Origin: Streptococcus sp. 29887
GTDB taxonomy: Bacteria; Bacillota; Bacilli; Lactobacillales; Streptococcaceae
NCBI RefSeq assembly: GCF_032595075.1
Contig: NZ_CP118735.1
Coordinates: forward strand, 2,240,691 to 2,304,690
Direction: 5' to 3'
DNA: 64,000 nucleotides
Of the stretch, positions 1-64,000 are shown piece by piece. Under the pieces are notes generated by a model that did no database searches, had not been told where the DNA came from, and saw only the letters and a program-made list of their open reading frames with translations. The first letter of the stretch is position 1. Every line of letters starts with the position of its first letter. Made by a program: the position numbers and the translations under genes.

Positions 1-272
1 CCGCTACCATAGATGGCATAGGTAAAACTGGTTTCCCCAGAAGCATTAGGCTCGACAATCCGTCTAGCAATCACACTCTTATGTTCATCTGCCAAATCTG
101 TCAAGACCTCTGTCACCTGGTCACGATTGGCTGTCTGTCTATTGGTATCTTTCCCGATGACATCCACTGCCTGATAAGAACCAAACTCTACAAGACTAAC
201 CTGACCAGCCAAAGCAATCCCCAGGTAAATTGCTACCAATACGGTCGATACTAGAATAAATAAACGTTTCAT
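1..272 (-). CDS. Bacteriocin-associated integral membrane protein (DUF1430 type), N-terminal part
   Basis: The gene runs off the left edge, so only about 90 N-terminal residues are visible. It starts MKRLFILVSTVLVAIYLG, a strong N-terminal membrane segment, and continues into an extracytoplasmic part containing VDVIGKDTNRQTANRDQ. An ATG at 270-272 follows a good GGAGGAG ribosome binding site. In related streptococci, proteins of this type sit between a lactococcin 972-like bacteriocin and an ABC transporter ATPase and are thought to serve in export or self-immunity. It lies 61 nt downstream of the bacteriocin gene on the same strand with no terminator visible between, so co-transcription is likely. 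Family assignment is from remembered sequence; the specific role is inferred. Confidence 0.75.
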   Translation of the reverse strand, partial: MKRLFILVSTVLVAIYLGIALAGQVSLVEFGSYQAVDVIGKDTNRQTANRDQVTEVLTDLADEHKSVIARRIVEPNASGETSFTYAIYGS

Positions 273-333
273 CGTCTCCTCCAAAGAATTGCTTGGAAAC
301 TACAGAAAGTAGTCCCAAGCAAAATGTACTGTG

Positions 334-627
334 TTAATAGTTGTAATAGAAAGCTGCTTTCTCTCCCCGTTTTGTACTAATCCATGCACGAGAGGTCTGT
401 CCTGCCTGTGCATACCCTTTACTTGAGGCTCCGGTCCATCTACTTACGACAGTTGAACTATGGTAGCGACTGCTGTGATAATAGTTTGAATAGGCGCCAC
501 CATTTGCTGCTCCGTACGTCCAAACTCCACCGCCAGGATACTGTACAGCCGCTGAAGCCACTGCTGTTCCGCCAATTGTTGCTGCAAGTCCCGCGATGAG
601 TGCAAATTTTTTAAGTGTCTTTTTCAT
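334..627 (-). CDS. Lactococcin 972-family bacteriocin precursor
   Basis: A 97-residue secreted protein with a Sec-type signal peptide: basic start MKKTLKKF, a hydrophobic core, and a likely cut after AVASA near residue 25. The mature part of about 70 residues opens with VQYPGGGVWTYG and is rich in Gly, Ser, Tyr and His, which is characteristic of lactococcin 972, an inhibitor of septum formation that binds lipid II. Start is set by AAAGGAG nine bases upstream of ATG at 625-627. It precedes a DUF1430 membrane gene, the usual partner. No obvious own promoter lies between it and the small peptide ORF upstream, so it probably depends on the ComR-box promoter at 818-859. Family call is confident; regulation is inferred. 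Confidence 0.9.
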   Translation of the reverse strand: MKKTLKKFALIAGLAATIGGTAVASAAVQYPGGGVWTYGAANGGAYSNYYHSSRYHSSTVVSRWTGASSKGYAQAGQTSRAWISTKRGEKAAFYYNY

Positions 628-725
628 TTTAATTTTCTCCTTTTGTTTTTCTGTTTTATTGTTTACTTTTTAGGTATAACTTCCTTTCATGGAATATAGA
701 CCTTTTCAAAAATACATCTCATTTT

Positions 726-782
726 CTATCCTCTCTTTATCCACCAACCTGAAATATCCAAAATTTTGAAATAGCCAAACAT
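726..782 (-). CDS. Candidate short double-Trp peptide pheromone (ComS/XIP-like)
   Basis: An 18-codon ORF, MFGYFKILDISGWWIKRG, too short for routine annotation. ATG is at 780-782, stop TAG at 726-728. It has an AAAGGAG ribosome binding site (793-799) and a TATACT -10 (818-823). A GACA-N4-TGTC palindrome lies 24 nt upstream of the -10, the same spacing as the comX promoter in this window. ComS precursors in several streptococci are 17-32 residues, hydrophobic at the N-terminus, with a WW motif near the C-terminus (S. mutans ComS is 17 residues with DWW). The C-terminal part around SGWW would be the mature signal. It lies between two ComR-like receptors and a bacteriocin. Existence and function are inference from architecture. 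Confidence 0.6.
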   Translation of the reverse strand: MFGYFKILDISGWWIKRG

Positions 783-817
783 ACTTTCTTAACTCCTTTA
801 ATTTTATTTACATTATG

Positions 818-859
818 AGTATATCTAGTTTCTACAAAATCACCAATGACAGCAATGTC
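818..859 (-). promoter_or_regulatory. ComR-type box and promoter of the peptide/bacteriocin unit
   Basis: On the minus strand a palindrome ATGACATTGCTGTCAT (846-861) has the GACA-N4-TGTC core of ComR boxes at 848-859. A 24-nt spacer containing a TTTT tract leads to TATACT (818-823). There is no -35 hexamer, as expected for a promoter that needs an activator. The comX promoter at 23502-23543 has the same core, the same 24-nt gap and a TTTT tract at a similar place. The outer arms differ between the two sites, which could give receptor specificity. Confidence 0.6.
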
Positions 860-905
860 ATCAAAAAATACTCTTCAAACCCTAAAAAGTAATAAAGAGA
901 TAGAA

Positions 906-945
906 AAAGACCTAAAAGACGAACAATCTCATCTTTTAGGTCTTT
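906..945 (-). terminator. Rho-independent terminator of the ComR-like operon
   Basis: A perfect 14-bp inverted repeat, AAAGACCTAAAAGA at 906-919 and its complement at 932-945, with a 12-nt loop. On the minus strand it is followed by TTTTT. It lies 35 nt past the stop of the downstream regulator. Confidence 0.8.
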
Positions 946-979
946 CAGCGATGACATTCATGTCACCGATAAATTATAG

Positions 980-1891
980 TTACAAATATTTTTTCAAATC
1001 TTCTTGCCATTGCTTTTCTAACATGGTTACCAAATGTGCATCTTCAATCATATCAGCAAATAGTTTTGCTTTTTGATAGAACCCTTCTGCCAAACTATAC
1101 TTATTCTCCACAACAAGAGCATGTTTCCAATGCAACATAAGTAAAATAGGTTTCTTTTGAAAATCCTGTGTTTTCTCCATTATTTCTTGAAGACAAGCAA
1201 TATAAATGTCAAAAAATTCATAAGACTCCAGCATATCCAAACAAGCCAGACCTGAAAAAATAACATTACTCAGAAGAAATAATTGCTCTGGCTGAACAAG
1301 ATTGACATGCTTTATTAAACGCAATAAGAACGATTGCAACTTACCAACTTCTGATAACTGATTTTTCTTGTTTTTTATATGTGCAAATACACTGACGAAA
1401 TACAGACTAATCAGTTCTAAATCCTTCAACGAAAAGACTTCTTTCTCCTCAAGTTCAGGTAAATACGTTTCTAATAAGGCTACCGCATATTCTGGATGTT
1501 GTGTACGAATAACATCCAAAATCGCTCTTGACGTTTCAACCCACACCGTTTCCTCTGGTGGTAATTGTTCACAATACAGTTCTTCTATTTCATCAAGGTA
1601 TTGTTCCTTTTTATCCAACACCTCCACCTTATTATATATCGGCTCCCGCAACAACTTGTACTTGAGTTCCAAATAGCCCTGTGGCAGTTCCTTATAGTCT
1701 GGCATCAGGCTATAGGCTGGAATGCCTAAACGCTGGGAAATGTACTCTAGCTTTGGAATAGAGGGTTGCGATTGTCCACTTTCTATCCGAGCTAATTGGC
1801 GTACCGTCAACTCGGATTCATCTCCACAAAAATCTGGACGGCTCAGTCCCTTTTCTAGCCTCAGTTGCTCGATTTTTTGCCCTAAAGTCAT
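980..1891 (-). CDS. ComR/ScuR-like RRNPP transcriptional regulator (second copy)
   Basis: A 303-residue cytoplasmic protein. Residues 5-65 form an XRE helix-turn-helix (LGQKIEQLRLEKGLS, then ELTVRQLARIESGQSQPS). The rest is helical and TPR-like, the peptide-binding region of RRNPP quorum sensors. The ELTVRQL-RIE-G-S-PS pattern closely resembles ComR of streptococci and the ComR paralogues that drive bacteriocin genes in S. salivarius. Start ATG at 1889-1891 follows AGGAGGGGGG. It lies 13 nt after the stop of its paralogue, so they share an operon. The first 95 residues differ from the paralogue at only three positions, while the remainder is strongly divergent until a shared QEDLKKYL end. The target is probably the palindrome at 848-859 (inference). 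Confidence 0.8.
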   Translation of the reverse strand: MTLGQKIEQLRLEKGLSRPDFCGDESELTVRQLARIESGQSQPSIPKLEYISQRLGIPAYSLMPDYKELPQGYLELKYKLLREPIYNKVEVLDKKEQYLDEIEELYCEQLPPEETVWVETSRAILDVIRTQHPEYAVALLETYLPELEEKEVFSLKDLELISLYFVSVFAHIKNKKNQLSEVGKLQSFLLRLIKHVNLVQPEQLFLLSNVIFSGLACLDMLESYEFFDIYIACLQEIMEKTQDFQKKPILLMLHWKHALVVENKYSLAEGFYQKAKLFADMIEDAHLVTMLEKQWQEDLKKYL

Positions 1892-1904
1892 GTCCCCCCT
1901 CCTC

Positions 1905-2804
1905 CTACAAATATTTTTTCAAATCTTCTTGCCACTCTTCTATCAATTTCTGCGCCAGATGGTCATTTCCGATGATTTTGGCAAAAGTTTTAGCTGATTG
2001 GAACATCGGTTCAGCAGCTGAAAAATCTTGTGTCTTTCTCAATAGTTGCTTCCAAATGAGCATCAATACAAGTGGTTTTTTCTGATAATCCTCCGTCGCT
2101 TCCATAACATCCTGCAAACACTCCAGATAGGTATCAAAATAATCATAGTGCTCAATCATTTCAAGGCAGCATAGACCTGAAAAGAGTACATCACGCACAA
2201 TAAAATAATCTTCTTGACGAGTAATTTTAAACTGCTCAACAAGCCGTAACATAAATAAATCTATCTTTTGTCCGTACTGATAGATGTCCTTTCTTTCTAG
2301 CAACTGAAAGAAAAAGAGACGAATTAACAAGATTTCATTAATAGTATAGACTGTTTTAGTTTCCAAGCTCGGTAGATACTCATCTAGTATAGCACTAGCA
2401 AATTCTGGATTTCTACTACTTGTCGTATCTATCGTTGCTTGCAGAACGCTATACACTCGCTGTTCATCTAAAGGTAGCTCTTCGTAATAACGATTATAAA
2501 GGTCTTCTAACTGTAGCTCCTTTTTATCCAACACCTCCACCTTATTATATATCGGCTCCCGCAGCAACTTGTACTTGAGTTCCAGATAGCCCTGTGGCAA
2601 TTCCTTATAGTCTGGCATTAGGCTATAGGCTGGAATGCCTAAACGCTGGGCAATGTACTCTAACTTAGGTATAGAGGGCTGCGATTGACCACTTTCTATC
2701 CGAGCTAATTGCCGTACCGTCAACTCGGATTCATCTCCACAAAAATCTGGACGGCTCAGCCCCTTTTCTAATCGTAAGCGTTCGATTTTTTGCCCTAAAT
2801 CCAT
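1905..2804 (-). CDS. ComR/ScuR-like RRNPP transcriptional regulator (first copy)
   Basis: A 299-residue paralogue of the downstream regulator, with the same XRE DNA-binding domain (residues about 5-65) and a divergent TPR-like helical domain from about residue 96. The length matches ComR (about 299 residues). Start ATG at 2802-2804 is preceded by a G-rich GGGGGG site. A sigma-A promoter is clear upstream: TTGTAA (2867-2872), 17 bp, TATACT (2844-2849), so the operon appears constitutive, as expected for receptor genes. The nucleotide sequence near both gene ends is nearly the same in the two copies, suggesting tandem duplication with exchange of, or rapid change in, the ligand domain. A direct role in classical competence is less likely, because a true comR is usually next to comS elsewhere. 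Confidence 0.8.
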   Translation of the reverse strand: MDLGQKIERLRLEKGLSRPDFCGDESELTVRQLARIESGQSQPSIPKLEYIAQRLGIPAYSLMPDYKELPQGYLELKYKLLREPIYNKVEVLDKKELQLEDLYNRYYEELPLDEQRVYSVLQATIDTTSSRNPEFASAILDEYLPSLETKTVYTINEILLIRLFFFQLLERKDIYQYGQKIDLFMLRLVEQFKITRQEDYFIVRDVLFSGLCCLEMIEHYDYFDTYLECLQDVMEATEDYQKKPLVLMLIWKQLLRKTQDFSAAEPMFQSAKTFAKIIGNDHLAQKLIEEWQEDLKKYL

Positions 2805-2843
2805 ACCAGTCCCCCCACTGCACCTATTTATCCTTACCTAAAC

Positions 2844-2872
2844 AGTATACCATATCTTGCAAGCCTTTACAA
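2844..2872 (-). promoter_or_regulatory. Sigma-A promoter of the ComR-like operon
   Basis: TTGTAA at 2867-2872 and TATACT at 2844-2849 on the minus strand with a 17-bp spacer. It begins right at the T-run of the malQ terminator. Confidence 0.65.
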
Positions 2873-2896
2873 AAAACACCAGCCTAGGCTGATGTT
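2871..2896 (-). terminator. Terminator after malQ
   Basis: A minus-strand stem, ACATCAGCC against GGCTGGTGT, overlaps the malQ stop codon and is followed by six T residues. Confidence 0.7.
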
Positions 2897-4422
2897 TCTG
2901 TCTTTTCTTGTTCTTTCGCTTTGACAATGGCATTCTCACGGCGGTAGGTCACTGTCAAATCAAGCAAGTCCGCCTCAATGGCAGGCGTGAGCTGGTCAGC
3001 AGTCATCCTCCAAGTCCAGTTGCCACCAAGGGTGTTTGGCAGGTTCATACGAGCTGACCCATCCAAGCCGAGCAAGTCCTGCATGGTAGCCACAGCCATA
3101 AAGGCTGGCGAACCGAAAAGCAAACGGAACATGGCATGGCTAACCCTTTCATCCTCACGGCGATTGCTGTACTTGTCTAAGAATTCCTTGCCCTCGTCAG
3201 ACAGTTCGCTCTCATACCAACCCAGAATGGTATCATTATCATGGGTGCCAGTATAGGCTACGACATTGTTGCGGTGGTTGTGCGGCATTTCAATGCTGTC
3301 ACCCTCAGGGTCAAAGGCAAACTGCAAGACTTTCATGCCTGGGAAACCAGTCCTTTCACGCAATTGAATGACCTTATCTGTCACAGTTCCCAAATCTTCC
3401 GCGATAATATTCAAGTCACCCAAGTGGTACTTGATGGTTTCAAAGAGTTCGAAACCTGGTGCTTCCACACGGTAGCCATTGACCGCTGTTTCTTCCCCTG
3501 CTGGAATTTCCCAGAAAGAAGCAAAGCCGATAAAGTGGTCGATCCGTACCATGTCATAAATCTTGAAAGATTCACGCAAGCGAGCTACCCACCAAGTAAA
3601 ACCATCATGTTTCATCGCTTCCCAGTCATAGATTGGATTGCCCCAGAGCTGACCGATTTCTGAAAAGGCATCAGGTGGACAACCTGCAACCACACTTGGC
3701 TTGCCTTCTTCATCCGTCTTGAAGAAGTGTGGATTGGCCCACATATCCGCAGAATCAGCTGCGATATAAATCGGCATATCCCCAACAAACTCGATCCCTT
3801 TGGCATTAGCGTAAGCCTTCAAAGCATGCCACTGGCTGAAGAACAAATACTGGGTAATGCGGTGATAATCCATCTGATCCGCCAAGAGATGACGGTAATA
3901 TTCTAAAGTATCGTGGTAACGCAGACGAGCCCCCTGGTCCTCCCACTCCGTCCATGGCTTGAGGTCAAAATGCTCCTTGATCGCCATGTACTCCGCAAAG
4001 GTATGCAACCAAAAACCATTTTCCTCTGCAAAAGACCAGTAATCCTCTGGCAAGCCCTCTGCCTTTATCGCTTTCACAGCCTTCTCTAAGATTGGACGAC
4101 GACCATAAAAGACCTTGGCATAATCTACTTCTGTATCCTTGTCGCCAAAGTCAATCCCAGCTAAGTCAGCCTCAGTTAACCAACCCTTTTCAATCAAGAA
4201 ATCAAGGTCAATAAAGTGGGTATTTCCGGCAAAGGCAGAGAAAGATTGATAAGGTGAATCCCCGTAACTGGTTGTTCCTAGAGGTAAAATCTGCCAGTAA
4301 CGTTGCTTGGTTCTTTCCAAAAAATCAACAAAATCATAGGCAGCCTGTCCCATAGAACCAATGCCGTATTGACCAGGTAGAGATGAGATGTGCATGAGCA
4401 CACCACTTTGGCGTTCTTTCAT
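2884..4422 (-). CDS. malQ: 4-alpha-glucanotransferase (amylomaltase)
   Basis: A 512-residue GH77 enzyme that disproportionates imported maltodextrins, releasing glucose and longer glucans. Motifs typical of MalQ are visible: SSLPGQYGIGSMG at the N-terminus, the nucleophile region YDMVRIDHFIGF, IIAEDLGT with the acid/base Glu, and YTGTHDNDT near the C-terminal third. Length is normal for Gram-positive MalQ (about 500). It is divergent from malX, with operator-like sequences in the shared 316-bp region. Its -10 TATAAT (4484-4489) and -35 TTGATT (4507-4512) are 17 bp apart, with a MalR-like operator just downstream of the -10. Pneumococcal malQ is also under MalR; no malP follows here. Confidence 0.95.
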   Translation of the reverse strand: MKERQSGVLMHISSLPGQYGIGSMGQAAYDFVDFLERTKQRYWQILPLGTTSYGDSPYQSFSAFAGNTHFIDLDFLIEKGWLTEADLAGIDFGDKDTEVDYAKVFYGRRPILEKAVKAIKAEGLPEDYWSFAEENGFWLHTFAEYMAIKEHFDLKPWTEWEDQGARLRYHDTLEYYRHLLADQMDYHRITQYLFFSQWHALKAYANAKGIEFVGDMPIYIAADSADMWANPHFFKTDEEGKPSVVAGCPPDAFSEIGQLWGNPIYDWEAMKHDGFTWWVARLRESFKIYDMVRIDHFIGFASFWEIPAGEETAVNGYRVEAPGFELFETIKYHLGDLNIIAEDLGTVTDKVIQLRERTGFPGMKVLQFAFDPEGDSIEMPHNHRNNVVAYTGTHDNDTILGWYESELSDEGKEFLDKYSNRREDERVSHAMFRLLFGSPAFMAVATMQDLLGLDGSARMNLPNTLGGNWTWRMTADQLTPAIEADLLDLTVTYRRENAIVKAKEQEKTETSA

Positions 4423-4460
4423 AATACTTCCCTATATCTTTCTAAATAGTCTGTTAACAA

Positions 4461-4512
4461 ACGCAAACGATTGCTTTGTCTCTATTATATAATGAAAACG
4501 GTAACAAATCAA
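4461..4512 (-). promoter_or_regulatory. malQ promoter with MalR-like operator
   Basis: TTGATT at 4507-4512, 17-bp spacer, TATAAT at 4484-4489 (minus strand). A LacI-family half-palindrome, AGCAATCGTTTGCGT, lies at 4461-4475 in the initially transcribed region and resembles MalR operators with the CGTTTGCGT core. The 4423-4738 intergenic region otherwise holds an AT-rich stretch at about 4560-4630 and the malX promoter. Confidence 0.65.
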
Positions 4513-4637
4513 GTCTTTTCACATATCTATCAAGAAATTTCAAACATCCTTACAAGTTTCTTCATTTATATATCCAAAAAAATTTCGCTATTTTATATTA
4601 AGCTAAAAAAATTTTTTAAATTTTTTTATAAAAACGC

Positions 4638-4693
4638 TTGCAAACGGATTCATAATGGTGTATAATGAATTCAACTTAGGAAAACGTTTGCGT
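4638..4693 (+). promoter_or_regulatory. malX operon promoter with MalR/CcpA-type operators
   Basis: TTGCAA (4638-4643), 17 bp, TATAAT (4661-4666). The motif AAAACGCTTGCAAACGG at 4631-4647 overlaps the -35, and AAACGTTTGCGT at 4682-4693 sits just downstream of the start point. Both have the CG-centred half-sites of LacI-family operators, consistent with repression by the MalR encoded at the end of this operon. Confidence 0.7.
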
Positions 4694-4738
4694 TAGCAAG
4701 CATTTCACAATAAACCATTTATTCTTGGAGGGAAGAAT

Positions 4739-5995
4739 ATGAAACACAAACTTCTTAAGAGCGTTGCTCTTCTAGCTGCATCTACTGCTGTATTGGCTGC
4801 TTGCTCAAACTCATCATCAACTTCAAGCTCTTCTGCTGAAGCTGGTCAAGAGTTGACTATTTACGTTGATGGTCAGTACGAAGCATACATCAACGAAGCA
4901 AAAGCTGCCTTTGAAAAAGAAAATGAAGGCGTGACTGTTACCGTTAAAACTGGTGACGCTCTTACAGGTTTGGACAACTTGTCACTTGATAACCAATCAG
5001 GTTCAGCTCCAGACGTTATGATGGCTCCATACGACCGCGTAGGTAGCCTTGGTTCTGAAGGTCAACTTTCAGAAGTGAAACTCGCTGAAACAAGCAAGAC
5101 AGATGAAACGACTGAAACCTTGGTAACTTCTGGTGGTAAAGTCTACGGTTCACCTGCTGTTATCGAAACACTTGTTGCTTACTACAACAAAGACCTTGTT
5201 TCTGCAGCACCAAAAACTTTTGCTGAATTGGAAGAGTTGGCTAAAGATAGCAAGTACGCATTTGCTGGTGAAGAAGGTAAAACTTCAGCCTTCCTAGCTG
5301 ACTGGACAAACTTCTACTATGCATACGGACTTCTTTCTGGTTACGGTGGCTATGTATTCGGTGAAAATGGTACAGATCCAAAAGACATCGGTCTTGCTAA
5401 CGATGGAGCAATCAAGGCTATCGAGTATGCTAAAACTTGGTATGAAAAATGGCCTCAAGGTCTTCAAGATGCATCTGCTGCTGGTAACTTGATCCAAACT
5501 CAATTTACTGAAGGCAAAACAGCTGTTATCATCGATGGTCCATGGAAAGCTTCTGCTTTGAAAGATGCAGGTGTCAACTACGGCGTAGCTACTATCCCTA
5601 CACTTGCTGACGGCAAAGCATACTCAGCATTCGGTGGTGGTAAGGCTTGGGTTATCCCTGCAGGTTCTAAGAACCCAGACTTGGCACAAAAATTTGTTGA
5701 CCACTTGACTTCAACTGAACAACAAAAAGCATTCTACGATGCTACAAACGAAGTTCCAGCTAACACTGAAGCACGTGAATATGCAGTCAGCAAGAACGAT
5801 GAATTGACAACTGCCGTTATCAACCAGTTTGCTTCTGCTCAACCAATGCCAAACATCTCAGAAATGAGCACAGTTTGGGAACCAGCTGCTAACATGCTCT
5901 TCGAAGCTGTAAGTGGTAAAAAAGATCCTAAGACTGCTGCTACTGACGCTGTGAAATTGATTGAAGATACAATCGCTCAAAAATATGGCAACTAG
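4739..5995 (+). CDS. malX: Maltodextrin-binding lipoprotein of ABC transporter
   Basis: A 418-residue extracellular solute-binding protein (family 1), the substrate receptor of the MalXCD maltodextrin importer. A lipoprotein signal with lipobox LAAC puts the lipidated Cys near residue 21, followed by a Ser-rich tether. The body has the family fold pattern (ELTIYVDGQYEAYINEAKAAFEKENEG, then PDVMMAPYDRVG). ATG at 4739 follows GGAGGG. It is the first gene of the operon and is followed by a hairpin at 6009-6031 that probably partly terminates transcription, so the receptor can be made in excess over the permeases. Codon use is highly biased toward preferred codons, in keeping with high expression. 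Confidence 0.95.
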   Translation: MKHKLLKSVALLAASTAVLAACSNSSSTSSSSAEAGQELTIYVDGQYEAYINEAKAAFEKENEGVTVTVKTGDALTGLDNLSLDNQSGSAPDVMMAPYDRVGSLGSEGQLSEVKLAETSKTDETTETLVTSGGKVYGSPAVIETLVAYYNKDLVSAAPKTFAELEELAKDSKYAFAGEEGKTSAFLADWTNFYYAYGLLSGYGGYVFGENGTDPKDIGLANDGAIKAIEYAKTWYEKWPQGLQDASAAGNLIQTQFTEGKTAVIIDGPWKASALKDAGVNYGVATIPTLADGKAYSAFGGGKAWVIPAGSKNPDLAQKFVDHLTSTEQQKAFYDATNEVPANTEAREYAVSKNDELTTAVINQFASAQPMPNISEMSTVWEPAANMLFEAVSGKKDPKTAATDAVKLIEDTIAQKYGN

Positions 5996-6008
5996 TCATT
6001 TTTAAGTC

Positions 6009-6031
6009 AGACTGGGATTTCCTCCCAGTCT
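6009..6031 (+). terminator. Attenuating hairpin between malX and malC
   Basis: AGACTGGG (6009-6016) pairs with CCCAGTCT (6024-6031). The following stretch, ACTTTGTTACTA, is only weakly T-rich, so partial rather than full termination is likely. Confidence 0.5.
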
Positions 6032-6094
6032 ACTTTGTTACTACCAACTGAAATATATATTGATATTTAGGACTGACCTAAAGGAGATTACACT

Positions 6095-7384
6095 ATGAAA
6101 CAAAATCCAAGTAAGGCACTCCTCTTGTCCCTACTTCCTGGTCTAGGGCAAATCTACAACAAGCAAAAAGCAAAAGGCTATATCTTCCTTGGCGTAACAC
6201 TGGCTTTCCTAGTCTACTTCATTGCAATCGCAGGTGGAGAAATTGGAAACTTGATTACCCTTGGTAGCCAACGTGGCCGTGACAACTCCCTCTTCATGTT
6301 GATCCGTGGTTCCTTCCACCTCATCATTACGGTTGTCTATCTTGCTTTCTACGCCTTAAACCTAAAGGATGCCAAAGATACTGCCCAACGATGGAATAAC
6401 GGTTATCCTGTACCGACAACTTTAAATGAAATGGTTAAAGGTGTGTATGAGAATGGCTTCCCTTATCTCTTGATAATTCCTTCATATATTGCCATGACCT
6501 TTGCCATAATTTTCCCGGTTGTGGTGACTCTCTTCATCGCCTTTACCAACTACGATTTCCAACACCTACCTCCTGGCGCTCTTCTAGATTGGATTGGCTT
6601 TACTAACTTTACCAATATCTGGAAACTCAGCACCTTCCGTGCAGCCTTTGGTTCTGTCTTAGGCTGGACAATCATCTGGGCCTTGGCTGCCTCAACTGCA
6701 CAGATTGTTATCGGTATCCTGACAGCCATCATTGCTAACCAGCCATTTATCAAGGGCAAACGCATCTTCGGTGTTATCTTCTTGCTCCCATGGGCTGTTC
6801 CAGCCTTCGTGACTATCTTGACTTTTAGTAACATGTTCAACGATAGTGTCGGTGCTATTAACACACAAGTATTACCATTCTTGAGCAAATTCTTGCCATT
6901 TATCGATAACTTCCTTATTCCATGGAAAACAGATCCATTCTGGACTAAGGTTGCCCTTATCATGATGCAGGCTTGGCTTGGTTTCCCTTATATCTATGTC
7001 TTGACCTTGGGTATTTTGCAATCTATTCCAAACGATTTGTACGAGGCTGCCTACATTGATGGTGCAAGTGCCATTCAAAAATTCCGTAGCATCACCTTAC
7101 CAATGATCTTGGCGGTAGCTGCTCCTACTCTGATCAGTCAGTACACCTTCAACTTCAACAACTTCTCTATCATCTACCTCTTCAATAACGGTGGACCTGG
7201 TAGCGTCGGTGGTGGTGCTGGTTCGACTGACATCTTGATTTCATGGATCTACAAATTGACAACTGGTACTGCTCCTCAGTATTCAATGGCAGCTGCAGTT
7301 ACCTTGATTATCTCTATGATTGTCATAAGTATCTCTATGATTGCCTTCAAGAAATTAAATGCCTTTGAAATGGAGGATGTATAA
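6095..7384 (+). CDS. malC: Maltodextrin ABC transporter permease (MalF-like)
   Basis: A 429-residue inner-membrane permease. An N-terminal region (residues about 1-110) has [21 protein letters not shown] and two hydrophobic segments, followed by the binding-protein-dependent transport domain. The EAA loop is seen as [23 protein letters not shown], where the ATPase docks. Start ATG at 6095 follows AAAGGAG. It forms a heterodimer with MalD and receives substrate from MalX. No ATPase is encoded in the operon; streptococci commonly use a shared MsmK for this. The stop is one base from the malD start, indicating tight co-expression. Confidence 0.95.
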
Positions 7385-7385
7385 G

Positions 7386-8225
7386 ATGAAAGTATCTGTG
7401 AAAACTAGACGCATACTCAATCAGACTTTTACCTATCTCTATCTGATTGCCCTGTCTATCATCATTATCTACCCTCTATTGATTACCATCATGACAGCCT
7501 TTAAATCAGGCAACGTGGTAGCTTTCAAGCTGGAACCAATCCAGTTTACTTTGGACAATTTCAAAGGACTATTTAGCGAAACGCTCTACGGTACCTGGTA
7601 CCTCAACACGCTCATTATCGCAATCTTGACAATGCTTATCCAAACCAGTATAGTGGTATTAGCTGGTTATGCTTATAGCCGTTATAACTTCATCGCTCGT
7701 AAACAGAGTTTGGTTTTCTTCTTGATTATTCAAATGGTGCCAACAATGGCTGCCCTTACAGCCTTCTTCGTTATGGCCCTCATGCTCAATGCCCTCAACC
7801 AGAGTTGGTTCCTCATCTTCCTTTATGTGGGTGGTGGTATCCCAATGAATGCATGGCTCATGAAAGGTTATTTCGATACAGTGCCAATTTCTCTCGATGA
7901 ATCTGCAAAACTAGACGGTGCTGGTCACTTCAGACGTTTCTGGCAAATCGTTCTTCCACTTGTTCGTCCAATGATTGCTGTACAGGCACTCTGGGCCTTC
8001 ATGGGACCTTTTGGAGATTACATCCTATCCAAATTCTTGCTTCGTGAAAAAGAATTTTATACTGTAGCAGTCGGTCTTCAAACCTTCATCTCTGATGTGA
8101 AAAACTTGAAGATTGCCTACTTCGCGGCAGGTGCTATCCTCATCGCCCTCCCAATCAGTATCCTATTCTTCTTCCTACAAAAGAACTTTGTATCTGGTTT
8201 AACAAGTGGTGGTGACAAGGGATAA
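7386..8225 (+). CDS. malD: Maltodextrin ABC transporter permease (MalG-like)
   Basis: A 279-residue permease with about six membrane segments and the EAA loop [26 protein letters not shown]. The start is taken at ATG 7386, preceded by GGAGG inside the end of malC. An in-frame upstream ATG at 7359 would overlap malC and has no ribosome binding site. Length agrees with MalD proteins (about 280). It partners with MalC to import maltodextrins delivered by MalX. Confidence 0.95.
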
Positions 8226-8284
8226 CCCTGTCCCACCTTTTCCCTTTTTAGACAGAGCCAAAATTTTTATGAAAGGTACAACAC

Positions 8285-9067
8285 ATGATTCCCTACCCAT
8301 TCTCTTATTTTTCCAGTATTTTTTCTCCTAGAAAAATGTTTGCCAACCGCAGATGGATGAAAGTCTGGCAAGGTCTATTTACTACGCTCTTTTTAGTGTC
8401 CCTCCTAGTCATTCCCAGTTCTCTTCAAACAGTCAGCTTGGAAACCTACCCTCTGGAAAATTTTGTGGAAGGGGTGTATCAACCGCTCAATGAGGATGTC
8501 ATGAATGACCTTAGCCAACATGTAGCTATTGAAAATGGACAATTCACCTATACAGGAAATAGTAGCTGGGAGCAGGTTACCTTTGGCGAAACAGTGCCTA
8601 CAAGCTCTGATTTCTCCTACCAGTTTGGCCAACAAAGTCTGACCATTCGAAAAGGACAGGATATCCTAACCCAGCTCAGCTACGATGGACTGACAAATGC
8701 TGATTTTTCAAGTAGGGAACGATTGACCACCGCCCTTTCAAAGAATTGGTACCAAGCCAATCGGGCAATAGTTGGTCTGAGCATTACCTTGGTATCGACC
8801 ATGATTTTGGCCACCAATCTCCTCTTTATTCTGCTGGGTGCAAGTGGCTTTCTCTACCTGACTAAAAAATCCCGTTTCTTCCATTTTCATACCTTTAAAG
8901 AATGTTTCAATTTCTCCCTGCATTGCTTGGGACTACCAACCATTTTAGCCTGCCTGATTGGGATTTTTGGGCAGCCTGTTACAACTGTTTTGACTGTTCA
9001 AAATATCCTCTTTGTGATAGTATTGATTTGGGTATTTTTCAAAACCAAATTCAGAGATGGGATTTAG
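8285..9067 (+). CDS. malA: Maltodextrin utilization membrane protein (DUF1189)
   Basis: A 260-residue integral membrane protein in the position of pneumococcal MalA between malD and malR. The N-terminal IPYPFSYFSSIFSPRKMF pattern is typical of the DUF1189 family. Membrane segments lie near residues 28-45, 160-185, 208-228 and 235-252, and residues about 48-155 form an extracytoplasmic loop. Its biochemical role is unknown; operon position suggests help in maltodextrin uptake or sensing. ATG at 8285 has an AAAGG site ten bases upstream. The symbol is given by synteny and family resemblance. Confidence 0.75.
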   Translation: MIPYPFSYFSSIFSPRKMFANRRWMKVWQGLFTTLFLVSLLVIPSSLQTVSLETYPLENFVEGVYQPLNEDVMNDLSQHVAIENGQFTYTGNSSWEQVTFGETVPTSSDFSYQFGQQSLTIRKGQDILTQLSYDGLTNADFSSRERLTTALSKNWYQANRAIVGLSITLVSTMILATNLLFILLGASGFLYLTKKSRFFHFHTFKECFNFSLHCLGLPTILACLIGIFGQPVTTVLTVQNILFVIVLIWVFFKTKFRDGI

Positions 9068-9076
9068 GAGGTTCCT

Positions 9077-10060
9077 ATGCGTGCTACCATTAAAGACGTC
9101 GCTAAGTTAGCAGGTGTTTCACCTTCTACCGTTACCCGAGTCATTCAAAACAGCTCTGCTATTAGTCAAAAAACCAAAGACCTAGTTAGAAAGGCTATGG
9201 CTGACCTCAACTACCACCCCAATCTCAATGCTCGTAGTCTGGTTTCCAGCTACACTCAGGTGATTGGCTTGGTACTTCCTGAAGATTCTGATGTCTTCTA
9301 CCAAAACCCTTTCTTCCCGACAGCCCTGCGTGGTATTTCACAGGTGGCTGCTGACCACAATTATGCAATCCAGATTTCTACGGGAAAAAATGAAGAACAA
9401 CGATTGGAAGCTATTTCTCAGATGGTCTATGGAAAACGGGTTGATGGTTTAATTTTCCTTTATTCCAAGCCAGATGACCCACTGGTCCAGCTAGCCATTC
9501 AGCATAAGTTTCCCTTCCTCATTCTCGGTAAGGCAGATTCTCCATTTATCTCCCTAGTCGATAATGACAATATCCAGGCTGGATTTGAAGCGACCAATTA
9601 CTTTATCAATAAGGGCTACAAGAATATTGCCTTTGTCGCTGGTAACAAGGAACTGGTCGTTTCCCAAGACCGTTATTCAGGCTATAAAAACGCCCTCAAA
9701 TCTCATAATATCCCTCTTGACGAAAACAAGGTCAAGTTTGTTTCAGGCTTCCTATTGGAAGACAGTTCCTACAAGATTTCCAAAAAATTACTCAAACAAG
9801 AGATTGATGCTATCGTCACAACCGATACCATGGTGGCAGAAGGGATTGTCAAATACCTCAACGAAGTCGGTACAAAACTCCCTATCATCTCCTTTGACTC
9901 TGTCAAACCAAAATTAGATATTGAAGCCTATGTCGATGTCCACGCCATCAAGCTAGGACGCGTAGCCTTCAACACCCTTCACCAAATCATCAGTGACAAC
10001 AAGGATGACAAGCAGGTTTGCTACCGCCGTGTCATTCCACATACCATTACTGAACTTTAA
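9077..10060 (+). CDS. malR: LacI-family maltose operon repressor
   Basis: A 327-residue LacI/GalR regulator. The DNA-binding domain is at the extreme N-terminus (TIKDVAKLAGVSPSTVTRVIQ), with the hinge helix around NLNARSLVS. A periplasmic-binding-like effector domain follows, with the usual GLVLPEDSD, VDGLIFLYS and TTDTMVAEGI landmarks. Start ATG at 9077 follows a perfect GGAGG. It is encoded inside the operon it should repress, and operator-like sequences occur at both mal promoters at 4461-4475 and 4682-4693. Effector is presumably maltose or maltotriose (family knowledge). Confidence 0.93.
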   Translation: MRATIKDVAKLAGVSPSTVTRVIQNSSAISQKTKDLVRKAMADLNYHPNLNARSLVSSYTQVIGLVLPEDSDVFYQNPFFPTALRGISQVAADHNYAIQISTGKNEEQRLEAISQMVYGKRVDGLIFLYSKPDDPLVQLAIQHKFPFLILGKADSPFISLVDNDNIQAGFEATNYFINKGYKNIAFVAGNKELVVSQDRYSGYKNALKSHNIPLDENKVKFVSGFLLEDSSYKISKKLLKQEIDAIVTTDTMVAEGIVKYLNEVGTKLPIISFDSVKPKLDIEAYVDVHAIKLGRVAFNTLHQIISDNKDDKQVCYRRVIPHTITEL

Positions 10061-10083
10061 CTTAGAAAGGAGCCGTTCGGCTC

Positions 10084-12135
10084 ATGGCATTACGACAATT
10101 TCAAGCATTTCTAGATGATGTAGCTACTATTCGCTTGGTTATGGAAAAACGATTTGATACCGAGCACATGAGTTTTTCCCTCGAGTCCGACGATGCCACA
10201 TCTCAACTTTTCATTCATTCCTGTCTAGAGGTAGAAAACCTGGTTCTCTACTATCTGACCAGCCTACACGCCTTAAATTTGGACAAGGACTATGCCATTT
10301 ACGATCAAGACCGCAATAAAACGGAACTAGGCTATGGTCATATTGTCCGCTCTGCTATTTTCGAACAAAACTATACCTATGATGGCAGTGATTTGGGGGC
10401 AACTTATAGCCCTCAGTCCACAAGTTTCAAACTCTGGGCACCTATCTCCAAGCAGGTATTTTTAGTCCTTGAAGGGACACCATATGCTATGACAAAGGGT
10501 TCAAAAGGTGTCTGGCAGGTCACAGTAGAGGGAGATTTGGACAGTCAAAGCTACCACTATCTCCACAAAGTCAATGGCGAGTGGACTTCTGTTCATGACC
10601 CCTACGCCCTTTCATCCAAGGCAAACTCTGGCGATAGCTATGTCATCAACCCAAATAAACTTCATAAGGTTCGTCGCGCCAAGACCCAACGACCGATTTC
10701 TCAAGCTATTGTCTATGAAATGAGTGTCCGCGACTTCTCTTGGCAGACAGAAGCTGGCTTCAAACACCGTAGTCAATTCCTCGGTCTGACCGAATCACCT
10801 GTCTTGGACGGTATGAAACTAGGAATGGACTATATCAAAAATCTGGGCGTTACCCATATTCAGCTTCTTCCTGTTTATGATTTTGGTAGTGTGGATGAAA
10901 ACAAACCCCAGGCTGTTTATAACTGGGGCTACGACCCTATGCAGTACAACCTGCCAGAAGGCTCCTTCTCCAGCCTACCAAACGACCCCTATGCTCGTAT
11001 TTTAGAACTCCAGGAAGCCATTCAAGCCTATCACGATGCAGATATTTCCGTCAATATGGACGTTGTTTACAACCATGTTTATCATGCTGAGAAATACGCA
11101 TTCGAGCTAATTGTCCCTGGTTATTTCTACCGTTACAACGAGCATGGTATGCGGACGGATGGAACCTTTTGCGGCAACGATGTCGCTAGCGAACGCAGCA
11201 TGGTCCGTAACTACATCAAGCAATCCCTCCGCCAATGGACCAGTATCTATGGTTTTGATGGCTTCCGTTTCGACTTGATGGGGATTTTGGACAGCCAAAC
11301 CATCAACCAAATCCAAGAGGAATTGTCAGCCATTCATCCAAATATCTATCTCTATGGCGAAGGTTGGAAGATGGCAACTGGTCTAGACTATGAAAAACTA
11401 GCCCACCAGTACAATGCAGACCAGCTTCCAGAAGTAAGTTTCTTCAACGATGACTATCGTGATACCTTTAAGAAACTCTTGCTCAACCCTACCCGTCTAG
11501 TTGACAAACAACTACACGAAAAAGTGCAACATCTCCTGACTGGAAGTCGCTACAGCCACTTCATCACACCGCAACAGTCACTTAACTACATCGAGTGTCA
11601 TGACAATGCGACAGCCTTTGACTACTTCCATATTGAACATCCAGACTGGACACCTCAGCAACAAAAACGAGCTGCTAGCTTTGGGCTACAATTGGTCCTC
11701 ATTTCTCAAGGAATGGCCTTTATCCATAGCGGACAAGAATTCTTCCGTACCAAAGATGAGATTGATAATACTTACAATATTCCGGATAGAATCAATCGAC
11801 TAGACTGGACACGGGCTGTTCACTATAAGGAACATATCGAGTTTATCCAAGAATTGATTGCCTTCCGTAAGAACAATCCAATTCTAAGTCAGGACAGCTA
11901 TGAAACCATTCAAGAAACCTGTGATTTCTACTGGCTGACCGAGTATGTCCTCCGCTATCAAGTCACAAATGGCGACAAGACTATCCAGTTCATTATCAAC
12001 TTTGCTGACAGCGATTTTGTTTTCGAAAACGAAAAAGAGCAAACCATTCGCTTCAACTTCCCACCAGTTGACGATAAAAAAGCCCAGCAAATTACCCTTG
12101 CTGGACAAAGTATTTGTATTTTGGAAGATAAATAG
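10084..12135 (+). CDS. pulA: Type I pullulanase (intracellular)
   Basis: A 683-residue GH13 debranching enzyme for alpha-1,6 linkages. The diagnostic YNWGYDP motif is near residue 279, region II GFRFDLMG holds the nucleophile Asp near residue 397, LYGEGW the acid/base Glu near 424, and IECHDN is region IV. A carbohydrate-binding/N domain (residues about 100-200) precedes the barrel. There is no signal peptide or cell wall anchor, unlike the large surface pullulanase SpuA, so it acts on imported branched dextrins. It lies 23 nt after malR behind AAGGAG, with a small GAGCC/GGCTC stem next to the start. It completes a pathway of import, debranching and transglycosylation by MalQ. Confidence 0.92.
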   Translation: MALRQFQAFLDDVATIRLVMEKRFDTEHMSFSLESDDATSQLFIHSCLEVENLVLYYLTSLHALNLDKDYAIYDQDRNKTELGYGHIVRSAIFEQNYTYDGSDLGATYSPQSTSFKLWAPISKQVFLVLEGTPYAMTKGSKGVWQVTVEGDLDSQSYHYLHKVNGEWTSVHDPYALSSKANSGDSYVINPNKLHKVRRAKTQRPISQAIVYEMSVRDFSWQTEAGFKHRSQFLGLTESPVLDGMKLGMDYIKNLGVTHIQLLPVYDFGSVDENKPQAVYNWGYDPMQYNLPEGSFSSLPNDPYARILELQEAIQAYHDADISVNMDVVYNHVYHAEKYAFELIVPGYFYRYNEHGMRTDGTFCGNDVASERSMVRNYIKQSLRQWTSIYGFDGFRFDLMGILDSQTINQIQEELSAIHPNIYLYGEGWKMATGLDYEKLAHQYNADQLPEVSFFNDDYRDTFKKLLLNPTRLVDKQLHEKVQHLLTGSRYSHFITPQQSLNYIECHDNATAFDYFHIEHPDWTPQQQKRAASFGLQLVLISQGMAFIHSGQEFFRTKDEIDNTYNIPDRINRLDWTRAVHYKEHIEFIQELIAFRKNNPILSQDSYETIQETCDFYWLTEYVLRYQVTNGDKTIQFIINFADSDFVFENEKEQTIRFNFPPVDDKKAQQITLAGQSICILEDK

Positions 12136-12211
12136 GACCTAAGACGGATGTTAGCGAAAGAAATATAGGCTATACTATAGTCACTCCTAAATATTTTTCA
12201 TAAATCTCCTT

Positions 12212-12243
12212 AAAACTCACCAGTTTTGCTGGTGAGTTTTTTG
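12212..12243 (+). terminator. Terminator of the mal operon
   Basis: AAAACTCACCAG (12212-12223) pairs with CTGGTGAGTTTT (12229-12240), followed by T residues. Confidence 0.85.
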
Positions 12244-12249
12244 TGTACC

Positions 12250-12278
12250 AAAAAACAACCCAGCGTTTGACTGGGTTG
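12250..12278 (-). terminator. Terminator of the aspS-yitT-nrdI operon
   Basis: CAACCCAG (12256-12263) and CTGGGTTG (12271-12278) form a stem; on the minus strand it is followed by TTTTTT. Confidence 0.8.
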
Positions 12279-12284
12279 AAGATT

Positions 12285-12737
12285 TCACATCAATTCTATG
12301 ATTTTCCGACCAATGCGTTCAATATCATTCTGCATACCACGAAGTTCAAAGGTATCAATAACAGGGAATCCAAAGCGCTCAGAATACTGCTTGGCAGTCA
12401 GACAATACTGGTTGTTGAAATTTCGATTGCCTGAACCAACAACACCCAAACAGAGCTCCGCATTGTTCTCAAAAGCAATAAAATCACCTAAAGGATTGGT
12501 CAAAATCTCCACATCTCCATTATCCACTCCATTCCCACCTTCTAAATACGTTGGTAGAAAAGCCACAAAAGGCGCGTCGAGTTGATAAAAAGGAATATCC
12601 TGCTTAACCAGGTCTTTGACATGAACCAGTTCAAGGTCCCAATCAGTTTGAAATTGAAAAAAGGACTTCAAACGTTTTACAAAACTTTCCGTATTGCCAC
12701 TCAAACTGATATATACCAGATAGATTTTTTTCTTCAT
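12285..12737 (-). CDS. nrdI: NrdI-like flavodoxin protein
   Basis: A 150-residue flavoprotein that supplies the oxidant for assembling the Mn-tyrosyl cofactor of class Ib ribonucleotide reductase. The flavin-binding N-terminus reads KIYLVYISLSGNTESFVKRL, and VVGSGNRNFNNQYCLTAKQY is the typical NrdI core. I use the start at 12737 (MKKKIYLV); a longer in-frame start at 12794 would lie inside the upstream yitT-like gene. The stop of that gene is one base away, so translation is probably coupled. No nrdE or nrdF is adjacent, so this may be the stand-alone NrdI seen in streptococci. Confidence 0.88.
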   Translation of the reverse strand: MKKKIYLVYISLSGNTESFVKRLKSFFQFQTDWDLELVHVKDLVKQDIPFYQLDAPFVAFLPTYLEGGNGVDNGDVEILTNPLGDFIAFENNAELCLGVVGSGNRNFNNQYCLTAKQYSERFGFPVIDTFELRGMQNDIERIGRKIIELM

Positions 12738-12738
12738 C

Positions 12739-13677
12739 CTACTCACTCTCCACAAAATACCCGATAATATTGACATTGTCCGCGACAGATACAAAAGCTC
12801 TTGGGTCTGCTTTTTTCATAATTTGCTTAAATTCACTAAACTCCGCACGAGTGATAATGGTAATCAAAACAGTCTTTTGCTCATGATTGTAGGCACCCTC
12901 CGCACCATTGATGATAGTCACACCGCGATTGAGTTTCTTGTGAATTTGTTTAATAACTCGGTCTGGTTGATTGGTAATAATCATAGCCTGCATCCGCTTT
13001 TGCTTGACAAAAATAGCATCTGTCATCCGACTAGAGATAAAAAGTGCCACCATGGAATACAGGGCATACTTCCAGCCAAATGTCATCCCCGCTATCAGCA
13101 TAATCATAATATTGACAATCAGAGAAATGGAGCCAACCTGTCGCCCTGTTTTCTTTCGAATAAGAATGGAAACAATATCAGTTCCACCACTAGATACATT
13201 ATTCCTAAGGGCAAAACCAATTCCTGTACCGAGCATAAGCCCACCGAAAATCGCATTGACCAGAGGATCAGTTGTCAGTGTGACCGGAGGCATAAACTGA
13301 ATAAACAAGGAGCTAAGAGATACAGTGATAAAGGTAAAAATAGTAAATTTGTAGCCAATTTTATACCAGGCTATAACGAGCAAGGGAATATTGAGGGCAT
13401 AATATACCACAGCGATTGGTAAATCCCAACCCGCATAAGAAGCAGCTAAGGCAGAAACTATCTGAGCTATACCAGTTACTCCTGATGAATAGACATTCCC
13501 TGGTCGAAAGAAAAAATTCACCGCAATACTAGATAGGAGCCCATAAATAATGGACCCCGATATCCGTTCTGCATATTTTTCTCGAGAAATTCCCGAAATA
13601 ACTGACCAAAATTTATTCTTCTTAGCCAAACGTAGAAAGCGTACACGCTGTTTTCTGAAAAATTTATTCATTTTCAA
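12739..13677 (-). CDS. YitT family membrane protein (DUF161/DUF2179)
   Basis: A 312-residue membrane protein of unknown function. A basic N-terminus precedes five or six membrane segments ([16 protein letters not shown], then [33 protein letters not shown]). The conserved [17 protein letters not shown] stretch of the family follows, and the C-terminal cytoplasmic DUF2179 domain has [18 protein letters not shown]. Its start overlaps the end of aspS by 14 nt. The window holds a second member at 54830. Function is not known; do not read the aspS linkage as functional beyond operon membership. Confidence 0.88.
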
Positions 13678-15415
13678 GTGTAATGTCTAAAGCCAATTCC
13701 TCTAATTGAGCTGATGCAACCGTACTTGGTGCCTGTGTCATCGGATCAGATGCCTTGTTATTCTTTGGAAAGGCGATCACTTCACGGATGTTGTCCTCAC
13801 CAGCCAAGAGCATGACAAAACGGTCCAAACCGATAGCCAATCCACCATGTGGTGGGAAACCATAGTCCATAGCTTCTAGCAAGAAACCAAACTGCTCATG
13901 GGCATCCTCTGCAGAGAAGCCAAGTGCCTTGAACATCTGCTCCTGCATCTCTTTCTGGTTGATACGAAGGCTACCGCCACCAAGCTCATAACCGTTTAGA
14001 ACAATGTCATAGGCAACCGCACGTACTTGTGCCAAATCACCATCCAAATGATGAGCTGTTTCTTCCGTTGGCAAGGTGAATGGGTGGTGGGCACTCATGT
14101 AACGACCTTCTTCTTCAGACCACTCAAACATCGGCCAATCCACAATCCAAAGGAAGTTGAACTTACTTTCGTCAATCAATCCTTGTTCCTTGGCCAAACG
14201 GTTGCGCAAGGCACCCAAGGTATTATTGGCTACTTCCAATTCATCTGCCACAAAGAGGACTAAATCCTTGTCTTCTAACTGTAAACTTGCTGTCAAGTTT
14301 GCTGTAATGTCTGTCAAGAACTTGGCAACTGGACCAGTTAATTCTCCCTTGTCTACTTTAACCCAAGCAAGTCCCTTAGCACCAAATTGTTTGGCGTATT
14401 CTGTTAATTTATCAATGTCTTTACGTGAGTAGCTATCCGCCGCACCTTTGACCACAATAGCCTTTACAACAGGTGCTTCTGAGAAGACTTTGAAGTCAAC
14501 TTCCTTGACAGTATCTGTCAAGTCTTGCAAAAGCATCTCAAAACGAGTATCTGGCTTGTCTGAACCATAGAAGTTCATAGCATGGTCATAGGACATACGT
14601 GGGAATGGCAAGGTCACATCGATTCCTTTGGTATCTTTCAAGACCTTAGCAATCAAGCCTTCTACGATGTCTTGGATTTCAACTTCAGTCAAGAATGAAG
14701 TTTCCAAGTCAACCTGTGTAAACTCAGGTTGACGGTCCCCACGCAAATCTTCGTCGCGGAAACACTTAACGATTTGGTAATAACGGTCAAAACCAGCATT
14801 CATCAATAGCTGCTTAGTAATCTGTGGGCTTTGTGGAAGGGCATAGAAGTGACCTTTTGACACACGAGAAGGTACCAAGTAGTCACGCGCACCTTCTGGC
14901 GTTGACTTGGTCAACATTGGCGTTTCCACATCGATAAATTCAAGCTCGTCTAGGTAGTTACGAATGCTGTGGGTTACAGCTGCACGCAATTTGAAGTTGT
15001 TAAGCATTTCTGGACGACGAAGGTCCAAATAGCGATAGCGCAAACGTGTATCGTCACTGGCTTCAATACCATCCTTGATTTCAAATGGCGTTGTCTTAGC
15101 TGTATTAAGCACTGTCAAGCTGGTTACTTGCAGTTCAACCGCTCCTGTTGGAATATTGTCGTTGGCTTGCTCACGCTCCACAACCGTTCCTGTTACTTCG
15201 ATAACAAACTCACTGCGGAGGCTTTCAGCAGTTGCCATGAGATCTTGGTCTACAAGTTCTGGATTGATGACCAATTGCATAATACCTTCGCGGTCACGCA
15301 AGTCGATGAAAATCAAGCCACCCAAGTCACGACGGCGGCCAACCCAACCTTTCAAAGTAATTTCCTGTCCGACATGCTCCTTACGAACACGTCCAGCATA
15401 CATAGAACGTTTCAT
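13664..15415 (-). CDS. aspS: Aspartyl-tRNA synthetase
   Basis: A 583-residue class II enzyme that charges tRNA-Asp. The N-terminal OB-fold anticodon-binding domain ([22 protein letters not shown]) is followed by motif 1 and motif 2 of the catalytic core ([20 protein letters not shown]), the bacterial-type GAD insertion, and motif 3 ([15 protein letters not shown]) near the C-terminus. Length is normal for the bacterial type. Start ATG at 15413-15415 follows GAGGAAG. A TATAAA -10 lies about 25 nt upstream. It leads the aspS-yitT-nrdI operon. Confidence 0.97.
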
Positions 15416-15499
15416 TTTCTTCCTCTTTTACTGATTTTATACCTATTCATTCTACCATAAAATAGCTGATTTTTGGGAGAAATTGCCGAGAAAAAATCG

Positions 15500-15525
15500 A
15501 AAAACCAGCCCTAGTTGACTGGTTT
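15500..15525 (-). terminator. Terminator after the GNAT pseudogene
   Basis: AACCAG (15503-15508) pairs with CTGGTT (15519-15524). On the minus strand a T-run follows. It overlaps the 3' end of the coding remnant. Confidence 0.55.
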
Positions 15526-16183
15526 GCTGTATAGCATATCCAAATGCGGAATATCATCCTCCAAATATACTTCAGAAACTGGCTTAAAGCCAAGCGATTG
15601 ATAGAATTTTTCCAAATAGGCTTGGGCCCCAATTTTAATCTGACTTTCTTTCCATTCATTTGTAATGTAATGGATAGCTTGTTCCATCATTGGCCGACCC
15701 AATCCTTTACCACGATGACTTGGCTTGATGACCACACGACCGATGGAAACTTCATCATAACTTAGACCAGCCGGCAATATTCTCAAATAAGCCACCAACT
15801 CCCCATTGTCTATACCTAAAAGATGAAGACAGTTTGGATCCTTTCCAGCAACTTCAGGATAGGGACAGGCTTGTTCAAGCACAAATTAAGTCTTTTAGTT
15901 TACTTTTAGTACGAGGCAACGAGCTGCAAGCTGCTTGTACAGTCGAGTGACTGTACAAGGTTGGAGATAGCACTTGCGAAGCAAGTTACTTCTACAAAGT
16001 ACGGTAAAGTGAGTTCAAACACTCCAGTGGAGTGTTTGAAGTTGGAAATAAGGAAACGGAGTTTCCTCGTCCGTCGAAGTAATAAAAGAAAAACTAAATG
16101 ACTGATACATTGGTCCGAAGTGTCAAGATAGTGTAAAGTTCCTGTAAACTAAGTTGGTCAAATTCTTTAATTTCCCACTTCAT
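15511..16183 (-). pseudogene. ElaA-like GNAT acetyltransferase, split by a BOX-like element
   Basis: The 5' part, 16094-16183, encodes an ElaA-like N-terminus (MKWEIKEFDQLSLQEL through LRTNV) with a good AGGAGG site. It then runs into the inserted element and stops. The 3' part, 15511-15886, resumes in the correct sense with FVLEQACPYPEV, the acetyl-CoA loop HRGKGLG, and the family C-terminus. Joining at the duplicated AT (15885-15886 / 16105-16106) restores LRTNV-FVLEQACPYPE in frame, giving a protein of about 150 residues, the normal ElaA length. The 3' ORF could start at a GTG but would lack its first beta strand, so it is probably inactive. Confidence 0.85.
15887..16104. repeat. BOX-like modular intergenic repeat (MITE-like)
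   Basis: A 218-bp insertion flanked by AT. Its ends form an imperfect inverted repeat: the left edge has AGTCTTTTAGTTTACTTTTA, and the right edge read on the other strand has AGTCATTTAGTTTTTCTTTTA. It contains four perfect hairpins: 15934-15959 (11-bp arms), 15972-15986, 16014-16040 (12-bp arms) and 16052-16066. The hairpins are linked by short spacers such as GTTGGAGATAG and GTTGGAAATAA. The internal TTGCGAAGCAAGT...TAC...ACGGTAAAGTGA pattern resembles pneumococcal boxB/boxC. No coding capacity is seen, so movement would need a transposase in trans. Confidence 0.75.
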
Positions 16184-16192
16184 ACATTCCTC

Positions 16193-17104
16193 CTATGGCA
16201 AAATGTTGCCTGCACTTCTGTAAATCTCGTACCATTCTTGTCTAGTTAAAGTAATCTGGCTAGCTTGAGCAATCTTGGTCAGGCGATCTGAATTCATGGA
16301 ACCTACAATGGTTTGAATTTTCGCTGGATGGCGCAATATCCAAGCAACGACAATGGTTTCATGTGAAACATGGTACCGCTCTGCTATTTCCCCAATGGTC
16401 TGATTTAAAAGAGCATAGTCGGGATGGTTGGCGAAAATACCTCGTTGCAAATCAATCAGAAAAGGTGACCAAGCCTGAATAGTGATTTTTTTGAGCTGGC
16501 AATAATCAATCAAACCTCCATCCCGCATGGTTGCAGCATCGTCTTTCATATTGACATGGAGTCCTGCATCTATCAAAGGAGTATGAGCTGGCGAAAGTTG
16601 GAGCTGATTGACCGCTAGGGGCTGGTCCAGATAGGACTGAAGTAATTCCATTTGGTAGATATTCTGGTTGCTGACGCCGAAATGATGAACCTTCCCTGCT
16701 TTTTTCAAGAGATAAAAGGCTTCTGCCACCTCCTCTGCTTCCATCAGAGCATCTGGACGGTGAAGAGCCAAAACATCCAGATAATCTGTATCTAAACGCT
16801 TGAGAATGCCGTCCACAGACTCCAAGATATAGTCCTTTGAAAAATCAAAATAGCCCTTACGAATACCACATTTGGACTGGAGAATCATGTCCTCACGCTT
16901 GAGGCCTGCCAGTTTTGCACCCTGGGCAAAACGAATTTCAGATTCTCCCTGACCATAAATATCCGCATGATCGAAAAAGTTAATTCCTTGTTCAAGGACT
17001 GTTTTCAAGACCTGGGCTGTTTCCTTCTCGCTCAAACTTGCCATTCGCATACAGCCAAGACCAATTCGCGATACTTCCAGTCCAGTTTGTCCTAATCTTT
17101 GCAT
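16193..17104 (-). CDS. Aldo/keto reductase
   Basis: A 303-residue NAD(P)H-dependent oxidoreductase with the TIM-barrel AKR pattern. The catalytic set is visible as FDHADIYG (Asp and Tyr), the Lys in ILQSKCGI, and the His in LALHRPDAL; YHVSHETIVVAWILRHPA near the C-terminus is family-typical. ATG at 17102-17104 is chosen because AGGAGG lies just upstream; an in-frame ATG at 17158 has no site. Substrate is unknown; the sequence resembles the YdhF/YcsN group. A degenerate parS-like palindrome lies inside the gene (16355-16370). The gene appears monocistronic. Confidence 0.9.
   Translation of the reverse strand: MQRLGQTGLEVSRIGLGCMRMASLSEKETAQVLKTVLEQGINFFDHADIYGQGESEIRFAQGAKLAGLKREDMILQSKCGIRKGYFDFSKDYILESVDGILKRLDTDYLDVLALHRPDALMEAEEVAEAFYLLKKAGKVHHFGVSNQNIYQMELLQSYLDQPLAVNQLQLSPAHTPLIDAGLHVNMKDDAATMRDGGLIDYCQLKKITIQAWSPFLIDLQRGIFANHPDYALLNQTIGEIAERYHVSHETIVVAWILRHPAKIQTIVGSMNSDRLTKIAQASQITLTRQEWYEIYRSAGNILP
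16355..16370. other. Degenerate parS-like palindrome
   Basis: GGTTTCATGTGAAACA matches 14 of 16 positions of the TGTTTCACGTGAAACA parS consensus. One mismatch is in the central CG, so binding would be weaker than at 45923 and 61114. Confidence 0.35.
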
Positions 17105-17170
17105 ATACTTGCCTCCTCTTCTGACTTCATTATATACGAAAAAAGAGATTGTCGCCAATCTCTCACCCTC

Positions 17171-17857
17171 TCATAAGGTTTTCTTCTTTTGTGCCAACTT
17201 GCTAATGCTAATCTCAATCGAATCATTGATACTGAGCAAGGTATCAATCACCTGTTTGTCGGACAAATTCGAATCCAAATCAACATTGTAGACTAATTCC
17301 AGACTATTGCTTTTTTTAATATTCTTAATGCTGACCAATTCTACATACTTACAAGCATTGATAAAAGTAGCTTCAAACAGCAGTTCATAATCCAACTCCC
17401 TTGGAACTCGAATAGTGATATTCCGTCTGGTTTGACTAACTGCCGCAAAGGAAGAATTTTCCAAGAATAGCAAGACTAGGCAAACAAAGAGCGTAAAAAT
17501 CGTTGCTAGGATGATAAATCCCATACCGCAGGCCAGGCCAATACCTGTTGCAATAAAGACCATCAAGAGTTCCTTAGCTCCACCTGCTGCCGAACGAAAA
17601 CGAATCATCCCAAAGGTCCCTGCAATCGCCACACTGGTTCCCAAGTTTCCATTGACCATAAAAATAATCATGGTCATGAGAACTGGGAGAACCGTCAAGG
17701 TAATCACAAATTCCTTAGAATAAAGGGTTTTGTATTTATAAACTACGGCAATAATCAGACCTAGAACCAAGCTGACCACTAAACTGGTTGCCAGCATAGA
17801 AGGCTCTGCAGGCCCTGTATTGCTTTCAAAGATACTTTTAAACAATTGCTCTTTCAA
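17171..17857 (-). CDS. DUF4956 membrane protein
   Basis: A 228-residue membrane protein with three or four N-terminal membrane segments: LVVSLVLGLIIAVVYKY, FVITLTVLPVLMTMIIFMV, and the GTSVAIAGTFGMIRFRSAAGG region characteristic of DUF4956. A cytoplasmic C-terminal domain (residues about 140-228) follows. The start overlaps the end of the VTC-like gene by 20 nt, so the two are translationally linked. VTC/DUF4956 pairs recur in many bacteria, often beside CotH-like or PepSY proteins. Together they may make, sense or export polyphosphate or a related polymer, but this is inference. Confidence 0.85.
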   Translation of the reverse strand: MKEQLFKSIFESNTGPAEPSMLATSLVVSLVLGLIIAVVYKYKTLYSKEFVITLTVLPVLMTMIIFMVNGNLGTSVAIAGTFGMIRFRSAAGGAKELLMVFIATGIGLACGMGFIILATIFTLFVCLVLLFLENSSFAAVSQTRRNITIRVPRELDYELLFEATFINACKYVELVSIKNIKKSNSLELVYNVDLDSNLSDKQVIDTLLSINDSIEISISKLAQKKKTL

Positions 17858-18581
17858 AGATACTATCCTCTTCTTGACTTTCTACTAACTTACGGTGGGC
17901 TGTCCCATATTTAGAAAATGACACGCGCTCCAGACCATACTGATCAATAATGGCTTGAAGCCATTCAGGGTAGGTTTCAGGCACCTTGATTTCCATAATG
18001 ACTTGATCATCCTCTAGCAAAGGATAACCATATTTTCCTGCAAACAAATCCACATCGTAATGACGATAAAGGATATTTTGGTCAATAGTGATGCGAACCT
18101 TCTTATCCTCAATCCCTTTCATTGAAAAACGATCATAGTAAATGTACATCATCGGCTCAATCTTGCCGTAACGCTCTCGAAGCTCTGCCATTGTTTCCAA
18201 AAGCACTGGATTGCTAATGCTTTCATCAACTAGGTTATGGCTCATAAATTTCAAGACCGATGCTGGCTTTGAGGTCAAGCGATCCTTCAAGCCAACGCCA
18301 TTTTCTTTTTTCTTGATTTCTAAAAAGACCTGGCTATCTGCATGTGGATGAGCATCGTAGGTCCGCATACGGATTTTCTCACGCTTCCACAGACGCTCCG
18401 CAGAATCTTGAATCATTCGATATTCATTTGTATCAAAATATATATTGGTAATGGTTGAAGTTGGGTAATCATCTTTGACTACATGAGCCTGAAGCTCTGC
18501 CATAACCGCTGCTAGTTGATGGCGATCAAGGATATATTTTGTTTCGATTCGTTTAAATTTGGTCTGTACTGTTTCTTTCAT
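17838..18581 (-). CDS. VTC-domain polyphosphate polymerase-like protein
   Basis: A 247-residue cytoplasmic protein with the VTC catalytic-domain signature. It opens FKRIETKYILDRHQL, has the TNIYFDTNEYRM beta strand, basic residues in KIRMRTY, acidic VFLEIKKK, and a second acidic strand VIMEIKVPE. These line the tunnel that polymerises phosphate from ATP in yeast Vtc4. Start ATG at 18579-18581. A BlaI-type operator (18596-18607) lies just upstream of the start codon. Polyphosphate synthesis is plausible from the family but not shown for streptococci here. Confidence 0.85.
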   Translation of the reverse strand: MKETVQTKFKRIETKYILDRHQLAAVMAELQAHVVKDDYPTSTITNIYFDTNEYRMIQDSAERLWKREKIRMRTYDAHPHADSQVFLEIKKKENGVGLKDRLTSKPASVLKFMSHNLVDESISNPVLLETMAELRERYGKIEPMMYIYYDRFSMKGIEDKKVRITIDQNILYRHYDVDLFAGKYGYPLLEDDQVIMEIKVPETYPEWLQAIIDQYGLERVSFSKYGTAHRKLVESQEEDSIFERAIV

Positions 18582-18594
18582 CTTATTCCCTTTT

Positions 18595-18610
18595 TCTACA
18601 ATTGTCGTTT
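18595..18610. promoter_or_regulatory. BlaI/MecI-type operator upstream of the VTC gene
   Basis: CTACAATTGTCG at 18596-18607, one of five matches to the motif CTACA-N2-TGTNG in this cluster. Next to it, TTATCA and TAGAAA may form a weak promoter. Confidence 0.65.
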
Positions 18611-18655
18611 TGAGTGATAAGAGAAGAGTGGCTCACTTCCCACTCTCCCTATCTA

Positions 18656-19453
18656 TTACCAGCTTTTCTTTGCTTCTACTTTTTTCTTAATAATTTGACC
18701 TGTTGTTCCATTAATCTTGTAGTCATATTCAGAGTTGTTGGCAAGGGCTTCAACCTCATAGATGCCTTTCTCAAGGTCAATCTCTTTAAAGCGAACTTTA
18801 GCTGCTGCCAAGCCTAAATCTTTCAAGACAATAGTCTTCACTTGTTCTACTGAAAGTGTTGGCACTACTGCCACTTTCTTAGGCTGTGTGACTACAACTG
18901 GTTTTTTCTGCGGAGTTGCTGGTTTTACAGCGACTACTTTTGTCTTTTTCTTGATAATCTTGCCCGTTAAACCATTGATATCATATTCATATTCAAGGTT
19001 ATTTGCCACAAAATCCACTTCATAAACACCCTTCTCAAGATCTACTTCTTTGAAGCGAACCTTATTAGCTGTCAAACCTGCATCCTTCAGGGCAATTGTT
19101 TTTGCCTGCTCCATTGAAAACCTTACTGTTACAGCCGGTTTCGTTGGTTGAGTTGGTTTAACAGTAGTCTTTTTAGGTGCTAGAGTTTTAGACTTTTTCT
19201 TAATAATCTTTCCTGTGCTAGCTTGGACATCGTAGTCGTACTCCACATTGTTGGCAACTAGATCAATTTCATAGATCCCTTTTTCAAAATCAAGATCCTT
19301 GAATCGTACTTGACTAGCATTCAAACCAAGATCTTTTAATACGATTGATTTTGCTGCATCCATTGTTTTGATTTGACTAGCCGATGCTGTTTGTTGCAAA
19401 CCAAGAGTAGCGGCTACTAGTGCTGTAAATGTCAATGTTTTTAACTGTTTCAT
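18656..19453 (-). CDS. Secreted protein with three PepSY domains
   Basis: A 265-residue exported protein: a signal peptide (MKQLKTLTFTALVAAT, cut near ASA) followed by three PepSY repeats of about 60 residues. Each has the pattern AK-IVLKD-GL, VRFK-D-E-GIYE-D and a GKIIKKK end, separated by Pro/Thr/Lys-rich linkers. PepSY domains are found in peptidase propeptides and secreted inhibitors. ATG at 19451-19453 is chosen because GGAG lies seven bases upstream and the signal peptide begins there. Three BlaI-type operators precede it, two flanking or overlapping the promoter, so it is probably the main target of the repressor at 21323. It may act outside the cell on an M56 or other protease (inference). 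Confidence 0.85.
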   Translation of the reverse strand: MKQLKTLTFTALVAATLGLQQTASASQIKTMDAAKSIVLKDLGLNASQVRFKDLDFEKGIYEIDLVANNVEYDYDVQASTGKIIKKKSKTLAPKKTTVKPTQPTKPAVTVRFSMEQAKTIALKDAGLTANKVRFKEVDLEKGVYEVDFVANNLEYEYDINGLTGKIIKKKTKVVAVKPATPQKKPVVVTQPKKVAVVPTLSVEQVKTIVLKDLGLAAAKVRFKEIDLEKGIYEVEALANNSEYDYKINGTTGQIIKKKVEAKKSW

Positions 19454-19476
19454 AATAAACTCCATGATTGTTTTTT

Positions 19477-19488
19477 CTACATTTGTAG
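19477..19488. promoter_or_regulatory. BlaI/MecI-type operator in the PepSY leader
   Basis: A perfect 12-bp palindrome, CTACATTTGTAG, 23 nt before the start codon of the PepSY gene. Confidence 0.7.
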
Positions 19489-19529
19489 TTTTTTGATTTT
19501 TAGAATAGAGTGGGCGCCCACTCATTCTT

Positions 19530-19579
19530 CTACAGTTGTAGTATAATTATATTCTACACTTGTCGTTTTAAATTGTCAA
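19530..19579 (-). promoter_or_regulatory. PepSY gene promoter with two operators
   Basis: TTGACA (19574-19579), 17 bp, TAGAAT (19551-19556) on the minus strand. CTACACTTGTCG (19554-19565) overlaps the -10, and the palindrome CTACAGTTGTAG (19530-19541) covers the start region. The layout of -35, operator and -10 is the same as at the repressor's own promoter (21720-21748). Confidence 0.75.
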
Positions 19580-19694
19580 GCCTAAAAACTCAAAAAAATA
19601 AAATTTTTTTTGAAGACTGGTTTCTGAGAGTGAAAAACTTCCATGATAGCTTATCCAATTTCACTATCATAATAATTTCACTGTACTATTCTAT

Positions 19695-19720
19695 CAAAAA
19701 ACACCTCTTTATCAGAGGTG
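19695..19720 (-). terminator. Terminator of the BlaI-M56 operon
   Basis: CACCTCT (19702-19708) pairs with AGAGGTG (19714-19720); the minus strand continues with TTTTTT. Confidence 0.8.
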
Positions 19721-19727
19721 CTTGATA

Positions 19728-21302
19728 TTAGTCATCAGAATCATCTGTATCATCACTGGTATCAACATCATCCGTATCGTCGTCTACATCGTCACTTGTA
19801 TCAACAGGAGGTGTGTAGGTCGTTGCTGGTGGTGTATAAGTTGCTGGAGGGGTGTAGCTAGTTTCAGCCGGGGTATAACTTGTTGCCGGAGTTTCCGTCA
19901 CTACTGGTGTTTCCGCTACATTTGATGCTGGAGCTTGAACATCAGTAGTTACAGAACCATTTGAAGTTTCTCCTGCATTACCAGTATTTATAGCTGTAGT
20001 AGTCGTTGCTGTTTCGGAACTTACTGTGCTGGTTACCGTAGCTGATGAAGAAGTTGATGATGCTTTCGTAGTCATTGAAGAAGACTGCGGCACAAGAGTT
20101 TCTTTTTCCACTTTTCTTACCTGTTTGGTCAACTTATCGACTTGGATATGGTAACGTGTTTCCCCCTTAGAAAATTCAACCAAACAGTAATCCGATGCCT
20201 CTGTCACTTTCACATCCTTGACATCTGTCTGCTTAAGTTTTTGATCTTTTAGTGCCGCTTCTAAGGCCTGCTTGTCGGTCAAACCTTCCTCTTGAATGAC
20301 CTGATTGACTTGATCTTCCGTCATCGCCACAACGAAAATTGAACCTGAAAAGACCAAGGCCATGGTCATAAAGGTTGTGACCAATAAACCAAGTGAACGC
20401 ATAGGAAGTCGATTATCCATAATCGCAATAATACGACGCTTGAGATTAAACTTATTTGAATAGAAACAGCTTGAAAGCAGAACTGGCTGCTGGCTCTTAT
20501 GGATCATGGTGATAATAGTTTCACCATAAAAAGAACGATAGGCTTGATCACGCTGATTGAGAACACTATGGTCACAGTAACTCTCAGCAGCTTCCTGTAC
20601 TTCCTTGCAGGCAAAGGCCACAATTGGATTAAACCAGTGGGCGGCCTTCACAAGTAGAACCAATAAATTGGCATAAATATCCCTATGCTTATAGTGGGTC
20701 AGTTCATGTTCAAAAATAAGATCCAGTTCCTCATCTGTATAGTCTGTCGCTGGTAAAAGCACAATGGGATGACGCAGTCCAAAAATCATGGGACTAGAAA
20801 CCTGTGGATAGTGGAACAGACGAATATCCTTTTTGATTCCAAACTCTTCTTTGATGATATAAAAAGTTTCTAAAATTCTCAAATCAGAAATAGGCGTCCC
20901 CCATCTCTTCAAAAGATTACTGAATTTTATATAGGCAAAGATTGAACGTCCAATCACCACCACAAAACCTATGAACCAGACAAACAAGAAAATCTGCAAC
21001 CAAGGTAAACCAAGGAAAAGATCCAATAAGTTTGGTTGGCTGTTGGTTGCCGAACTAGCTACGGTGCCTGTCGATTCAACAACAGTTGATACTGCTTTTG
21101 GACTATGTTCAATGGTTACCAAGCCCGAACCAAAGCGAGGTCTGAAAGGAAAAATCAGACTGGCTAACAAGGCCAACCAGGTCAAGTACCGAACCCTAGC
21201 TGAAACCCTGTTTTTTAATAAGATAAACAAGCCGCTAACCACTAATATCAAGGCCGATTTGTAGAGGCTCATTAAGAAAAAGCGTAAGATGAGTGATGAC
21301 AT
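19728..21302 (-). CDS. M56 family (BlaR1-like) membrane metallopeptidase
   Basis: A 524-residue protein of the BlaR1/MecR1 type. Membrane helices lie at the N-terminus and near residue 105. The zinc motif HELTHYKHRD (HExxH) is followed by a downstream Glu in EVQEAAESYCDH. A further helix near residue 305 leads to an extracellular PepSY-like part (EEGLTDKQALEAALKD, ETRYHIQVD). The tail is Ser/Thr/Pro-rich with repeated YTPPATTYTPP and an Asp-rich end. It has no penicillin-binding domain, so the signal is not obviously a beta-lactam. It starts 20 nt after the repressor gene stop. By analogy it would cleave the repressor when a signal is sensed. Confidence 0.88.
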   Translation of the reverse strand: MSSLILRFFLMSLYKSALILVVSGLFILLKNRVSARVRYLTWLALLASLIFPFRPRFGSGLVTIEHSPKAVSTVVESTGTVASSATNSQPNLLDLFLGLPWLQIFLFVWFIGFVVVIGRSIFAYIKFSNLLKRWGTPISDLRILETFYIIKEEFGIKKDIRLFHYPQVSSPMIFGLRHPIVLLPATDYTDEELDLIFEHELTHYKHRDIYANLLVLLVKAAHWFNPIVAFACKEVQEAAESYCDHSVLNQRDQAYRSFYGETIITMIHKSQQPVLLSSCFYSNKFNLKRRIIAIMDNRLPMRSLGLLVTTFMTMALVFSGSIFVVAMTEDQVNQVIQEEGLTDKQALEAALKDQKLKQTDVKDVKVTEASDYCLVEFSKGETRYHIQVDKLTKQVRKVEKETLVPQSSSMTTKASSTSSSATVTSTVSSETATTTTAINTGNAGETSNGSVTTDVQAPASNVAETPVVTETPATSYTPAETSYTPPATYTPPATTYTPPVDTSDDVDDDTDDVDTSDDTDDSDD

Positions 21303-21322
21303 TTCAAATCTCCAACTATATA

Positions 21323-21691
21323 TTATTTATTTAACAAGCTCCTTAACTCATCCAGTTCATCGGCTGACAAAGCATTGGAGGAGAAGAGGGTTTTGACCAA
21401 ACCACCAAGGGAATTCCCTTGGTAACGGTCTAAAAAATTTGATGTTTCAACCGCCATGTATTCTTCTTCAGACACAATAGCTGTATAACGACGTTCCCGA
21501 CCATTTCGCTCACTCTTCAAAAAACCTTTTTCCGTCAAGCGCGCAAGAATAGTCAATAAGGTTTGGGGTTTCCAGTGATTATCTTCACCCAAATGACTAA
21601 TGATTTGAGCAGAGGTCACTGGATTTGGCAGGTGCCAAATGGTTCTTAGTACAGAAAATTCTGTATCTGGTAGACGTTTTAATTCATTCAT
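21323..21691 (-). CDS. BlaI/MecI/CopY-family transcriptional repressor
   Basis: A 122-residue winged-helix repressor. The sequence LPDTEFSVLRTIWHLPNPVTSAQI, then KPQTLLTILARLTEKGFLKSERNGRERRY, is the family DNA-binding domain; the C-terminal helical part dimerises. Start at ATG 21689-21691 with upstream AGAGG; the in-frame ATG at 21748 would lie within the promoter. An operator overlaps its own -10, so it should be autoregulated. The downstream partner is an M56 peptidase that could inactivate it by proteolysis, as BlaR1 does to BlaI. Matching operators near the PepSY and VTC genes define its probable regulon. Confidence 0.9.
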   Translation of the reverse strand: MNELKRLPDTEFSVLRTIWHLPNPVTSAQIISHLGEDNHWKPQTLLTILARLTEKGFLKSERNGRERRYTAIVSEEEYMAVETSNFLDRYQGNSLGGLVKTLFSSNALSADELDELRSLLNK

Positions 21692-21719
21692 ACTCGAATT
21701 CCTCTCTTCTTTCTCTAAT

Positions 21720-21748
21720 ATTCTACACTTGTCGTTTATAAATGTCAA
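21720..21748 (-). promoter_or_regulatory. Autoregulated promoter of the BlaI-M56 operon
   Basis: TTGACA (21743-21748), 17 bp, TAGAAT (21720-21725). The operator CTACACTTGTCG at 21723-21734 overlaps the -10 and is identical to the one at 19554-19565. Confidence 0.75.
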
Positions 21749-21796
21749 CTATCCTACTTATTTTTTTAGTAGCTACTGCTAACTAGAAGACCGATA

Positions 21797-21824
21797 AGAA
21801 AAAACTCAGCCGAAACTGAGTTTT
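21797..21824 (-). terminator. Terminator after the glycosyltransferase
   Basis: AAAACTCAG (21801-21809) pairs with CTGAGTTTT (21816-21824); the minus strand ends in a T-run and the stem reaches the stop codon. Confidence 0.75.
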
Positions 21825-22836
21825 AGTTGAAACCATAAATTCTTTTCGCGATTTTATAGACAGCATTAGAAATTTTTCGACCAGGGTAACCGTAGAGATT
21901 GGTCAACTGCCCCAACAAGCCATTGCGGACAATCTTGAAAAGGGCGGGATTGTTATCCCGAATATAGTGCCATAATTCCTGCTTTTTCATCATATGTTCA
22001 GCTGTTCCAGCACGATTGAGAAGGGCACAGGAGATAATGGTCGTAATCTCCACATGATTGAGCAAATAACTTCGTAAATCAGGATTGTCAACCGCCTCCA
22101 AGTCTAAATTATCTACCAAGATTCGATTGACTTTCAACTGCTGGTCAATGCGCTTAATCATGACGGATTCATTGACAGACTGGTCATTTCGCCCAATAAA
22201 GTAACGATAAAAATCTACTGGAAGATAGAACATCGTTTTCACAGCCTGCAAAGGAGTAAATACGAAAATATTATCCACATAGAAAGTATGCTCTGGTAGA
22301 ACGAGACCAACCTCACGCAATAAATCAGTCCTGTAAATCAGGGAATGCATCATCATGTACTGACCCTTGGAAAAGGCACCTACATCCTCCCAGCCGAAAA
22401 TACGATTTTCGGGTAAGACATCCTGATAGGACATGGATTTCTTCCGAGATTGCCCTTCTTTTTCGTAAACAAAGTTGGAAATGAAGGCATCAACAGGTGT
22501 ATTTGCTTCTTCCAAAGCCTGTAAACTTTCCAAAATCTTCAAATAGGCTCTGGTATCGACCCAGTCATCTGAATCCACGACTTTAAAGTACTTACCCTTG
22601 GCCTCACGTATCCCTGTATTTACAGCTCCGCCATGGCCCTTATTCTCTTGATAGATAGCTCGCACATTTGAAAATTGATTGGCAAGTTCCTCTGCGATTT
22701 CCTGAGTTCGGTCTGTTGAACCATCGTTAATAATCAGAATCTCAACCTTGTCCCCACCCATTACAAGGGAATGAACACAGTAATGAAGGTAGGCCTCCGA
22801 ATTATAACTCGGTATGGCAATGCTTAGTAAGGTCAT
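21823..22836 (-). CDS. Family 2 glycosyltransferase
   Basis: A 337-residue GT-A fold glycosyltransferase. N-terminal LLSIAIPSYNSEAYLHYCVHSL is followed by EILIINDGSTDRT and the DxD-like VVDSDDWVDTRAYLKIL. There is no transmembrane segment, so it works at the cytoplasmic face. ATG at 22834-22836 follows GGAGA; an earlier in-frame ATG at 22857 overlaps that site. It may add sugars to a cell-surface polymer; donor and acceptor cannot be told. A cluster of DnaA boxes lies 85 nt upstream. It stands alone, not in a capsule or rhamnan locus. Confidence 0.88.
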   Translation of the reverse strand: MTLLSIAIPSYNSEAYLHYCVHSLVMGGDKVEILIINDGSTDRTQEIAEELANQFSNVRAIYQENKGHGGAVNTGIREAKGKYFKVVDSDDWVDTRAYLKILESLQALEEANTPVDAFISNFVYEKEGQSRKKSMSYQDVLPENRIFGWEDVGAFSKGQYMMMHSLIYRTDLLREVGLVLPEHTFYVDNIFVFTPLQAVKTMFYLPVDFYRYFIGRNDQSVNESVMIKRIDQQLKVNRILVDNLDLEAVDNPDLRSYLLNHVEITTIISCALLNRAGTAEHMMKKQELWHYIRDNNPALFKIVRNGLLGQLTNLYGYPGRKISNAVYKIAKRIYGFN

Positions 22837-22920
22837 CTTTCTCTCCATTTGACACAATTTGTTACTATTTTATCACATTTTCAGGAAAGTTGCAGAGCAT
22901 AATTATTTTTCAAGGCAAAC

Positions 22921-22972
22921 TTATTCACAACCTGTGGATAAGTTGTGGATTTCTAGAATGTTCTGTGGATAA
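22921..22972. other. Cluster of four DnaA boxes
   Basis: TTATTCACA (22921-22929), TGTGGATAA (22933-22941), TGTGGATTT (22944-22952) and TGTGGATAA (22964-22972) lie within 52 bp between the glycosyltransferase and comX. Three match the TTATNCACA consensus perfectly. This is about 41 kb from the presumed oriC, so it is not the origin. Confidence 0.75.
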
Positions 22973-23002
22973 CTTTTGTAACCTCCTATCATCGTATCTT
23001 CT

Positions 23003-23473
23003 TCAACAAAAATCCTTTAAGTGTTCTTGCAAATCCCGAAGCATATTCTTGCGACCATTGAAACTCTGACCACTGATGAGTTTTTCGTAATTTTCCAATT
23101 GGTCCATAGACAAATTTTTCCGATAATCTCTCAAGGCACCTCTCAACATCAATAGCTCGTCATTAACCAAACCAGGTGATTGGATGAGATGTGATAGGTC
23201 GTGAATATCTTCATGAGGCAAACGGTCAAACTTGCGCTTCTGACTTTCCTGTCTGCGAACTCGGTCCTTAACCCGATTTCGGAATTTAACCTTGAAATAA
23301 CAATACAGCTGAACTCTTTCCCCAATCAACCAAGGCTGCTCTTCCAATAGTTCGAACAAAGTCATCATGCCTTCTTGTTCCCAATCATCTCTGTCCCACA
23401 GTTTGATATAAAACTCTTTACGAGCCTTGTTGACAATCCCTTTTACGCTATCATACACCTTTTCAAATTCCAT
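23003..23473 (-). CDS. comX: Competence sigma factor ComX/SigX
   Basis: A 156-residue alternative sigma factor for late competence genes. It reads EFEKVYDSVKGIVNKARKEFYIKLWDRDDWEQEG, then FELLEEQPWLIG and YFKVKFRNRVKDRVRRQESQKRKFD, with region 2-like and basic region 4-like parts, as in streptococcal ComX. Start at ATG 23471-23473 (or 23474-23476) after AAAGGAG. A longer in-frame start at 23536 would fall inside the ComR box and so upstream of transcription. A ComR-type promoter lies 30-70 nt upstream. rpsD follows on the other side of a terminator. Presence shows natural competence potential by the ComRS pathway. Confidence 0.92.
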   Translation of the reverse strand: MEFEKVYDSVKGIVNKARKEFYIKLWDRDDWEQEGMMTLFELLEEQPWLIGERVQLYCYFKVKFRNRVKDRVRRQESQKRKFDRLPHEDIHDLSHLIQSPGLVNDELLMLRGALRDYRKNLSMDQLENYEKLISGQSFNGRKNMLRDLQEHLKDFC

Positions 23474-23501
23474 CATCCTATCTCCTTTGTTTGATGGTTT
23501 A

Positions 23502-23543
23502 AGTTTATCGAAAAGGGAGTTCTTTATACAGGACATTTTTGTC
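23502..23543 (-). promoter_or_regulatory. ComR box and promoter of comX
   Basis: GACAAAAATGTC core (23532-23543) on the minus strand, followed by CTGTA, a 24-nt gap with a TTTT tract, then TAAACT as -10 (23502-23507). There is no -35. The architecture equals that at 818-859. Confidence 0.8.
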
Positions 23544-23632
23544 CAACTGACATTACTTAGATTATTCCACTATCTCCTCAGAGGCGACAAAAAGGGGAGC
23601 AAACCCAGAAATCAACATTTTAAGACAAAGCA

Positions 23633-23652
23633 AAAAGCCCACTGCTGTAGGC
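23633..23652 (-). terminator. Terminator of rpsD
   Basis: Minus-strand stem GCCTAC-AGCA-GTGGGC followed by TTTTTG. Confidence 0.7.
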
Positions 23653-23675
23653 TTCTTACGATATAAAGTCTTATC

Positions 23676-24287
23676 TTAGAGCATTTTGTTGTAGAATTCT
23701 ACGACAAGAGCTTCGTTGATTTCTGGGTTGATTTCGTCGCGTTCTGGCAAGCGAGTCAATGAACCTTCAAGCTTTTCAGCATCGAATGATACGAAAGCTG
23801 GACGGCCAAGAGTTGCTTCAACAGCTTCAAGGATAGCTGGAACTTTGATTGACTTCTCACGAACTGAGATAACTTGACCAACTTCAACGCGGAATGATGG
23901 GATATCAACGCGTTTGCCATCAACAAGGATGTGACCGTGGTTTACGAATTGACGTGCTTGACGACGAGTAGTTGCCAAACCAAGACGGTAAACAACGTTG
24001 TCCAAACGACGCTCCAAAAGAAGCATGAAGTTGAAACCAAGAGTACCTTGTTTGATTTTAGTAGCTTGTACGAACAAGTTACGGAATTGTTTTTCACCCA
24101 AACCGTAAGAGAAACGCAATTTTTGTTTCTCAGCCAATTGCAAACCGTATTCTGACAATTTAGAACGGTTGTTTGGTCCGTGTTGACCTGGTACGTAGTT
24201 ACGACGTGCCAATTCTTTACCTGTACCTGTCAATGACAAGCCAAGACGACGAGCTTGTTTCCAAGATGGTCCTGTATAACGTGACAT
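23676..24287 (-). CDS. rpsD: 30S ribosomal protein S4
   Basis: A 203-residue primary rRNA-binding protein of the 30S subunit. It starts [26 protein letters not shown] and contains the S4 RNA-binding domain ([34 protein letters not shown]). Length and codon bias are typical of a highly expressed ribosomal gene. It is monocistronic, with a long structured leader (24288-24450) that probably serves autogenous control by S4, as known in Firmicutes. Promoter at 24457-24485, terminator at 23633-23652. Confidence 0.98.
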
Positions 24288-24450
24288 GTGTTATGTCCTC
24301 CTAAAAATAAAATATAAAAATTATTTGTAGGAAATAACGTTTTAAGCAAACCTGATTCGTGCAGGAGGCCTTCATCGAAACAGCAACGATTACTCTTCTT
24401 GCTGACCTTCTGTTGACGAGCTTCATTTTGCCCTGCTGTTATTTCGCACA
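24288..24450 (-). promoter_or_regulatory. Structured rpsD mRNA leader (candidate S4 autoregulatory element)
   Basis: About 160 nt between the promoter and rpsD. Distal segments GAAATAAC (minus strand, 24438-24445) and GTTATTTC (24331-24338) are complementary and can close a long-range stem enclosing further GC-rich segments such as GAAGGCCTCCTGC. Firmicute rpsD genes are known to carry S4-binding leaders, so this is the likely role; no covariance test was possible. Confidence 0.55.
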
Positions 24451-24456
24451 AAGGTT

Positions 24457-24485
24457 AGTATAGCACAAAAAAAAGGCTCTGTAAA
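24457..24485 (-). promoter_or_regulatory. rpsD promoter overlapping the upstream terminator
   Basis: TTTACA (24480-24485), 17 bp, TATACT (24457-24462). The -35 sits in the loop region of the terminator hairpin of the TlpA-like gene, and the T-run forms part of the spacer. Confidence 0.7.
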
Positions 24486-24492
24486 GCCTTTT
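24471..24492 (-). terminator. Terminator of the ccdA-tlpA operon
   Basis: Minus-strand AAAGGCT and AGCCTTTT arms with eight T residues following. It overlaps the rpsD promoter. Confidence 0.75.
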
Positions 24493-24501
24493 TCATCGTT
24501 C

Positions 24502-25065
24502 TTATTGCATTTCTTCCAATAATTCAACCAGCTTATCCTTTTGAACCTGTCCTACAAAAGAAACCTTGAGGGTTCCATCACTATTGATAAGGATATGTGT
24601 CGGAAAAGCAGCAATACCAAAATGTGTCATAGCCTGATCCTTGGTATCAAATAAGACTGGATAGGTCGCTCCTAACTCACTAGCCTTCTCCAAGATCTCA
24701 TCCTTGCTCACATCGGATGGATTGGTATTCGCAAACTCGGCATCCTTAGGTGACGTGATAGACAAGAAAACATAATCTTCCTTATCCTTGTACTCTTGGT
24801 AAACTTCCTCCAATTCAGGAATTTCCCTCTGACAAGGACCACAATAGGTTGCCCAAACATTGATGTAAATCTTTTTCCCCTTGTAATCTGCTAGATTGAC
24901 ATCCTTCCCATCCTTATCCTTTAGGGAAAAATCTAGCGTGACTGGTTGATTTGCCTGTAAAGTCGACTCAGTAGAAGATGGACTGACCAATGGTAAAAGG
25001 GAGCAGGCAGTCAAAACAAAGCAAGAAACAAGTAAGCAAACGACAATCGATACCAACTTTTTCAT
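24502..25065 (-). CDS. TlpA/ResA-like thioredoxin lipoprotein
   Basis: A 187-residue extracytoplasmic thiol-disulfide protein. Its lipoprotein signal has lipobox LTAC (lipidated Cys near 21), followed by a Ser/Thr tether and an AhpC/TSA-Redoxin fold with INVWATYCGPCQREIPEL holding the CGPC active site and the cis-Pro in FGIAAFPTHIL. ATG at 25063-25065 is chosen with AGAAAGGA upstream. It lies next to ccdA, which would deliver electrons across the membrane. In S. pneumoniae the same pair (Etrx proteins with CcdA) reduces extracellular methionine sulfoxide reductase; no msrAB is adjacent here. Confidence 0.9.
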   Translation of the reverse strand: MKKLVSIVVCLLVSCFVLTACSLLPLVSPSSTESTLQANQPVTLDFSLKDKDGKDVNLADYKGKKIYINVWATYCGPCQREIPELEEVYQEYKDKEDYVFLSITSPKDAEFANTNPSDVSKDEILEKASELGATYPVLFDTKDQAMTHFGIAAFPTHILINSDGTLKVSFVGQVQKDKLVELLEEMQ

Positions 25066-25083
25066 AAACAAATCCTTTCTATC

Positions 25084-25779
25084 CTAGTGGAAAAAACGCA
25101 CAAATTGCTGGAAGAAACCTGTTAAAATACTCAAGCCTATCAAGAGCAATAAATAGCCTGAAATACGCTTGGTCCAAGCCAAATAGTGCCGATTGTTCTT
25201 GAAGAAAGCCAACATTTTCTGAGAAAAGAAGGCAACCAAAATAAAGGGAAGAATAAAGCCAAGACAATAGACCAACAGCAAGATACCGCTCAACCAACCC
25301 TGCTGACTGCTAGCATAAATAAAAACAGATGCCAGAATAGGTCCAATACATGGAGTCCAAGAAAAACTAAAGGTAAAACCCATCAGGAAAGCTAAAAATG
25401 GAGTGACCTGTTTTCCCGCTTGGTACACCTTATTTTTAGCAGAAAATTCACGCTCTAACATAGGAATATTGAACCAACCCAACTGCAAAATTCCCATCAG
25501 CACAATCAATAGACCACTGATAATCTGCAAGACTTGAGCATTTGCTTGTAAGACCCTACTCAGCAAACTAGAGGCAAATCCCAATAAGAAGAAGGTCAGA
25601 GCAATCCCAACTACAAAACTTAGCGTATTGACGAGAACCTTCTTCTCTCCCTCTTTCCCCTCAGCTCCACCTGCTAATAAACCAACATAGATGGGTAAAA
25701 TCGGCAGTACACAGGGTGATAAGAAAGACAAGAGCCCTTCTGCAAACAGAGCCAGAACTGTAAACCATTGAAATTCCAT
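25084..25779 (-). CDS. ccdA: CcdA-type thiol-disulfide interchange membrane protein
   Basis: A 231-residue polytopic protein with six membrane segments and the two conserved Cys regions: LSPCVLPILPIYVG near the N-terminus and SFSWTPCIGPILASV in the fourth segment. It transfers reducing equivalents from cytoplasmic thioredoxin to the extracytoplasmic partner encoded 18 nt downstream. Promoter TTGACT-17-TATAAT at 25836-25864. A cre-like sequence at 25814-25827 lies just after the start point, suggesting CcpA repression. Confidence 0.93.
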   Translation of the reverse strand: MEFQWFTVLALFAEGLLSFLSPCVLPILPIYVGLLAGGAEGKEGEKKVLVNTLSFVVGIALTFFLLGFASSLLSRVLQANAQVLQIISGLLIVLMGILQLGWFNIPMLEREFSAKNKVYQAGKQVTPFLAFLMGFTFSFSWTPCIGPILASVFIYASSQQGWLSGILLLVYCLGFILPFILVAFFSQKMLAFFKNNRHYLAWTKRISGYLLLLIGLSILTGFFQQFVRFFH

Positions 25780-25813
25780 ATAAACTCCTTTCTATCCAGT
25801 ATAAAAATAATTT

Positions 25814-25864
25814 TGAAAGCGTTTTATGTGCTAATATTATAACACACTACTTTATCTTAGTCAA
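25814..25864 (-). promoter_or_regulatory. ccdA promoter with cre-like site
   Basis: TTGACT (25859-25864), 17 bp, TATAAT (25836-25841). TGAAAGCGTTTTAT at 25814-25827 matches 13 of 14 positions of the TGWAARCGYTTWCW catabolite element. Confidence 0.6.
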
Positions 25865-25887
25865 TATATCGTTTTGTTAAATCATAC

Positions 25888-25910
25888 AAAAAAGCCTGCA
25901 ATCACAGGCT
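25888..25910 (-). terminator. Terminator after veg
   Basis: AGCCTG (25893-25898) pairs with CAGGCT (25905-25910); minus-strand T-run of six. Confidence 0.75.
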
Positions 25911-25917
25911 CCCATTC

Positions 25918-26169
25918 CTAATCCAAGTAATGAATTAAAATCTTTTCCGTCAAAACATCCGAGTAAGTATACGATTCCACAAACGTATTGTTTGGATCTT
26001 CAAACTCAACGATAAACAAAGACTGATAAACTTCTGTAATCCGACCTTGCTTATTCTTCTCACGCTTACGACCATTTTCAAGGGTCAACTCGACAATCTG
26101 GCCCTCGTGGTCTTTAATATCTTGTTTGATCTGCTTCATCTTAGCAACATCTGTAAATGCATCACTCAT
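25918..26169 (-). CDS. veg: Veg family protein
   Basis: An 83-residue small protein. DVAKMKQIKQDIKDHEGQIVELTLENGRKR and VYQSLFIVEF are the Veg family pattern. In B. subtilis Veg is abundant, lies near the origin and affects biofilm formation; its biochemical role is not settled. It sits 3 nt downstream of dnaC and so ends the gdpP-rplI-dnaC operon. ATG at 26167-26169. Confidence 0.9.
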   Translation of the reverse strand: MSDAFTDVAKMKQIKQDIKDHEGQIVELTLENGRKREKNKQGRITEVYQSLFIVEFEDPNNTFVESYTYSDVLTEKILIHYLD

Positions 26170-26172
26170 TCT

Positions 26173-27528
26173 CTATCCATCCTCTCTCTTGGAAATACTT
26201 GCAAATTTGTTGTATTCTTTTTGGAACATCAATTCCACCGTACCACGCGCACCGGAACGGTTTTTCTCGATAATCACTTCAACCGTGTTATTTGGAATGC
26301 CACCATCTTCTTGCTCACCGCGCTCATAGTAATCATCACGATACAAGAAGGCAACGATATCCGCATCCTGCTCGATAGAGCCCGATTCACGAATATCAGA
26401 CAAAACAGGACGCTTGTCCTGACGCTGTTCAACTCCACGGGACAGCTGACTGAGGGCAATAACGGGAACTTTTAATTCCTTGGCCAAAATCTTCAACTGA
26501 CGGGAAATTTCCGAAACCTCTTGTTGACGGTTTTCCCGCCCCGTTCCAGTAATCAACTGAAGATAGTCAATCAAAATCAAGCCCAGATTGCCTGTCTCCT
26601 GAGCCAACTTACGTGACCGCGAACGGATTTCCGTAATCTTGATACCTGGCGTATCATCAATGTAAATGCTAGCCCGTGCCAAATTAGCTTGAGCCACCAT
26701 ATACTTATTCCACTCTTCCTGCGTCAAATGACCCGTACGAATGGAACGCGAGTTAATAACACCCTCAGAAGCCAACATACGGTCCACCAAGCTCTCCGCA
26801 CCCATCTCCAAAGAAAAGATGGCTACGGTCAAACCTAATTTTGTACCAATATTCTGAGCAATATTGAGAGCAAAGGCCGTCTTACCAACCGCAGGACGAG
26901 CCGCAAGAATAATCAGCTCTTCCTCATGCAGACCCGTTGTCATGGCATCAAGGGCAGGATAGCCAGTCGCAATACCTGTAATGTCCGATGTCTGCTTGGC
27001 ACGGGTTTCAAGATTGTCAAAGTTGATATTCAAAACATCATCAATCCGCTTGAAACCACTTCGACTGGCACCTTCACTGACATCAATTAGGGCTTTTTCA
27101 GCATTGGCGATAATGTCATCTGAACCATCTGCCCCCTCATAAGCCTGATTAACTGCATCCGTCAAACGAGCAATCAGCTTACGGAGATTAGACTTTTCAG
27201 CGACAATCTTGGCATAGAATTCCGCATTGGCCGCCGTCGGTACGGAACTAATGATTTCAGCCAAGTAAGCCAGACCACCGATATTCTCCAAATCACCATG
27301 ATTGACCAGGTAGTTGCGCATGGTGGTCGCATCAATAGCCTCATTCTTATCAGAAAGGGCAATCATGGCCTTGAAAATCAGCTTATGGGCATGCTTGAAA
27401 AAATCCTCTGCCTCAATGTATTCACGGACAAAGACCAACTTGCCTTCATCAAGGAAAATAGCTCCCAAGACCGACTGTTCAGCCAAAATATCCTGCGGTT
27501 GCACCCGCAATTCATCTAAGTCTGCCAA
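26173..27528 (-). CDS. dnaC: Replicative DNA helicase (DnaB family)
   Basis: A 451-residue hexameric helicase (named DnaC in many Gram-positives). The N-terminal helical domain begins RVQPQDILAEQSVLGAIFLDE. The RecA-like motor carries Walker A ARPAVGKTAFALNIA, Walker B ILIDYLQLI, and the arginine-finger region LSRGVEQRQDKRPVLSDIRESGSIEQDAD. There is no intein and the length is normal. It follows rplI by 33 nt, the conserved rplI-dnaB order of Firmicutes. Confidence 0.97.
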   Translation of the reverse strand: MADLDELRVQPQDILAEQSVLGAIFLDEGKLVFVREYIEAEDFFKHAHKLIFKAMIALSDKNEAIDATTMRNYLVNHGDLENIGGLAYLAEIISSVPTAANAEFYAKIVAEKSNLRKLIARLTDAVNQAYEGADGSDDIIANAEKALIDVSEGASRSGFKRIDDVLNINFDNLETRAKQTSDITGIATGYPALDAMTTGLHEEELIILAARPAVGKTAFALNIAQNIGTKLGLTVAIFSLEMGAESLVDRMLASEGVINSRSIRTGHLTQEEWNKYMVAQANLARASIYIDDTPGIKITEIRSRSRKLAQETGNLGLILIDYLQLITGTGRENRQQEVSEISRQLKILAKELKVPVIALSQLSRGVEQRQDKRPVLSDIRESGSIEQDADIVAFLYRDDYYERGEQEDGGIPNNTVEVIIEKNRSGARGTVELMFQKEYNKFASISKREDG

Positions 27529-27561
27529 GATTTCACCTCCTTACTGATAATAATAACTCTT

Positions 27562-28014
27562 CTAAGCTTCTTTAATACTCAAATTGATAACACCTGTCAC
27601 ATCTTGATAGATTTTGACAGGAACATCAATCAAACCAAGGGCACGAATTGGGTGGTCCAATTGGATATGACGTTTGTCAATCTTAATACCAAATTGTTTT
27701 TCCAATTCTTCAGCAATCTTCTTGCTGGTAATCGAACCAAATGTACGACCATCTGGACCAACTTTTTCAACAAATTTCACCAAAGTAGCCTCTTCTGCCA
27801 ACTTGGCCTTGATAGCCTCTGCTTCTGCAATCATTTCCGCATGAGCCTTAGCTTTAGACTTTTCTTGACCACGAAGAGCGCTGATTGCTTGTGTTGTAGC
27901 TTCCTTAGCTAAATTTTTCTTAATCAAGAAGTTTTGGGCATAACCTGTTGGAACTTCCTTGATTTCACCTTTTTTTCCCTGACCTTTTACATCTGCCAAA
28001 AAGATAACTTTCAT
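27562..28014 (-). CDS. rplI: 50S ribosomal protein L9
   Basis: A 150-residue protein: N-terminal domain [28 protein letters not shown], a long connecting helix, and a C-terminal rRNA-binding domain with [14 protein letters not shown] take ATG at 28012-28014 because it gives the universal L9 N-terminus with AGGTG upstream; a GTG at 28023 would add three residues. It begins 10 nt after the gdpP stop codon. Confidence 0.96.
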
Positions 28015-28023
28015 CTGCTTCAC

Positions 28024-29988
28024 CTAACTTTCTTTTATTTCCTCATAAATTTTACTGATGAGGTTTTCCTTAACTTGTTCAAGGGTTTGGTCGTAGACCT
28101 GGGCTGCAGCCAGATTAAAGTGACCTCCGCCCCCCATTTCTTCCATAATCCGTTGGACATTGACCTTGCTGTGACTTCTTGCGGAAATAGCTATGTAACC
28201 TTTGGCATTTTTGGTAACTACAAAAACTGCCTCAATGCCAGCCATATCCAATATGGTATTGGCTGCCTTACTAGGAACGATCGTGTCATACTCCAAGTTT
28301 TCCTCACCACAAGCTATCACAATATGTGGCTCTAATTTCTCCCCACGTAAAATCAACTCATTGATTTGACGATAGGCATCAAAATCTGTCGCTGAAATCT
28401 GCTGAATTTCAAGACTATCACTGCCACGCGTACGCAAATAGCTAGCCACATCGAAGGTCCGACTGGTTACCCGAGAAGTGAAATTCTTGGTATCCAGCAT
28501 AATCCCAGCCATCAACAAACTGGATTGCAAACGATTGAGCTTATGACGCTTATCGTTTTGGAATTGAACCAACTCCGTCACCAATTCGCTGGCTGAGCTA
28601 GCCCCACTTTCGATATAAGTCAGCACAGCATTGCTTGGAAAATCTGTGTCCCTACGATGATGGTCCACAATCACAACCTGACTGAATTGCTCATAGAGTT
28701 CCTTGTCCAAGGTCAAACCAATCTTGGAATGGTCAACCATGATTAACAAGGATTGGAAAGTGACCATTTTCTTGGCTTCCTCAACAGTAATCAGATTCGA
28801 ACAATTTTCATCACTCAACTTTTTAATGGCCCGTGCAATATCTGGTGCCATCTCATCAGGATTATAAACTGTGTAGGCATTGTTCATGATATTTTGAGCA
28901 AAATATTGCATACCGACTGATGAACCTAGAGCATCCATATCCAAATTACGGTGGCCAACAACAAAGACCGTATCCACCGATTTTAGCTTATCAGATACGG
29001 CTGTCATCATAGCACGCGTTCGAGTACGAGTACGTTTTACTGACGAAGCTGAGCCACCTCCAAAGAAAAGCGGTTGCTTGCTCTCATCATTTTCCTTGAC
29101 AACCACCTGATCTCCTCCACGAACCTCAGCCATGTTGAGATTTTGAAGGGCCACCTGACCAATCTGATAATGGTTGCCATCACCGTAGGCCAGACCCATA
29201 CTAAGCGTTAAACCCAACTCCAATTTTTTAGCTTCTTCACGGAACTTATCAATGACGGAGAACTTATTTTCAATCAGCATCTCCAAGACTGCATAATCCG
29301 TGAAAAAGTAGAAACGATCCATGGTACCACGGCGGTAGTAAATACCATAGTCGTGGCAAAAATCAGAAACAAACTGAGCCAAAAATGAATTGACCTGACT
29401 AATCTGGGAATCCGTCACCGTATCCTCGAGTTCATCATAATTATCAACAGAAATAATTCCGATAACCGGTCGACTACCGATTAAGCTATTTGTCGCTGAA
29501 TACTCTGATGAAGCATCAAAGAAATAAAACAAACCATGATCAAAATCAACGTTAACCAGGTATCTTTTCCCAGAAAAATTGGCATAGACACGATCCTCAT
29601 CCAGACCCACATCAATAATTTCACGCAGCTTCTTCTGGTCAAACTCACCATTTTCCTGAGCAAAAATAAGCTCTGCAAAGGGATTAAACCACTCCACTTG
29701 ATTGCTATCTGGCCGAACCTTAATCACTCCGACCGGCATCTTATCCAGAAGCATCATCAAGCCCGAATTGGCCTGATGATTGAGATATTCAATTTGTTCT
29801 AACTCACTAAATTCGTAAGAATGTTTTTGATAGATAAATAAGGCAACCAATACGCTTAAGCTCACTAACAGAGCAAAGATAGTAAAGGCTCTTGTTGGAG
29901 AAAATTGATGGATCAGTGCCACCAATCCAAACAAGATAACGCCTATCATGACAAAATGAATTGTCGAAAACCGAAATTTTTTCATCAC
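28024..29988 (-). CDS. gdpP: Cyclic-di-AMP phosphodiesterase GdpP
   Basis: A 654-residue membrane-anchored enzyme. Two N-terminal membrane helices (residues about 10-55) are followed by a PAS-like haem/ligand domain (VGVIKVRPDSNQVEWFNPFAE), a degenerate GGDEF domain, and a DHH/DHHA1 phosphodiesterase. The latter has VGHRNLDMDALGSSVGM, the DHH motif IVDHHRRD, and GGGGHFNLAA. It degrades c-di-AMP, affecting cell-wall stress and osmolyte uptake. It leads the conserved gdpP-rplI-dnaC operon. The start could also be the second Met (29985). Confidence 0.96.
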   Translation of the reverse strand: MMKKFRFSTIHFVMIGVILFGLVALIHQFSPTRAFTIFALLVSLSVLVALFIYQKHSYEFSELEQIEYLNHQANSGLMMLLDKMPVGVIKVRPDSNQVEWFNPFAELIFAQENGEFDQKKLREIIDVGLDEDRVYANFSGKRYLVNVDFDHGLFYFFDASSEYSATNSLIGSRPVIGIISVDNYDELEDTVTDSQISQVNSFLAQFVSDFCHDYGIYYRRGTMDRFYFFTDYAVLEMLIENKFSVIDKFREEAKKLELGLTLSMGLAYGDGNHYQIGQVALQNLNMAEVRGGDQVVVKENDESKQPLFFGGGSASSVKRTRTRTRAMMTAVSDKLKSVDTVFVVGHRNLDMDALGSSVGMQYFAQNIMNNAYTVYNPDEMAPDIARAIKKLSDENCSNLITVEEAKKMVTFQSLLIMVDHSKIGLTLDKELYEQFSQVVIVDHHRRDTDFPSNAVLTYIESGASSASELVTELVQFQNDKRHKLNRLQSSLLMAGIMLDTKNFTSRVTSRTFDVASYLRTRGSDSLEIQQISATDFDAYRQINELILRGEKLEPHIVIACGEENLEYDTIVPSKAANTILDMAGIEAVFVVTKNAKGYIAISARSHSKVNVQRIMEEMGGGGHFNLAAAQVYDQTLEQVKENLISKIYEEIKES

Positions 29989-30065
29989 TAACCTCTGCCT
30001 GCCATTTTACCACAAACCATTAGAAATTGCTAGTTTTCGCTAGCATGCACAAGAAAAGAACAGCC

Positions 30066-31982
30066 TTAGTGACTGTCCTTTGATTTGTTTTTAGAAATGG
30101 AACGACTGCGTCCTTCCAAATAGACCATGAGAATGGAGATATCTGCTGGATTGACACCGGAAATCCGACTAGCCTGGCCGATGGTTTCTGGTGAAATCAG
30201 CTTGAATTTCTGACGAGCCTCGGTCGCAATGGAGTCAATGTCATCCCAGTCAATGTCGGCTGGAATACGTTTTTCTTCCATGCGTTTCATCTTCTCTACT
30301 TGGTCCAAGGCCTTGGCAATGTAACCTTCGTACTTGACCTCTGTTTCAATCAATTCAATGGTTTTGGTATCCAAGTCCTCTGCCGCTGGACCGATAAAGG
30401 CTACCGCATCTGCGTAAGTCACATCTGGACGACGCATGAATTCCTTAGCGGTAAGGGCATCCGTCAGAGGCTTAAAGCCCATAGCTACGACTTTTTCGTT
30501 GGTTTCCTTGATTGGCTTGAGTTTAATAGACTCCAAGCGCTTCATTTCATTGTCAAACTGGTTTTTGTGAATCTGGAAGACCTGCCAGCGTTCATCATCC
30601 ACCAAGCCGACCTGACGACCGATTTCCGTCAGTCGCATATCAGCATTGTCATGACGCAGAATCAAGCGGTATTCTGCCCGACTGGTCAAGAGGCGGTAAG
30701 GCTCCACCGTTCCCTTGGTCACCAGGTCATCAATCATAACACCAATGTAGCCGTCACTTCGTTTCAAAATCAGCTCAGGCTTGCCCTGCACCTTGAGGGC
30801 GGCATTGATACCAGCGATAATTCCCTGACCTGCTGCTTCTTCATAACCTGATGTTCCGTTGGTCTGACCTGCAGTAAAGAGCCCTGAAATCTTCTTGGTT
30901 TCAAGCGTCGCCCGCAACTGGTGCGGCATGACCATATCGTACTCAATGGCATAACCCGTCCGCATCATCTGAGCATTTTCCAAGCCTTTAATGGAGTGAA
31001 TCAAGTCCTGCTGCACGTCTTCTGGCAGACTGGTTGACAGCCCTTGAACATAAATTTCATCGGTGTTGCGACCTTCTGGCTCTAGGAAAAGCTGGTGGCG
31101 TTCCTTATCCGCAAAACGAACAATCTTATCCTCAATGGACGGACAATAACGGGGACCAATCCCTTTGACAATGCCTGAAAACATGGGTGCTCGGTGAAGA
31201 TTGCTGTTGATAATCTCATGGCTGGTCGCATTGGTATAGGTCAACCAGCAAGGAATTTGATCCTGCAAATAATCCTCATCCTTGGACAAGAATGAAAAGT
31301 GATTTGGCTTTTCATCGCCTGGTTGAATCTCGGTTTCGTCGTAGTTAATAGTGCGGGCATTGACACGCGGTGGCGTTCCTGTCTTGAACCGACCGATTTC
31401 AAGCCCCAATTCTTTTAGGTTATCCGCCAGCGTGATAGAAGCTAGGCTATTGTTAGGCCCTGACGAATACTTGAGGTCACCGATGATAATCTCACCACGC
31501 AAGGCTGTACCCGTCGTCACCACAACTGTCTTGGCTGAGAATTTCTGGTTGGTAGCCGTACGGACACCAATCACCTTGCCATCCTCCACCAAAATCTCAT
31601 CAATCATGGTTTGACGCAGGGTCAGATTTTCCTGACGCTCCACCGTCCGCTTCATCTCTGCTGCATACTCTGCCTTATCTGCCTGAGCCCGCAAGGCACG
31701 AACAGCTGGCCCCTTGCCCATATTGAGCATTTTCATCTGAATGTAGGTCTTGTCAATGTTGCGGCCCATTTCGCCACCCAGGGCATCAATTTCTCTTACC
31801 ACAATCCCCTTGGCAGATCCACCAATGGAGGGATTACAAGGCATAAAGGCCACCATATCCAAGTTAATAGTTGCAAGCAAGGTCTTACAGCCCATCCGAC
31901 TGGCTGCCAAGCCTGCTTCTACACCCGCGTGCCCCGCTCCAATCACGATGACATCGTAATTTTCTGCAAATGTGTGTGTCAT
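30066..31982 (-). CDS. mnmG: tRNA uridine-5-carboxymethylaminomethyl modification enzyme MnmG
   Basis: A 638-residue FAD protein that, with MnmE, modifies the wobble uridine of several tRNAs. The dinucleotide-binding motif [19 protein letters not shown] is at residues 13-31. [10 protein letters not shown] and TGTALRGEI follow, with the C-terminal GidA helical domain ending near [15 protein letters not shown]. Its start overlaps the stop of a Nudix gene by 4 nt. Length is normal (about 630). Confidence 0.97.
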
Positions 31983-32440
31983 GTTGTATTCTCCTTCATG
32001 TTCATAATGTGTTTAACTTGTCCACTCCAGTTTGGTAATTCCTCTGCCAGAAAAGCTGGTACGACATCTAGGTTGACAAGGTTGTCAAGTGCAATCCATT
32101 CACAAGGTTGCTTCAACTTCCCTTCAATCATCTCCTCAGATATTTCTCCAATAGGCTCCACGATAAAATGAAGCTCGATATTGTGAAAGTCTATACCTTC
32201 ATGTGTAAATTGATTTTCAACAACAAAAGCCAATTGATTGACACGGCTGTCAATCCCTAATTCTTCTTTGACTTCTCGAACAGCCGCATCTGCTGCTACC
32301 TCATTGACCTCAACCGCACCGCCAATGGTATAATAACGGCCCTTAGAGTCCTTCGTGAGAAATATTTTCCCATCTTTTATAATCAATGCAGTGGCCCGAA
32401 CACCGAAAATCTGATTGTCAATTCTGGTCCTAAAATCCAT
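31979..32440 (-). CDS. Nudix hydrolase
   Basis: A 153-residue Nudix protein. The Nudix box [24 protein letters not shown] lies near residues 41-64 with the catalytic REVKEE Glu residues intact. The C-terminal [12 protein letters not shown] is also seen in streptococcal NTP pyrophosphohydrolases. Substrate is unknown. It overlaps both neighbours (11 nt with the upstream Nudix gene, 4 nt with mnmG), so all three are co-translated. Confidence 0.9.
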
Positions 32441-32861
32441 TCTTCCTTCTCTTTTCTAAAATTTCTTCGAGATATGGAACTAAGTTTTTCTTATTTTTAT
32501 CGCTAGGAGCTAACCATAGAAAATCTGTATGCTCTTCTGGGTCAAGAAAAATGGTTTTCGGTTGTTCAGTAAGTTTCACTTCATAGACTAGCCTCGTAAA
32601 TACCGTCTGTTTCTCTTCATCAAACTGACTATCTTCATGGATAATGGTCAGATTTTCCTTGGTTATCAAAATGCCAGTTTCTTCAAAACACTCTCTCACT
32701 GCAGCATCACGGGGCAACTCATTCTCCTCAACACGACCGCCTGAAATGTCCCAATATCGAGGAAAGACATTGAGTTTGCCACGCTTAATCTGCGAACGCT
32801 GAATAATCAAATGGCTATCTTCAACAGTCAGTAAGACATGGGCAATCAATTTAACAGGCAT
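32430..32861 (-). CDS. Nudix hydrolase
   Basis: A 143-residue Nudix protein with an intact box, GGRVEENELPRDAAVRECFEETGI (residues about 41-64). It begins MPVKLIAHVLLTVEDSHLI, the same N-terminus as the truncated copy at 34907-35053. ATG at 32859-32861 with AGGAGG upstream. A repeated roughly 72-bp sequence lies immediately upstream (32880-32951). Substrate is unknown. Confidence 0.88.
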   Translation of the reverse strand: MPVKLIAHVLLTVEDSHLIIQRSQIKRGKLNVFPRYWDISGGRVEENELPRDAAVRECFEETGILITKENLTIIHEDSQFDEEKQTVFTRLVYEVKLTEQPKTIFLDPEEHTDFLWLAPSDKNKKNLVPYLEEILEKRRKNGF

Positions 32862-32879
32862 GGTTTCCTCCTAATCTCA

Positions 32880-32951
32880 CAAAAAATAGCCAAAACTCTC
32901 GAAAATTGCAGGACAAAAAAGCCTACAATTCCCATGAGCTTTGACCATCAT
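32880..32951. repeat. 72-bp repeat, copy 1
   Basis: Runs from AAAATAGCCAAAACTCTCG through GAGCTTTGACCATCAT. It contains a hairpin with arms TTGCAGG and CCTACAA. Nearly identical copies occur at about 33831-33902 and 35071-35142, each just past the stop of a minus-strand gene. Confidence 0.85.
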
Positions 32952-32992
32952 AGTTCTTGTTAGGAATATTGTATCAAATCTGCTTCTAAAGT

Positions 32993-33625
32993 TCAAACCT
33001 TATAAGCCGTTAACTTTTCTAAAAGGAGTTTATTCGTCCCGTTTTGATAAATATAATCGACAAACGTTTTTCTTCTTAAAATTTTAGTCAATAGATATTC
33101 ATTAAAGTTTGGTAAAATTTCCAAAAAAGAGCGTGTTGTCAACTGATGAAGATGCACTAATTCAGTTGCTTCCTTCTTTTTACGTTCAGCATCTTGAACT
33201 GGATAGCCTGTATTAAATTCTCCTTCAAATAGTTTTTCTAAGGTATAACGCAAATTCAACTCGCCAGACCAACCAAAATTTAAGCCTAGTGGTAAAGAAA
33301 CCACATTGCCGTTGTTAATCCGACCAAATAGATAGGCATCCTGAGGGGTTTGCACAAAGCCACAACGTAAACCTGGCAAACTATTGCAAGCCATCATCAT
33401 TCCTTGTCCAGAAGAACACCCCGTTACAATAAAATCAGCTGTATTTGTTTCAATCAACAGACTAATCATAACAGCTACTTCCACATAGGTGTAGTTTTCT
33501 ATTTCTTCTGGAAACACGCCTAGATTAACAACATCATGGTGTCCGTCCACTACCTCACAAACTGTGTCAAACAAGAGCTGGTTGATCTCAGTTCTTGTAC
33601 TAGCTTGAATAACTACAATACGCAT
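32993..33625 (-). CDS. RpiB/LacA/LacB-family sugar-phosphate isomerase
   Basis: A 210-residue protein of the ribose-5-phosphate/galactose-6-phosphate isomerase fold. It starts MRIVVIQASTRTEINQLLF, with FIVTGCSSGQGMMMACNSLPGLRCGFV matching the family's TGCGTGxGxxxAxNKxxGIR region, including the active-site Cys. It is longer than plain RpiB (about 150), with an extra C-terminal helical part. Substrate is not predictable. It appears to stand alone; ATG at 33623-33625 follows AGGGGAAA. Confidence 0.82.
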   Translation of the reverse strand: MRIVVIQASTRTEINQLLFDTVCEVVDGHHDVVNLGVFPEEIENYTYVEVAVMISLLIETNTADFIVTGCSSGQGMMMACNSLPGLRCGFVQTPQDAYLFGRINNGNVVSLPLGLNFGWSGELNLRYTLEKLFEGEFNTGYPVQDAERKKKEATELVHLHQLTTRSFLEILPNFNEYLLTKILRRKTFVDYIYQNGTNKLLLEKLTAYKV

Positions 33626-33664
33626 TTTCCCCTCCTTTACACATCTGTCAATTAGATTGACAAG

Positions 33665-33830
33665 CTACTCCTTAATCAAAAATCGAAGACCTTTCGATTT
33701 CAAGAACAGTTTTACATCATCTGTCATCAATAACACTGTTCCATCAATCGCTTTTAGATTAGGAAACTGACTCAGTTCTGATTCTGAAATTTTTGTAATA
33801 TCAAAAAGGTCATCTTCTCTCCCCAATCGC
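33665..33830 (-). pseudogene. Gene remnant downstream of repeat copy 2
   Basis: An open frame encodes DDLFDITKISESELSQFPN and on to FLKSKGLRFLIKE*. It has no credible start of its own: the frame is open only because it continues through repeat copy 2. It looks like the 3' end of a gene cut by the rearrangement that brought in the repeat. I do not recognise the protein. Confidence 0.4.
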
Positions 33831-33902
33831 AAAAAATAGCCAAAACTCTCGAAAATTGCAGGACAAAAAAGCCTACAATTCCCATGAGCTTTGACCATCA
33901 TG
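33831..33902. repeat. 72-bp repeat, copy 2
   Basis: Same sequence as copy 1, including the TTGCAGG / CCTACAA hairpin, lying between the hxlR-type gene and the remnant at 33665. Confidence 0.85.
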
Positions 33903-33954
33903 ATGATTGTTACTCTTATTTTAGCAAAAGATTTGTAGAATTTCAAATCTGGTG

Positions 33955-34281
33955 TTACGCTAACGTTTCAATATATTCTAAGCCCCAAGCCTCAACAGCA
34001 TCCAGCACCGACCGAAATTTTTCACCCATTTCAGTCAAACTGTACTCTACACGAGGGGGTACTTCTGCATAGACCGTACGACTAATAATGCGATCCTCCT
34101 CCAATTGTCTAAGGTGCCTTGTTAACATGGTTTGAGTAATACCTGGAATTAGTCGCTGTAATTCATTGAAGCGTTTCGTTCCTGTACTGAGTTGGTAGAT
34201 AATCACCAATCCCCACTTACCAGTCAAGACTTTTTGCGTTGTTGCAAAAGGGCAAATACCATATTCACTAACTTTTTTCAA
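33955..34281 (-). CDS. HxlR-family transcriptional regulator
   Basis: A 108-residue winged-helix regulator. EYGICPFATTQKVLTGKWGLVIIYQL followed by KRFNELQRLIPGITQTMLTRHLRQLEEDRII is the HxlR pattern. The Cys at residue 10 corresponds to the redox- or quinone-sensing Cys of YodB/HypR-like members. It is divergent from a SnoaL-like gene, with a 16-bp palindrome (34309-34324) over its own promoter, so autoregulation and control of the neighbour are likely. Confidence 0.9.
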   Translation of the reverse strand: MKKVSEYGICPFATTQKVLTGKWGLVIIYQLSTGTKRFNELQRLIPGITQTMLTRHLRQLEEDRIISRTVYAEVPPRVEYSLTEMGEKFRSVLDAVEAWGLEYIETLA

Positions 34282-34298
34282 AAAACTTCTCCTTTATT

Positions 34299-34374
34299 TA
34301 TCACAATAGTATCACTTTTGATACCAACAAATGCAAAAGTACCTACTTGCATAATTGATTGATTGGACTATAAT
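34299..34374. promoter_or_regulatory. Divergent hxlR / SnoaL promoters with palindromic operator
   Basis: For the SnoaL gene: TTGCAT (34347-34352), 16 bp, TATAAT (34369-34374). For hxlR: a minus-strand TTGCAT and GATACT pair 17 bp apart. The palindrome GTATCACTTTTGATAC (34309-34324) overlaps the hxlR -10. Confidence 0.6.
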
Positions 34375-34406
34375 TGTACTATATCAAAAAAATTGGAGGA
34401 CATCAA

Positions 34407-34796
34407 ATGTCAACAAACTTGGAAATTTTTAATGCCTATAACAATGCTCTCATCGCTGGTGATTTTGCAGCTCTTTTTGAAACAATGGCTGACGACATTA
34501 TCTGGCATCAACCCGGAAATCATTCAACATCTGGTGCTAAAATTGGTAAAGAAGTACTCGGAGCACATCTAGCAACTTTCGCCGAAAAAACAAATGGAAC
34601 TTTCAAAGTAGTGACAAACTGGGTGTCAGATAATGATACTCTTGTTGCCGCTAATGTAACATTCCTCGGTACTCGAACAGATGGTGAAGAACTAAACATG
34701 AATGGTATCGATCTTTTCCGTATGGAAGAGGGCAAAATCAAGGAAGTTTGGCTCTTCTCAGCCGACCAAAAAGCCGAAGATGCTTTCTGGGGATAA
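34407..34796 (+). CDS. SnoaL-like / NTF2-like protein
   Basis: A 129-residue cone-shaped NTF2-fold protein. FNAYNNALIAGDFAALFETMADDIIWHQPGNH and DLFRMEEGKIKEVWLF are typical of SnoaL-like polyketide-cyclase-type domains, which in many small stand-alone proteins have no known reaction. ATG at 34407 follows TTGGAGGA; the frame extends upstream to 34374 but without a site. Probably controlled by the divergent HxlR regulator, perhaps in response to electrophile stress (inference). Confidence 0.85.
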   Translation: MSTNLEIFNAYNNALIAGDFAALFETMADDIIWHQPGNHSTSGAKIGKEVLGAHLATFAEKTNGTFKVVTNWVSDNDTLVAANVTFLGTRTDGEELNMNGIDLFRMEEGKIKEVWLFSADQKAEDAFWG

Positions 34797-34844
34797 GATA
34801 AAAAGCTCAGCACGAGGGTGCTAAGCTCAGACTGAAGACAAAGT

Positions 34845-34873
34845 CGTTAGAATTGTATTTCTAACGGCTTTTT
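34845..34873 (+). terminator. Terminator after the SnoaL-like gene
   Basis: CGTTAGAA (34845-34852) pairs with TTCTAACG (34859-34866), then GCTTTTT. Another stem (AGCTCAGCA / TGCTAAGCT) lies just before it at 34804-34827. Confidence 0.7.
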
Positions 34874-34906
34874 CATATGTAAAGTAGTATAATAGAGATA
34901 GGAATA

Positions 34907-35053
34907 CTAGTTAATATGAAGAGGGAGAATCGCTAGAATATCCCAATGCTGCGGAAATACGTTCGGTTCTCCACGCTCAATTTGCGAACGCTGAATGATC
35001 AAGTAACTGTCTGCAACAGTCAGTAAAACATGGGCAATCAGTTTGACAGGCAT
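34907..35053 (-). pseudogene. Truncated Nudix hydrolase copy
   Basis: Encodes MPVKLIAHVLLTVADSYLI and about 20 further residues, then a stop before the Nudix box. DNA from about 34940 through the repeat is closely similar to 32742-32951. It is therefore a partial duplication of the intact Nudix gene at 32430 plus its upstream repeat. The rest of the 34797-35184 gap holds a terminator, an orphan TATAAT (34888-34893) and repeat copy 3. Confidence 0.8.
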
Positions 35054-35070
35054 GGTTCCTCCTAATCTCA

Positions 35071-35142
35071 CAAAAAACAGCCAAAACTCTCGAAAATTGT
35101 AGGACAAAAAAGCCTACAATTCCCATGAGCTTTGACCATCAT
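35071..35142. repeat. 72-bp repeat, copy 3
   Basis: Differs from copy 1 at only a few positions. Its hairpin arms TTGTAGG / CCTACAA are perfectly complementary. Confidence 0.85.
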
Positions 35143-35184
35143 GATAACGCGACCAGTTAGCCTAGCATAATCTTCTTATTAACT

Positions 35185-36024
35185 TCAATTTAATTTAAAT
35201 TTTTCAGTTTGTTGATTTATTGTATTTAATATGGTCAGCATTTCTTCACTATTAAATTCTTGAGATGCTTCATTAGCATAATCATCAAGTCCATCACGAT
35301 AATATAAAATATCTCGAACAATATTTTTAGTTTCGATTTCACCCAAAGATTTTCCGAACATCGGTTCAACATTTTTAAAAAAATACCTATAGTATGAAAT
35401 TATAGATATTATCGTAGTGATGGTGATAATTAAAGAAGTTATTGTAATAATACTATCTATATTTATATCATCTCTTGAAATAATAGCAAAAAATGGAGAT
35501 AAGACTGCTACTGTATTTACCTGTATTATTCCAGAAAGAACAAATTGTCTTTTTTTGTGAAAGTCATCGTCATTACTATTGATTTCACAGAGTAAATTTT
35601 CCAATCGTAGGTGAACATCTGCTGGATAAACGCATTGCGAAATATTTCGTTTAATTTTGTACAGATGCCTTTTGTACTCTAATTTACTATATTTACTATC
35701 TTGAATATTCCACAAAGGATCTAGGGTAAATCTTTTTATAATGTATATAATTACCAATAGAAATACGATAGGAATAACGTTCTTCCAGCCATCAAAAAAT
35801 GGGAGTTGTCGTGAAGTATTTGTAATAGAACCATAAACAAACTTTTGAAATTGAGCCACAATAACTAGGAATGGAATTATAGCTATAAAAGATAAAATAA
35901 AATAAGACTTAGAATGTTTATCAAACTTTTCTTGCTGAAATTCTTTATTAATTATTTCAAATACTTCATTATAAAACTTACTAGCTAAATTATTATAAAC
36001 TTTATACTTTTCCTCTACTGACAT
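35185..36024 (-). CDS. Hypothetical membrane protein, AT-rich
   Basis: A protein of 279 residues from ATG 36022-36024 (an earlier in-frame ATG at 36060 overlaps mnmA). I do not recognise a family. Membrane segments lie in two pairs: residues about 42-60 (FILSFIAIIPFLVIVAQF) with 84-103 (IPIVFLLVIIYIIKRF), then about 160-180 and 197-221 (IITITSLIITITTIISIISYYRYFF). A charged stretch (DSKYSKLEYKRHLYKIKRN) links them, and an acidic tail ends the protein. Base composition is much more AT-rich than its neighbours and codon use is poorer, suggesting recent acquisition. It abuts repeat copy 3. Confidence 0.65.
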   Translation of the reverse strand: MSVEEKYKVYNNLASKFYNEVFEIINKEFQQEKFDKHSKSYFILSFIAIIPFLVIVAQFQKFVYGSITNTSRQLPFFDGWKNVIPIVFLLVIIYIIKRFTLDPLWNIQDSKYSKLEYKRHLYKIKRNISQCVYPADVHLRLENLLCEINSNDDDFHKKRQFVLSGIIQVNTVAVLSPFFAIISRDDINIDSIITITSLIITITTIISIISYYRYFFKNVEPMFGKSLGEIETKNIVRDILYYRDGLDDYANEASQEFNSEEMLTILNTINQQTEKFKLN

Positions 36025-36044
36025 AAAAGCAAAATCCTTTCGTT

Positions 36045-37361
<1,317 letters not shown>

Positions 37362-37384
37362 TTAAGAAAAACGTGAGGATAATT

Positions 37385-38056
37385 ATGACAAATTTAAAAT
37401 TTCAATCGGTCTTTGATATTATCGGGCCTGTTATGATTGGACCTTCTTCCAGCCATACAGCTGGGGCAGTCCGCATTGGGAAAATAGTTTCTTCCATCTT
37501 TGGTGATGAACCAACCGAGGTCGAATTCCAACTTTACAACTCTTTTGCCAAGACCTATCGTGGACACGGTACGGATGTGGCCTTGGTAGCAGGCATTTTA
37601 GGCATGGATACAGACGACCCACGTATTCCTGACTCTCTTGATATTGCAAGAGAACGAGGTATTAAGGTTTACTGGCGTGTCAACAAGGACAGCAATACCC
37701 CCCATCCCAATACTACCCGAATCATCATTAAAAATGACAAAAAGTCCATCTCAGCAACGGGCGTTTCGATTGGTGGAGGCAATATTCAAGTAACGGAGCT
37801 CAACGGCTTTTCTGTCAACCTCAATATGAACACGCCGACCATTATTATTGTTCACCAAGATGTTCCAGGTATGATTGCCAAGGTAACTGACATCTTATCA
37901 AAATACAATATCAACATTGCCCAAATGAACGTGACACGTGAACAAGCTGGCGAAAAAGCTATTATGATTATCGAAGTGGATGCTCGCCAGTGTGAAAATT
38001 CTATTGCAGAAATCGAAAAAATTCCCCATCTGCACAATGTTACCTTCTTCAACTAG
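37385..38056 (+). CDS. sdaAB: L-serine dehydratase, beta subunit
   Basis: A 223-residue subunit of the iron-sulfur L-serine deaminase that converts serine to pyruvate and ammonia. FDIIGPVMIGPSSSHTAGAVRIGKIV is the family N-terminus, and a C-terminal ACT domain (TIIIVHQDVPGMIAKVTDILSKY) probably binds serine. ATG at 37385 follows GTGAGGA; an ATG at 37373 has no site. A TATAAT at about 37353 serves as -10. It is 12 nt upstream of the alpha subunit. Confidence 0.95.
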   Translation: MTNLKFQSVFDIIGPVMIGPSSSHTAGAVRIGKIVSSIFGDEPTEVEFQLYNSFAKTYRGHGTDVALVAGILGMDTDDPRIPDSLDIARERGIKVYWRVNKDSNTPHPNTTRIIIKNDKKSISATGVSIGGGNIQVTELNGFSVNLNMNTPTIIIVHQDVPGMIAKVTDILSKYNINIAQMNVTREQAGEKAIMIIEVDARQCENSIAEIEKIPHLHNVTFFN

Positions 38057-38068
38057 AAAGAGAAAGAC

Positions 38069-38941
38069 ATGTTTTATACTATCGAAGAATTAGTTCAGCA
38101 AGCCGAACAGTTTTCTGGCAATGTAGCTGAACTCATGATTGCGACTGAAATTGAGTTGACCGGTCGTAGCCGCGAAGAAATATTGACAATCATGTCAAGA
38201 AACTTGACAGTTATGAAAGCGTCGATTGTCGACGGCTTGACAGAAAGTAAATCAGTGTCAGGTTTGACAGGTGGTGATGCTGCCAAGTTAGATGCTTATT
38301 TGAAAAAGGGCAAGACACTGTCTGATTCCTCTATCCTATCCGCAGCAAGAAATGCCATGGCAGTCAACGAATTGAACGCCAAAATGGGCTTGGTCTGTGC
38401 CACCCCAACTGCTGGCTCTGCTGGCTGCTTGCCTGCCGTTCTCGGTGTTGCTATTGACAAGTTAAACTTGACAGAAGAACAGCAACTTGACTTCCTCTTT
38501 ACAGCTGGGGCCTTTGGTCTAGTCATTGCCAACAATGCCTCCATCTCTGGAGCAGAAGGAGGTTGTCAAGCAGAAGTCGGCTCTGCCTCTGCTATGTCCG
38601 CAGCGGCATTGACCCTTGCTGCTGGAGGAAGTCCCTACCAGGCTAGTCAAGCTATCTGCTTTGTCATCAAAAATATGTTAGGCCTCATCTGTGATCCCGT
38701 TGCAGGTCTGGTAGAAGTCCCATGTGTCAAACGTAATGCAATGGGAGCAAGCTATGCCATGGTAGCTGCTGATATGGCACTGGCAGGAATTGAATCCAAA
38801 ATCCCTGTAGATGAAGTCATCAATGCCATGTACCAAGTGGGTTCTGCCCTACCAACCGCCTTCCGTGAAACTGCCGAAGGAGGCCTAGCTGCCACACCAA
38901 CTGGTCGCCGACTGGCACAAGAAATCTTCGGTGAAAATTGA
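38069..38941 (+). CDS. sdaAA: L-serine dehydratase, alpha subunit
   Basis: A 290-residue subunit holding the catalytic 4Fe-4S cluster. Conserved Cys residues are in TPTAGSAGCLPAVLG, EGGCQAEVGSASAMSAAA and LICDPVAGLVEVPCVKRN. It pairs with the beta subunit just upstream. Oxygen-sensitive enzymes of this type are common in streptococci. A bidirectional terminator follows at 38956. Confidence 0.95.
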   Translation: MFYTIEELVQQAEQFSGNVAELMIATEIELTGRSREEILTIMSRNLTVMKASIVDGLTESKSVSGLTGGDAAKLDAYLKKGKTLSDSSILSAARNAMAVNELNAKMGLVCATPTAGSAGCLPAVLGVAIDKLNLTEEQQLDFLFTAGAFGLVIANNASISGAEGGCQAEVGSASAMSAAALTLAAGGSPYQASQAICFVIKNMLGLICDPVAGLVEVPCVKRNAMGASYAMVAADMALAGIESKIPVDEVINAMYQVGSALPTAFRETAEGGLAATPTGRRLAQEIFGEN

Positions 38942-38955
38942 CAAGGTTGTAAACG

Positions 38956-38980
38956 AAAAGGACCGTCTGGTCCTTTTCTT
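38956..38980. terminator. Bidirectional terminator
   Basis: AAAAGGACC (38956-38964) pairs with GGTCCTTTT (38969-38977). It serves sdaAA and the convergent gene ending at 38979. Confidence 0.85.
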
Positions 38981-39623
38981 ATTGTTTGGTGAAAGTGAGT
39001 TTATCTAGAGTTGTATCATTGGCATCAATTTCTGTCAAGGTTAGAGTAGTACCATTCAGGGCATATGTATCTGCTTCCCCGTCAATATAGGCAAGTTTTT
39101 TATCTAAGTCGAAAATCACTTGTTCAATATCCTGGTCCCCATCATTGTCAACTTCTGTCAATGTAGCTTGGTTTCCTTTTACAGTCAATGTGTAGGTATC
39201 ATTGCCAGATATTGCTGTATAAGTGCCATCTAATTCAGAAGTGTCAACCAACTTTACACCGTAACTTGACGCAAGTTGACTTGCTGAAGCTGCATTTGTT
39301 ACAGCTGTCGCAGCGTTTGTTGTAGCTGTTGATGAACTTACTGTAGATGATGAGCTTGCGGTTGCTACTACTTGCTGGTTATCGTCATCATAATCAACTA
39401 TTCCAACCTGTTGCTCAATTTGGTTTTCCAAAGCCTCAAGTTTGTTTTCATACACCTCTGCAGCGACAAAGCCAATCGTAGTAAGTGCCAAGGCACCAAC
39501 TGATAATAAGATAATCGATTTCTTGCTCATGCCTGCAACCTTATTTTTCACAGATTCCCATGCACCTGTTTTCTTATTTTCTGTCACTTCAATAATTTCT
39601 TGTTGTTGATGTTTGTTTTCCAT
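38979..39623 (-). CDS. Single-pass membrane-anchored hypothetical protein
   Basis: A 214-residue protein. A polar cytoplasmic N-terminus (residues 1-34) is followed by one membrane segment (IILLSVGALALTTIGFVAA, about 36-54), a short coiled-coil-like stretch (NKLEALENQIEQQV), and a Ser/Thr/Ala-rich linker (VATASSSSTVSSSTATT). The C-terminal domain of about 80 residues has DGTYTAISGNDTYTLTVKGNQATLTEVDNDGDQD. The family is unknown to me; the end domain resembles small beta-rich ligand or lipocalin-like modules. It lies 113 nt downstream of a two-component system and may be its target or accessory. Confidence 0.75.
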   Translation of the reverse strand: MENKHQQQEIIEVTENKKTGAWESVKNKVAGMSKKSIILLSVGALALTTIGFVAAEVYENKLEALENQIEQQVGIVDYDDDNQQVVATASSSSTVSSSTATTNAATAVTNAASASQLASSYGVKLVDTSELDGTYTAISGNDTYTLTVKGNQATLTEVDNDGDQDIEQVIFDLDKKLAYIDGEADTYALNGTTLTLTEIDANDTTLDKLTFTKQ

Positions 39624-39736
39624 TTGGTATTCCTCTGATTCAATTTATTTCTCAGCTCCTGCTGATAAGTCTATTATAGAGGACAATCTTGAACACTTTA
39701 GGGAAACTTTCTAAACAAATCTTAAACACTTTTAAA

Positions 39737-40405
39737 TTAAGCGTTAAGTCGGTAGCCTGCTCCCCATACCGTTTCAATTAAATCGGCTCCCAGCTTATCT
39801 CGCAGACGATTGATATGGACAGCCACTGTGGCACTATCTCCAACATAATCATAGCCCCAAATGGTTTCAAACAGATGGTCTTTAGAGAAGACACGATTGG
39901 GATGCTTTGCCAGATAAACAAGCAACTCAAATTCTCGGTTGGGTAATTTGATTTCCTGATTATCCAAAGTCACCTTCCAATTATCCAAGAAAATAGTCAT
40001 ATTTCCAACCATCAATTCATTACTGCTATCATCCTTTTGGAAACGTTGATAGCGAGCCAAGTGGGCCTTGACACGCGCCACCAGCTCCATAGGATCAAAG
40101 GGTTTGCTGATATAATCATCCGCTCCCAAGCCCAAGCCTCTCACCACATCCATGGTTTCTTGTTTAGACGTGACCATCAAGATAGGAAAATCTACCTTAT
40201 CCCGTAAATCTCGACATAAATCATAGCCAGTTTTGTTTGGAAGCATGACATCTAGCATCAGCAGAGCATAGTCCTCTTTTTTGAGTTGTTCCTCAACAAG
40301 TCCTCCATCATGGACCAAGTCCACTTGATAGCCCTGCATTTCCAGATAATCTCGCTCCAAATAAGCAATTTCTAGATCATCTTCCGCAATTAAAATCCGT
40401 GTCAT
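39737..40405 (-). CDS. OmpR-family response regulator
   Basis: A 222-residue regulator. In the receiver domain the phospho-acceptor Asp is in LMLDVMLPNKTG near residue 52, acidic residues in ILIAEDDLE, and the conserved Lys in DDYISKPFDP. It is joined to a C-terminal winged helix (LPNREFELLVYLAKHPNRVFSKDHLFETIWGYDY). Its start overlaps the kinase gene stop region by 4 nt in the order regulator downstream of kinase: the kinase is transcribed first. I cannot assign a specific named system. Confidence 0.93.
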   Translation of the reverse strand: MTRILIAEDDLEIAYLERDYLEMQGYQVDLVHDGGLVEEQLKKEDYALLMLDVMLPNKTGYDLCRDLRDKVDFPILMVTSKQETMDVVRGLGLGADDYISKPFDPMELVARVKAHLARYQRFQKDDSSNELMVGNMTIFLDNWKVTLDNQEIKLPNREFELLVYLAKHPNRVFSKDHLFETIWGYDYVGDSATVAVHINRLRDKLGADLIETVWGAGYRLNA

Positions 40406-41784
40406 GTCATATCCTTTCTCGGTAGTCTAAAGGTAAATCGAAGCCCCGGAGTTGCCTCAACAGACACACGACCACCCAATCTCTCAATAATGTTTTTTAC
40501 GATAGCTAAACCTAAACCATGTCCTTCTACTTGTTGACGTGTATCATCTTCCCTGTAAAATTCTTCAAAAATCAAGTTAAGTTTATTCTTTTCTAGACCT
40601 TTTCCATTATCCGTAAAGGTCCAAACAACTTCTTGCCCCTGAATATGACCAGCAAGATTTATTTGCAGTGGGCTAACTGCTGCATATTTTCTAGCATTAT
40701 CAACCAGATTGTCTAAAATTCGACGGAATTGAGTCGGATCAATCTCAACAGGCAAGTGTTCAGATAGATCCAGTTGGAACTGAACGCCTTCATCTACCAA
40801 CTCAGCTGTTTTCTCTCTTACATATTCCTGTAAAAACGGAGACAGATCAAGTTGCACATTATCAAACGGCATTTTATCTGTTTGTAATTGTGAAAAGGCA
40901 AATAATTTTTCCAGTAATTTCTCCATCACCTGAGATTTTTGGTAAATAACCGTTAGATACTGATTGCGTTTTTCCTCCGTGTTAGCAATGCCATCCAAAA
41001 TCCCCTTGGAATAGCCTTTGATCGAAGTCAAGGGTGTTCGCAAATCATGTGAAATATCCGCAACCATCTGGGTTCGTTTTTGCTCATACAGTCGATTTTT
41101 CTCACGGGCATCCAACAAGGAAGTCTGCATCTGATTGAACCCTTTGGTCAATTCCTCAAATTCCTTATCCCCCTGATAGGTCAAAGGCACTGTATAATCT
41201 CCCTGCTGGATACGGTCTACACCGCTGTGCAATTCATCCAAAGGACGCATGACCACACCTAGAAGACGACGAGTAAAGAAGAAATTAAGCACCACTATGA
41301 TGACAATACCTGCCCCACCAACCAAGAAAAGTTGCAATAGAAAGGCTTGAAAATCTTGGCTGTCCTGTTGCTCCTCTAAATCTTCTAGAATGGCATACAA
41401 ATAATATATTTGACCGTTTGCTGCAATCTTTCGACTAATGACAACTTCACCATCAGCATAGGAAGTACGGGTCGTAGATGAAACGGTCACTTCTGACAAC
41501 TCATCAGCATCATCAGTAAGGTTTGAAAATAAAATCTCTCCATTACTTTCTACATACAGTTGGGCTCCATTTAAAGATAACGCATCTGCTAAACTTGCAA
41601 AATCTGTACCCGTAAACTTCTCTAGACTTTGTTGACTTGCTGCTGTCTTCTGACTGGTGGACTGCCAAGTCCCTTGGTTACGGTAAATACTATTCACCAC
41701 ATAGACACTGACGCCCAGCATAGCTATCAATGACAGGACCAGCATCATCATATTCAAGCGAAATATTCGTTTCTGTAAATTCAT
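40402..41784 (-). CDS. Sensor histidine kinase
   Basis: A 460-residue membrane kinase. TM1 (residues about 12-32) and TM2 (about 150-172) flank an extracytoplasmic sensor of about 115 residues. A HAMP domain follows, then the H-box DISHDLRTPLTSIKGY (phospho-His near 245), N-box DNLVDNARKYA, and G-boxes FTDNGKGLE and GHGLGLAIVKNIIERLGG. It is the first gene of the pair. The signal is unknown; the two muralytic-type genes upstream on the same strand hint at an envelope role (inference). Confidence 0.93.
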   Translation of the reverse strand: MNLQKRIFRLNMMMLVLSLIAMLGVSVYVVNSIYRNQGTWQSTSQKTAASQQSLEKFTGTDFASLADALSLNGAQLYVESNGEILFSNLTDDADELSEVTVSSTTRTSYADGEVVISRKIAANGQIYYLYAILEDLEEQQDSQDFQAFLLQLFLVGGAGIVIIVVLNFFFTRRLLGVVMRPLDELHSGVDRIQQGDYTVPLTYQGDKEFEELTKGFNQMQTSLLDAREKNRLYEQKRTQMVADISHDLRTPLTSIKGYSKGILDGIANTEEKRNQYLTVIYQKSQVMEKLLEKLFAFSQLQTDKMPFDNVQLDLSPFLQEYVREKTAELVDEGVQFQLDLSEHLPVEIDPTQFRRILDNLVDNARKYAAVSPLQINLAGHIQGQEVVWTFTDNGKGLEKNKLNLIFEEFYREDDTRQQVEGHGLGLAIVKNIIERLGGRVSVEATPGLRFTFRLPRKDMT

Positions 41785-41863
41785 TCTTCTTCTCTTCTAG
41801 TCAATTTTTCCACATTATAAGCAAATTTACAGAATTTGTAAAGTTTAGAAACTTATATAACTA

Positions 41864-41887
41864 AAAAAGCCTAGCAAAACTAGACTT
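41864..41887 (-). terminator. Terminator after the LysM protein
   Basis: Minus-strand AGTCTAG-TTTTG-CTAGGCT followed by TTTTT. Confidence 0.7.
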
Positions 41888-41898
41888 TCATAGATTTC

Positions 41899-42468
41899 TT
41901 AATACCAACCATTTGCCAACCAGAAGGCTTTAGCAGCTGACCATGAACCGTAGCGCTCTGCTACATAGGAATCTGCCACACGCTCTTGGTTTTCTGGTGA
42001 GTAATCACCATTCAAGTAAGTATTGGTTAATTGGTAGCGACCGATATAGATACCATTACGCGCATCGTAGCTACCGCTTGATTCCTTCATGGCAATCCAT
42101 TCTTTTGCCGCTGCATCTTCAGCACTCAAGTTTGAAGTATATGAACTCGTGGTAGTGGTTGTCACTTCACTTGTTGTAACTGTTTCAGCTGCTGGAGCTT
42201 GCTCCACTGGTTTTTCTTCTGTAGCAGTAGAAGCTGTTTCACCAACTTCAATAGCCTGTCCAACATGGATTAGATTTGGATTGGAAATTTTATTTTGTTC
42301 TGCCAATTTCTCTACACTTGTATTGTATTTTGAGGCGATTGCTGATAAGGTATCACCAGATTGTACAGTATAGGTTTCCGCGCTAACAACACCAGCAGTC
42401 AATAAGGTTGCCCCTGCTACCAAGCCAGCGATTGTTGTTTTCAAGTTTTTCTTCAATGTAATATTCAT
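41899..42468 (-). CDS. LysM and lysozyme-like (transglycosylase-type) secreted protein
   Basis: A 189-residue exported protein: signal peptide, one LysM domain ([27 protein letters not shown]), a Thr/Glu-rich linker, then a C-terminal domain of about 75 residues. That domain reads [38 protein letters not shown] and [16 protein letters not shown]. It resembles the aggregation-promoting-factor/transglycosylase-like family, with a plausible catalytic Glu in KESSGSY. ATG at 42466-42468 with AAAGGA upstream; the longer frame to 42525 is unlikely. It probably binds and cleaves peptidoglycan. It shares its end domain with the next gene. Confidence 0.88.
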
Positions 42469-42715
42469 AATAGTCACATTCCTTTCTCTTATGTATCTAT
42501 CATACCCTCTGACTATTACTCTCACTTTGTAAATCTATTACAAATATTACAATGACATTGTGTTTACACTATAAAAGGTCTATTTTCGGGATTTTGGGAC
42601 CCTTTTTATCAACATCATTTACAACATACTTTACAGAAATCCCTATCTTTTTGACAGTAGCTGTAAATAAAAAGGTCACAGTGGACCTTCTTTATCATGG
42701 GCACGGAAGTGAGAA

Positions 42716-42752
42716 AACAAATGAATGCCTAGGCTAAACCTAGACATCTCAT
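42716..42752 (-). terminator. Probable terminator after the 236-residue protein
   Basis: Minus-strand ATGTCTAGG-TTTAG-CCTAGGCAT, then TCATTTGTTTTC. The rest of the 42469-42757 gap holds the promoter region of the LysM gene. Confidence 0.55.
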
Positions 42753-42757
42753 TCATA

Positions 42758-43468
42758 TCAATACCAACCATTTGCCAACCAAAACTGATAGGCTGCTGAC
42801 CATGAACCATAGCGTTGCAGTACATACTCATCTGCTACACGCTCTTGGTTTTCTGGTGAATGATCACCATTCAAATAAGCATTACTCAATTGGTACCGTC
42901 CAATGTAAATACCATTAGTAACTGTATAGCTACCACCTGATTCTTTTTGAGCAATCCATTCTTTAGCAGTTGCATCGTCAACTGCTGCACCAGTTGAAAC
43001 CGTAGCTACTTGAACCTGAGCTTGAGGAGTTGAAGTAACTTCAATTATGGATTCTTCCCTAGAGCTATCATAATATGTTTCGGTAACATCTGCCTGCTCA
43101 ACATCTTTCGTCTCATCTACTGATGTTGATGTTGTTACATCTGAGGATTCAATAATTTGCGGTTCTTCAGAGGTAATTTCTATGACTTCTACTTGTAGCG
43201 GTTGAGAGTCTGTTTCCGATTTTAACAATTTATCGTATCCTAACTCAAAAACAGGACTGACAGCAACGTATTCTGTTGTAGACCCAGATCCACTACCAAT
43301 CTTACTTATAGCATTGACCACATTATAGGGCGCATTTGACACCGCTCTTACAAGCTTGGTATAAGAATAGTTCCCTGTCAACATCAGTCCACATAAAACA
43401 AGAACTGAAATAACAATAACCCCTGCTATACCTTTGATAAACTTACTTATAAAACTCTTTTTCATCAA
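42758..43468 (-). CDS. Membrane-anchored lysozyme-like (transglycosylase-type) protein
   Basis: A 236-residue paralogue without LysM. An N-terminal anchor or uncleaved signal (FIKGIAGVIVISVLVLCGLMLTG, residues about 11-33) is followed by a long Ser/Thr/Glu-rich spacer. The C-terminal domain is the same as in the gene at 41899 ([42 protein letters not shown]). The candidate catalytic Glu is conserved. It may act on peptidoglycan close to the membrane while its LysM paralogue acts further out. The two genes are separated by a terminator and so are transcribed singly. Start could be the second Met at 43465. Confidence 0.85.
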   Translation of the reverse strand: MMKKSFISKFIKGIAGVIVISVLVLCGLMLTGNYSYTKLVRAVSNAPYNVVNAISKIGSGSGSTTEYVAVSPVFELGYDKLLKSETDSQPLQVEVIEITSEEPQIIESSDVTTSTSVDETKDVEQADVTETYYDSSREESIIEVTSTPQAQVQVATVSTGAAVDDATAKEWIAQKESGGSYTVTNGIYIGRYQLSNAYLNGDHSPENQERVADEYVLQRYGSWSAAYQFWLANGWY

Positions 43469-43572
43469 AAAGAACTATCCTCTATCTATTTATCATAACT
43501 ATTCCTATCTTACTACCATTGTATTACTTTTTATTTAAAAAAATATTACAATTTGGTAAAACGCTTACTATT

Positions 43573-44370
43573 TTAAGAATTTTTAAATAAATATAGAGTT
43601 CCTGCCAAGACAATCATAATCAGAATAGCTAGGCTATCCATCTTCTTCCAAGCTAAAATACGGTACTTGGTCCGACCTTCTCCACCTTGATACCCACGCG
43701 CCTCCATTGCCGTTGCCAGAGCATCAGCCCTTTTAAAGCTTGATGCAAATAACGGAATTAAAATTGGAATAAGGGATTTTACCTTCTGAATAAGATTACC
43801 TTCATTAAAGTCCACTCCACGCGCCCTCTGCGCATTCATAATACGAGTAGTATCATCCATCAAAGTAGGCACAAAACGCAGGCTCATAGACAGCATCAGT
43901 CCAATCTCATGCACAGGAACCTTAAATCGCTTTAAGGGTGCCAGACCTGATTCAATACCATCTGCTAAACTGAGCGGTGTTGTCGTCAGGGTTAATAGGG
44001 TTGAAAAGAAAATAATCAAAACAAAGCGAACAAAAATAATTCCTGCTTGTTGCAAACTCTCTGAAGATACTTTAAAAATCCAAAACTCCCACAGAATTGT
44101 CACCCCGGGTGTAAAGAAAACCTGGAAAAAGGTTGTAAAGAGAATAATCCCAATCATTGGTTTTAAACCATTGATAAAGAAAGACAAACGGATACGTGAT
44201 AAAACAACCAAGCCTAATACAAAACCAATCAATAACGCATTTGTTACCAGATTATTGGCCCAGAAAATCATTAAGAGAAAGCCAAACATGGCTAAGAGTT
44301 TACTTCTCGGATCCAAGCGATGAAGAATGGAATTCCCTGGAATATAGCGACCCAAAATCAATTTATCCAT
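43573..44370 (-). CDS. ecfT: Energy-coupling factor transporter transmembrane protein EcfT
   Basis: A 265-residue membrane scaffold of the group II ECF vitamin transporter. It starts [20 protein letters not shown], has about five membrane segments, and carries the two Ala-Arg-Gly coupling motifs, [10 protein letters not shown] and [12 protein letters not shown], that contact the ATPases. It overlaps ecfA2 by 8 nt. Substrate-specific S components lie elsewhere. Confidence 0.95.
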
Positions 44371-45205
44371 GCGTCACCATCCCTGTAAATTCTTCGATCG
44401 TAATCGGAAGACGTTCAAATACAAAACCTCTTCTCTCCAGATTAGCCGCAAACTTTGTAATCTTAGGCACTCCCAGTTGAATACTCTCCAAAAAATCAAC
44501 CTCTTGAAAAATATCTGTTGGTTTACCAGAACCAATCAACTTTCCTTTCTCCATAATATAAACAAAATCAGCGTAATTAGCCACATCATCCATCAAATGA
44601 GTGACCAAAACAATGGTCATCCCAGACATATGAAGGGTCTTGAAAATAGACATTAATTCTTGACGACCAGCAGGATCCAGACCAGCTGTTGGCTCATCCA
44701 AGACCAAAACGCTTGGCTCCATGGCTAGGATACCGGCAATAGCTACCCGACGCATTTGACCACCTGATAACTCAAAGGGACTACGTTCAAACAAGCTCTC
44801 ATCAATTCCAACCAAGGCCAGCTTTTCACGAGCAATCTGCTCAGCCTCTTTCTGAGAAACTCCAAAATTTTGCGGACCAAAAGCAACATCTTTTAAGACT
44901 GTTTCATCAAAGACTTGGCTTTCAGGAAATTGGAAAACAAGGCCAACTTTCTTCCTTACTTGCTTAATATCCTTATTTTCTGACGTCGCTGTAATCACAA
45001 AGTCATCAATAACCACTCTTCCCTCTGTCGGCACATTTAATCCATTCAAGAGTTGTAAAATCGTTGATTTCCCCGAACCCGTATGCCCAATAAGCGCCGT
45101 ATAAGAGCCGTCAACAATCTCCAAATCCACACCAAATAGCGCACGTCCCTCAAAAGGCGTATCAGCTTGATAGGTGTAGCTTACTTCTTGGAGAGCAATT
45201 CCCAT
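44363..45205 (-). CDS. ecfA2: Energy-coupling factor transporter ATPase EcfA2
   Basis: A 280-residue ABC ATPase. Walker [13 protein letters not shown] is near residue 37, the Q-loop is in [14 protein letters not shown], the signature is [13 protein letters not shown], and Walker B is [13 protein letters not shown]. It overlaps ecfA1 by 25 nt. It pairs with EcfA1 as the asymmetric ATPase dimer driving shared ECF vitamin transporters. Confidence 0.95.
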
Positions 45206-46020
45206 AAAGTTTCCTCTAATTCTTCCTCTGTAAAATAGCGAAGCGGTAAATCAAATCCAGCCTGACGCAAAGATGTAGCCAGTTCTGTCGTGAAAGGTTT
45301 ATCTAAATCCAAGTCTGCTAAATCCTCCCGCATAAAAAGCTCCGTCGGAGTGCTGACTGACTCAACCTGACCTCGTTTCATCACAATAACACGATCACTT
45401 AAAGCCACCTCATCTAAATCATGCGTGATAGAGATAACCGTCATCCCATGCCGATCCTTAATCTCCTGAACAATTTTAATCAAATCAAGACGACCTTCTG
45501 GATCCAGCATGGATGTAGCCTCATCCAAAATGATAATTTTAGGACGCAAGGCCACCACTCCAGCAATAGCTACCCGTTGCTTCTGACCACCAGATAAACG
45601 AGCAGGCTCACGGGTTTTAAAATCAGCCATTCCAACCAATTCCAAGGCTTCATCTACCCGTTTCCGCATCTCTTCCAAGGCTATTCCTTGGTTTTCCAAA
45701 CCAAAAGCAACATCATCTTCAACTGTAGCACCTACAAATTGATTGTCTGGATTTTGAAATACCATACCAATCAGGCGACGCTTATCCCAGACATTATCAA
45801 CCGTTAGGACATCACCATCAATGATAATATCTCCAGACTCAGCTTCCAATAATCCATCAATCAAACGAACAGTTGTTGATTTCCCTGAACCATTATGACC
45901 GATGATGGACAACCATTCACCCTGTTTCACGTGAAACGAAACATCGTTTAAGGTATAATCCTCATCATCTTGACTATATTTATACTTAAGATTTTTTACT
46001 TCAATAATATTTGTCATCAC
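45181..46020 (-). CDS. ecfA1: Energy-coupling factor transporter ATPase EcfA1
   Basis: A 279-residue ABC ATPase: Walker [18 protein letters not shown]-loop [15 protein letters not shown], signature [13 protein letters not shown], Walker [17 protein letters not shown] parS site (45923-45938) is embedded in the coding region around VSFHVKQG without disturbing the protein. It overlaps pgsA by 4 nt and ecfA2 by 25 nt. The pgsA-ecfA1-ecfA2-ecfT order is common in streptococci. Confidence 0.95.
45923..45938. other. parS site inside ecfA1
   Basis: TGTTTCACGTGAAACG matches 15 of 16 positions of the ParB-binding consensus TGTTTCACGTGAAACA. It is about 18 kb from the presumed origin; parB is at 63040. 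Confidence 0.85.
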
Positions 46021-46556
46021 TTAAACGTATCTTTGAATAAGAAAGATGCACCCTTGAAATAGTCATAACCTGAATAAAGGGTAAAGAAAAGTGCAATATA
46101 AAGCGTAATCTGACCCAACAAACTCCAATGCAAGAGCAGAAAAATCACCGCAAACATCTGGGAGAATGTCTTAATTTTACCTGGCATAGCTGCTGCCAAG
46201 ACTGTTCCACCATTTTCAACCAAGAGCAAACGAAGACCTGTCACTGCCAATTCACGACAGATAATAATGGCTACCACCCATGCTGGAGCAAAACCAAGTT
46301 CCACCAACATAATGAAGGCAGACATAACCAAAATCTTATCAGCCATCGGATCTGCAAACTTACCAAAGTTTGTCACTACCTGCCACTTACGAGCCAAATA
46401 ACCATCCAGATAATCCGTAATACTTGCTAGGGCAAAAATGACTGCCGCTAAAATATGGCTAATAGCTGACTGCCAGACAGTAAGAAGAAGGATAAAGATT
46501 GGAATAATCAAAATCCGTCCGACTGTCAAAGCGTTTGGAATATTTTCTTTTTTCAT
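46017..46556 (-). CDS. pgsA: CDP-diacylglycerol-glycerol-3-phosphate 3-phosphatidyltransferase
   Basis: A 179-residue membrane enzyme for the committed step to phosphatidylglycerol. It starts IPNALTVGRILIIPIFILLL and has the CDP-alcohol phosphatase motif D(x)2DG(x)2AR(x)8G(x)3D(x)3D, seen as DYLDGYLARKWQVVTNFGKFADPMADK. About five membrane segments. It is preceded by the RodZ-like gene and followed by the ecf genes, all overlapping or within 12 nt. Confidence 0.95.
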   Translation of the reverse strand: MKKENIPNALTVGRILIIPIFILLLTVWQSAISHILAAVIFALASITDYLDGYLARKWQVVTNFGKFADPMADKILVMSAFIMLVELGFAPAWVVAIIICRELAVTGLRLLLVENGGTVLAAAMPGKIKTFSQMFAVIFLLLHWSLLGQITLYIALFFTLYSGYDYFKGASFLFKDTFK

Positions 46557-46568
46557 TGTGTTTCCTTT

Positions 46569-47405
46569 TTATTCAAATACTAGTCCAATAGAACCTGTAT
46601 CACTCGTTAATGCTTTCGTATCCAATTGTTGACCGGCGATAGTAATATCTACCCCTTTCACTACACCTAAAACAAGATAGGCTTCGCTGGTGCCTTCTGG
46701 CAGACTAGTCGTAACCGTCGGATTTTCAGGAGAAAGTACCACTCCCTCTGCCAACTCTGTTCCGGATAAACTAATCCAGCTAGTAGCATCTTTAACCGAA
46801 AGGGTAACTTCTACTGGATAAACAGTTTCTGTAACAGTCGCTACAATGTAATCTCCACTACCTGAAATGCTAATATTCTTAGCAGAAATGCTACTTGACG
46901 AAGTTGTGGACTGCTCTGGTGTGCTTGTTTCAGAAGACGTACTTGTAGCAGTTTGCCCAACAACAGAGTAGGAAGTTTCCGAAGCAGGCAACACTTGATT
47001 TTGCATGCGGCTATATGCAATGTAGGTCACAAAAATAATGATGAAAGCTGAAGCAAGCAAGAGATAAATCAAGGGAAGAAAGGATTTATGATCTTTCTTT
47101 TTTACCCGATAGCTTCTTTTCAATTCTGCCGCTAAGATTTCCTCCTCACCTTCTTCACGATACTTTATCAAACTATTGCTATCGTAGGCTTCTAACAGAA
47201 CATCCGCATCCAATTCTAAGGCATCTGCATAAACCGTTAAGACGTAATCAACATCCTCATCTTCAGAAATAGAATCAAAATCATTGTACTCCAATGCTTG
47301 CAAATACCTTGCATGGATTTTCGTCATTCTCTGCAAATCAACAAAGGTCCAACCTCGTGACTCACGCGCTGCTCTAAGTACCTCACCAATACTCTTTTGT
47401 CGCAC
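46569..47405 (-). CDS. RodZ-like helix-turn-helix membrane protein
   Basis: A 278-residue single-pass protein. A cytoplasmic HTH (GEVLRAARESRGWTFVDLQRMTKIHARYLQALEYNDFD, residues about 5-75) is followed by a basic stretch, a membrane segment (FLPLIYLLLASAFIIIFVTYIAY, about 104-126), a Ser/Thr linker, and an extracytoplasmic DUF4115 domain to the end. This is the architecture of RodZ, which links cell-shape machinery to the membrane; in streptococci it helps peripheral wall synthesis. It lies upstream of pgsA, as in many Gram-positives. Confidence 0.88.
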   Translation of the reverse strand: MRQKSIGEVLRAARESRGWTFVDLQRMTKIHARYLQALEYNDFDSISEDEDVDYVLTVYADALELDADVLLEAYDSNSLIKYREEGEEEILAAELKRSYRVKKKDHKSFLPLIYLLLASAFIIIFVTYIAYSRMQNQVLPASETSYSVVGQTATSTSSETSTPEQSTTSSSSISAKNISISGSGDYIVATVTETVYPVEVTLSVKDATSWISLSGTELAEGVVLSPENPTVTTSLPEGTSEAYLVLGVVKGVDITIAGQQLDTKALTSDTGSIGLVFE

Positions 47406-47487
47406 TACTAACTCTCCCCTCTATTCACTAATATACAATACTCTATTCTAACAAAAATCTAAGGAAATTTCGATGAGTTAGGTCCTT

Positions 47488-48771
47488 TTATTTGGGAATA
47501 ATCGTAAAATCAGTCATGTCACACTGACCAATAAAACGACGGCCTGCCTCCCTAATATCCTCTAAATTTATTTCTTCCACCAATTGTGGCAAATCAAATA
47601 TATTCTCAACATCCGAATACTGAGCCACAAAGTGACTAGCTGTAAATTCCAAGGAATTCAAGCTACGGATAAAATCGCCATACATTTCATTCTTCAGCAG
47701 TTGCAAATGCTCATCATTGATATCCTCATCTCGTTCAAAATTGCGAACAGCCCTCATCAGCATACTCGACAAGGTAATAGGCTCCTGCGTATCACCAGAA
47801 ATAACCAAATAATGATAGTCTGGAGTAACTTCTAGTTGAAACTGGAATGAGGAATCAATTTTCCCCTGTTCATACAGGTTCTGATAGCGTTTAGAAGTCC
47901 AACCGAACAACATGGCAAACAAAAGCTGTAAGCACAGGCGATACTGCTGCATTTCAGCAGGTTCAAATTCATCATTTCCCCGTAAACCAACTGCTAATTT
48001 TGGAGTAGATACTTCAAACTCTTCCATACGGTGCTGAAGAATAGGCAGTTTTTCAATTGCCTTTATATCAAACCTAGGCAGTTTTTCATCAAGTTGCGCT
48101 GCCTGATAGCTTGAAATCTGCTGCCATACCTGATCTAAATCAAAGTTACCAATGACGAATAAATTCATGTTGGACGGGTGATAAAACAGATCAAAATTCT
48201 CATACAAATCATCTGCTGTAATCTGCTCAATCGAAGCAACCGTACCAGCAATATCATGAGCCAAGGGAGTTTGAGGGTAAAGTGACCCTAAAATTCCTGT
48301 AAACAATCGATAATCGACATCATCTTGATACATTTCGATTTCTTGCTCGATAATCCCTTGTTCTCGTGCCACGTTTTCATCTGTAAAATAAGGTTGACGA
48401 ACAAATGATTGTAACAAAGATAGGGCCGGTAACACATCCTGAGTTGTTGAAAATAGATAGCTGGTCTGTCTAAAACTGGTATAAGCATTGGCACTTGCAC
48501 CAAATTTCGAAAACTCATTCATGACATCTTCTCCATCTTCCGTTTCAAACAACTTATGCTCTAAGAAATGTGCGATACCAGCAGGATAGCTACTAGACCT
48601 ACCATCTTCAAAAAGAATATGGGTGTGTAAAGCTCCAAAATTTGTCGTTATCACTCCGTAAGTTTCATGAAAATCGGTCTTAGGCAAGAGAATGACTGTC
48701 AACCCGTTGTCAAGTTGTGTCTGATAGACAGGTTCTTTCATATACGGATACTTTTTCTCGATTAGTTTCAT
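47488..48771 (-). CDS. M16 family peptidase (YfmH-like, active-site bearing)
   Basis: A 427-residue insulinase-family protein. The inverted zinc motif HxxEH is present as HFLEHKLFE near residue 67, with the distal Glu in the NVAREQGIIEQEIEMYQDD helix. The second half is the M16 C-terminal-type domain. It overlaps by 4 nt the upstream M16 gene, which lacks the motif, so the two likely form an active/inactive dimer as in other M16B pairs. Substrate is unknown. Confidence 0.9.
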   Translation of the reverse strand: MKLIEKKYPYMKEPVYQTQLDNGLTVILLPKTDFHETYGVITTNFGALHTHILFEDGRSSSYPAGIAHFLEHKLFETEDGEDVMNEFSKFGASANAYTSFRQTSYLFSTTQDVLPALSLLQSFVRQPYFTDENVAREQGIIEQEIEMYQDDVDYRLFTGILGSLYPQTPLAHDIAGTVASIEQITADDLYENFDLFYHPSNMNLFVIGNFDLDQVWQQISSYQAAQLDEKLPRFDIKAIEKLPILQHRMEEFEVSTPKLAVGLRGNDEFEPAEMQQYRLCLQLLFAMLFGWTSKRYQNLYEQGKIDSSFQFQLEVTPDYHYLVISGDTQEPITLSSMLMRAVRNFERDEDINDEHLQLLKNEMYGDFIRSLNSLEFTASHFVAQYSDVENIFDLPQLVEEINLEDIREAGRRFIGQCDMTDFTIIPK

Positions 48772-50021
48772 TCCTCTGTTCCCTCCATAAAGTAAACAGC
48801 CTGTAAATTTATCATCTTGCCCACTCGAACAATATCCTCAATTGACACCAACTTTACAGCTTCTATCCATTCTAACCATGTTAAATTACGTTCCCCCATA
48901 CTTATCTGGTTGTAGGTCTGTTCTATCAAGTTATTCTGTCTATCTTGAGCTAGGGTTGCTGAGTGAATAAGCATATTCTTTGTCAACTCTAATTCATCCT
49001 CTGTAAACTTTCCGCGCTTCAAATCAAGAATCTGCTTACTAATCAGTTTCATAACCTTTAGACGGTCTCCACGGCTGATGCCTGCATAAACCTTCATCAT
49101 TCCAGAAAAAATAGACACCTGACTTCCGATTGTATAGGCCAAACTCTCCTTTTCACGAATATTTACAAACAATTTAGAATGTGAAAAGGCACCGAGTAAA
49201 CCATTAAAAACAACTAAGGCAGGGTAGTTTACATCATTGTAAAGGACTTGTAAATGATAAGCCAATTCTAAAATGGATTGTCTTGCCTGTTTGCGTTCGA
49301 CCTTCTCGCGAGTAACCTTTGAATAATTCTGCTGATATTCTAATTCTAACTTAGGTTTTCTATAAGTAAATTTGAAGGTTTCCAATTTTTCTCGAACCAA
49401 GTCCTGATTGACAGTTCCAATGACAAAGATGTCAATCTTATCTACCCGCAACATATTCCGATAGATTTTAAATACCGATTCTGCTGTTTCTTGCTCAACT
49501 AAGTCTAGACGACTAACCCGCGGAATTTGTAAGGCCTCATCTTGATAAAATAACCTATTCAATTCAACATCAGCATGGTAGAAATTATCTTCTACCTCCG
49601 ACTCAAGAAAATTGATTAAATTCTTTTTCTCCACTTCAAAGATTTTCTGATCAAACCCCTGACCTTGCTTGAGAGGACGAAATAGGCAGGCATATAAAAA
49701 ATCAAGAATTGCTAAGGTAATATCTTCATTATTAGGCAAATAACATGGATTGACGTAAGAAATGGTCAAATCAACTAGATGTACACGACCACGTTTAGCA
49801 ACAGACGTTGAGAAATGTGCTCCGTATAGCTCTGCCAACCGTCTACGCATCGCCTGAGCCGTTGGATAATCTTGGTTGCCCATTTCCAGAATATTAGCAA
49901 CTAGCACACGTCCTGCTACCGTCGCCTCATTCATCTCGGCTGCAAAACGCACTTTTATTCTATTTGTAGTAAACTGATCTGTTTCAATAAAATGCAAATC
50001 AATTCCTTCTTGTAATTTCAT
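48768..50021 (-). CDS. M16 family peptidase homologue (YfmF-like, no zinc motif)
   Basis: A 417-residue M16 protein whose region equivalent to HxxEH reads EMGNQDYPTAQAMRRRLAELYGAHF, with no zinc ligands. C-terminal landmarks (AYTIGSQVSIFSGMMKVYAGI) are present. It is probably the non-catalytic partner of the gene at 47488. Start ATG at 50019-50021, divergent from yaaA. Confidence 0.88.
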   Translation of the reverse strand: MKLQEGIDLHFIETDQFTTNRIKVRFAAEMNEATVAGRVLVANILEMGNQDYPTAQAMRRRLAELYGAHFSTSVAKRGRVHLVDLTISYVNPCYLPNNEDITLAILDFLYACLFRPLKQGQGFDQKIFEVEKKNLINFLESEVEDNFYHADVELNRLFYQDEALQIPRVSRLDLVEQETAESVFKIYRNMLRVDKIDIFVIGTVNQDLVREKLETFKFTYRKPKLELEYQQNYSKVTREKVERKQARQSILELAYHLQVLYNDVNYPALVVFNGLLGAFSHSKLFVNIREKESLAYTIGSQVSIFSGMMKVYAGISRGDRLKVMKLISKQILDLKRGKFTEDELELTKNMLIHSATLAQDRQNNLIEQTYNQISMGERNLTWLEWIEAVKLVSIEDIVRVGKMINLQAVYFMEGTEE

Positions 50022-50097
50022 CTTCTTCCTCTTTCAAACATTGTACCTTCCATTATATCATTTTTCTGTGATATAATATTCTGTAACGAGGTGACTT

Positions 50098-50481
50098 ATG
50101 GAATTTAAATTATTTGATGACTACATCACATTACAAGCATTACTAAAAACAACTGGTATTCTACACTCAGGAGGGGCCATTAAAGGTTTCCTTGAAGAAA
50201 ATACCATCCTTTTTAACGGAGAAGACGAAAAAAGACGAGGTAAAAAAATCCGCATCGGTGATATTATCACGCTACCTGACCACAACATTAGTATCACAAT
50301 CGTTGGACCTAGTGCAGAAGAAATACAGCAACACCAAGAAGAACAAGCTGAAAAAGAACGTGTGGCTGCAATCGTTAAAAAGTTAAATCAAGAAAATAAA
50401 AAGAATAAGAAACAGGTAAAAACTCCTAAAAAAGTAACTAAAAATACTGAAAGAAAACCTGTTCGTTTCCCTGGTATGTAA
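50098..50481 (+). CDS. yaaA: S4 domain-containing protein YaaA
   Basis: A 127-residue small RNA-binding-type protein with an S4 fold ([41 protein letters not shown]) and a basic, Lys-rich C-terminal tail. It is the partner of recF near the origin in Firmicutes. ATG at 50098 follows GAGGTGAC. It is two bases before recF. The extended Lys/Gln tail ([19 protein letters not shown]) is longer than in B. subtilis YaaA (about 70 residues). Confidence 0.9.
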
Positions 50482-50483
50482 AC

Positions 50484-51578
50484 ATGTGGCTTGAAACATT
50501 AGCATTACGGCACTTTCGCAATTACAGTCAACAAGATATTGAGTTCAACAAGGGGCTTAATGTCTTTTTGGGTGAGAATGCCCAAGGTAAAACCAATATT
50601 TTAGAAGCTATCTATTTTTTAGCCTTGACACGCAGCCACCGTACCCGAACAGACAAGGATTTACTACAATTTCAAGAAAAGGAATTGACCATATCCGGTT
50701 TACTCCATCGGACAAATGGTAAAGTTCCACTTGACATACAGTTGACAGAAAAGGGACGGATAACCAAGGTCAACCATCTCAAACAAGCCAAGCTTTCCAA
50801 CTATATTGGCCACATGAATGTTGTTCTCTTCGCCCCTGAAGATTTACAGCTGATTAAAGGTGCCCCTGCTTTGAGAAGAAAGTTCATTGATGTCGAATTA
50901 GGGCAAATCAAGCCACTCTATCTTGCTGACTTGACTAACTACAATCATACTCTCAAGCAACGCAATGCCTACCTAAAATCCTCTGATAAGGTTGATGAAA
51001 CCTTTCTATCTGTACTTGATCAACAGCTTGCTGAATATGGCAGTCGAGTTATTCAACACAGGCTTGATTTCCTTAAAAAACTAGAGGAATTTGGAAATAA
51101 AAAAGTTCAGGAAATCTCTGATCAAAAAGAAAAATTAACCATCGAATATCAATCTTCTATACACTTTACAAATACTGACAACTTAATTGACACATTATTG
51201 ACAGAAATAGAAAAATCCCGTAAACGTGACCTATTCAAAAAAAATACAGGTGTTGGTCCGCATCGTGATGATATTGCCTTCTTCATAAATGGTATGAATG
51301 CTCATTATGGTAGCCAGGGACAACATCGTAGTCTTGTTTTGTCGCTCAAACTTGCTGAAATCGAACTGATGAAGGAAATCACTAGAGAATACCCAATTCT
51401 ACTTTTAGACGATGTTATGAGTGAGCTAGATAACAATCGACAAATCAAACTACTAGAAACCATTACAGATGCTATTCAAACCTTTATCACTACAACATCT
51501 TTGGATCATTTACACAAGCTACCAGATAGTTTAAAAATCTTTCATATCCAGTCTGGCACTATCGTTGAAAGCAAGTAA
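50484..51578 (+). CDS. recF: DNA repair protein RecF
   Basis: A 364-residue SMC-like ATPase that helps load RecA at gaps. Walker [15 protein letters not shown] is near residue 30, the signature [17 protein letters not shown], and Walker [13 protein letters not shown]. Length is typical. It is translated with yaaA. Here recF is about 13 kb from dnaA rather than next to it, the usual streptococcal arrangement. Confidence 0.96.
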
Positions 51579-51605
51579 CTGATTTTATATTCAGTTACTT
51601 TTTTA
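51574..51605 (+). terminator. Terminator after recF
   Basis: AGTAACTGA (51574-51582) pairs with TCAGTTACT (51591-51599), followed by TTTTTTA. Confidence 0.8.
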
Positions 51606-51706
51606 TTACTTCGTAAACTAGCTTTTCCTAGCTCCAATTGTAGTTTCAACTCTTCACATAGAACTAAAAAAATTACAACTTTGTCAACTACGTTTACAAA
51701 ACAGTA

Positions 51707-51729
51707 AAGACCCTGTCAATCAGGGTCTT
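51707..51729. terminator. Terminator after guaB
   Basis: AAGACCCTG (51707-51715) pairs with CAGGGTCTT (51721-51729), with T-rich sequence on either strand. Confidence 0.75.
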
Positions 51730-51733
51730 ATTC

Positions 51734-53295
<1,562 letters not shown>

Positions 53296-53400
53296 ATATT
53301 ATTCGCATTAAATTAGGTAATCATAAAAATTCAGAAAATTCTTTACCACTTTCTTTTAGAAAGTCGAACGTTTGTTTTTTACTTTATTATAAAACAAATG

Positions 53401-53428
53401 AAAAAAGCAACGTTTTTTAGACATTGCT
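53401..53428 (-). terminator. Terminator after trpS
   Basis: Minus-strand AGCAATGT-CTAAAAA-ACGTTGCT followed by six T residues. Confidence 0.7.
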
Positions 53429-53443
53429 CTTTTATCGTTAACC

Positions 53444-54478
<1,035 letters not shown>

Positions 54479-54494
54479 TCATCTGATAAAGTTC

Positions 54495-54716
54495 ATAGAA
54501 AAAGCCCCACACAGAAAAAACTGTGCAAGGGCGTCTTGGACACGGTGCCACCTTACTTAAGAGCAACTGCTCCTATCTTAATGCACATAAGGCCTGCTAG
54601 CCGAATCCTTATTGGTTCGAATTCCTTGTAAAATCAGTCCATTCACTAATCACCATTACCTGTTCACAGCAACCACAAGCTCTCTAAAAATGGAAGATTA
54701 CCTACTCTTCTGATTG
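54495..54716 (-). promoter_or_regulatory. T-box riboswitch, tryptophan-specific
   Basis: On the minus strand the T-box core AAGGTGGCACCG covers 54543-54554. It is followed by a terminator stem (GCCCTTGCACAG / CTGTGTGGGGC, 54502-54531) and a T-run. The stem I specifier loop reads GTGAATGGACTG with TGG (Trp) at 54639-54641. Promoter TTGACT (54746-54751), 17 bp, TATAAT (54723-54728). Confidence 0.92.
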
Positions 54717-54763
54717 AATACCATTATACCTCTTAAAAATTAGAAAGTCAATACTTCCAAGCC

Positions 54764-54792
54764 TTGACGATAAGCTAGATTTTAGGGATAAT
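54764..54792 (+). promoter_or_regulatory. Promoter of the yitT-like gene
   Basis: TTGACG (54764-54769), 17 bp, GATAAT (54787-54792), divergent from the trpS promoter. Confidence 0.5.
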
Positions 54793-54829
54793 ATAAATTG
54801 CATTCTATGAAATCAAAGAAGGAGAAATA

Positions 54830-55702
54830 ATGAAAGAACGGATTAAAGATTTTGCTTATGTGACCCTTGGTTCCATCGTTATGGCTATCGGTTTTAACAG
54901 TCTATTTTTAGAAAATAATATCGTTTCTGGAGGAGTAGGAGGACTAGCCATCGCTCTCAATGCCCTGCTAGGCTGGAACCCTGCCGAGTTTGTCCTCTAC
55001 TGCAATATTCCCTTACTCATTATTTGTTGGATTTTTCTAGGAAAATCTGTCTTTGTCAAAACCGTTTACGGCTCCTTAATTTATCCATTTTGCATCAAGT
55101 TGACAGCTGGTTTACCAAACTTGACAGATAATCCTTTACTTGCTGCTATTTTTGGTGGGATTATCCTTGGATTTGGACTGGGACTTGTCTTTCGTGGAAA
55201 CTCATCTACCGGTGGTACCGGTATCCTTATTCAATTGATTCATAAATACACTCCCCTATCACTAGGAGTAACAATGGCTATTATCGATGGCATTATCGTT
55301 GGACTTGGTTTCATCGCTTTTGATCCAGATACTGTCATGCATTCGATTATTGCCCTCATGACCATTACTTACATTGTCAACCGCATGATGTCCGGTACCC
55401 AATCATCTCGAAATGTCATGATTATTTCCCATAAATCTAGCCAAATCAAAGACTACATCACAAAGGTGGCAGATCGTGGTGTAACAGAGTTTCCTGTTGT
55501 CGGGGGATTTACAGGTGTTGACAAGCGTATGTTGATGACCACCATCTCTATTCCAGAGATGCAAAAATTGGAAACAGCTATACTAGAAATCGATGAAGCT
55601 GCTTTTATGGTTGTTATGCCTGCCAGTCAAGTTCGTGGACGTGGTTTTAGCTTACAAAAAGACCATAAACATTACGATGAAGATATTTTAATTCCAATGT
55701 AA
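54830..55702 (+). CDS. YitT family membrane protein (DUF161/DUF2179)
   Basis: A 290-residue membrane protein, the second YitT-type gene in the window. Five or six membrane segments (GSIVMAIGFNSLFLENNIVSGGVGGLAIALNALLG, then FGGIILGFGLGLVFRGN), the SSTGGTGILIQLIHKY stretch, and a C-terminal DUF2179 domain (RNVMIISHKSSQIKDYI). It lacks the basic N-terminal extension of the member at 12739. Function is unknown. ATG at 54830 follows AAGGAG. Confidence 0.9.
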   Translation: MKERIKDFAYVTLGSIVMAIGFNSLFLENNIVSGGVGGLAIALNALLGWNPAEFVLYCNIPLLIICWIFLGKSVFVKTVYGSLIYPFCIKLTAGLPNLTDNPLLAAIFGGIILGFGLGLVFRGNSSTGGTGILIQLIHKYTPLSLGVTMAIIDGIIVGLGFIAFDPDTVMHSIIALMTITYIVNRMMSGTQSSRNVMIISHKSSQIKDYITKVADRGVTEFPVVGGFTGVDKRMLMTTISIPEMQKLETAILEIDEAAFMVVMPASQVRGRGFSLQKDHKHYDEDILIPM

Positions 55703-55766
55703 TTCATTGAAAATTCAAGTTCTTTCTAGTACAATTAAACTAATAGACAGAAATAGAGGAGAAACT

Positions 55767-57389
55767 ATGCTTACAGTATCTGATGTGTCGCTTCGCTTTA
55801 GCGACCGCAAATTATTTGATGATGTCAATATTAAATTTACAGCTGGAAACACCTACGGTTTAATTGGTGCCAACGGTGCTGGTAAATCTACATTCTTGAA
55901 AATCCTTGCAGGTGACATTGAGCCTTCAACAGGTCATATCTCCCTTGGACCAGACGAGCGTTTATCTGTTCTTCGTCAGAACCATTTCGACTACGAAGAT
56001 GAGCGCGTGATTGACGTCGTTATCATGGGAAATGAGCAACTTTACAGCATCATGAAAGAAAAAGATGCCATCTACATGAAAGAAGATTTTTCTGATGAAG
56101 ATGGTGTCCGTGCTGCTGAATTAGAAGGTGAATTTGCTGAACTTGGTGGCTGGGAAGCAGAAAGTGAAGCTTCACAATTGCTCCAAAACCTTAATATTTC
56201 AGAAGACCTTCACTACCAAAACATGAGCGAATTGACCAACGGTGAAAAGGTCAAGGTTCTCTTGGCCAAGGCCCTTTTTGGTAAACCTGATGTGCTTCTC
56301 TTGGACGAGCCGACCAACGGTTTGGACATTCAATCCATCAACTGGTTGGAAGATTTCCTGATTGACTTTGAAAATACAGTTATCGTTGTATCCCACGACC
56401 GCCACTTCCTCAACAAAGTATGTACCCACATGGCCGACCTTGACTTCGGTAAAATCAAGATTTTCGTTGGTAACTACGACTTCTGGAAACAATCAAGTGA
56501 ATTGGCTGCTCGTTTGCAAGCAGACCGTAACGCAAAAGCAGAAGAAAAAATCAAGGAATTACAAGAATTCGTTGCCCGCTTCTCTGCCAATGCCTCAAAG
56601 TCTAAACAAGCAACCTCTCGTAAAAAGATGTTGGATAAAATTGAGTTGGAAGAAATTATCCCTTCTAGCCGTAAATACCCATTTATCAACTTCAAATCTG
56701 AACGTGAAATCGGTAATGACCTCTTGACAGTTGAGAACTTAAAAGTTGTCATTGACGGTGAAACCATTTTGGACAATATCAGCTTTATCCTACGTCCAGG
56801 TGATAAGACGGCCCTCATTGGCCAAAACGACATCCAAACAACTGCTCTCATTCGTGCTCTTATGGGAGATATCGAATACGAAGGTACTGTCAAGTGGGGT
56901 GTCACTACCAGTCAATCTTACCTACCAAAAGACAACAGCCGTGATTTTGACACCAACGAATCTATCCTAGACTGGCTCCGTCAATTTGCTAGCAAGGAAG
57001 AAGATGATAATACCTTCTTGCGTGGTTTCTTGGGCCGTATGCTCTTCTCTGGCGATGAAGTGAACAAACCTGTCAATGTCTTGTCAGGGGGCGAAAAGGT
57101 GCGCGTGATGTTATCTAAACTTATGCTCCTCAAATCAAATGTCTTGGTATTGGATGACCCGACCAACCACTTAGACTTGGAATCTATTTCCAGTCTAAAC
57201 GATGGTTTGAAAGCCTTCAAAGAGTCCATCATCTTTGCTAGCCATGACCATGAATTTATTCAAACTTTAGCAAACCACATCATTGTTATCTCTAAAAATG
57301 GCGTGATTGACCGCATTGACGAAACCTATGACGAATTCTTGGAAAATGCTGAAGTACAAGCAAAAGTACAAGAACTTTGGAAAGCATAA
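55767..57389 (+). CDS. ABC-F family ATP-binding protein (YkpA/YbiT-like)
   Basis: A 540-residue soluble tandem ABC ATPase without membrane domains, of the ribosome-associated ABC-F type. The first domain has Walker A GANGAGKSTFLKIL and signature ELTNGEKVKVLLAKAL. The second has signature VLSGGEKVRVMLSKLM and LVLDDPTNHLDLESI, but its Walker A region reads IGQNDIQTTALIRAL, without the usual GK(S/T). A linker (AARLQADRNAKAEEKIKEL) joins them. ATG at 55767 is chosen with GAGGAG upstream; the frame is open from 55707. Probably a translation factor rather than a resistance gene. Confidence 0.9.
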   Translation: MLTVSDVSLRFSDRKLFDDVNIKFTAGNTYGLIGANGAGKSTFLKILAGDIEPSTGHISLGPDERLSVLRQNHFDYEDERVIDVVIMGNEQLYSIMKEKDAIYMKEDFSDEDGVRAAELEGEFAELGGWEAESEASQLLQNLNISEDLHYQNMSELTNGEKVKVLLAKALFGKPDVLLLDEPTNGLDIQSINWLEDFLIDFENTVIVVSHDRHFLNKVCTHMADLDFGKIKIFVGNYDFWKQSSELAARLQADRNAKAEEKIKELQEFVARFSANASKSKQATSRKKMLDKIELEEIIPSSRKYPFINFKSEREIGNDLLTVENLKVVIDGETILDNISFILRPGDKTALIGQNDIQTTALIRALMGDIEYEGTVKWGVTTSQSYLPKDNSRDFDTNESILDWLRQFASKEEDDNTFLRGFLGRMLFSGDEVNKPVNVLSGGEKVRVMLSKLMLLKSNVLVLDDPTNHLDLESISSLNDGLKAFKESIIFASHDHEFIQTLANHIIVISKNGVIDRIDETYDEFLENAEVQAKVQELWKA

Positions 57390-57391
57390 TA

Positions 57392-57419
57392 AAAAGGCGA
57401 TTTACTCGCCTTTTCTTTT
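57392..57419 (+). terminator. Terminator after the ABC-F gene
   Basis: AAAGGCGA-TTTAC-TCGCCTTT followed by TCTTTT. The next gene starts seven bases after it. Confidence 0.75.
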
Positions 57420-57425
57420 AAATAT

Positions 57426-60005
57426 ATGAGAAAAATATTTACAAAAAAATCTACCTATTACCTCCTATCTTTTTTGATTCCTCTAGGAATTATTTCCCTT
57501 GTCCTAGCTTTTCAAGGCATTTGGTGGGGAAGTGATACAACCATTTTGGCTAGCGATGGCTTCCATCAATATGTCATTTTTAATCAAACGTTACGCAATA
57601 CTTTACACGGTGATGGTTCTCTTTTTTATACCTTTACAAGTGGATTAGGCTTGAATTTCTATGCCTTATCTTCTTACTATCTAGGTTCCTTTCTATCACC
57701 TATTGTGTTCTTCTTTGATTTGCAATCCATGCCAGATGCTCTCTATCTTGTCACTGTTGTCAAGTTTGGATTGATAGGTTTGTCAACCTATTTTAGCTTG
57801 AAAGGGATACATAAAAAACTTGAACCTTCCTGGGCACTTCTTCTTTCCACTTCCTACTCATTGATGAGCTTTTCTACCAGTCAATTAGAAATCAATAGCT
57901 GGCTAGATGTCTTTATTCTTATTCCAATCATCCTTTTAGGTTTACAACGATTGGTAGAAGGAAAAAATCAGGTTATTTACTATATAGCCTTAACTTGCTT
58001 GTTTGTTCAAAACTACTACTTTGGCTATATGGCTGCCATTTTTCTAGCACTGTGGGCACTTGTTCAATTATCTTGGTTAGAAAAAAACAGGATAAAAATA
58101 TTCATAAACTTTACAGTTGTGTCAATTTTATCGGCACTAACTAGTATGTTTATGCTACTTCCTACTTATCTAGATTTGAAAACGCACGGTGAAACATTTA
58201 CAAAGATTGTCAATCTAAAAACGGAAGACTCCTGGTATTTGGATTTCTTTGCAAAGAATTTAGTCGGTAGTTTTGACACAACAAAATTTGGTTCCATTCC
58301 CATGATTTATGTAGGGTTACTGCCACTTTTATTGACTATCCTATTCTTTACTTTGAAAGACATAAGATGGCAGGTTAAGTTGTCCTATGGATTGTTGCTA
58401 ATAACCATCTTAGCCAGTTTCTATTTACAGCCTCTCAATCTATTCTGGCAGGGAATGCATGCTCCTAACATGTTTCTATACCGCTATGCATGGGTCTTAT
58501 CGACCATCCTTATCTACCTAGCTGCAGAAACAATTATACGATTAAAGCAAGTTTCTATTAAAAGCCTCTATGGAAGCATCTCGGTTATATTACTAGGTTT
58601 TCTACTAACTTATCTATTTAAGCAGAACTATGAATTCTTACAAGATGTAAACTTTCTATTGACAGTTGAATTTCTAATTCTTTACATTGTCCTATTTTGG
58701 CTCCTTTTGCATCGAAAGCTATCTGCTAAATGGATTGCTACTATTTTTCTATTCTTTGGCTTATTTGAAATCGGTATTCATACTCACTATCAAGTACAGG
58801 GATTATCTGAGGAATGGCATTTTCCAAGTCGTTCAAACTATGAAGAAAAATTGACAGATATTGACAAGCTTGTCAAGTCAGCAAAGTCTGATAATACTGC
58901 TTTCTATAGGACTGAAAGATTGTTACCTCAAACAGGCAATGATAGTATGAAGTACAACTACAATGGTATTTCTCAATTCTCTTCTATTCGCAATAGAGCT
59001 TCTAGCTCTGTCCTTGATAAATTAGGTTTTCGTTCAGATGGGACCAATCTTAACCTCCGCTATCAAAATAATACCATCATTGCTGATAGTCTATTTGGCA
59101 TAAAATACAATCTAGCAACTCTTGATCCAAATAAATTTGGTTTTTCACTTTATCAAAGTAGTGATAAAATGAACTTGTATGAAAATAGTTTTAATCAAGG
59201 TCTGGCTATTCTCACCAATCAAGTTTACAAGGATGTAAAGTTTACAAACCTCACACTTGATAATCAAACAAATTTCCTCAATCAGCTATCTGGTGTAAAC
59301 CATAAATATTACTACAGCATTCCAATCACTTCATCTCAATATGCGACTGAATTAGGAAATCGTATCACTGTTAATAAAGTAAATGAGGAAACGAGTGCTA
59401 AAGTTAGTTATACATTAACAGTGCCTGCAAATAGTCAAGTCTATCTTAATTTACCAAAAATAACGTTCTCAAATGAGAACCATAAGAAAGTTGTCATCTC
59501 TGTCAATAATCAGTCAACTGAGTTTACATTAGATAATGCTTTTTCATTCTTTAATGTTGGTGATTTCCCTGAAGAACAGGTAGTAAAGGTTGACATTCAC
59601 TTCCCTGAAAATAATCAAGTTTCCTTCGATAAACCACAGTTTTATCGTATCGACTTACTTGCTTTCAAAGAAGCTGCTTCTATTCTAAAAGAAAAGAAAG
59701 TCGCAACCAAAACCGAAGGAAACACGGTCACTATTGACTTTGAAACAGAAAATGAAGCTTCGCTTCTTTTAACCCTACCCTACGATAAAGGATGGTCTGC
59801 AACAATTGATGGAGAACCAGTAAGTATTCAAAAAGCGCAAAGTGGTTTTATGAAAGTTGATGTCAAGCCTGGGCAATCACAAGTAATTCTTACCTTTACA
59901 CCTCAAGGATTTTACCTAGGTCTAATTATTTCTATATGCGCTCTCATTCTTTTTACTAGCTACCAAATTTTTAGACATAAGTACAACAAAAACATCTCAG
60001 TATGA
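57426..60005 (+). CDS. YfhO family membrane protein
   Basis: An 859-residue polytopic protein. About twelve membrane segments span residues 12-445, with the YfhO-typical GSDTTILASDGFHQYVIFNQTLRNTLHGDGSLFYTFTSGLGLNFYAL loop. An extracytoplasmic beta-rich C-terminal part (residues about 450-830) and a final membrane segment follow. Members take part in glycosylation of lipoteichoic acid or other surface polymers, using undecaprenyl-linked sugar. There is no strong ribosome binding site because a terminator lies directly before ATG 57426. Confidence 0.88.
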   Translation: MRKIFTKKSTYYLLSFLIPLGIISLVLAFQGIWWGSDTTILASDGFHQYVIFNQTLRNTLHGDGSLFYTFTSGLGLNFYALSSYYLGSFLSPIVFFFDLQSMPDALYLVTVVKFGLIGLSTYFSLKGIHKKLEPSWALLLSTSYSLMSFSTSQLEINSWLDVFILIPIILLGLQRLVEGKNQVIYYIALTCLFVQNYYFGYMAAIFLALWALVQLSWLEKNRIKIFINFTVVSILSALTSMFMLLPTYLDLKTHGETFTKIVNLKTEDSWYLDFFAKNLVGSFDTTKFGSIPMIYVGLLPLLLTILFFTLKDIRWQVKLSYGLLLITILASFYLQPLNLFWQGMHAPNMFLYRYAWVLSTILIYLAAETIIRLKQVSIKSLYGSISVILLGFLLTYLFKQNYEFLQDVNFLLTVEFLILYIVLFWLLLHRKLSAKWIATIFLFFGLFEIGIHTHYQVQGLSEEWHFPSRSNYEEKLTDIDKLVKSAKSDNTAFYRTERLLPQTGNDSMKYNYNGISQFSSIRNRASSSVLDKLGFRSDGTNLNLRYQNNTIIADSLFGIKYNLATLDPNKFGFSLYQSSDKMNLYENSFNQGLAILTNQVYKDVKFTNLTLDNQTNFLNQLSGVNHKYYYSIPITSSQYATELGNRITVNKVNEETSAKVSYTLTVPANSQVYLNLPKITFSNENHKKVVISVNNQSTEFTLDNAFSFFNVGDFPEEQVVKVDIHFPENNQVSFDKPQFYRIDLLAFKEAASILKEKKVATKTEGNTVTIDFETENEASLLLTLPYDKGWSATIDGEPVSIQKAQSGFMKVDVKPGQSQVILTFTPQGFYLGLIISICALILFTSYQIFRHKYNKNISV

Positions 60006-60082
60006 ATGAATTACTGAGATGTTTTCTTTTTAATTTTTAAAAATAGAACCTTGATTTCTCAAGGTTTCCTAGTCTTTATTTA

Positions 60083-60155
60083 CTCCGCCAACAGGGCTCG
60101 AACCTGTGACATCATGATTAACAGTCATGCGCTCTACCGACTGAGCTATGGCGGA
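60083..60155 (-). tRNA. tRNA-Asn (GTT)
   Basis: A 73-nt cloverleaf. Acceptor TCCGCCA pairs with TGGCGGA, discriminator G, anticodon GTT in the loop ACTGTTAATC, and T-loop GGTTCGAGCC. Downstream of tRNA-Glu on the minus strand. No CCA is encoded. Confidence 0.95.
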
Positions 60156-60160
60156 AAGAA

Positions 60161-60232
60161 TAGTCCGTACGGGATTCGAACCCGTGTTACCGCCGTGAAA
60201 AGGCGGTGTCTTAACCCCTTGACCAACGGACC
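60161..60232 (-). tRNA. tRNA-Glu (TTC)
   Basis: A 72-nt cloverleaf. Acceptor GGTCCGT pairs with ACGGACT (one G-U), anticodon TTC in CCTTTTCACGG, T-loop GGTTCGAATCC. Five bases upstream of tRNA-Asn in a small cluster. Confidence 0.95.
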
Positions 60233-60347
60233 ATTTTTTCAGAACAATAATTAGTATAATACACCGATAATTTTTTGTCAATAGTTTTTTTAAAACTTTT
60301 TGTACTATTGACAGAGTTAATCGTTTAATGTACAATTAAGTAGTTAA

Positions 60348-60421
60348 GGTTCCATAGCTCAGCTGGATAGAGCATTCGCCTTCTAAGCGAACGGTCGCAG
60401 GTTCGAATCCTGCTGGAATCA
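60348..60421 (+). tRNA. tRNA-Arg (TCT)
   Basis: A 74-nt cloverleaf. Acceptor GGTTCCA pairs with TGGAATC, anticodon TCT in the loop CTTCTAA, T-loop GGTTCGAATCC. Divergent from the Glu-Asn pair. Confidence 0.95.
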
Positions 60422-60428
60422 TATTGAT

Positions 60429-61103
60429 CTATCTTAGGATAGGTCTTTTTTCTTGCCATAATTGATAGTTGATATAGAGGACTGGTAAGAGAATACCGAT
60501 TAAAGCATACTCTTTAAACTGAAAGGATAGCTGCGTTGCACTTATAACACCAAGCATAAAACCAATAATCGTAAGTAAAATATTTCTTCCTGTCTTTTTC
60601 AGCTCTGCATCCCGTTCAATCATGCCTTTAAACCAGAGATAAGCTGCATTCTTTACATTTCCAGTCATCATGACATTGGCATAGGGAGCACCTCTCAACC
60701 TTCTAAAAGTTTCTACCTGAATAGAGGCTACAAAAGCCAAACTAGCGATGGTGAAAGAAGCAGGCATAAAAGGAGATAAAAAAATTGTCAAAAGAATGCA
60801 AATCAGCATGATCAAGCTACTACCAAAGTGCCAGGACCAAGATTGTTTTTCAAAATACCTTCTAGCTAAATAAGTGAAAAATTGACCAAATACAAAAAAT
60901 AGAATTGGAATACAAAAGTTTGCTACCTGAACAAAATCCCCCTTGGCCATATAATAGGCAAGAGAAATCACATTGCCAGATTGTACACCAGCAAAACGAC
61001 CACCTTGGGTCACGTAGGTAAAGGCATTGAGATAACCACTAATAAAGGTCAAGCAACAAGCTACCCGCAAGCCTTCAAAAACACGATAATCTTTCTGCTT
61101 CAT
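60429..61103 (-). CDS. DUF1275 (YoaK-like) membrane protein
   Basis: A 224-residue protein with six membrane segments. The family pattern is CCLTFISGYLNAFTYVTQGGRFAGVQSGNVISLAYYMAKGD near the N-terminus and RLRGAPYANVMMTGNVKNAAYLW in the middle. Transport or other function is unknown. ATG at 61101-61103 with AAGGAG upstream; the frame is open to 61121. A parS site sits between its start and the rlmH stop. Confidence 0.9.
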   Translation of the reverse strand: MKQKDYRVFEGLRVACCLTFISGYLNAFTYVTQGGRFAGVQSGNVISLAYYMAKGDFVQVANFCIPILFFVFGQFFTYLARRYFEKQSWSWHFGSSLIMLICILLTIFLSPFMPASFTIASLAFVASIQVETFRRLRGAPYANVMMTGNVKNAAYLWFKGMIERDAELKKTGRNILLTIIGFMLGVISATQLSFQFKEYALIGILLPVLYINYQLWQEKRPILR

Positions 61104-61113
61104 GCTAACTCCT

Positions 61114-61129
61114 TGTTTCACGTGAAACT
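61114..61129. other. parS site at the rlmH stop codon
   Basis: TGTTTCACGTGAAACT matches 15 of 16 consensus positions and overlaps the rlmH stop codon. It lies about 1.9 kb from parB and about 2.9 kb from the window end. Confidence 0.88.
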
Positions 61130-61607
61130 ATTTATGGTAGGGACTGCCTTGTTGAATCATAAAGGCGCGATAAATTTGCTCGATAAGAACCAACTTCATT
61201 AGTTGGTGAGGGAGGGTCAATTGTCCAAAACTCATCAGTAAATTGGCTCTTTTTTTCACTTGTGGATCCAAGCCAAGACTGCCACCGATAATAAAAGTAA
61301 TATCAGAATAGCCACTCACTGTAATGTCAGCTAGTTTCTTGCTAAATTCTTCAGAGGGAAACTGCTTTCCTTCAATAGCTAAGGCAATGACATAATCACG
61401 TTCACCAATTTTAGCCATAATTCGCTCAGCTTCCTTTTTCAATATCTGCTCATTTTCTGCCTGACTAGCCTTATCTGGCGTCTTCTCGTCAGCCAGTTCA
61501 ATCAGTTCCAACTTTGTAAAACGACCTAAACGTTTACTATATTCGGCAATACCATCTTTAAGGTATTTTTCTTTCAATTTTCCAACGGTTATCAATTTTA
61601 TTTTCAT
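61128..61607 (-). CDS. rlmH: 23S rRNA (pseudouridine1915-N3) methyltransferase RlmH
   Basis: A 159-residue SPOUT methyltransferase. It starts [28 protein letters not shown]. The knotted SAM-binding end has [13 protein letters not shown] and [34 protein letters not shown]. Universally found near the origin in Firmicutes, next to htrA in streptococci. Confidence 0.97.
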
Positions 61608-61621
61608 AAAAATATTGTAAC

Positions 61622-61718
61622 ATATCCACAGGTTTCTGCTAGTAGATAATCCGAAAAAATCTCAGAATTTCAAAGCAAATTCACATTATTCACATAGTTA
61701 TCCACAGGTTGTGGATTG
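61622..61718. other. DnaA-box cluster between rlmH and htrA
   Basis: ATATCCACA (61622-61630), TTATTCACA (61686-61694), TTATCCACA (61698-61706) and TGTGGATTG (61710-61718). Two match TTATNCACA perfectly. The last abuts the htrA -35. Confidence 0.7.
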
Positions 61719-61747
61719 ATTTTTGAAAACTTTAAGCTATAATTAAG
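61716..61747 (+). promoter_or_regulatory. htrA promoter with CiaR-like direct repeat
   Basis: TTGATT (61716-61721), 16 bp, TATAAT (61738-61743). TTTAAG-N5-ATTAAG at 61731-61747 matches the CiaR repeat TTTAAG-N5-TTTAAG except one base and overlaps the -10. In S. pneumoniae htrA is a CiaR target. Confidence 0.65.
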
Positions 61748-61798
61748 AAAGTAAGAGTAATCTTAAGGAAAATGTAAGAAAGGAAAAGGATCCTCTAT

Positions 61799-62974
61799 AT
61801 GAAAAAATATTTGAAATTCACCATTCTATTTGTAGTGGGCTTCGTGGGCGGATTAGCCGGTGCATTGACAGCATCCATCTTTCAACCACAAGTTCAGCAA
61901 GCTAGCTCTGCCATTACCAGTGTTAGCAATGTCCAATATGATAATGAAACATCGACAACCAAAGCTGTTGAAAAAGTACAAAATGCTGTTGTTTCCGTCA
62001 TTAACTATCAAACTGCAGCAAGTAATAGCCTGAGTGCGATTTTTGGAAATATTGCTAGTTCCGACGAATTAGCAGTAGCTGGTGAGGGATCTGGGGTTAT
62101 ATATAAGAAAGATGGTAATAATGCCTATATCGTAACCAATACCCACGTAATCAATAATGCTGAAAAAATTGATATCCTTCTTGCTTCTGGAGAGAAAGTG
62201 GCAGGGGAATTAGTGGGTGCTGACACCTACTCTGACATAGCTGTTATCAAAATAACTGCAGACAAGGTGACAGCAGTAGCTGAATTTGCGGACTCAGACA
62301 CCATTAAGGTTGGTGAAACAGCTATTGCAATCGGTAGCCCACTGGGTAGTGTCTATGCAAATACTGTCACACAAGGAATTATTTCTAGCCTCAGTCGTAC
62401 TGTCACCTCTCAGTCTGAAGATGGGCAAACCATTTCAACCAATGCTATTCAAACAGATACAGCTATTAACCCAGGTAACTCTGGTGGACCACTCATCAAT
62501 ATTCAAGGTCAAGTGATTGGAATTACTTCTAGCAAAATTTCCTCCAGTTCTTTGACTAGTTCTGGTGTTACAGTTGAAGGTATGGGATTTGCAATTCCTT
62601 CCAACGATGCGGTGACCATTATCAATCAACTAGAAACAGATGGTAAGGTCAGTCGACCTGCTCTGGGTGTTCACATGGTTAACTTGACAGATTTGTCAAC
62701 TATTCAACTTGAAAAAGCAGGACTTTCCAATACTGAATTAACATCTGGTGTTATCGTTGTTTCTACACAAGCAGGCCTACCAGCAGATGGAAAATTTGAA
62801 ACCTATGATGTTATTACTGAAATTGACGGAGATGTCATCGAAAATAAGAGTGATTTACAAAGTGCACTTTATAAGCATCAGGTCGGAGATACCATTAGCA
62901 TCACCTATTATAGAAACAATAAGAAAGAAACTGTTGACATCAAGTTGACACACTCTACCGAACAACTTCAATAA
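61799..62974 (+). CDS. htrA: Surface serine protease HtrA (DegP-like)
   Basis: A 391-residue protease with one N-terminal membrane anchor (residues about 8-28). The trypsin-like domain has its catalytic triad in VTNTHVIN (His), YSDIAVIK (Asp) and NPGNSGGPL (Ser), and one PDZ domain (residues about 285-385) ends the protein. It degrades misfolded exported proteins and affects competence and virulence in streptococci. ATG at 61799 follows AAAGGAAAAGGAT. Confidence 0.97.
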   Translation: MKKYLKFTILFVVGFVGGLAGALTASIFQPQVQQASSAITSVSNVQYDNETSTTKAVEKVQNAVVSVINYQTAASNSLSAIFGNIASSDELAVAGEGSGVIYKKDGNNAYIVTNTHVINNAEKIDILLASGEKVAGELVGADTYSDIAVIKITADKVTAVAEFADSDTIKVGETAIAIGSPLGSVYANTVTQGIISSLSRTVTSQSEDGQTISTNAIQTDTAINPGNSGGPLINIQGQVIGITSSKISSSSLTSSGVTVEGMGFAIPSNDAVTIINQLETDGKVSRPALGVHMVNLTDLSTIQLEKAGLSNTELTSGVIVVSTQAGLPADGKFETYDVITEIDGDVIENKSDLQSALYKHQVGDTISITYYRNNKKETVDIKLTHSTEQLQ

Positions 62975-63039
62975 TAGTAGTATCTAAACTAGACTTTACA
63001 TGATTGTAAAGTCTGTTTTTTTTTGCTAAAATGAACATT

Positions 63040-63798
63040 ATGGAAGAACTACGTACTATCAATATTTCAGATATCCAGCCAAATCCTTACCAACCAAGAA
63101 TACATTTTGACCAAAATAAGCTAGAAGAATTAGCTCAGTCTATAAAAGAAAACGGATTGATCCAACCAATCATTGTAAGAAAGTCGTCCATTATTGGTTA
63201 TGAACTATTAGCAGGTGAGAGAAGATGGAGAGCTAGTCAATTAGCTGGATTAACAGCAATTCCCGCTATCGTCAAAGAATTGAGTGATGATGATTTGCTC
63301 TATCAAGCAATCATTGAAAATTTACAGCGTTCAGATTTAAATCCTATCGAAGAAGCAACATCCTATCAAAAACTACTCAGCAAGGGATTGAAGCATGATG
63401 AAATTGCTCAAATCATGGGAAAATCAAGACCTTATATCAGTAACTTACTACGTTTATTAAATCTTTCTAAAGAAACACAGCAAGCAATAAAAGAAGGAAA
63501 AATTTCGCAAGGCCACGCGCGTCAGTTAGTTGCATTTTCAGAAGTAAAGCAAGCTACTTGGGTTCAGGAAATCATCGAAAAAGATCTAAGTGTGCGGGCT
63601 CTTGAAAAAATTCTATCCAAGAAGAAAAAAATAAAGACACAACCAAAAAATCAATTTCTAAAAGAACAAGAAAACATTCTCAATCAACTTCTAGGAACCT
63701 CCACAAAAATTCTTCAGAAAAAAAATGGCAATGGAGAAATTCGAATCAGCTTTAATAGCCTTGAAGAATTTGAGCGAATTATCAACAATTTAAAATAA
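63040..63798 (+). CDS. parB: Chromosome-partitioning protein ParB/Spo0J
   Basis: A 252-residue parS-binding CTPase. Conserved N-terminal ISDIQPNPYQPR, box II LLAGERRWRASQLAGL (with the GERRxRA CTP motif), HTH around HDEIAQIMGKSRPYISNLLRLLNL, and a Lys-rich C-terminal dimerisation part. I prefer ATG 63040 by comparison with pneumococcal ParB (about 252 residues); ATG 63031 adds three residues. Neither has a strong ribosome binding site. No parA is adjacent, the usual streptococcal state. Confidence 0.95.
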   Translation: MEELRTINISDIQPNPYQPRIHFDQNKLEELAQSIKENGLIQPIIVRKSSIIGYELLAGERRWRASQLAGLTAIPAIVKELSDDDLLYQAIIENLQRSDLNPIEEATSYQKLLSKGLKHDEIAQIMGKSRPYISNLLRLLNLSKETQQAIKEGKISQGHARQLVAFSEVKQATWVQEIIEKDLSVRALEKILSKKKKIKTQPKNQFLKEQENILNQLLGTSTKILQKKNGNGEIRISFNSLEEFERIINNLK

Positions 63799-63829
63799 GC
63801 CTGTTTATAGAATATTTTCATAAACACTT

Positions 63830-64000
63830 TTTTCCACAATTAAAAAGACAAAGAAAGCTAGAATCTACACAGGTTCTAGCTTTTATTCACATCCTGTGGA
63901 AAACTTTTATGAACATTGTGGATTTTAAAAAATATCTGTGGAAAACTTTTACTTTTTATGGTACACTATTCTAGCCAATAGAAAATGAGAGGAGGAAAAT
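63830..64000. other. Left part of oriC / dnaA upstream region
   Basis: DnaA-box-like 9-mers at 63830-63838 (TTTTCCACA), 63883-63891 (TTATTCACA), 63895-63903, 63917-63925 and 63937-63945 (TGTGGAAAA or TGTGGATTT). A parB terminator with AAGCTAGAA/TTCTAGCTT arms lies at 63855-63880. TACACT at 63962-63967 could be a -10. The window ends in GAGAGGAGGAAAAT, a strong ribosome binding site, so dnaA should start at the next base. Confidence 0.8.

Follow-up and report, generated by a model that had tools for sequence, protein, structure and literature searches.

The window analysed here, a stretch of 64,000 nucleotides from the genome of Streptococcus sp. 29887 (contig NZ_CP118735.1, forward-strand positions 2,240,691 to 2,304,690), opens on a bacteriocin operon that is read from the minus strand, as are the peptide gene, its promoter, the two boxes, the receptor genes and the leader described below. 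A gene for an scbA-like bacteriocin of the lactococcin-972 family lies at 334..627 (PF09683, TIGR01653). It is followed by the start of an scbB-like gene for a bacteriocin-associated membrane protein (1..272; TIGR01654 on locus L011), which extends beyond the window, and then, outside the window, by an scbC-like gene for an ABC ATPase of the lactococcin-972 type (TIGR03608 on L011). Upstream of the operon stand a short peptide gene with its promoter and two tandem genes for ComR-like receptors, the proximal r1 (303 amino acids; 980..1891) and r2 (299 amino acids; 1905..2804). Farther on, an open reading frame (ORF) at 2884-4422 looks by eye like a 4-alpha-glucanotransferase gene (malQ), with sugar-transport genes onward from there.

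The peptide gene is an unannotated ORF of 18 codons, MFGYFKILDISGWWIKRG, running from an ATG at 782 to a TAG at 726. It is preceded by the Shine-Dalgarno sequence AAAGGAG (793..799), a TATACT -10 element (818..823) and box B, GACATTGCTGTC (848..859), the promoter operator with its ComR-box core; the gap between box B and TATACT is exactly 24 nt. A preliminary description, made from the sequence alone, had listed the ORF, AAAGGAG, TATACT and a GACA-N4-TGTC palindrome 24 nt upstream, and re-reading the sequence found each of them where it had been placed. It had also claimed that the promoter has no -35, and a consensus scan of 600-1100 indeed gave no sigma-70-type match with a -35 at this TATACT. 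That description mentioned neither that both adjoining regulators are of the ComR type, nor the lactococcin-972 bacteriocin downstream, nor a second box at 953-964. When the box was searched across the whole genome together with a loosely defined -10, 6 matches were obtained versus 11 in the reversed control. By themselves the two elements are thus not above chance, and the case for a peptide gene rests on its context and its conservation.

The locus comparison covered 85 entries: the window, the competence locus of the same genome (L012) and 83 other loci. At an E-value of 1e-60, r1 has matches in 66 of 284 genomes of the genus, competence-type receptors included, and none in the other 218. 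The scb family is defined here by a score above 300 bits and comprises 30 genomes, 10 of them S. suis-type and 20 mitis-type (these labels, like the type names alpha, beta, gamma and delta used below, were coined in this analysis); genome G258, with a split receptor, is counted apart. The preliminary description had named conservation beside the same regulators in other genomes as a check on its proposal, and the full set of box, 24-nt spacer, -10 element, Shine-Dalgarno sequence and short ORF with a double tryptophan (WW) was found 3' of an orthologous ComR-like gene in 9 of the 10 S. suis-type and 7 of the 20 mitis-type loci. Two of those nine are imperfect: the box of L069 carries a mismatch, and the ORF of L072 continues past the WW into bacteriocin-like sequence. 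L070 is the only S. suis-type locus without a WW precursor after box B.

The window peptide is identical in six S. suis-type genomes, where only 1 of 57 nucleotide sites varies, synonymously; in a second peptide type, 1 of 48 sites varies over five genomes with no amino-acid change. The 60 nt downstream of the ORF hold 34 and 31 ungapped variable sites in the two types (counts that take in indel shifts), and the 60 nt upstream, promoter included, also vary little (3 and 7 sites). The peptides of the different types end in or contain SGWWIKRG (alpha, the type of the window), FGDWWKGR (beta), GDVWWTI, GDVWWTF or GDIWW (gamma), and VTWWFK or FGDWWHG (mitis). It might still be argued that the ORF is no signal but a chance or decaying frame, and that peptides from elsewhere open the promoter, as in pneumococcal strains without scbS. 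Pneumococcal scb does respond to a peptide that it does not itself encode (PMC11796350), and 13 of the 20 mitis-type loci keep the receptor gene and the box without a WW ORF. However, the ORF of the window is invariant at the amino-acid level in six genomes with its start codon, Shine-Dalgarno sequence and WW intact, and in the other types this position is taken by a WW ORF of different sequence, so we regard this alternative as highly improbable. Since four residues (IKRG) come after the WW in the precursor, the mature signal is probably formed by its last 6-8 residues.

Both regulators carry ComR_TPR (PF18710, 2.6e-56 and 8.4e-59), and at an E-value of 0.001 the two have five PDB sequence matches, every one a ComR chain by name or published assignment. 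Rgg/SHP systems combine an Rgg receptor with a hydrophobic SHP-type peptide that lacks a WW; membership in that group was considered and rejected, because ComR_TPR is the best Pfam match, the PDB matches are ComR and the peptide has a WW. Published structural work describes ComR as a monomer in the apo form, with its helix-turn-helix (HTH) domain sequestered; K100 anchors the C-terminus of the peptide, and the dimer contacts the GACA half-sites through R35 and R39 (PMC5131891). In alignments read by eye (r1 against 6HU8, r2 against 5JUB and 6HU8), R35, R39, K100 and Y91 of Streptococcus thermophilus ComR are kept in both receptors. Some residues involved in ComR activation are changed, T90 to I, R92 to N and E117 to P or L, and the HTH-sequestering acids E117, E118, E146 and D147 read P, E, E and T in r1 and L, D, D and E in r2 (also by eye).

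The closest published relative is the ScbR/ScbS pair, described in 2024 from S. pseudopneumoniae and S. pneumoniae, which switches a lactococcin-972-type operon and not competence (PMC11796350). In S. pseudopneumoniae, the ComR homolog ScbR and the 19-residue precursor MFGFIMFLTYFSFGDWWHG control streptococcin B, and the last six residues of this precursor of the streptococcin inducing peptide (SIP) switch on the scb promoter in pneumococcus via ScbR and AmiCDE (PMC11796350). The motif given for ScbR, taaggacattg(a/g)tgtccttg-n20-tataat, also places the -10 at 24 nt from the box core (PMC11796350). Two of the mitis-type loci, L073 and L164, carry a precursor, MFGFIMFLTNFSFGDWWHG, that differs from the published SIP precursor in one residue. 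A ComR-type receptor directly upstream of the operon, a box core 24 nt from the -10, a short WW precursor and an scbABC operon of the lactococcin-972 type are all present at the window locus. Because the parts and their order are the same, we count the locus, on its sequence, among the ScbRS systems, as one of the S. suis type. It differs from the published pair in its peptide and receptor types, in having two tandem receptors for one peptide and in a sigX-like fragment in the leader of the operon. It may differ as well in the second conserved box: the text of PMC11796350, as far as available, gives one motif per locus, but both the legend of its Figure 1A and its discussion use the plural for ComR binding sites, which leaves room for a second site there too.

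Two other systems share some of these features. ScuR and SarF of S. salivarius are likewise related ComR paralogs governing bacteriocin or transporter genes but, unlike at the window locus, no pheromone gene was found near scuR or sarF, and the targets are salivaricins and sptAB (PMC6703854). Lcn351 of S. suis WUSS351 is a lactococcin-972-type bacteriocin whose mature sequence starts with AVQYPDGGVWTYGASNGG, close to the stretch AVQYPGGGVWTYGAANGG of the window; in contrast to the window locus, the available text names no regulator or pheromone for it (PMC9067509).

We favour, with a probability of roughly 0.88, a ScbRS-type quorum-sensing switch over the bacteriocin operon as the function of the locus, judging from its sequence and from its relatives. 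Points against it are the loose pairing of receptors with peptides, the 13 mitis-type loci that lack a WW ORF and the changed ComR activation residues. The proposal of the preliminary description, a precursor of a ComRS-like pheromone with the WW signal in its C-terminal part, gains support from the ComR_TPR receptors, the anatomy of operator and promoter, the conservation of the ORF and the published ScbR/ScbS relative (PMC11796350).

The competence ComRS of S. suis (PMC4072589) shares with the window system the receptor family, the box core, the 24-nt spacing (measured here), a WW-type precursor and a conserved HTH domain combined with a ligand half that varies with pherotype, but it drives comX from a separate locus and, in the window genome, has a single box near the comR stop codon. 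A canonical-looking comRS is present elsewhere in this genome (C1:51675-52565) with comX, carrying its own box, near 65.5 kb, so the window locus is not the comRS pair of the competence locus that controls comX. Could it be a second competence ComRS, whose peptide and receptors act on comX, so that competence would reach the bacteriocin only as a secondary target? In this genome both comX and comS have promoters with the same box core and likewise a -10-like hexamer at 24 nt, and cross-binding is therefore possible. A spacing between box and -10 of 24 nt at the window locus versus 19 nt at comS and comX had been considered as a divider between scb and com and was dropped, since the hexamer at 24 nt is TATACT for comS and TAAACT for comX. 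A competence link is also favoured by the sigX-like fragment in the bacteriocin leader. Against it stands the genome's own comRS with a different peptide, MFNFLKFFSGFGQFGEDNWWVK, and we consider a second competence system quite improbable; most likely the locus controls the bacteriocin operon and not competence.

The sigX-like fragment itself was found by local alignment and motif search at 687..722, 3' of the peptide gene, and resembles the first codons of sigX/comX (MRCIFEKVYIP). At the scb loci this stretch matches the start of the S. suis-type comX (TTTGAAAAGGTCTAT and beyond), over 33-39 nt in the better cases. Of 12 loci, 8 have an alignment score higher than that of any of 200 shuffles; the excess is clear in L059, L058, L068 and L071 and smaller in L011, L164, L062 and L073. 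In L061, L063, L067 and L069 it does not rise above the shuffles. A 21-nt leader motif, with one mismatch allowed, gave 14 matches in 13 of the 284 genomes and none in the reversed control. Nine of these are at scb loci, and among the other five only one is sequence-confirmed as comX. MRC[IC]FEKVY[ID]P can be seen in S. suis-type as well as mitis-type scb loci (in L007 from approximately 1593 too) and is broken in some. An 11-codon ORF between scbS and scbA was considered as a second pheromone gene and set aside: it is frameshifted in L058 and L071, has lost its stop in L063 and matches the 5' end of comX. The operon leader probably holds a remnant of a sigX start, left there perhaps by an ancestral comS-comX arrangement, perhaps by later recombination. 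Such a fragment in the leader of a bacteriocin operon appears to be new.

The presence of two receptors and one peptide requires separate consideration. Across the S. suis-type receptors, identity in the HTH domain (residues 1-66) is 92-100% irrespective of type (95% between r1 and r2), and in the ligand domain (101-303) it is 39-59% between types and at least 89% within a type. The ligand domain of r2 is 99% identical to that of the receptor in L068, which adjoins the beta peptide; as L068 is the single genome with a beta peptide, the pairing of beta receptor and peptide rests on that one case. No peptide of this FGDWWKGR type, the likely partner of r2, was found at the window locus. When the r2-type ligand domain of L068, which has the beta peptide, is compared with those of three genomes that lack this peptide (the window, L061 and L070), and these with one another, differences are mostly synonymous, with only 1-4 nonsynonymous differences per pair and a pN/pS of 0.03-0.16. 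The adjacent receptor matches the type of the peptide in 8 of the 10 S. suis-type loci with a peptide (nine, plus G258). Two loci are mispaired. In L071 a delta receptor separates a gamma receptor from a gamma-type peptide; in G258 a broken gamma receptor adjoins an alpha peptide, and the retrieved pieces contain no alpha receptor. In G258 (L114 and L161) the gamma-type receptor is split over two contigs at about residue 165, beside the intact alpha peptide gene.

From these sequences, r2 seems to be a spare receptor for the signal of another strain, and the simplest, though tentative, reading is that it would open the same promoter in response to that strain's peptide. It may instead be a modulator, either an anti-activator or a leftover competing with r1 for the box. 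Deletion of sarF slightly raises promoter activity, from which a mild inhibition of ScuR by SarF was suggested (PMC6703854), and r2 has no adjoining peptide and an HTH domain close to that of r1. Yet its ligand domain is nearly that of a receptor standing beside a WW peptide, its pN/pS is low and comparable receptor arrays exist at the com locus; we consider a modulating role conceivable, with the odds somewhat against it.

At the competence locus of the window genome (L012, 2658-4572) two tandem comR genes and a single comS were found. The ligand domain of the upstream comR is 94% identical to receptors that precede a different comS (DFSTSWWNF) in L134 and L135. In G256 (L137, 1472-5398) four comR genes stand in tandem, and a single comS was found (GNWGTWVEE); the first comR is 94% identical to the window-genome receptor beside GEDNWWVK, the second 94% to the receptor of GNWGKWTDG and the third 95% to that of DFSTSWWNF. 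Receptor multiplicity at com is already known, because a published S. suis genome from France carries comR genes of three types, reported together with the advice to test three-pheromone sensing (PMC10995628). For the bacteriocin locus, no report of receptor multiplicity was found in the open-licence literature, and the receptor/peptide pherotypes of the S. suis type at scb appear to be new. Further ComR-like classes with short candidate peptides, MIKFFSLLVSLLWWK, MIKILIFLFITGGWWT, MFKFFNLLGFIGGWWG and MLVLVVAIFWIYK among them, were noticed in L110, L118, L119, L121, L124, L130, L140, L142, L151-L153, L156 and L157.

The second box, box A (GACATGAATGTC; 953..964), is an exact ComR-box core 15 nt past the receptor stop codon and 105 bp from box B, and no -10 hexamer lies 24 nt downstream of it. 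Between the two boxes, after the receptor genes, stands a hairpin resembling an intrinsic terminator (905..946). With at most one mismatch allowed, the spacing could be obtained for 26 of the 30 scb genomes and is 105 bp in 21, 104 bp in three, 106 bp in one and 108 bp in one; in the other four (L069, L074, L077 and L041) box B failed the filter. A genus-wide search with the two-box pattern matched 30 of the 284 genomes and gave none in the reversed control. By their coordinates, 25 of these are scb-family loci (G258 included), G021 and G198 belong to a receptor class approximately 40% identical to r2, and the others are G042, G059 and G060. Additional copies of box A occur approximately 1281 nt past the receptor stop in L066 and approximately 1259 and 1363 nt past it in L077 (there with box B as well), as would result from duplication of a terminator-and-box module between bacteriocin cassettes.

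The idea that box A forms an RNA hairpin at the 3' end of the receptor gene was considered and rejected: it can fold, but arm changes in L073 and L075 are uncompensated. No Rfam family scored above threshold within 1-3000. Box A might also belong to an antisense promoter, as a promoter-like match on the plus strand overlaps it (951-980, 10 of 12 positions), but this is one of 2 such matches versus 2.7 expected.

There is about an even chance that box A is what remains of an earlier pheromone promoter after loss of its -10, the 105-bp spacing being merely inherited length. Another ComR-like class has an exact box at +15 or +16, and 22 of its 23 loci (L108-L113, L115-L117 and L120-L133; the exception is L117) show a hexamer of the TATAAT, TACAAT or TAAAAT type 24 nt from it; the mitis-type box A mostly has TAAAGT at that distance. 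On the other hand, the arms of box A (exact in all 10 S. suis-type loci and in 18 of the 20 mitis-type loci) are kept at least as well as those of box B (9 of 10 and 16 of 20), and the 93-bp spacer is of equal length in the window and the mitis-type L066 despite an ungapped identity of only 42%. Paired boxes also recur 104-105 bp apart in five loci of the class approximately 40% identical to r2 (L139-L142 and L150), with one mismatch in box A in three, and 200 bp apart, as calculated from their positions, in five loci of another class (L151-L153, L156 and L157), with one mismatch in box B in all five; thus eight of these ten carry a mismatch in one box. In the 200-bp class an inverted repeat resembling a hairpin can be seen by eye between the boxes. 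No box pairs 60-150 bp apart were listed at com loci or in the L108-type class (260 nt searched).

With a helical repeat of 10.5 bp, the modal spacings of 105, 104 and 200 bp each correspond to a whole number of turns to within 0.1 turn; three random spacings would do so with a chance of approximately 0.007. This argument is weak, because it was picked post hoc, does not hold for a repeat of 10.3 bp and counts related families as independent. The spacing points to a pair of dimers bound on the same helical face, with a relic of conserved length about equally likely. A second ComR-box without a -10 at a near-constant distance appears to be new, and no description of a looped two-operator architecture for ComRS was found in the literature searched.

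By analogy with the published relatives, the ScbRS-type switch may be envisaged as follows. The 18-residue precursor would be exported and trimmed, and its C-terminal WW peptide (approximately WWIKRG to SGWWIKRG) would be re-imported by an oligopeptide permease and bind r1. The complex would then dimerise, bind box B and recruit RNA polymerase to the promoter lacking a -35, so that more pheromone (a positive feedback) and scbABC would be produced. More tentatively, r2, with a nearly identical DNA-binding domain and a different ligand domain, could open the same promoter for the peptide of other strains. Box A, at a distance from box B of about ten turns of the helix, could, just as tentatively, bind a second dimer and render the switch cooperative. 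The wider proposal, that receptor arrays of S. suis-type strains allow a single bacteriocin promoter, as well as the competence promoter, to answer the pheromones of several strains while the cell broadcasts only one, and that two helically phased operators flanking the receptor terminator act by cooperative looping, must be considered doubtful as a whole.

The results put forward a specific signal sequence, with its target, by which a peptide would control a lactococcin-972 bacteriocin in a pig-associated and zoonotic streptococcus, and place the ScbRS switch known from pneumococcus within a wider, diversified family. The paired boxes pose a new and simple question on how ComR-type activators work and, if the spare receptor functions, strains can meet the signals of their rivals with bacteriocin.
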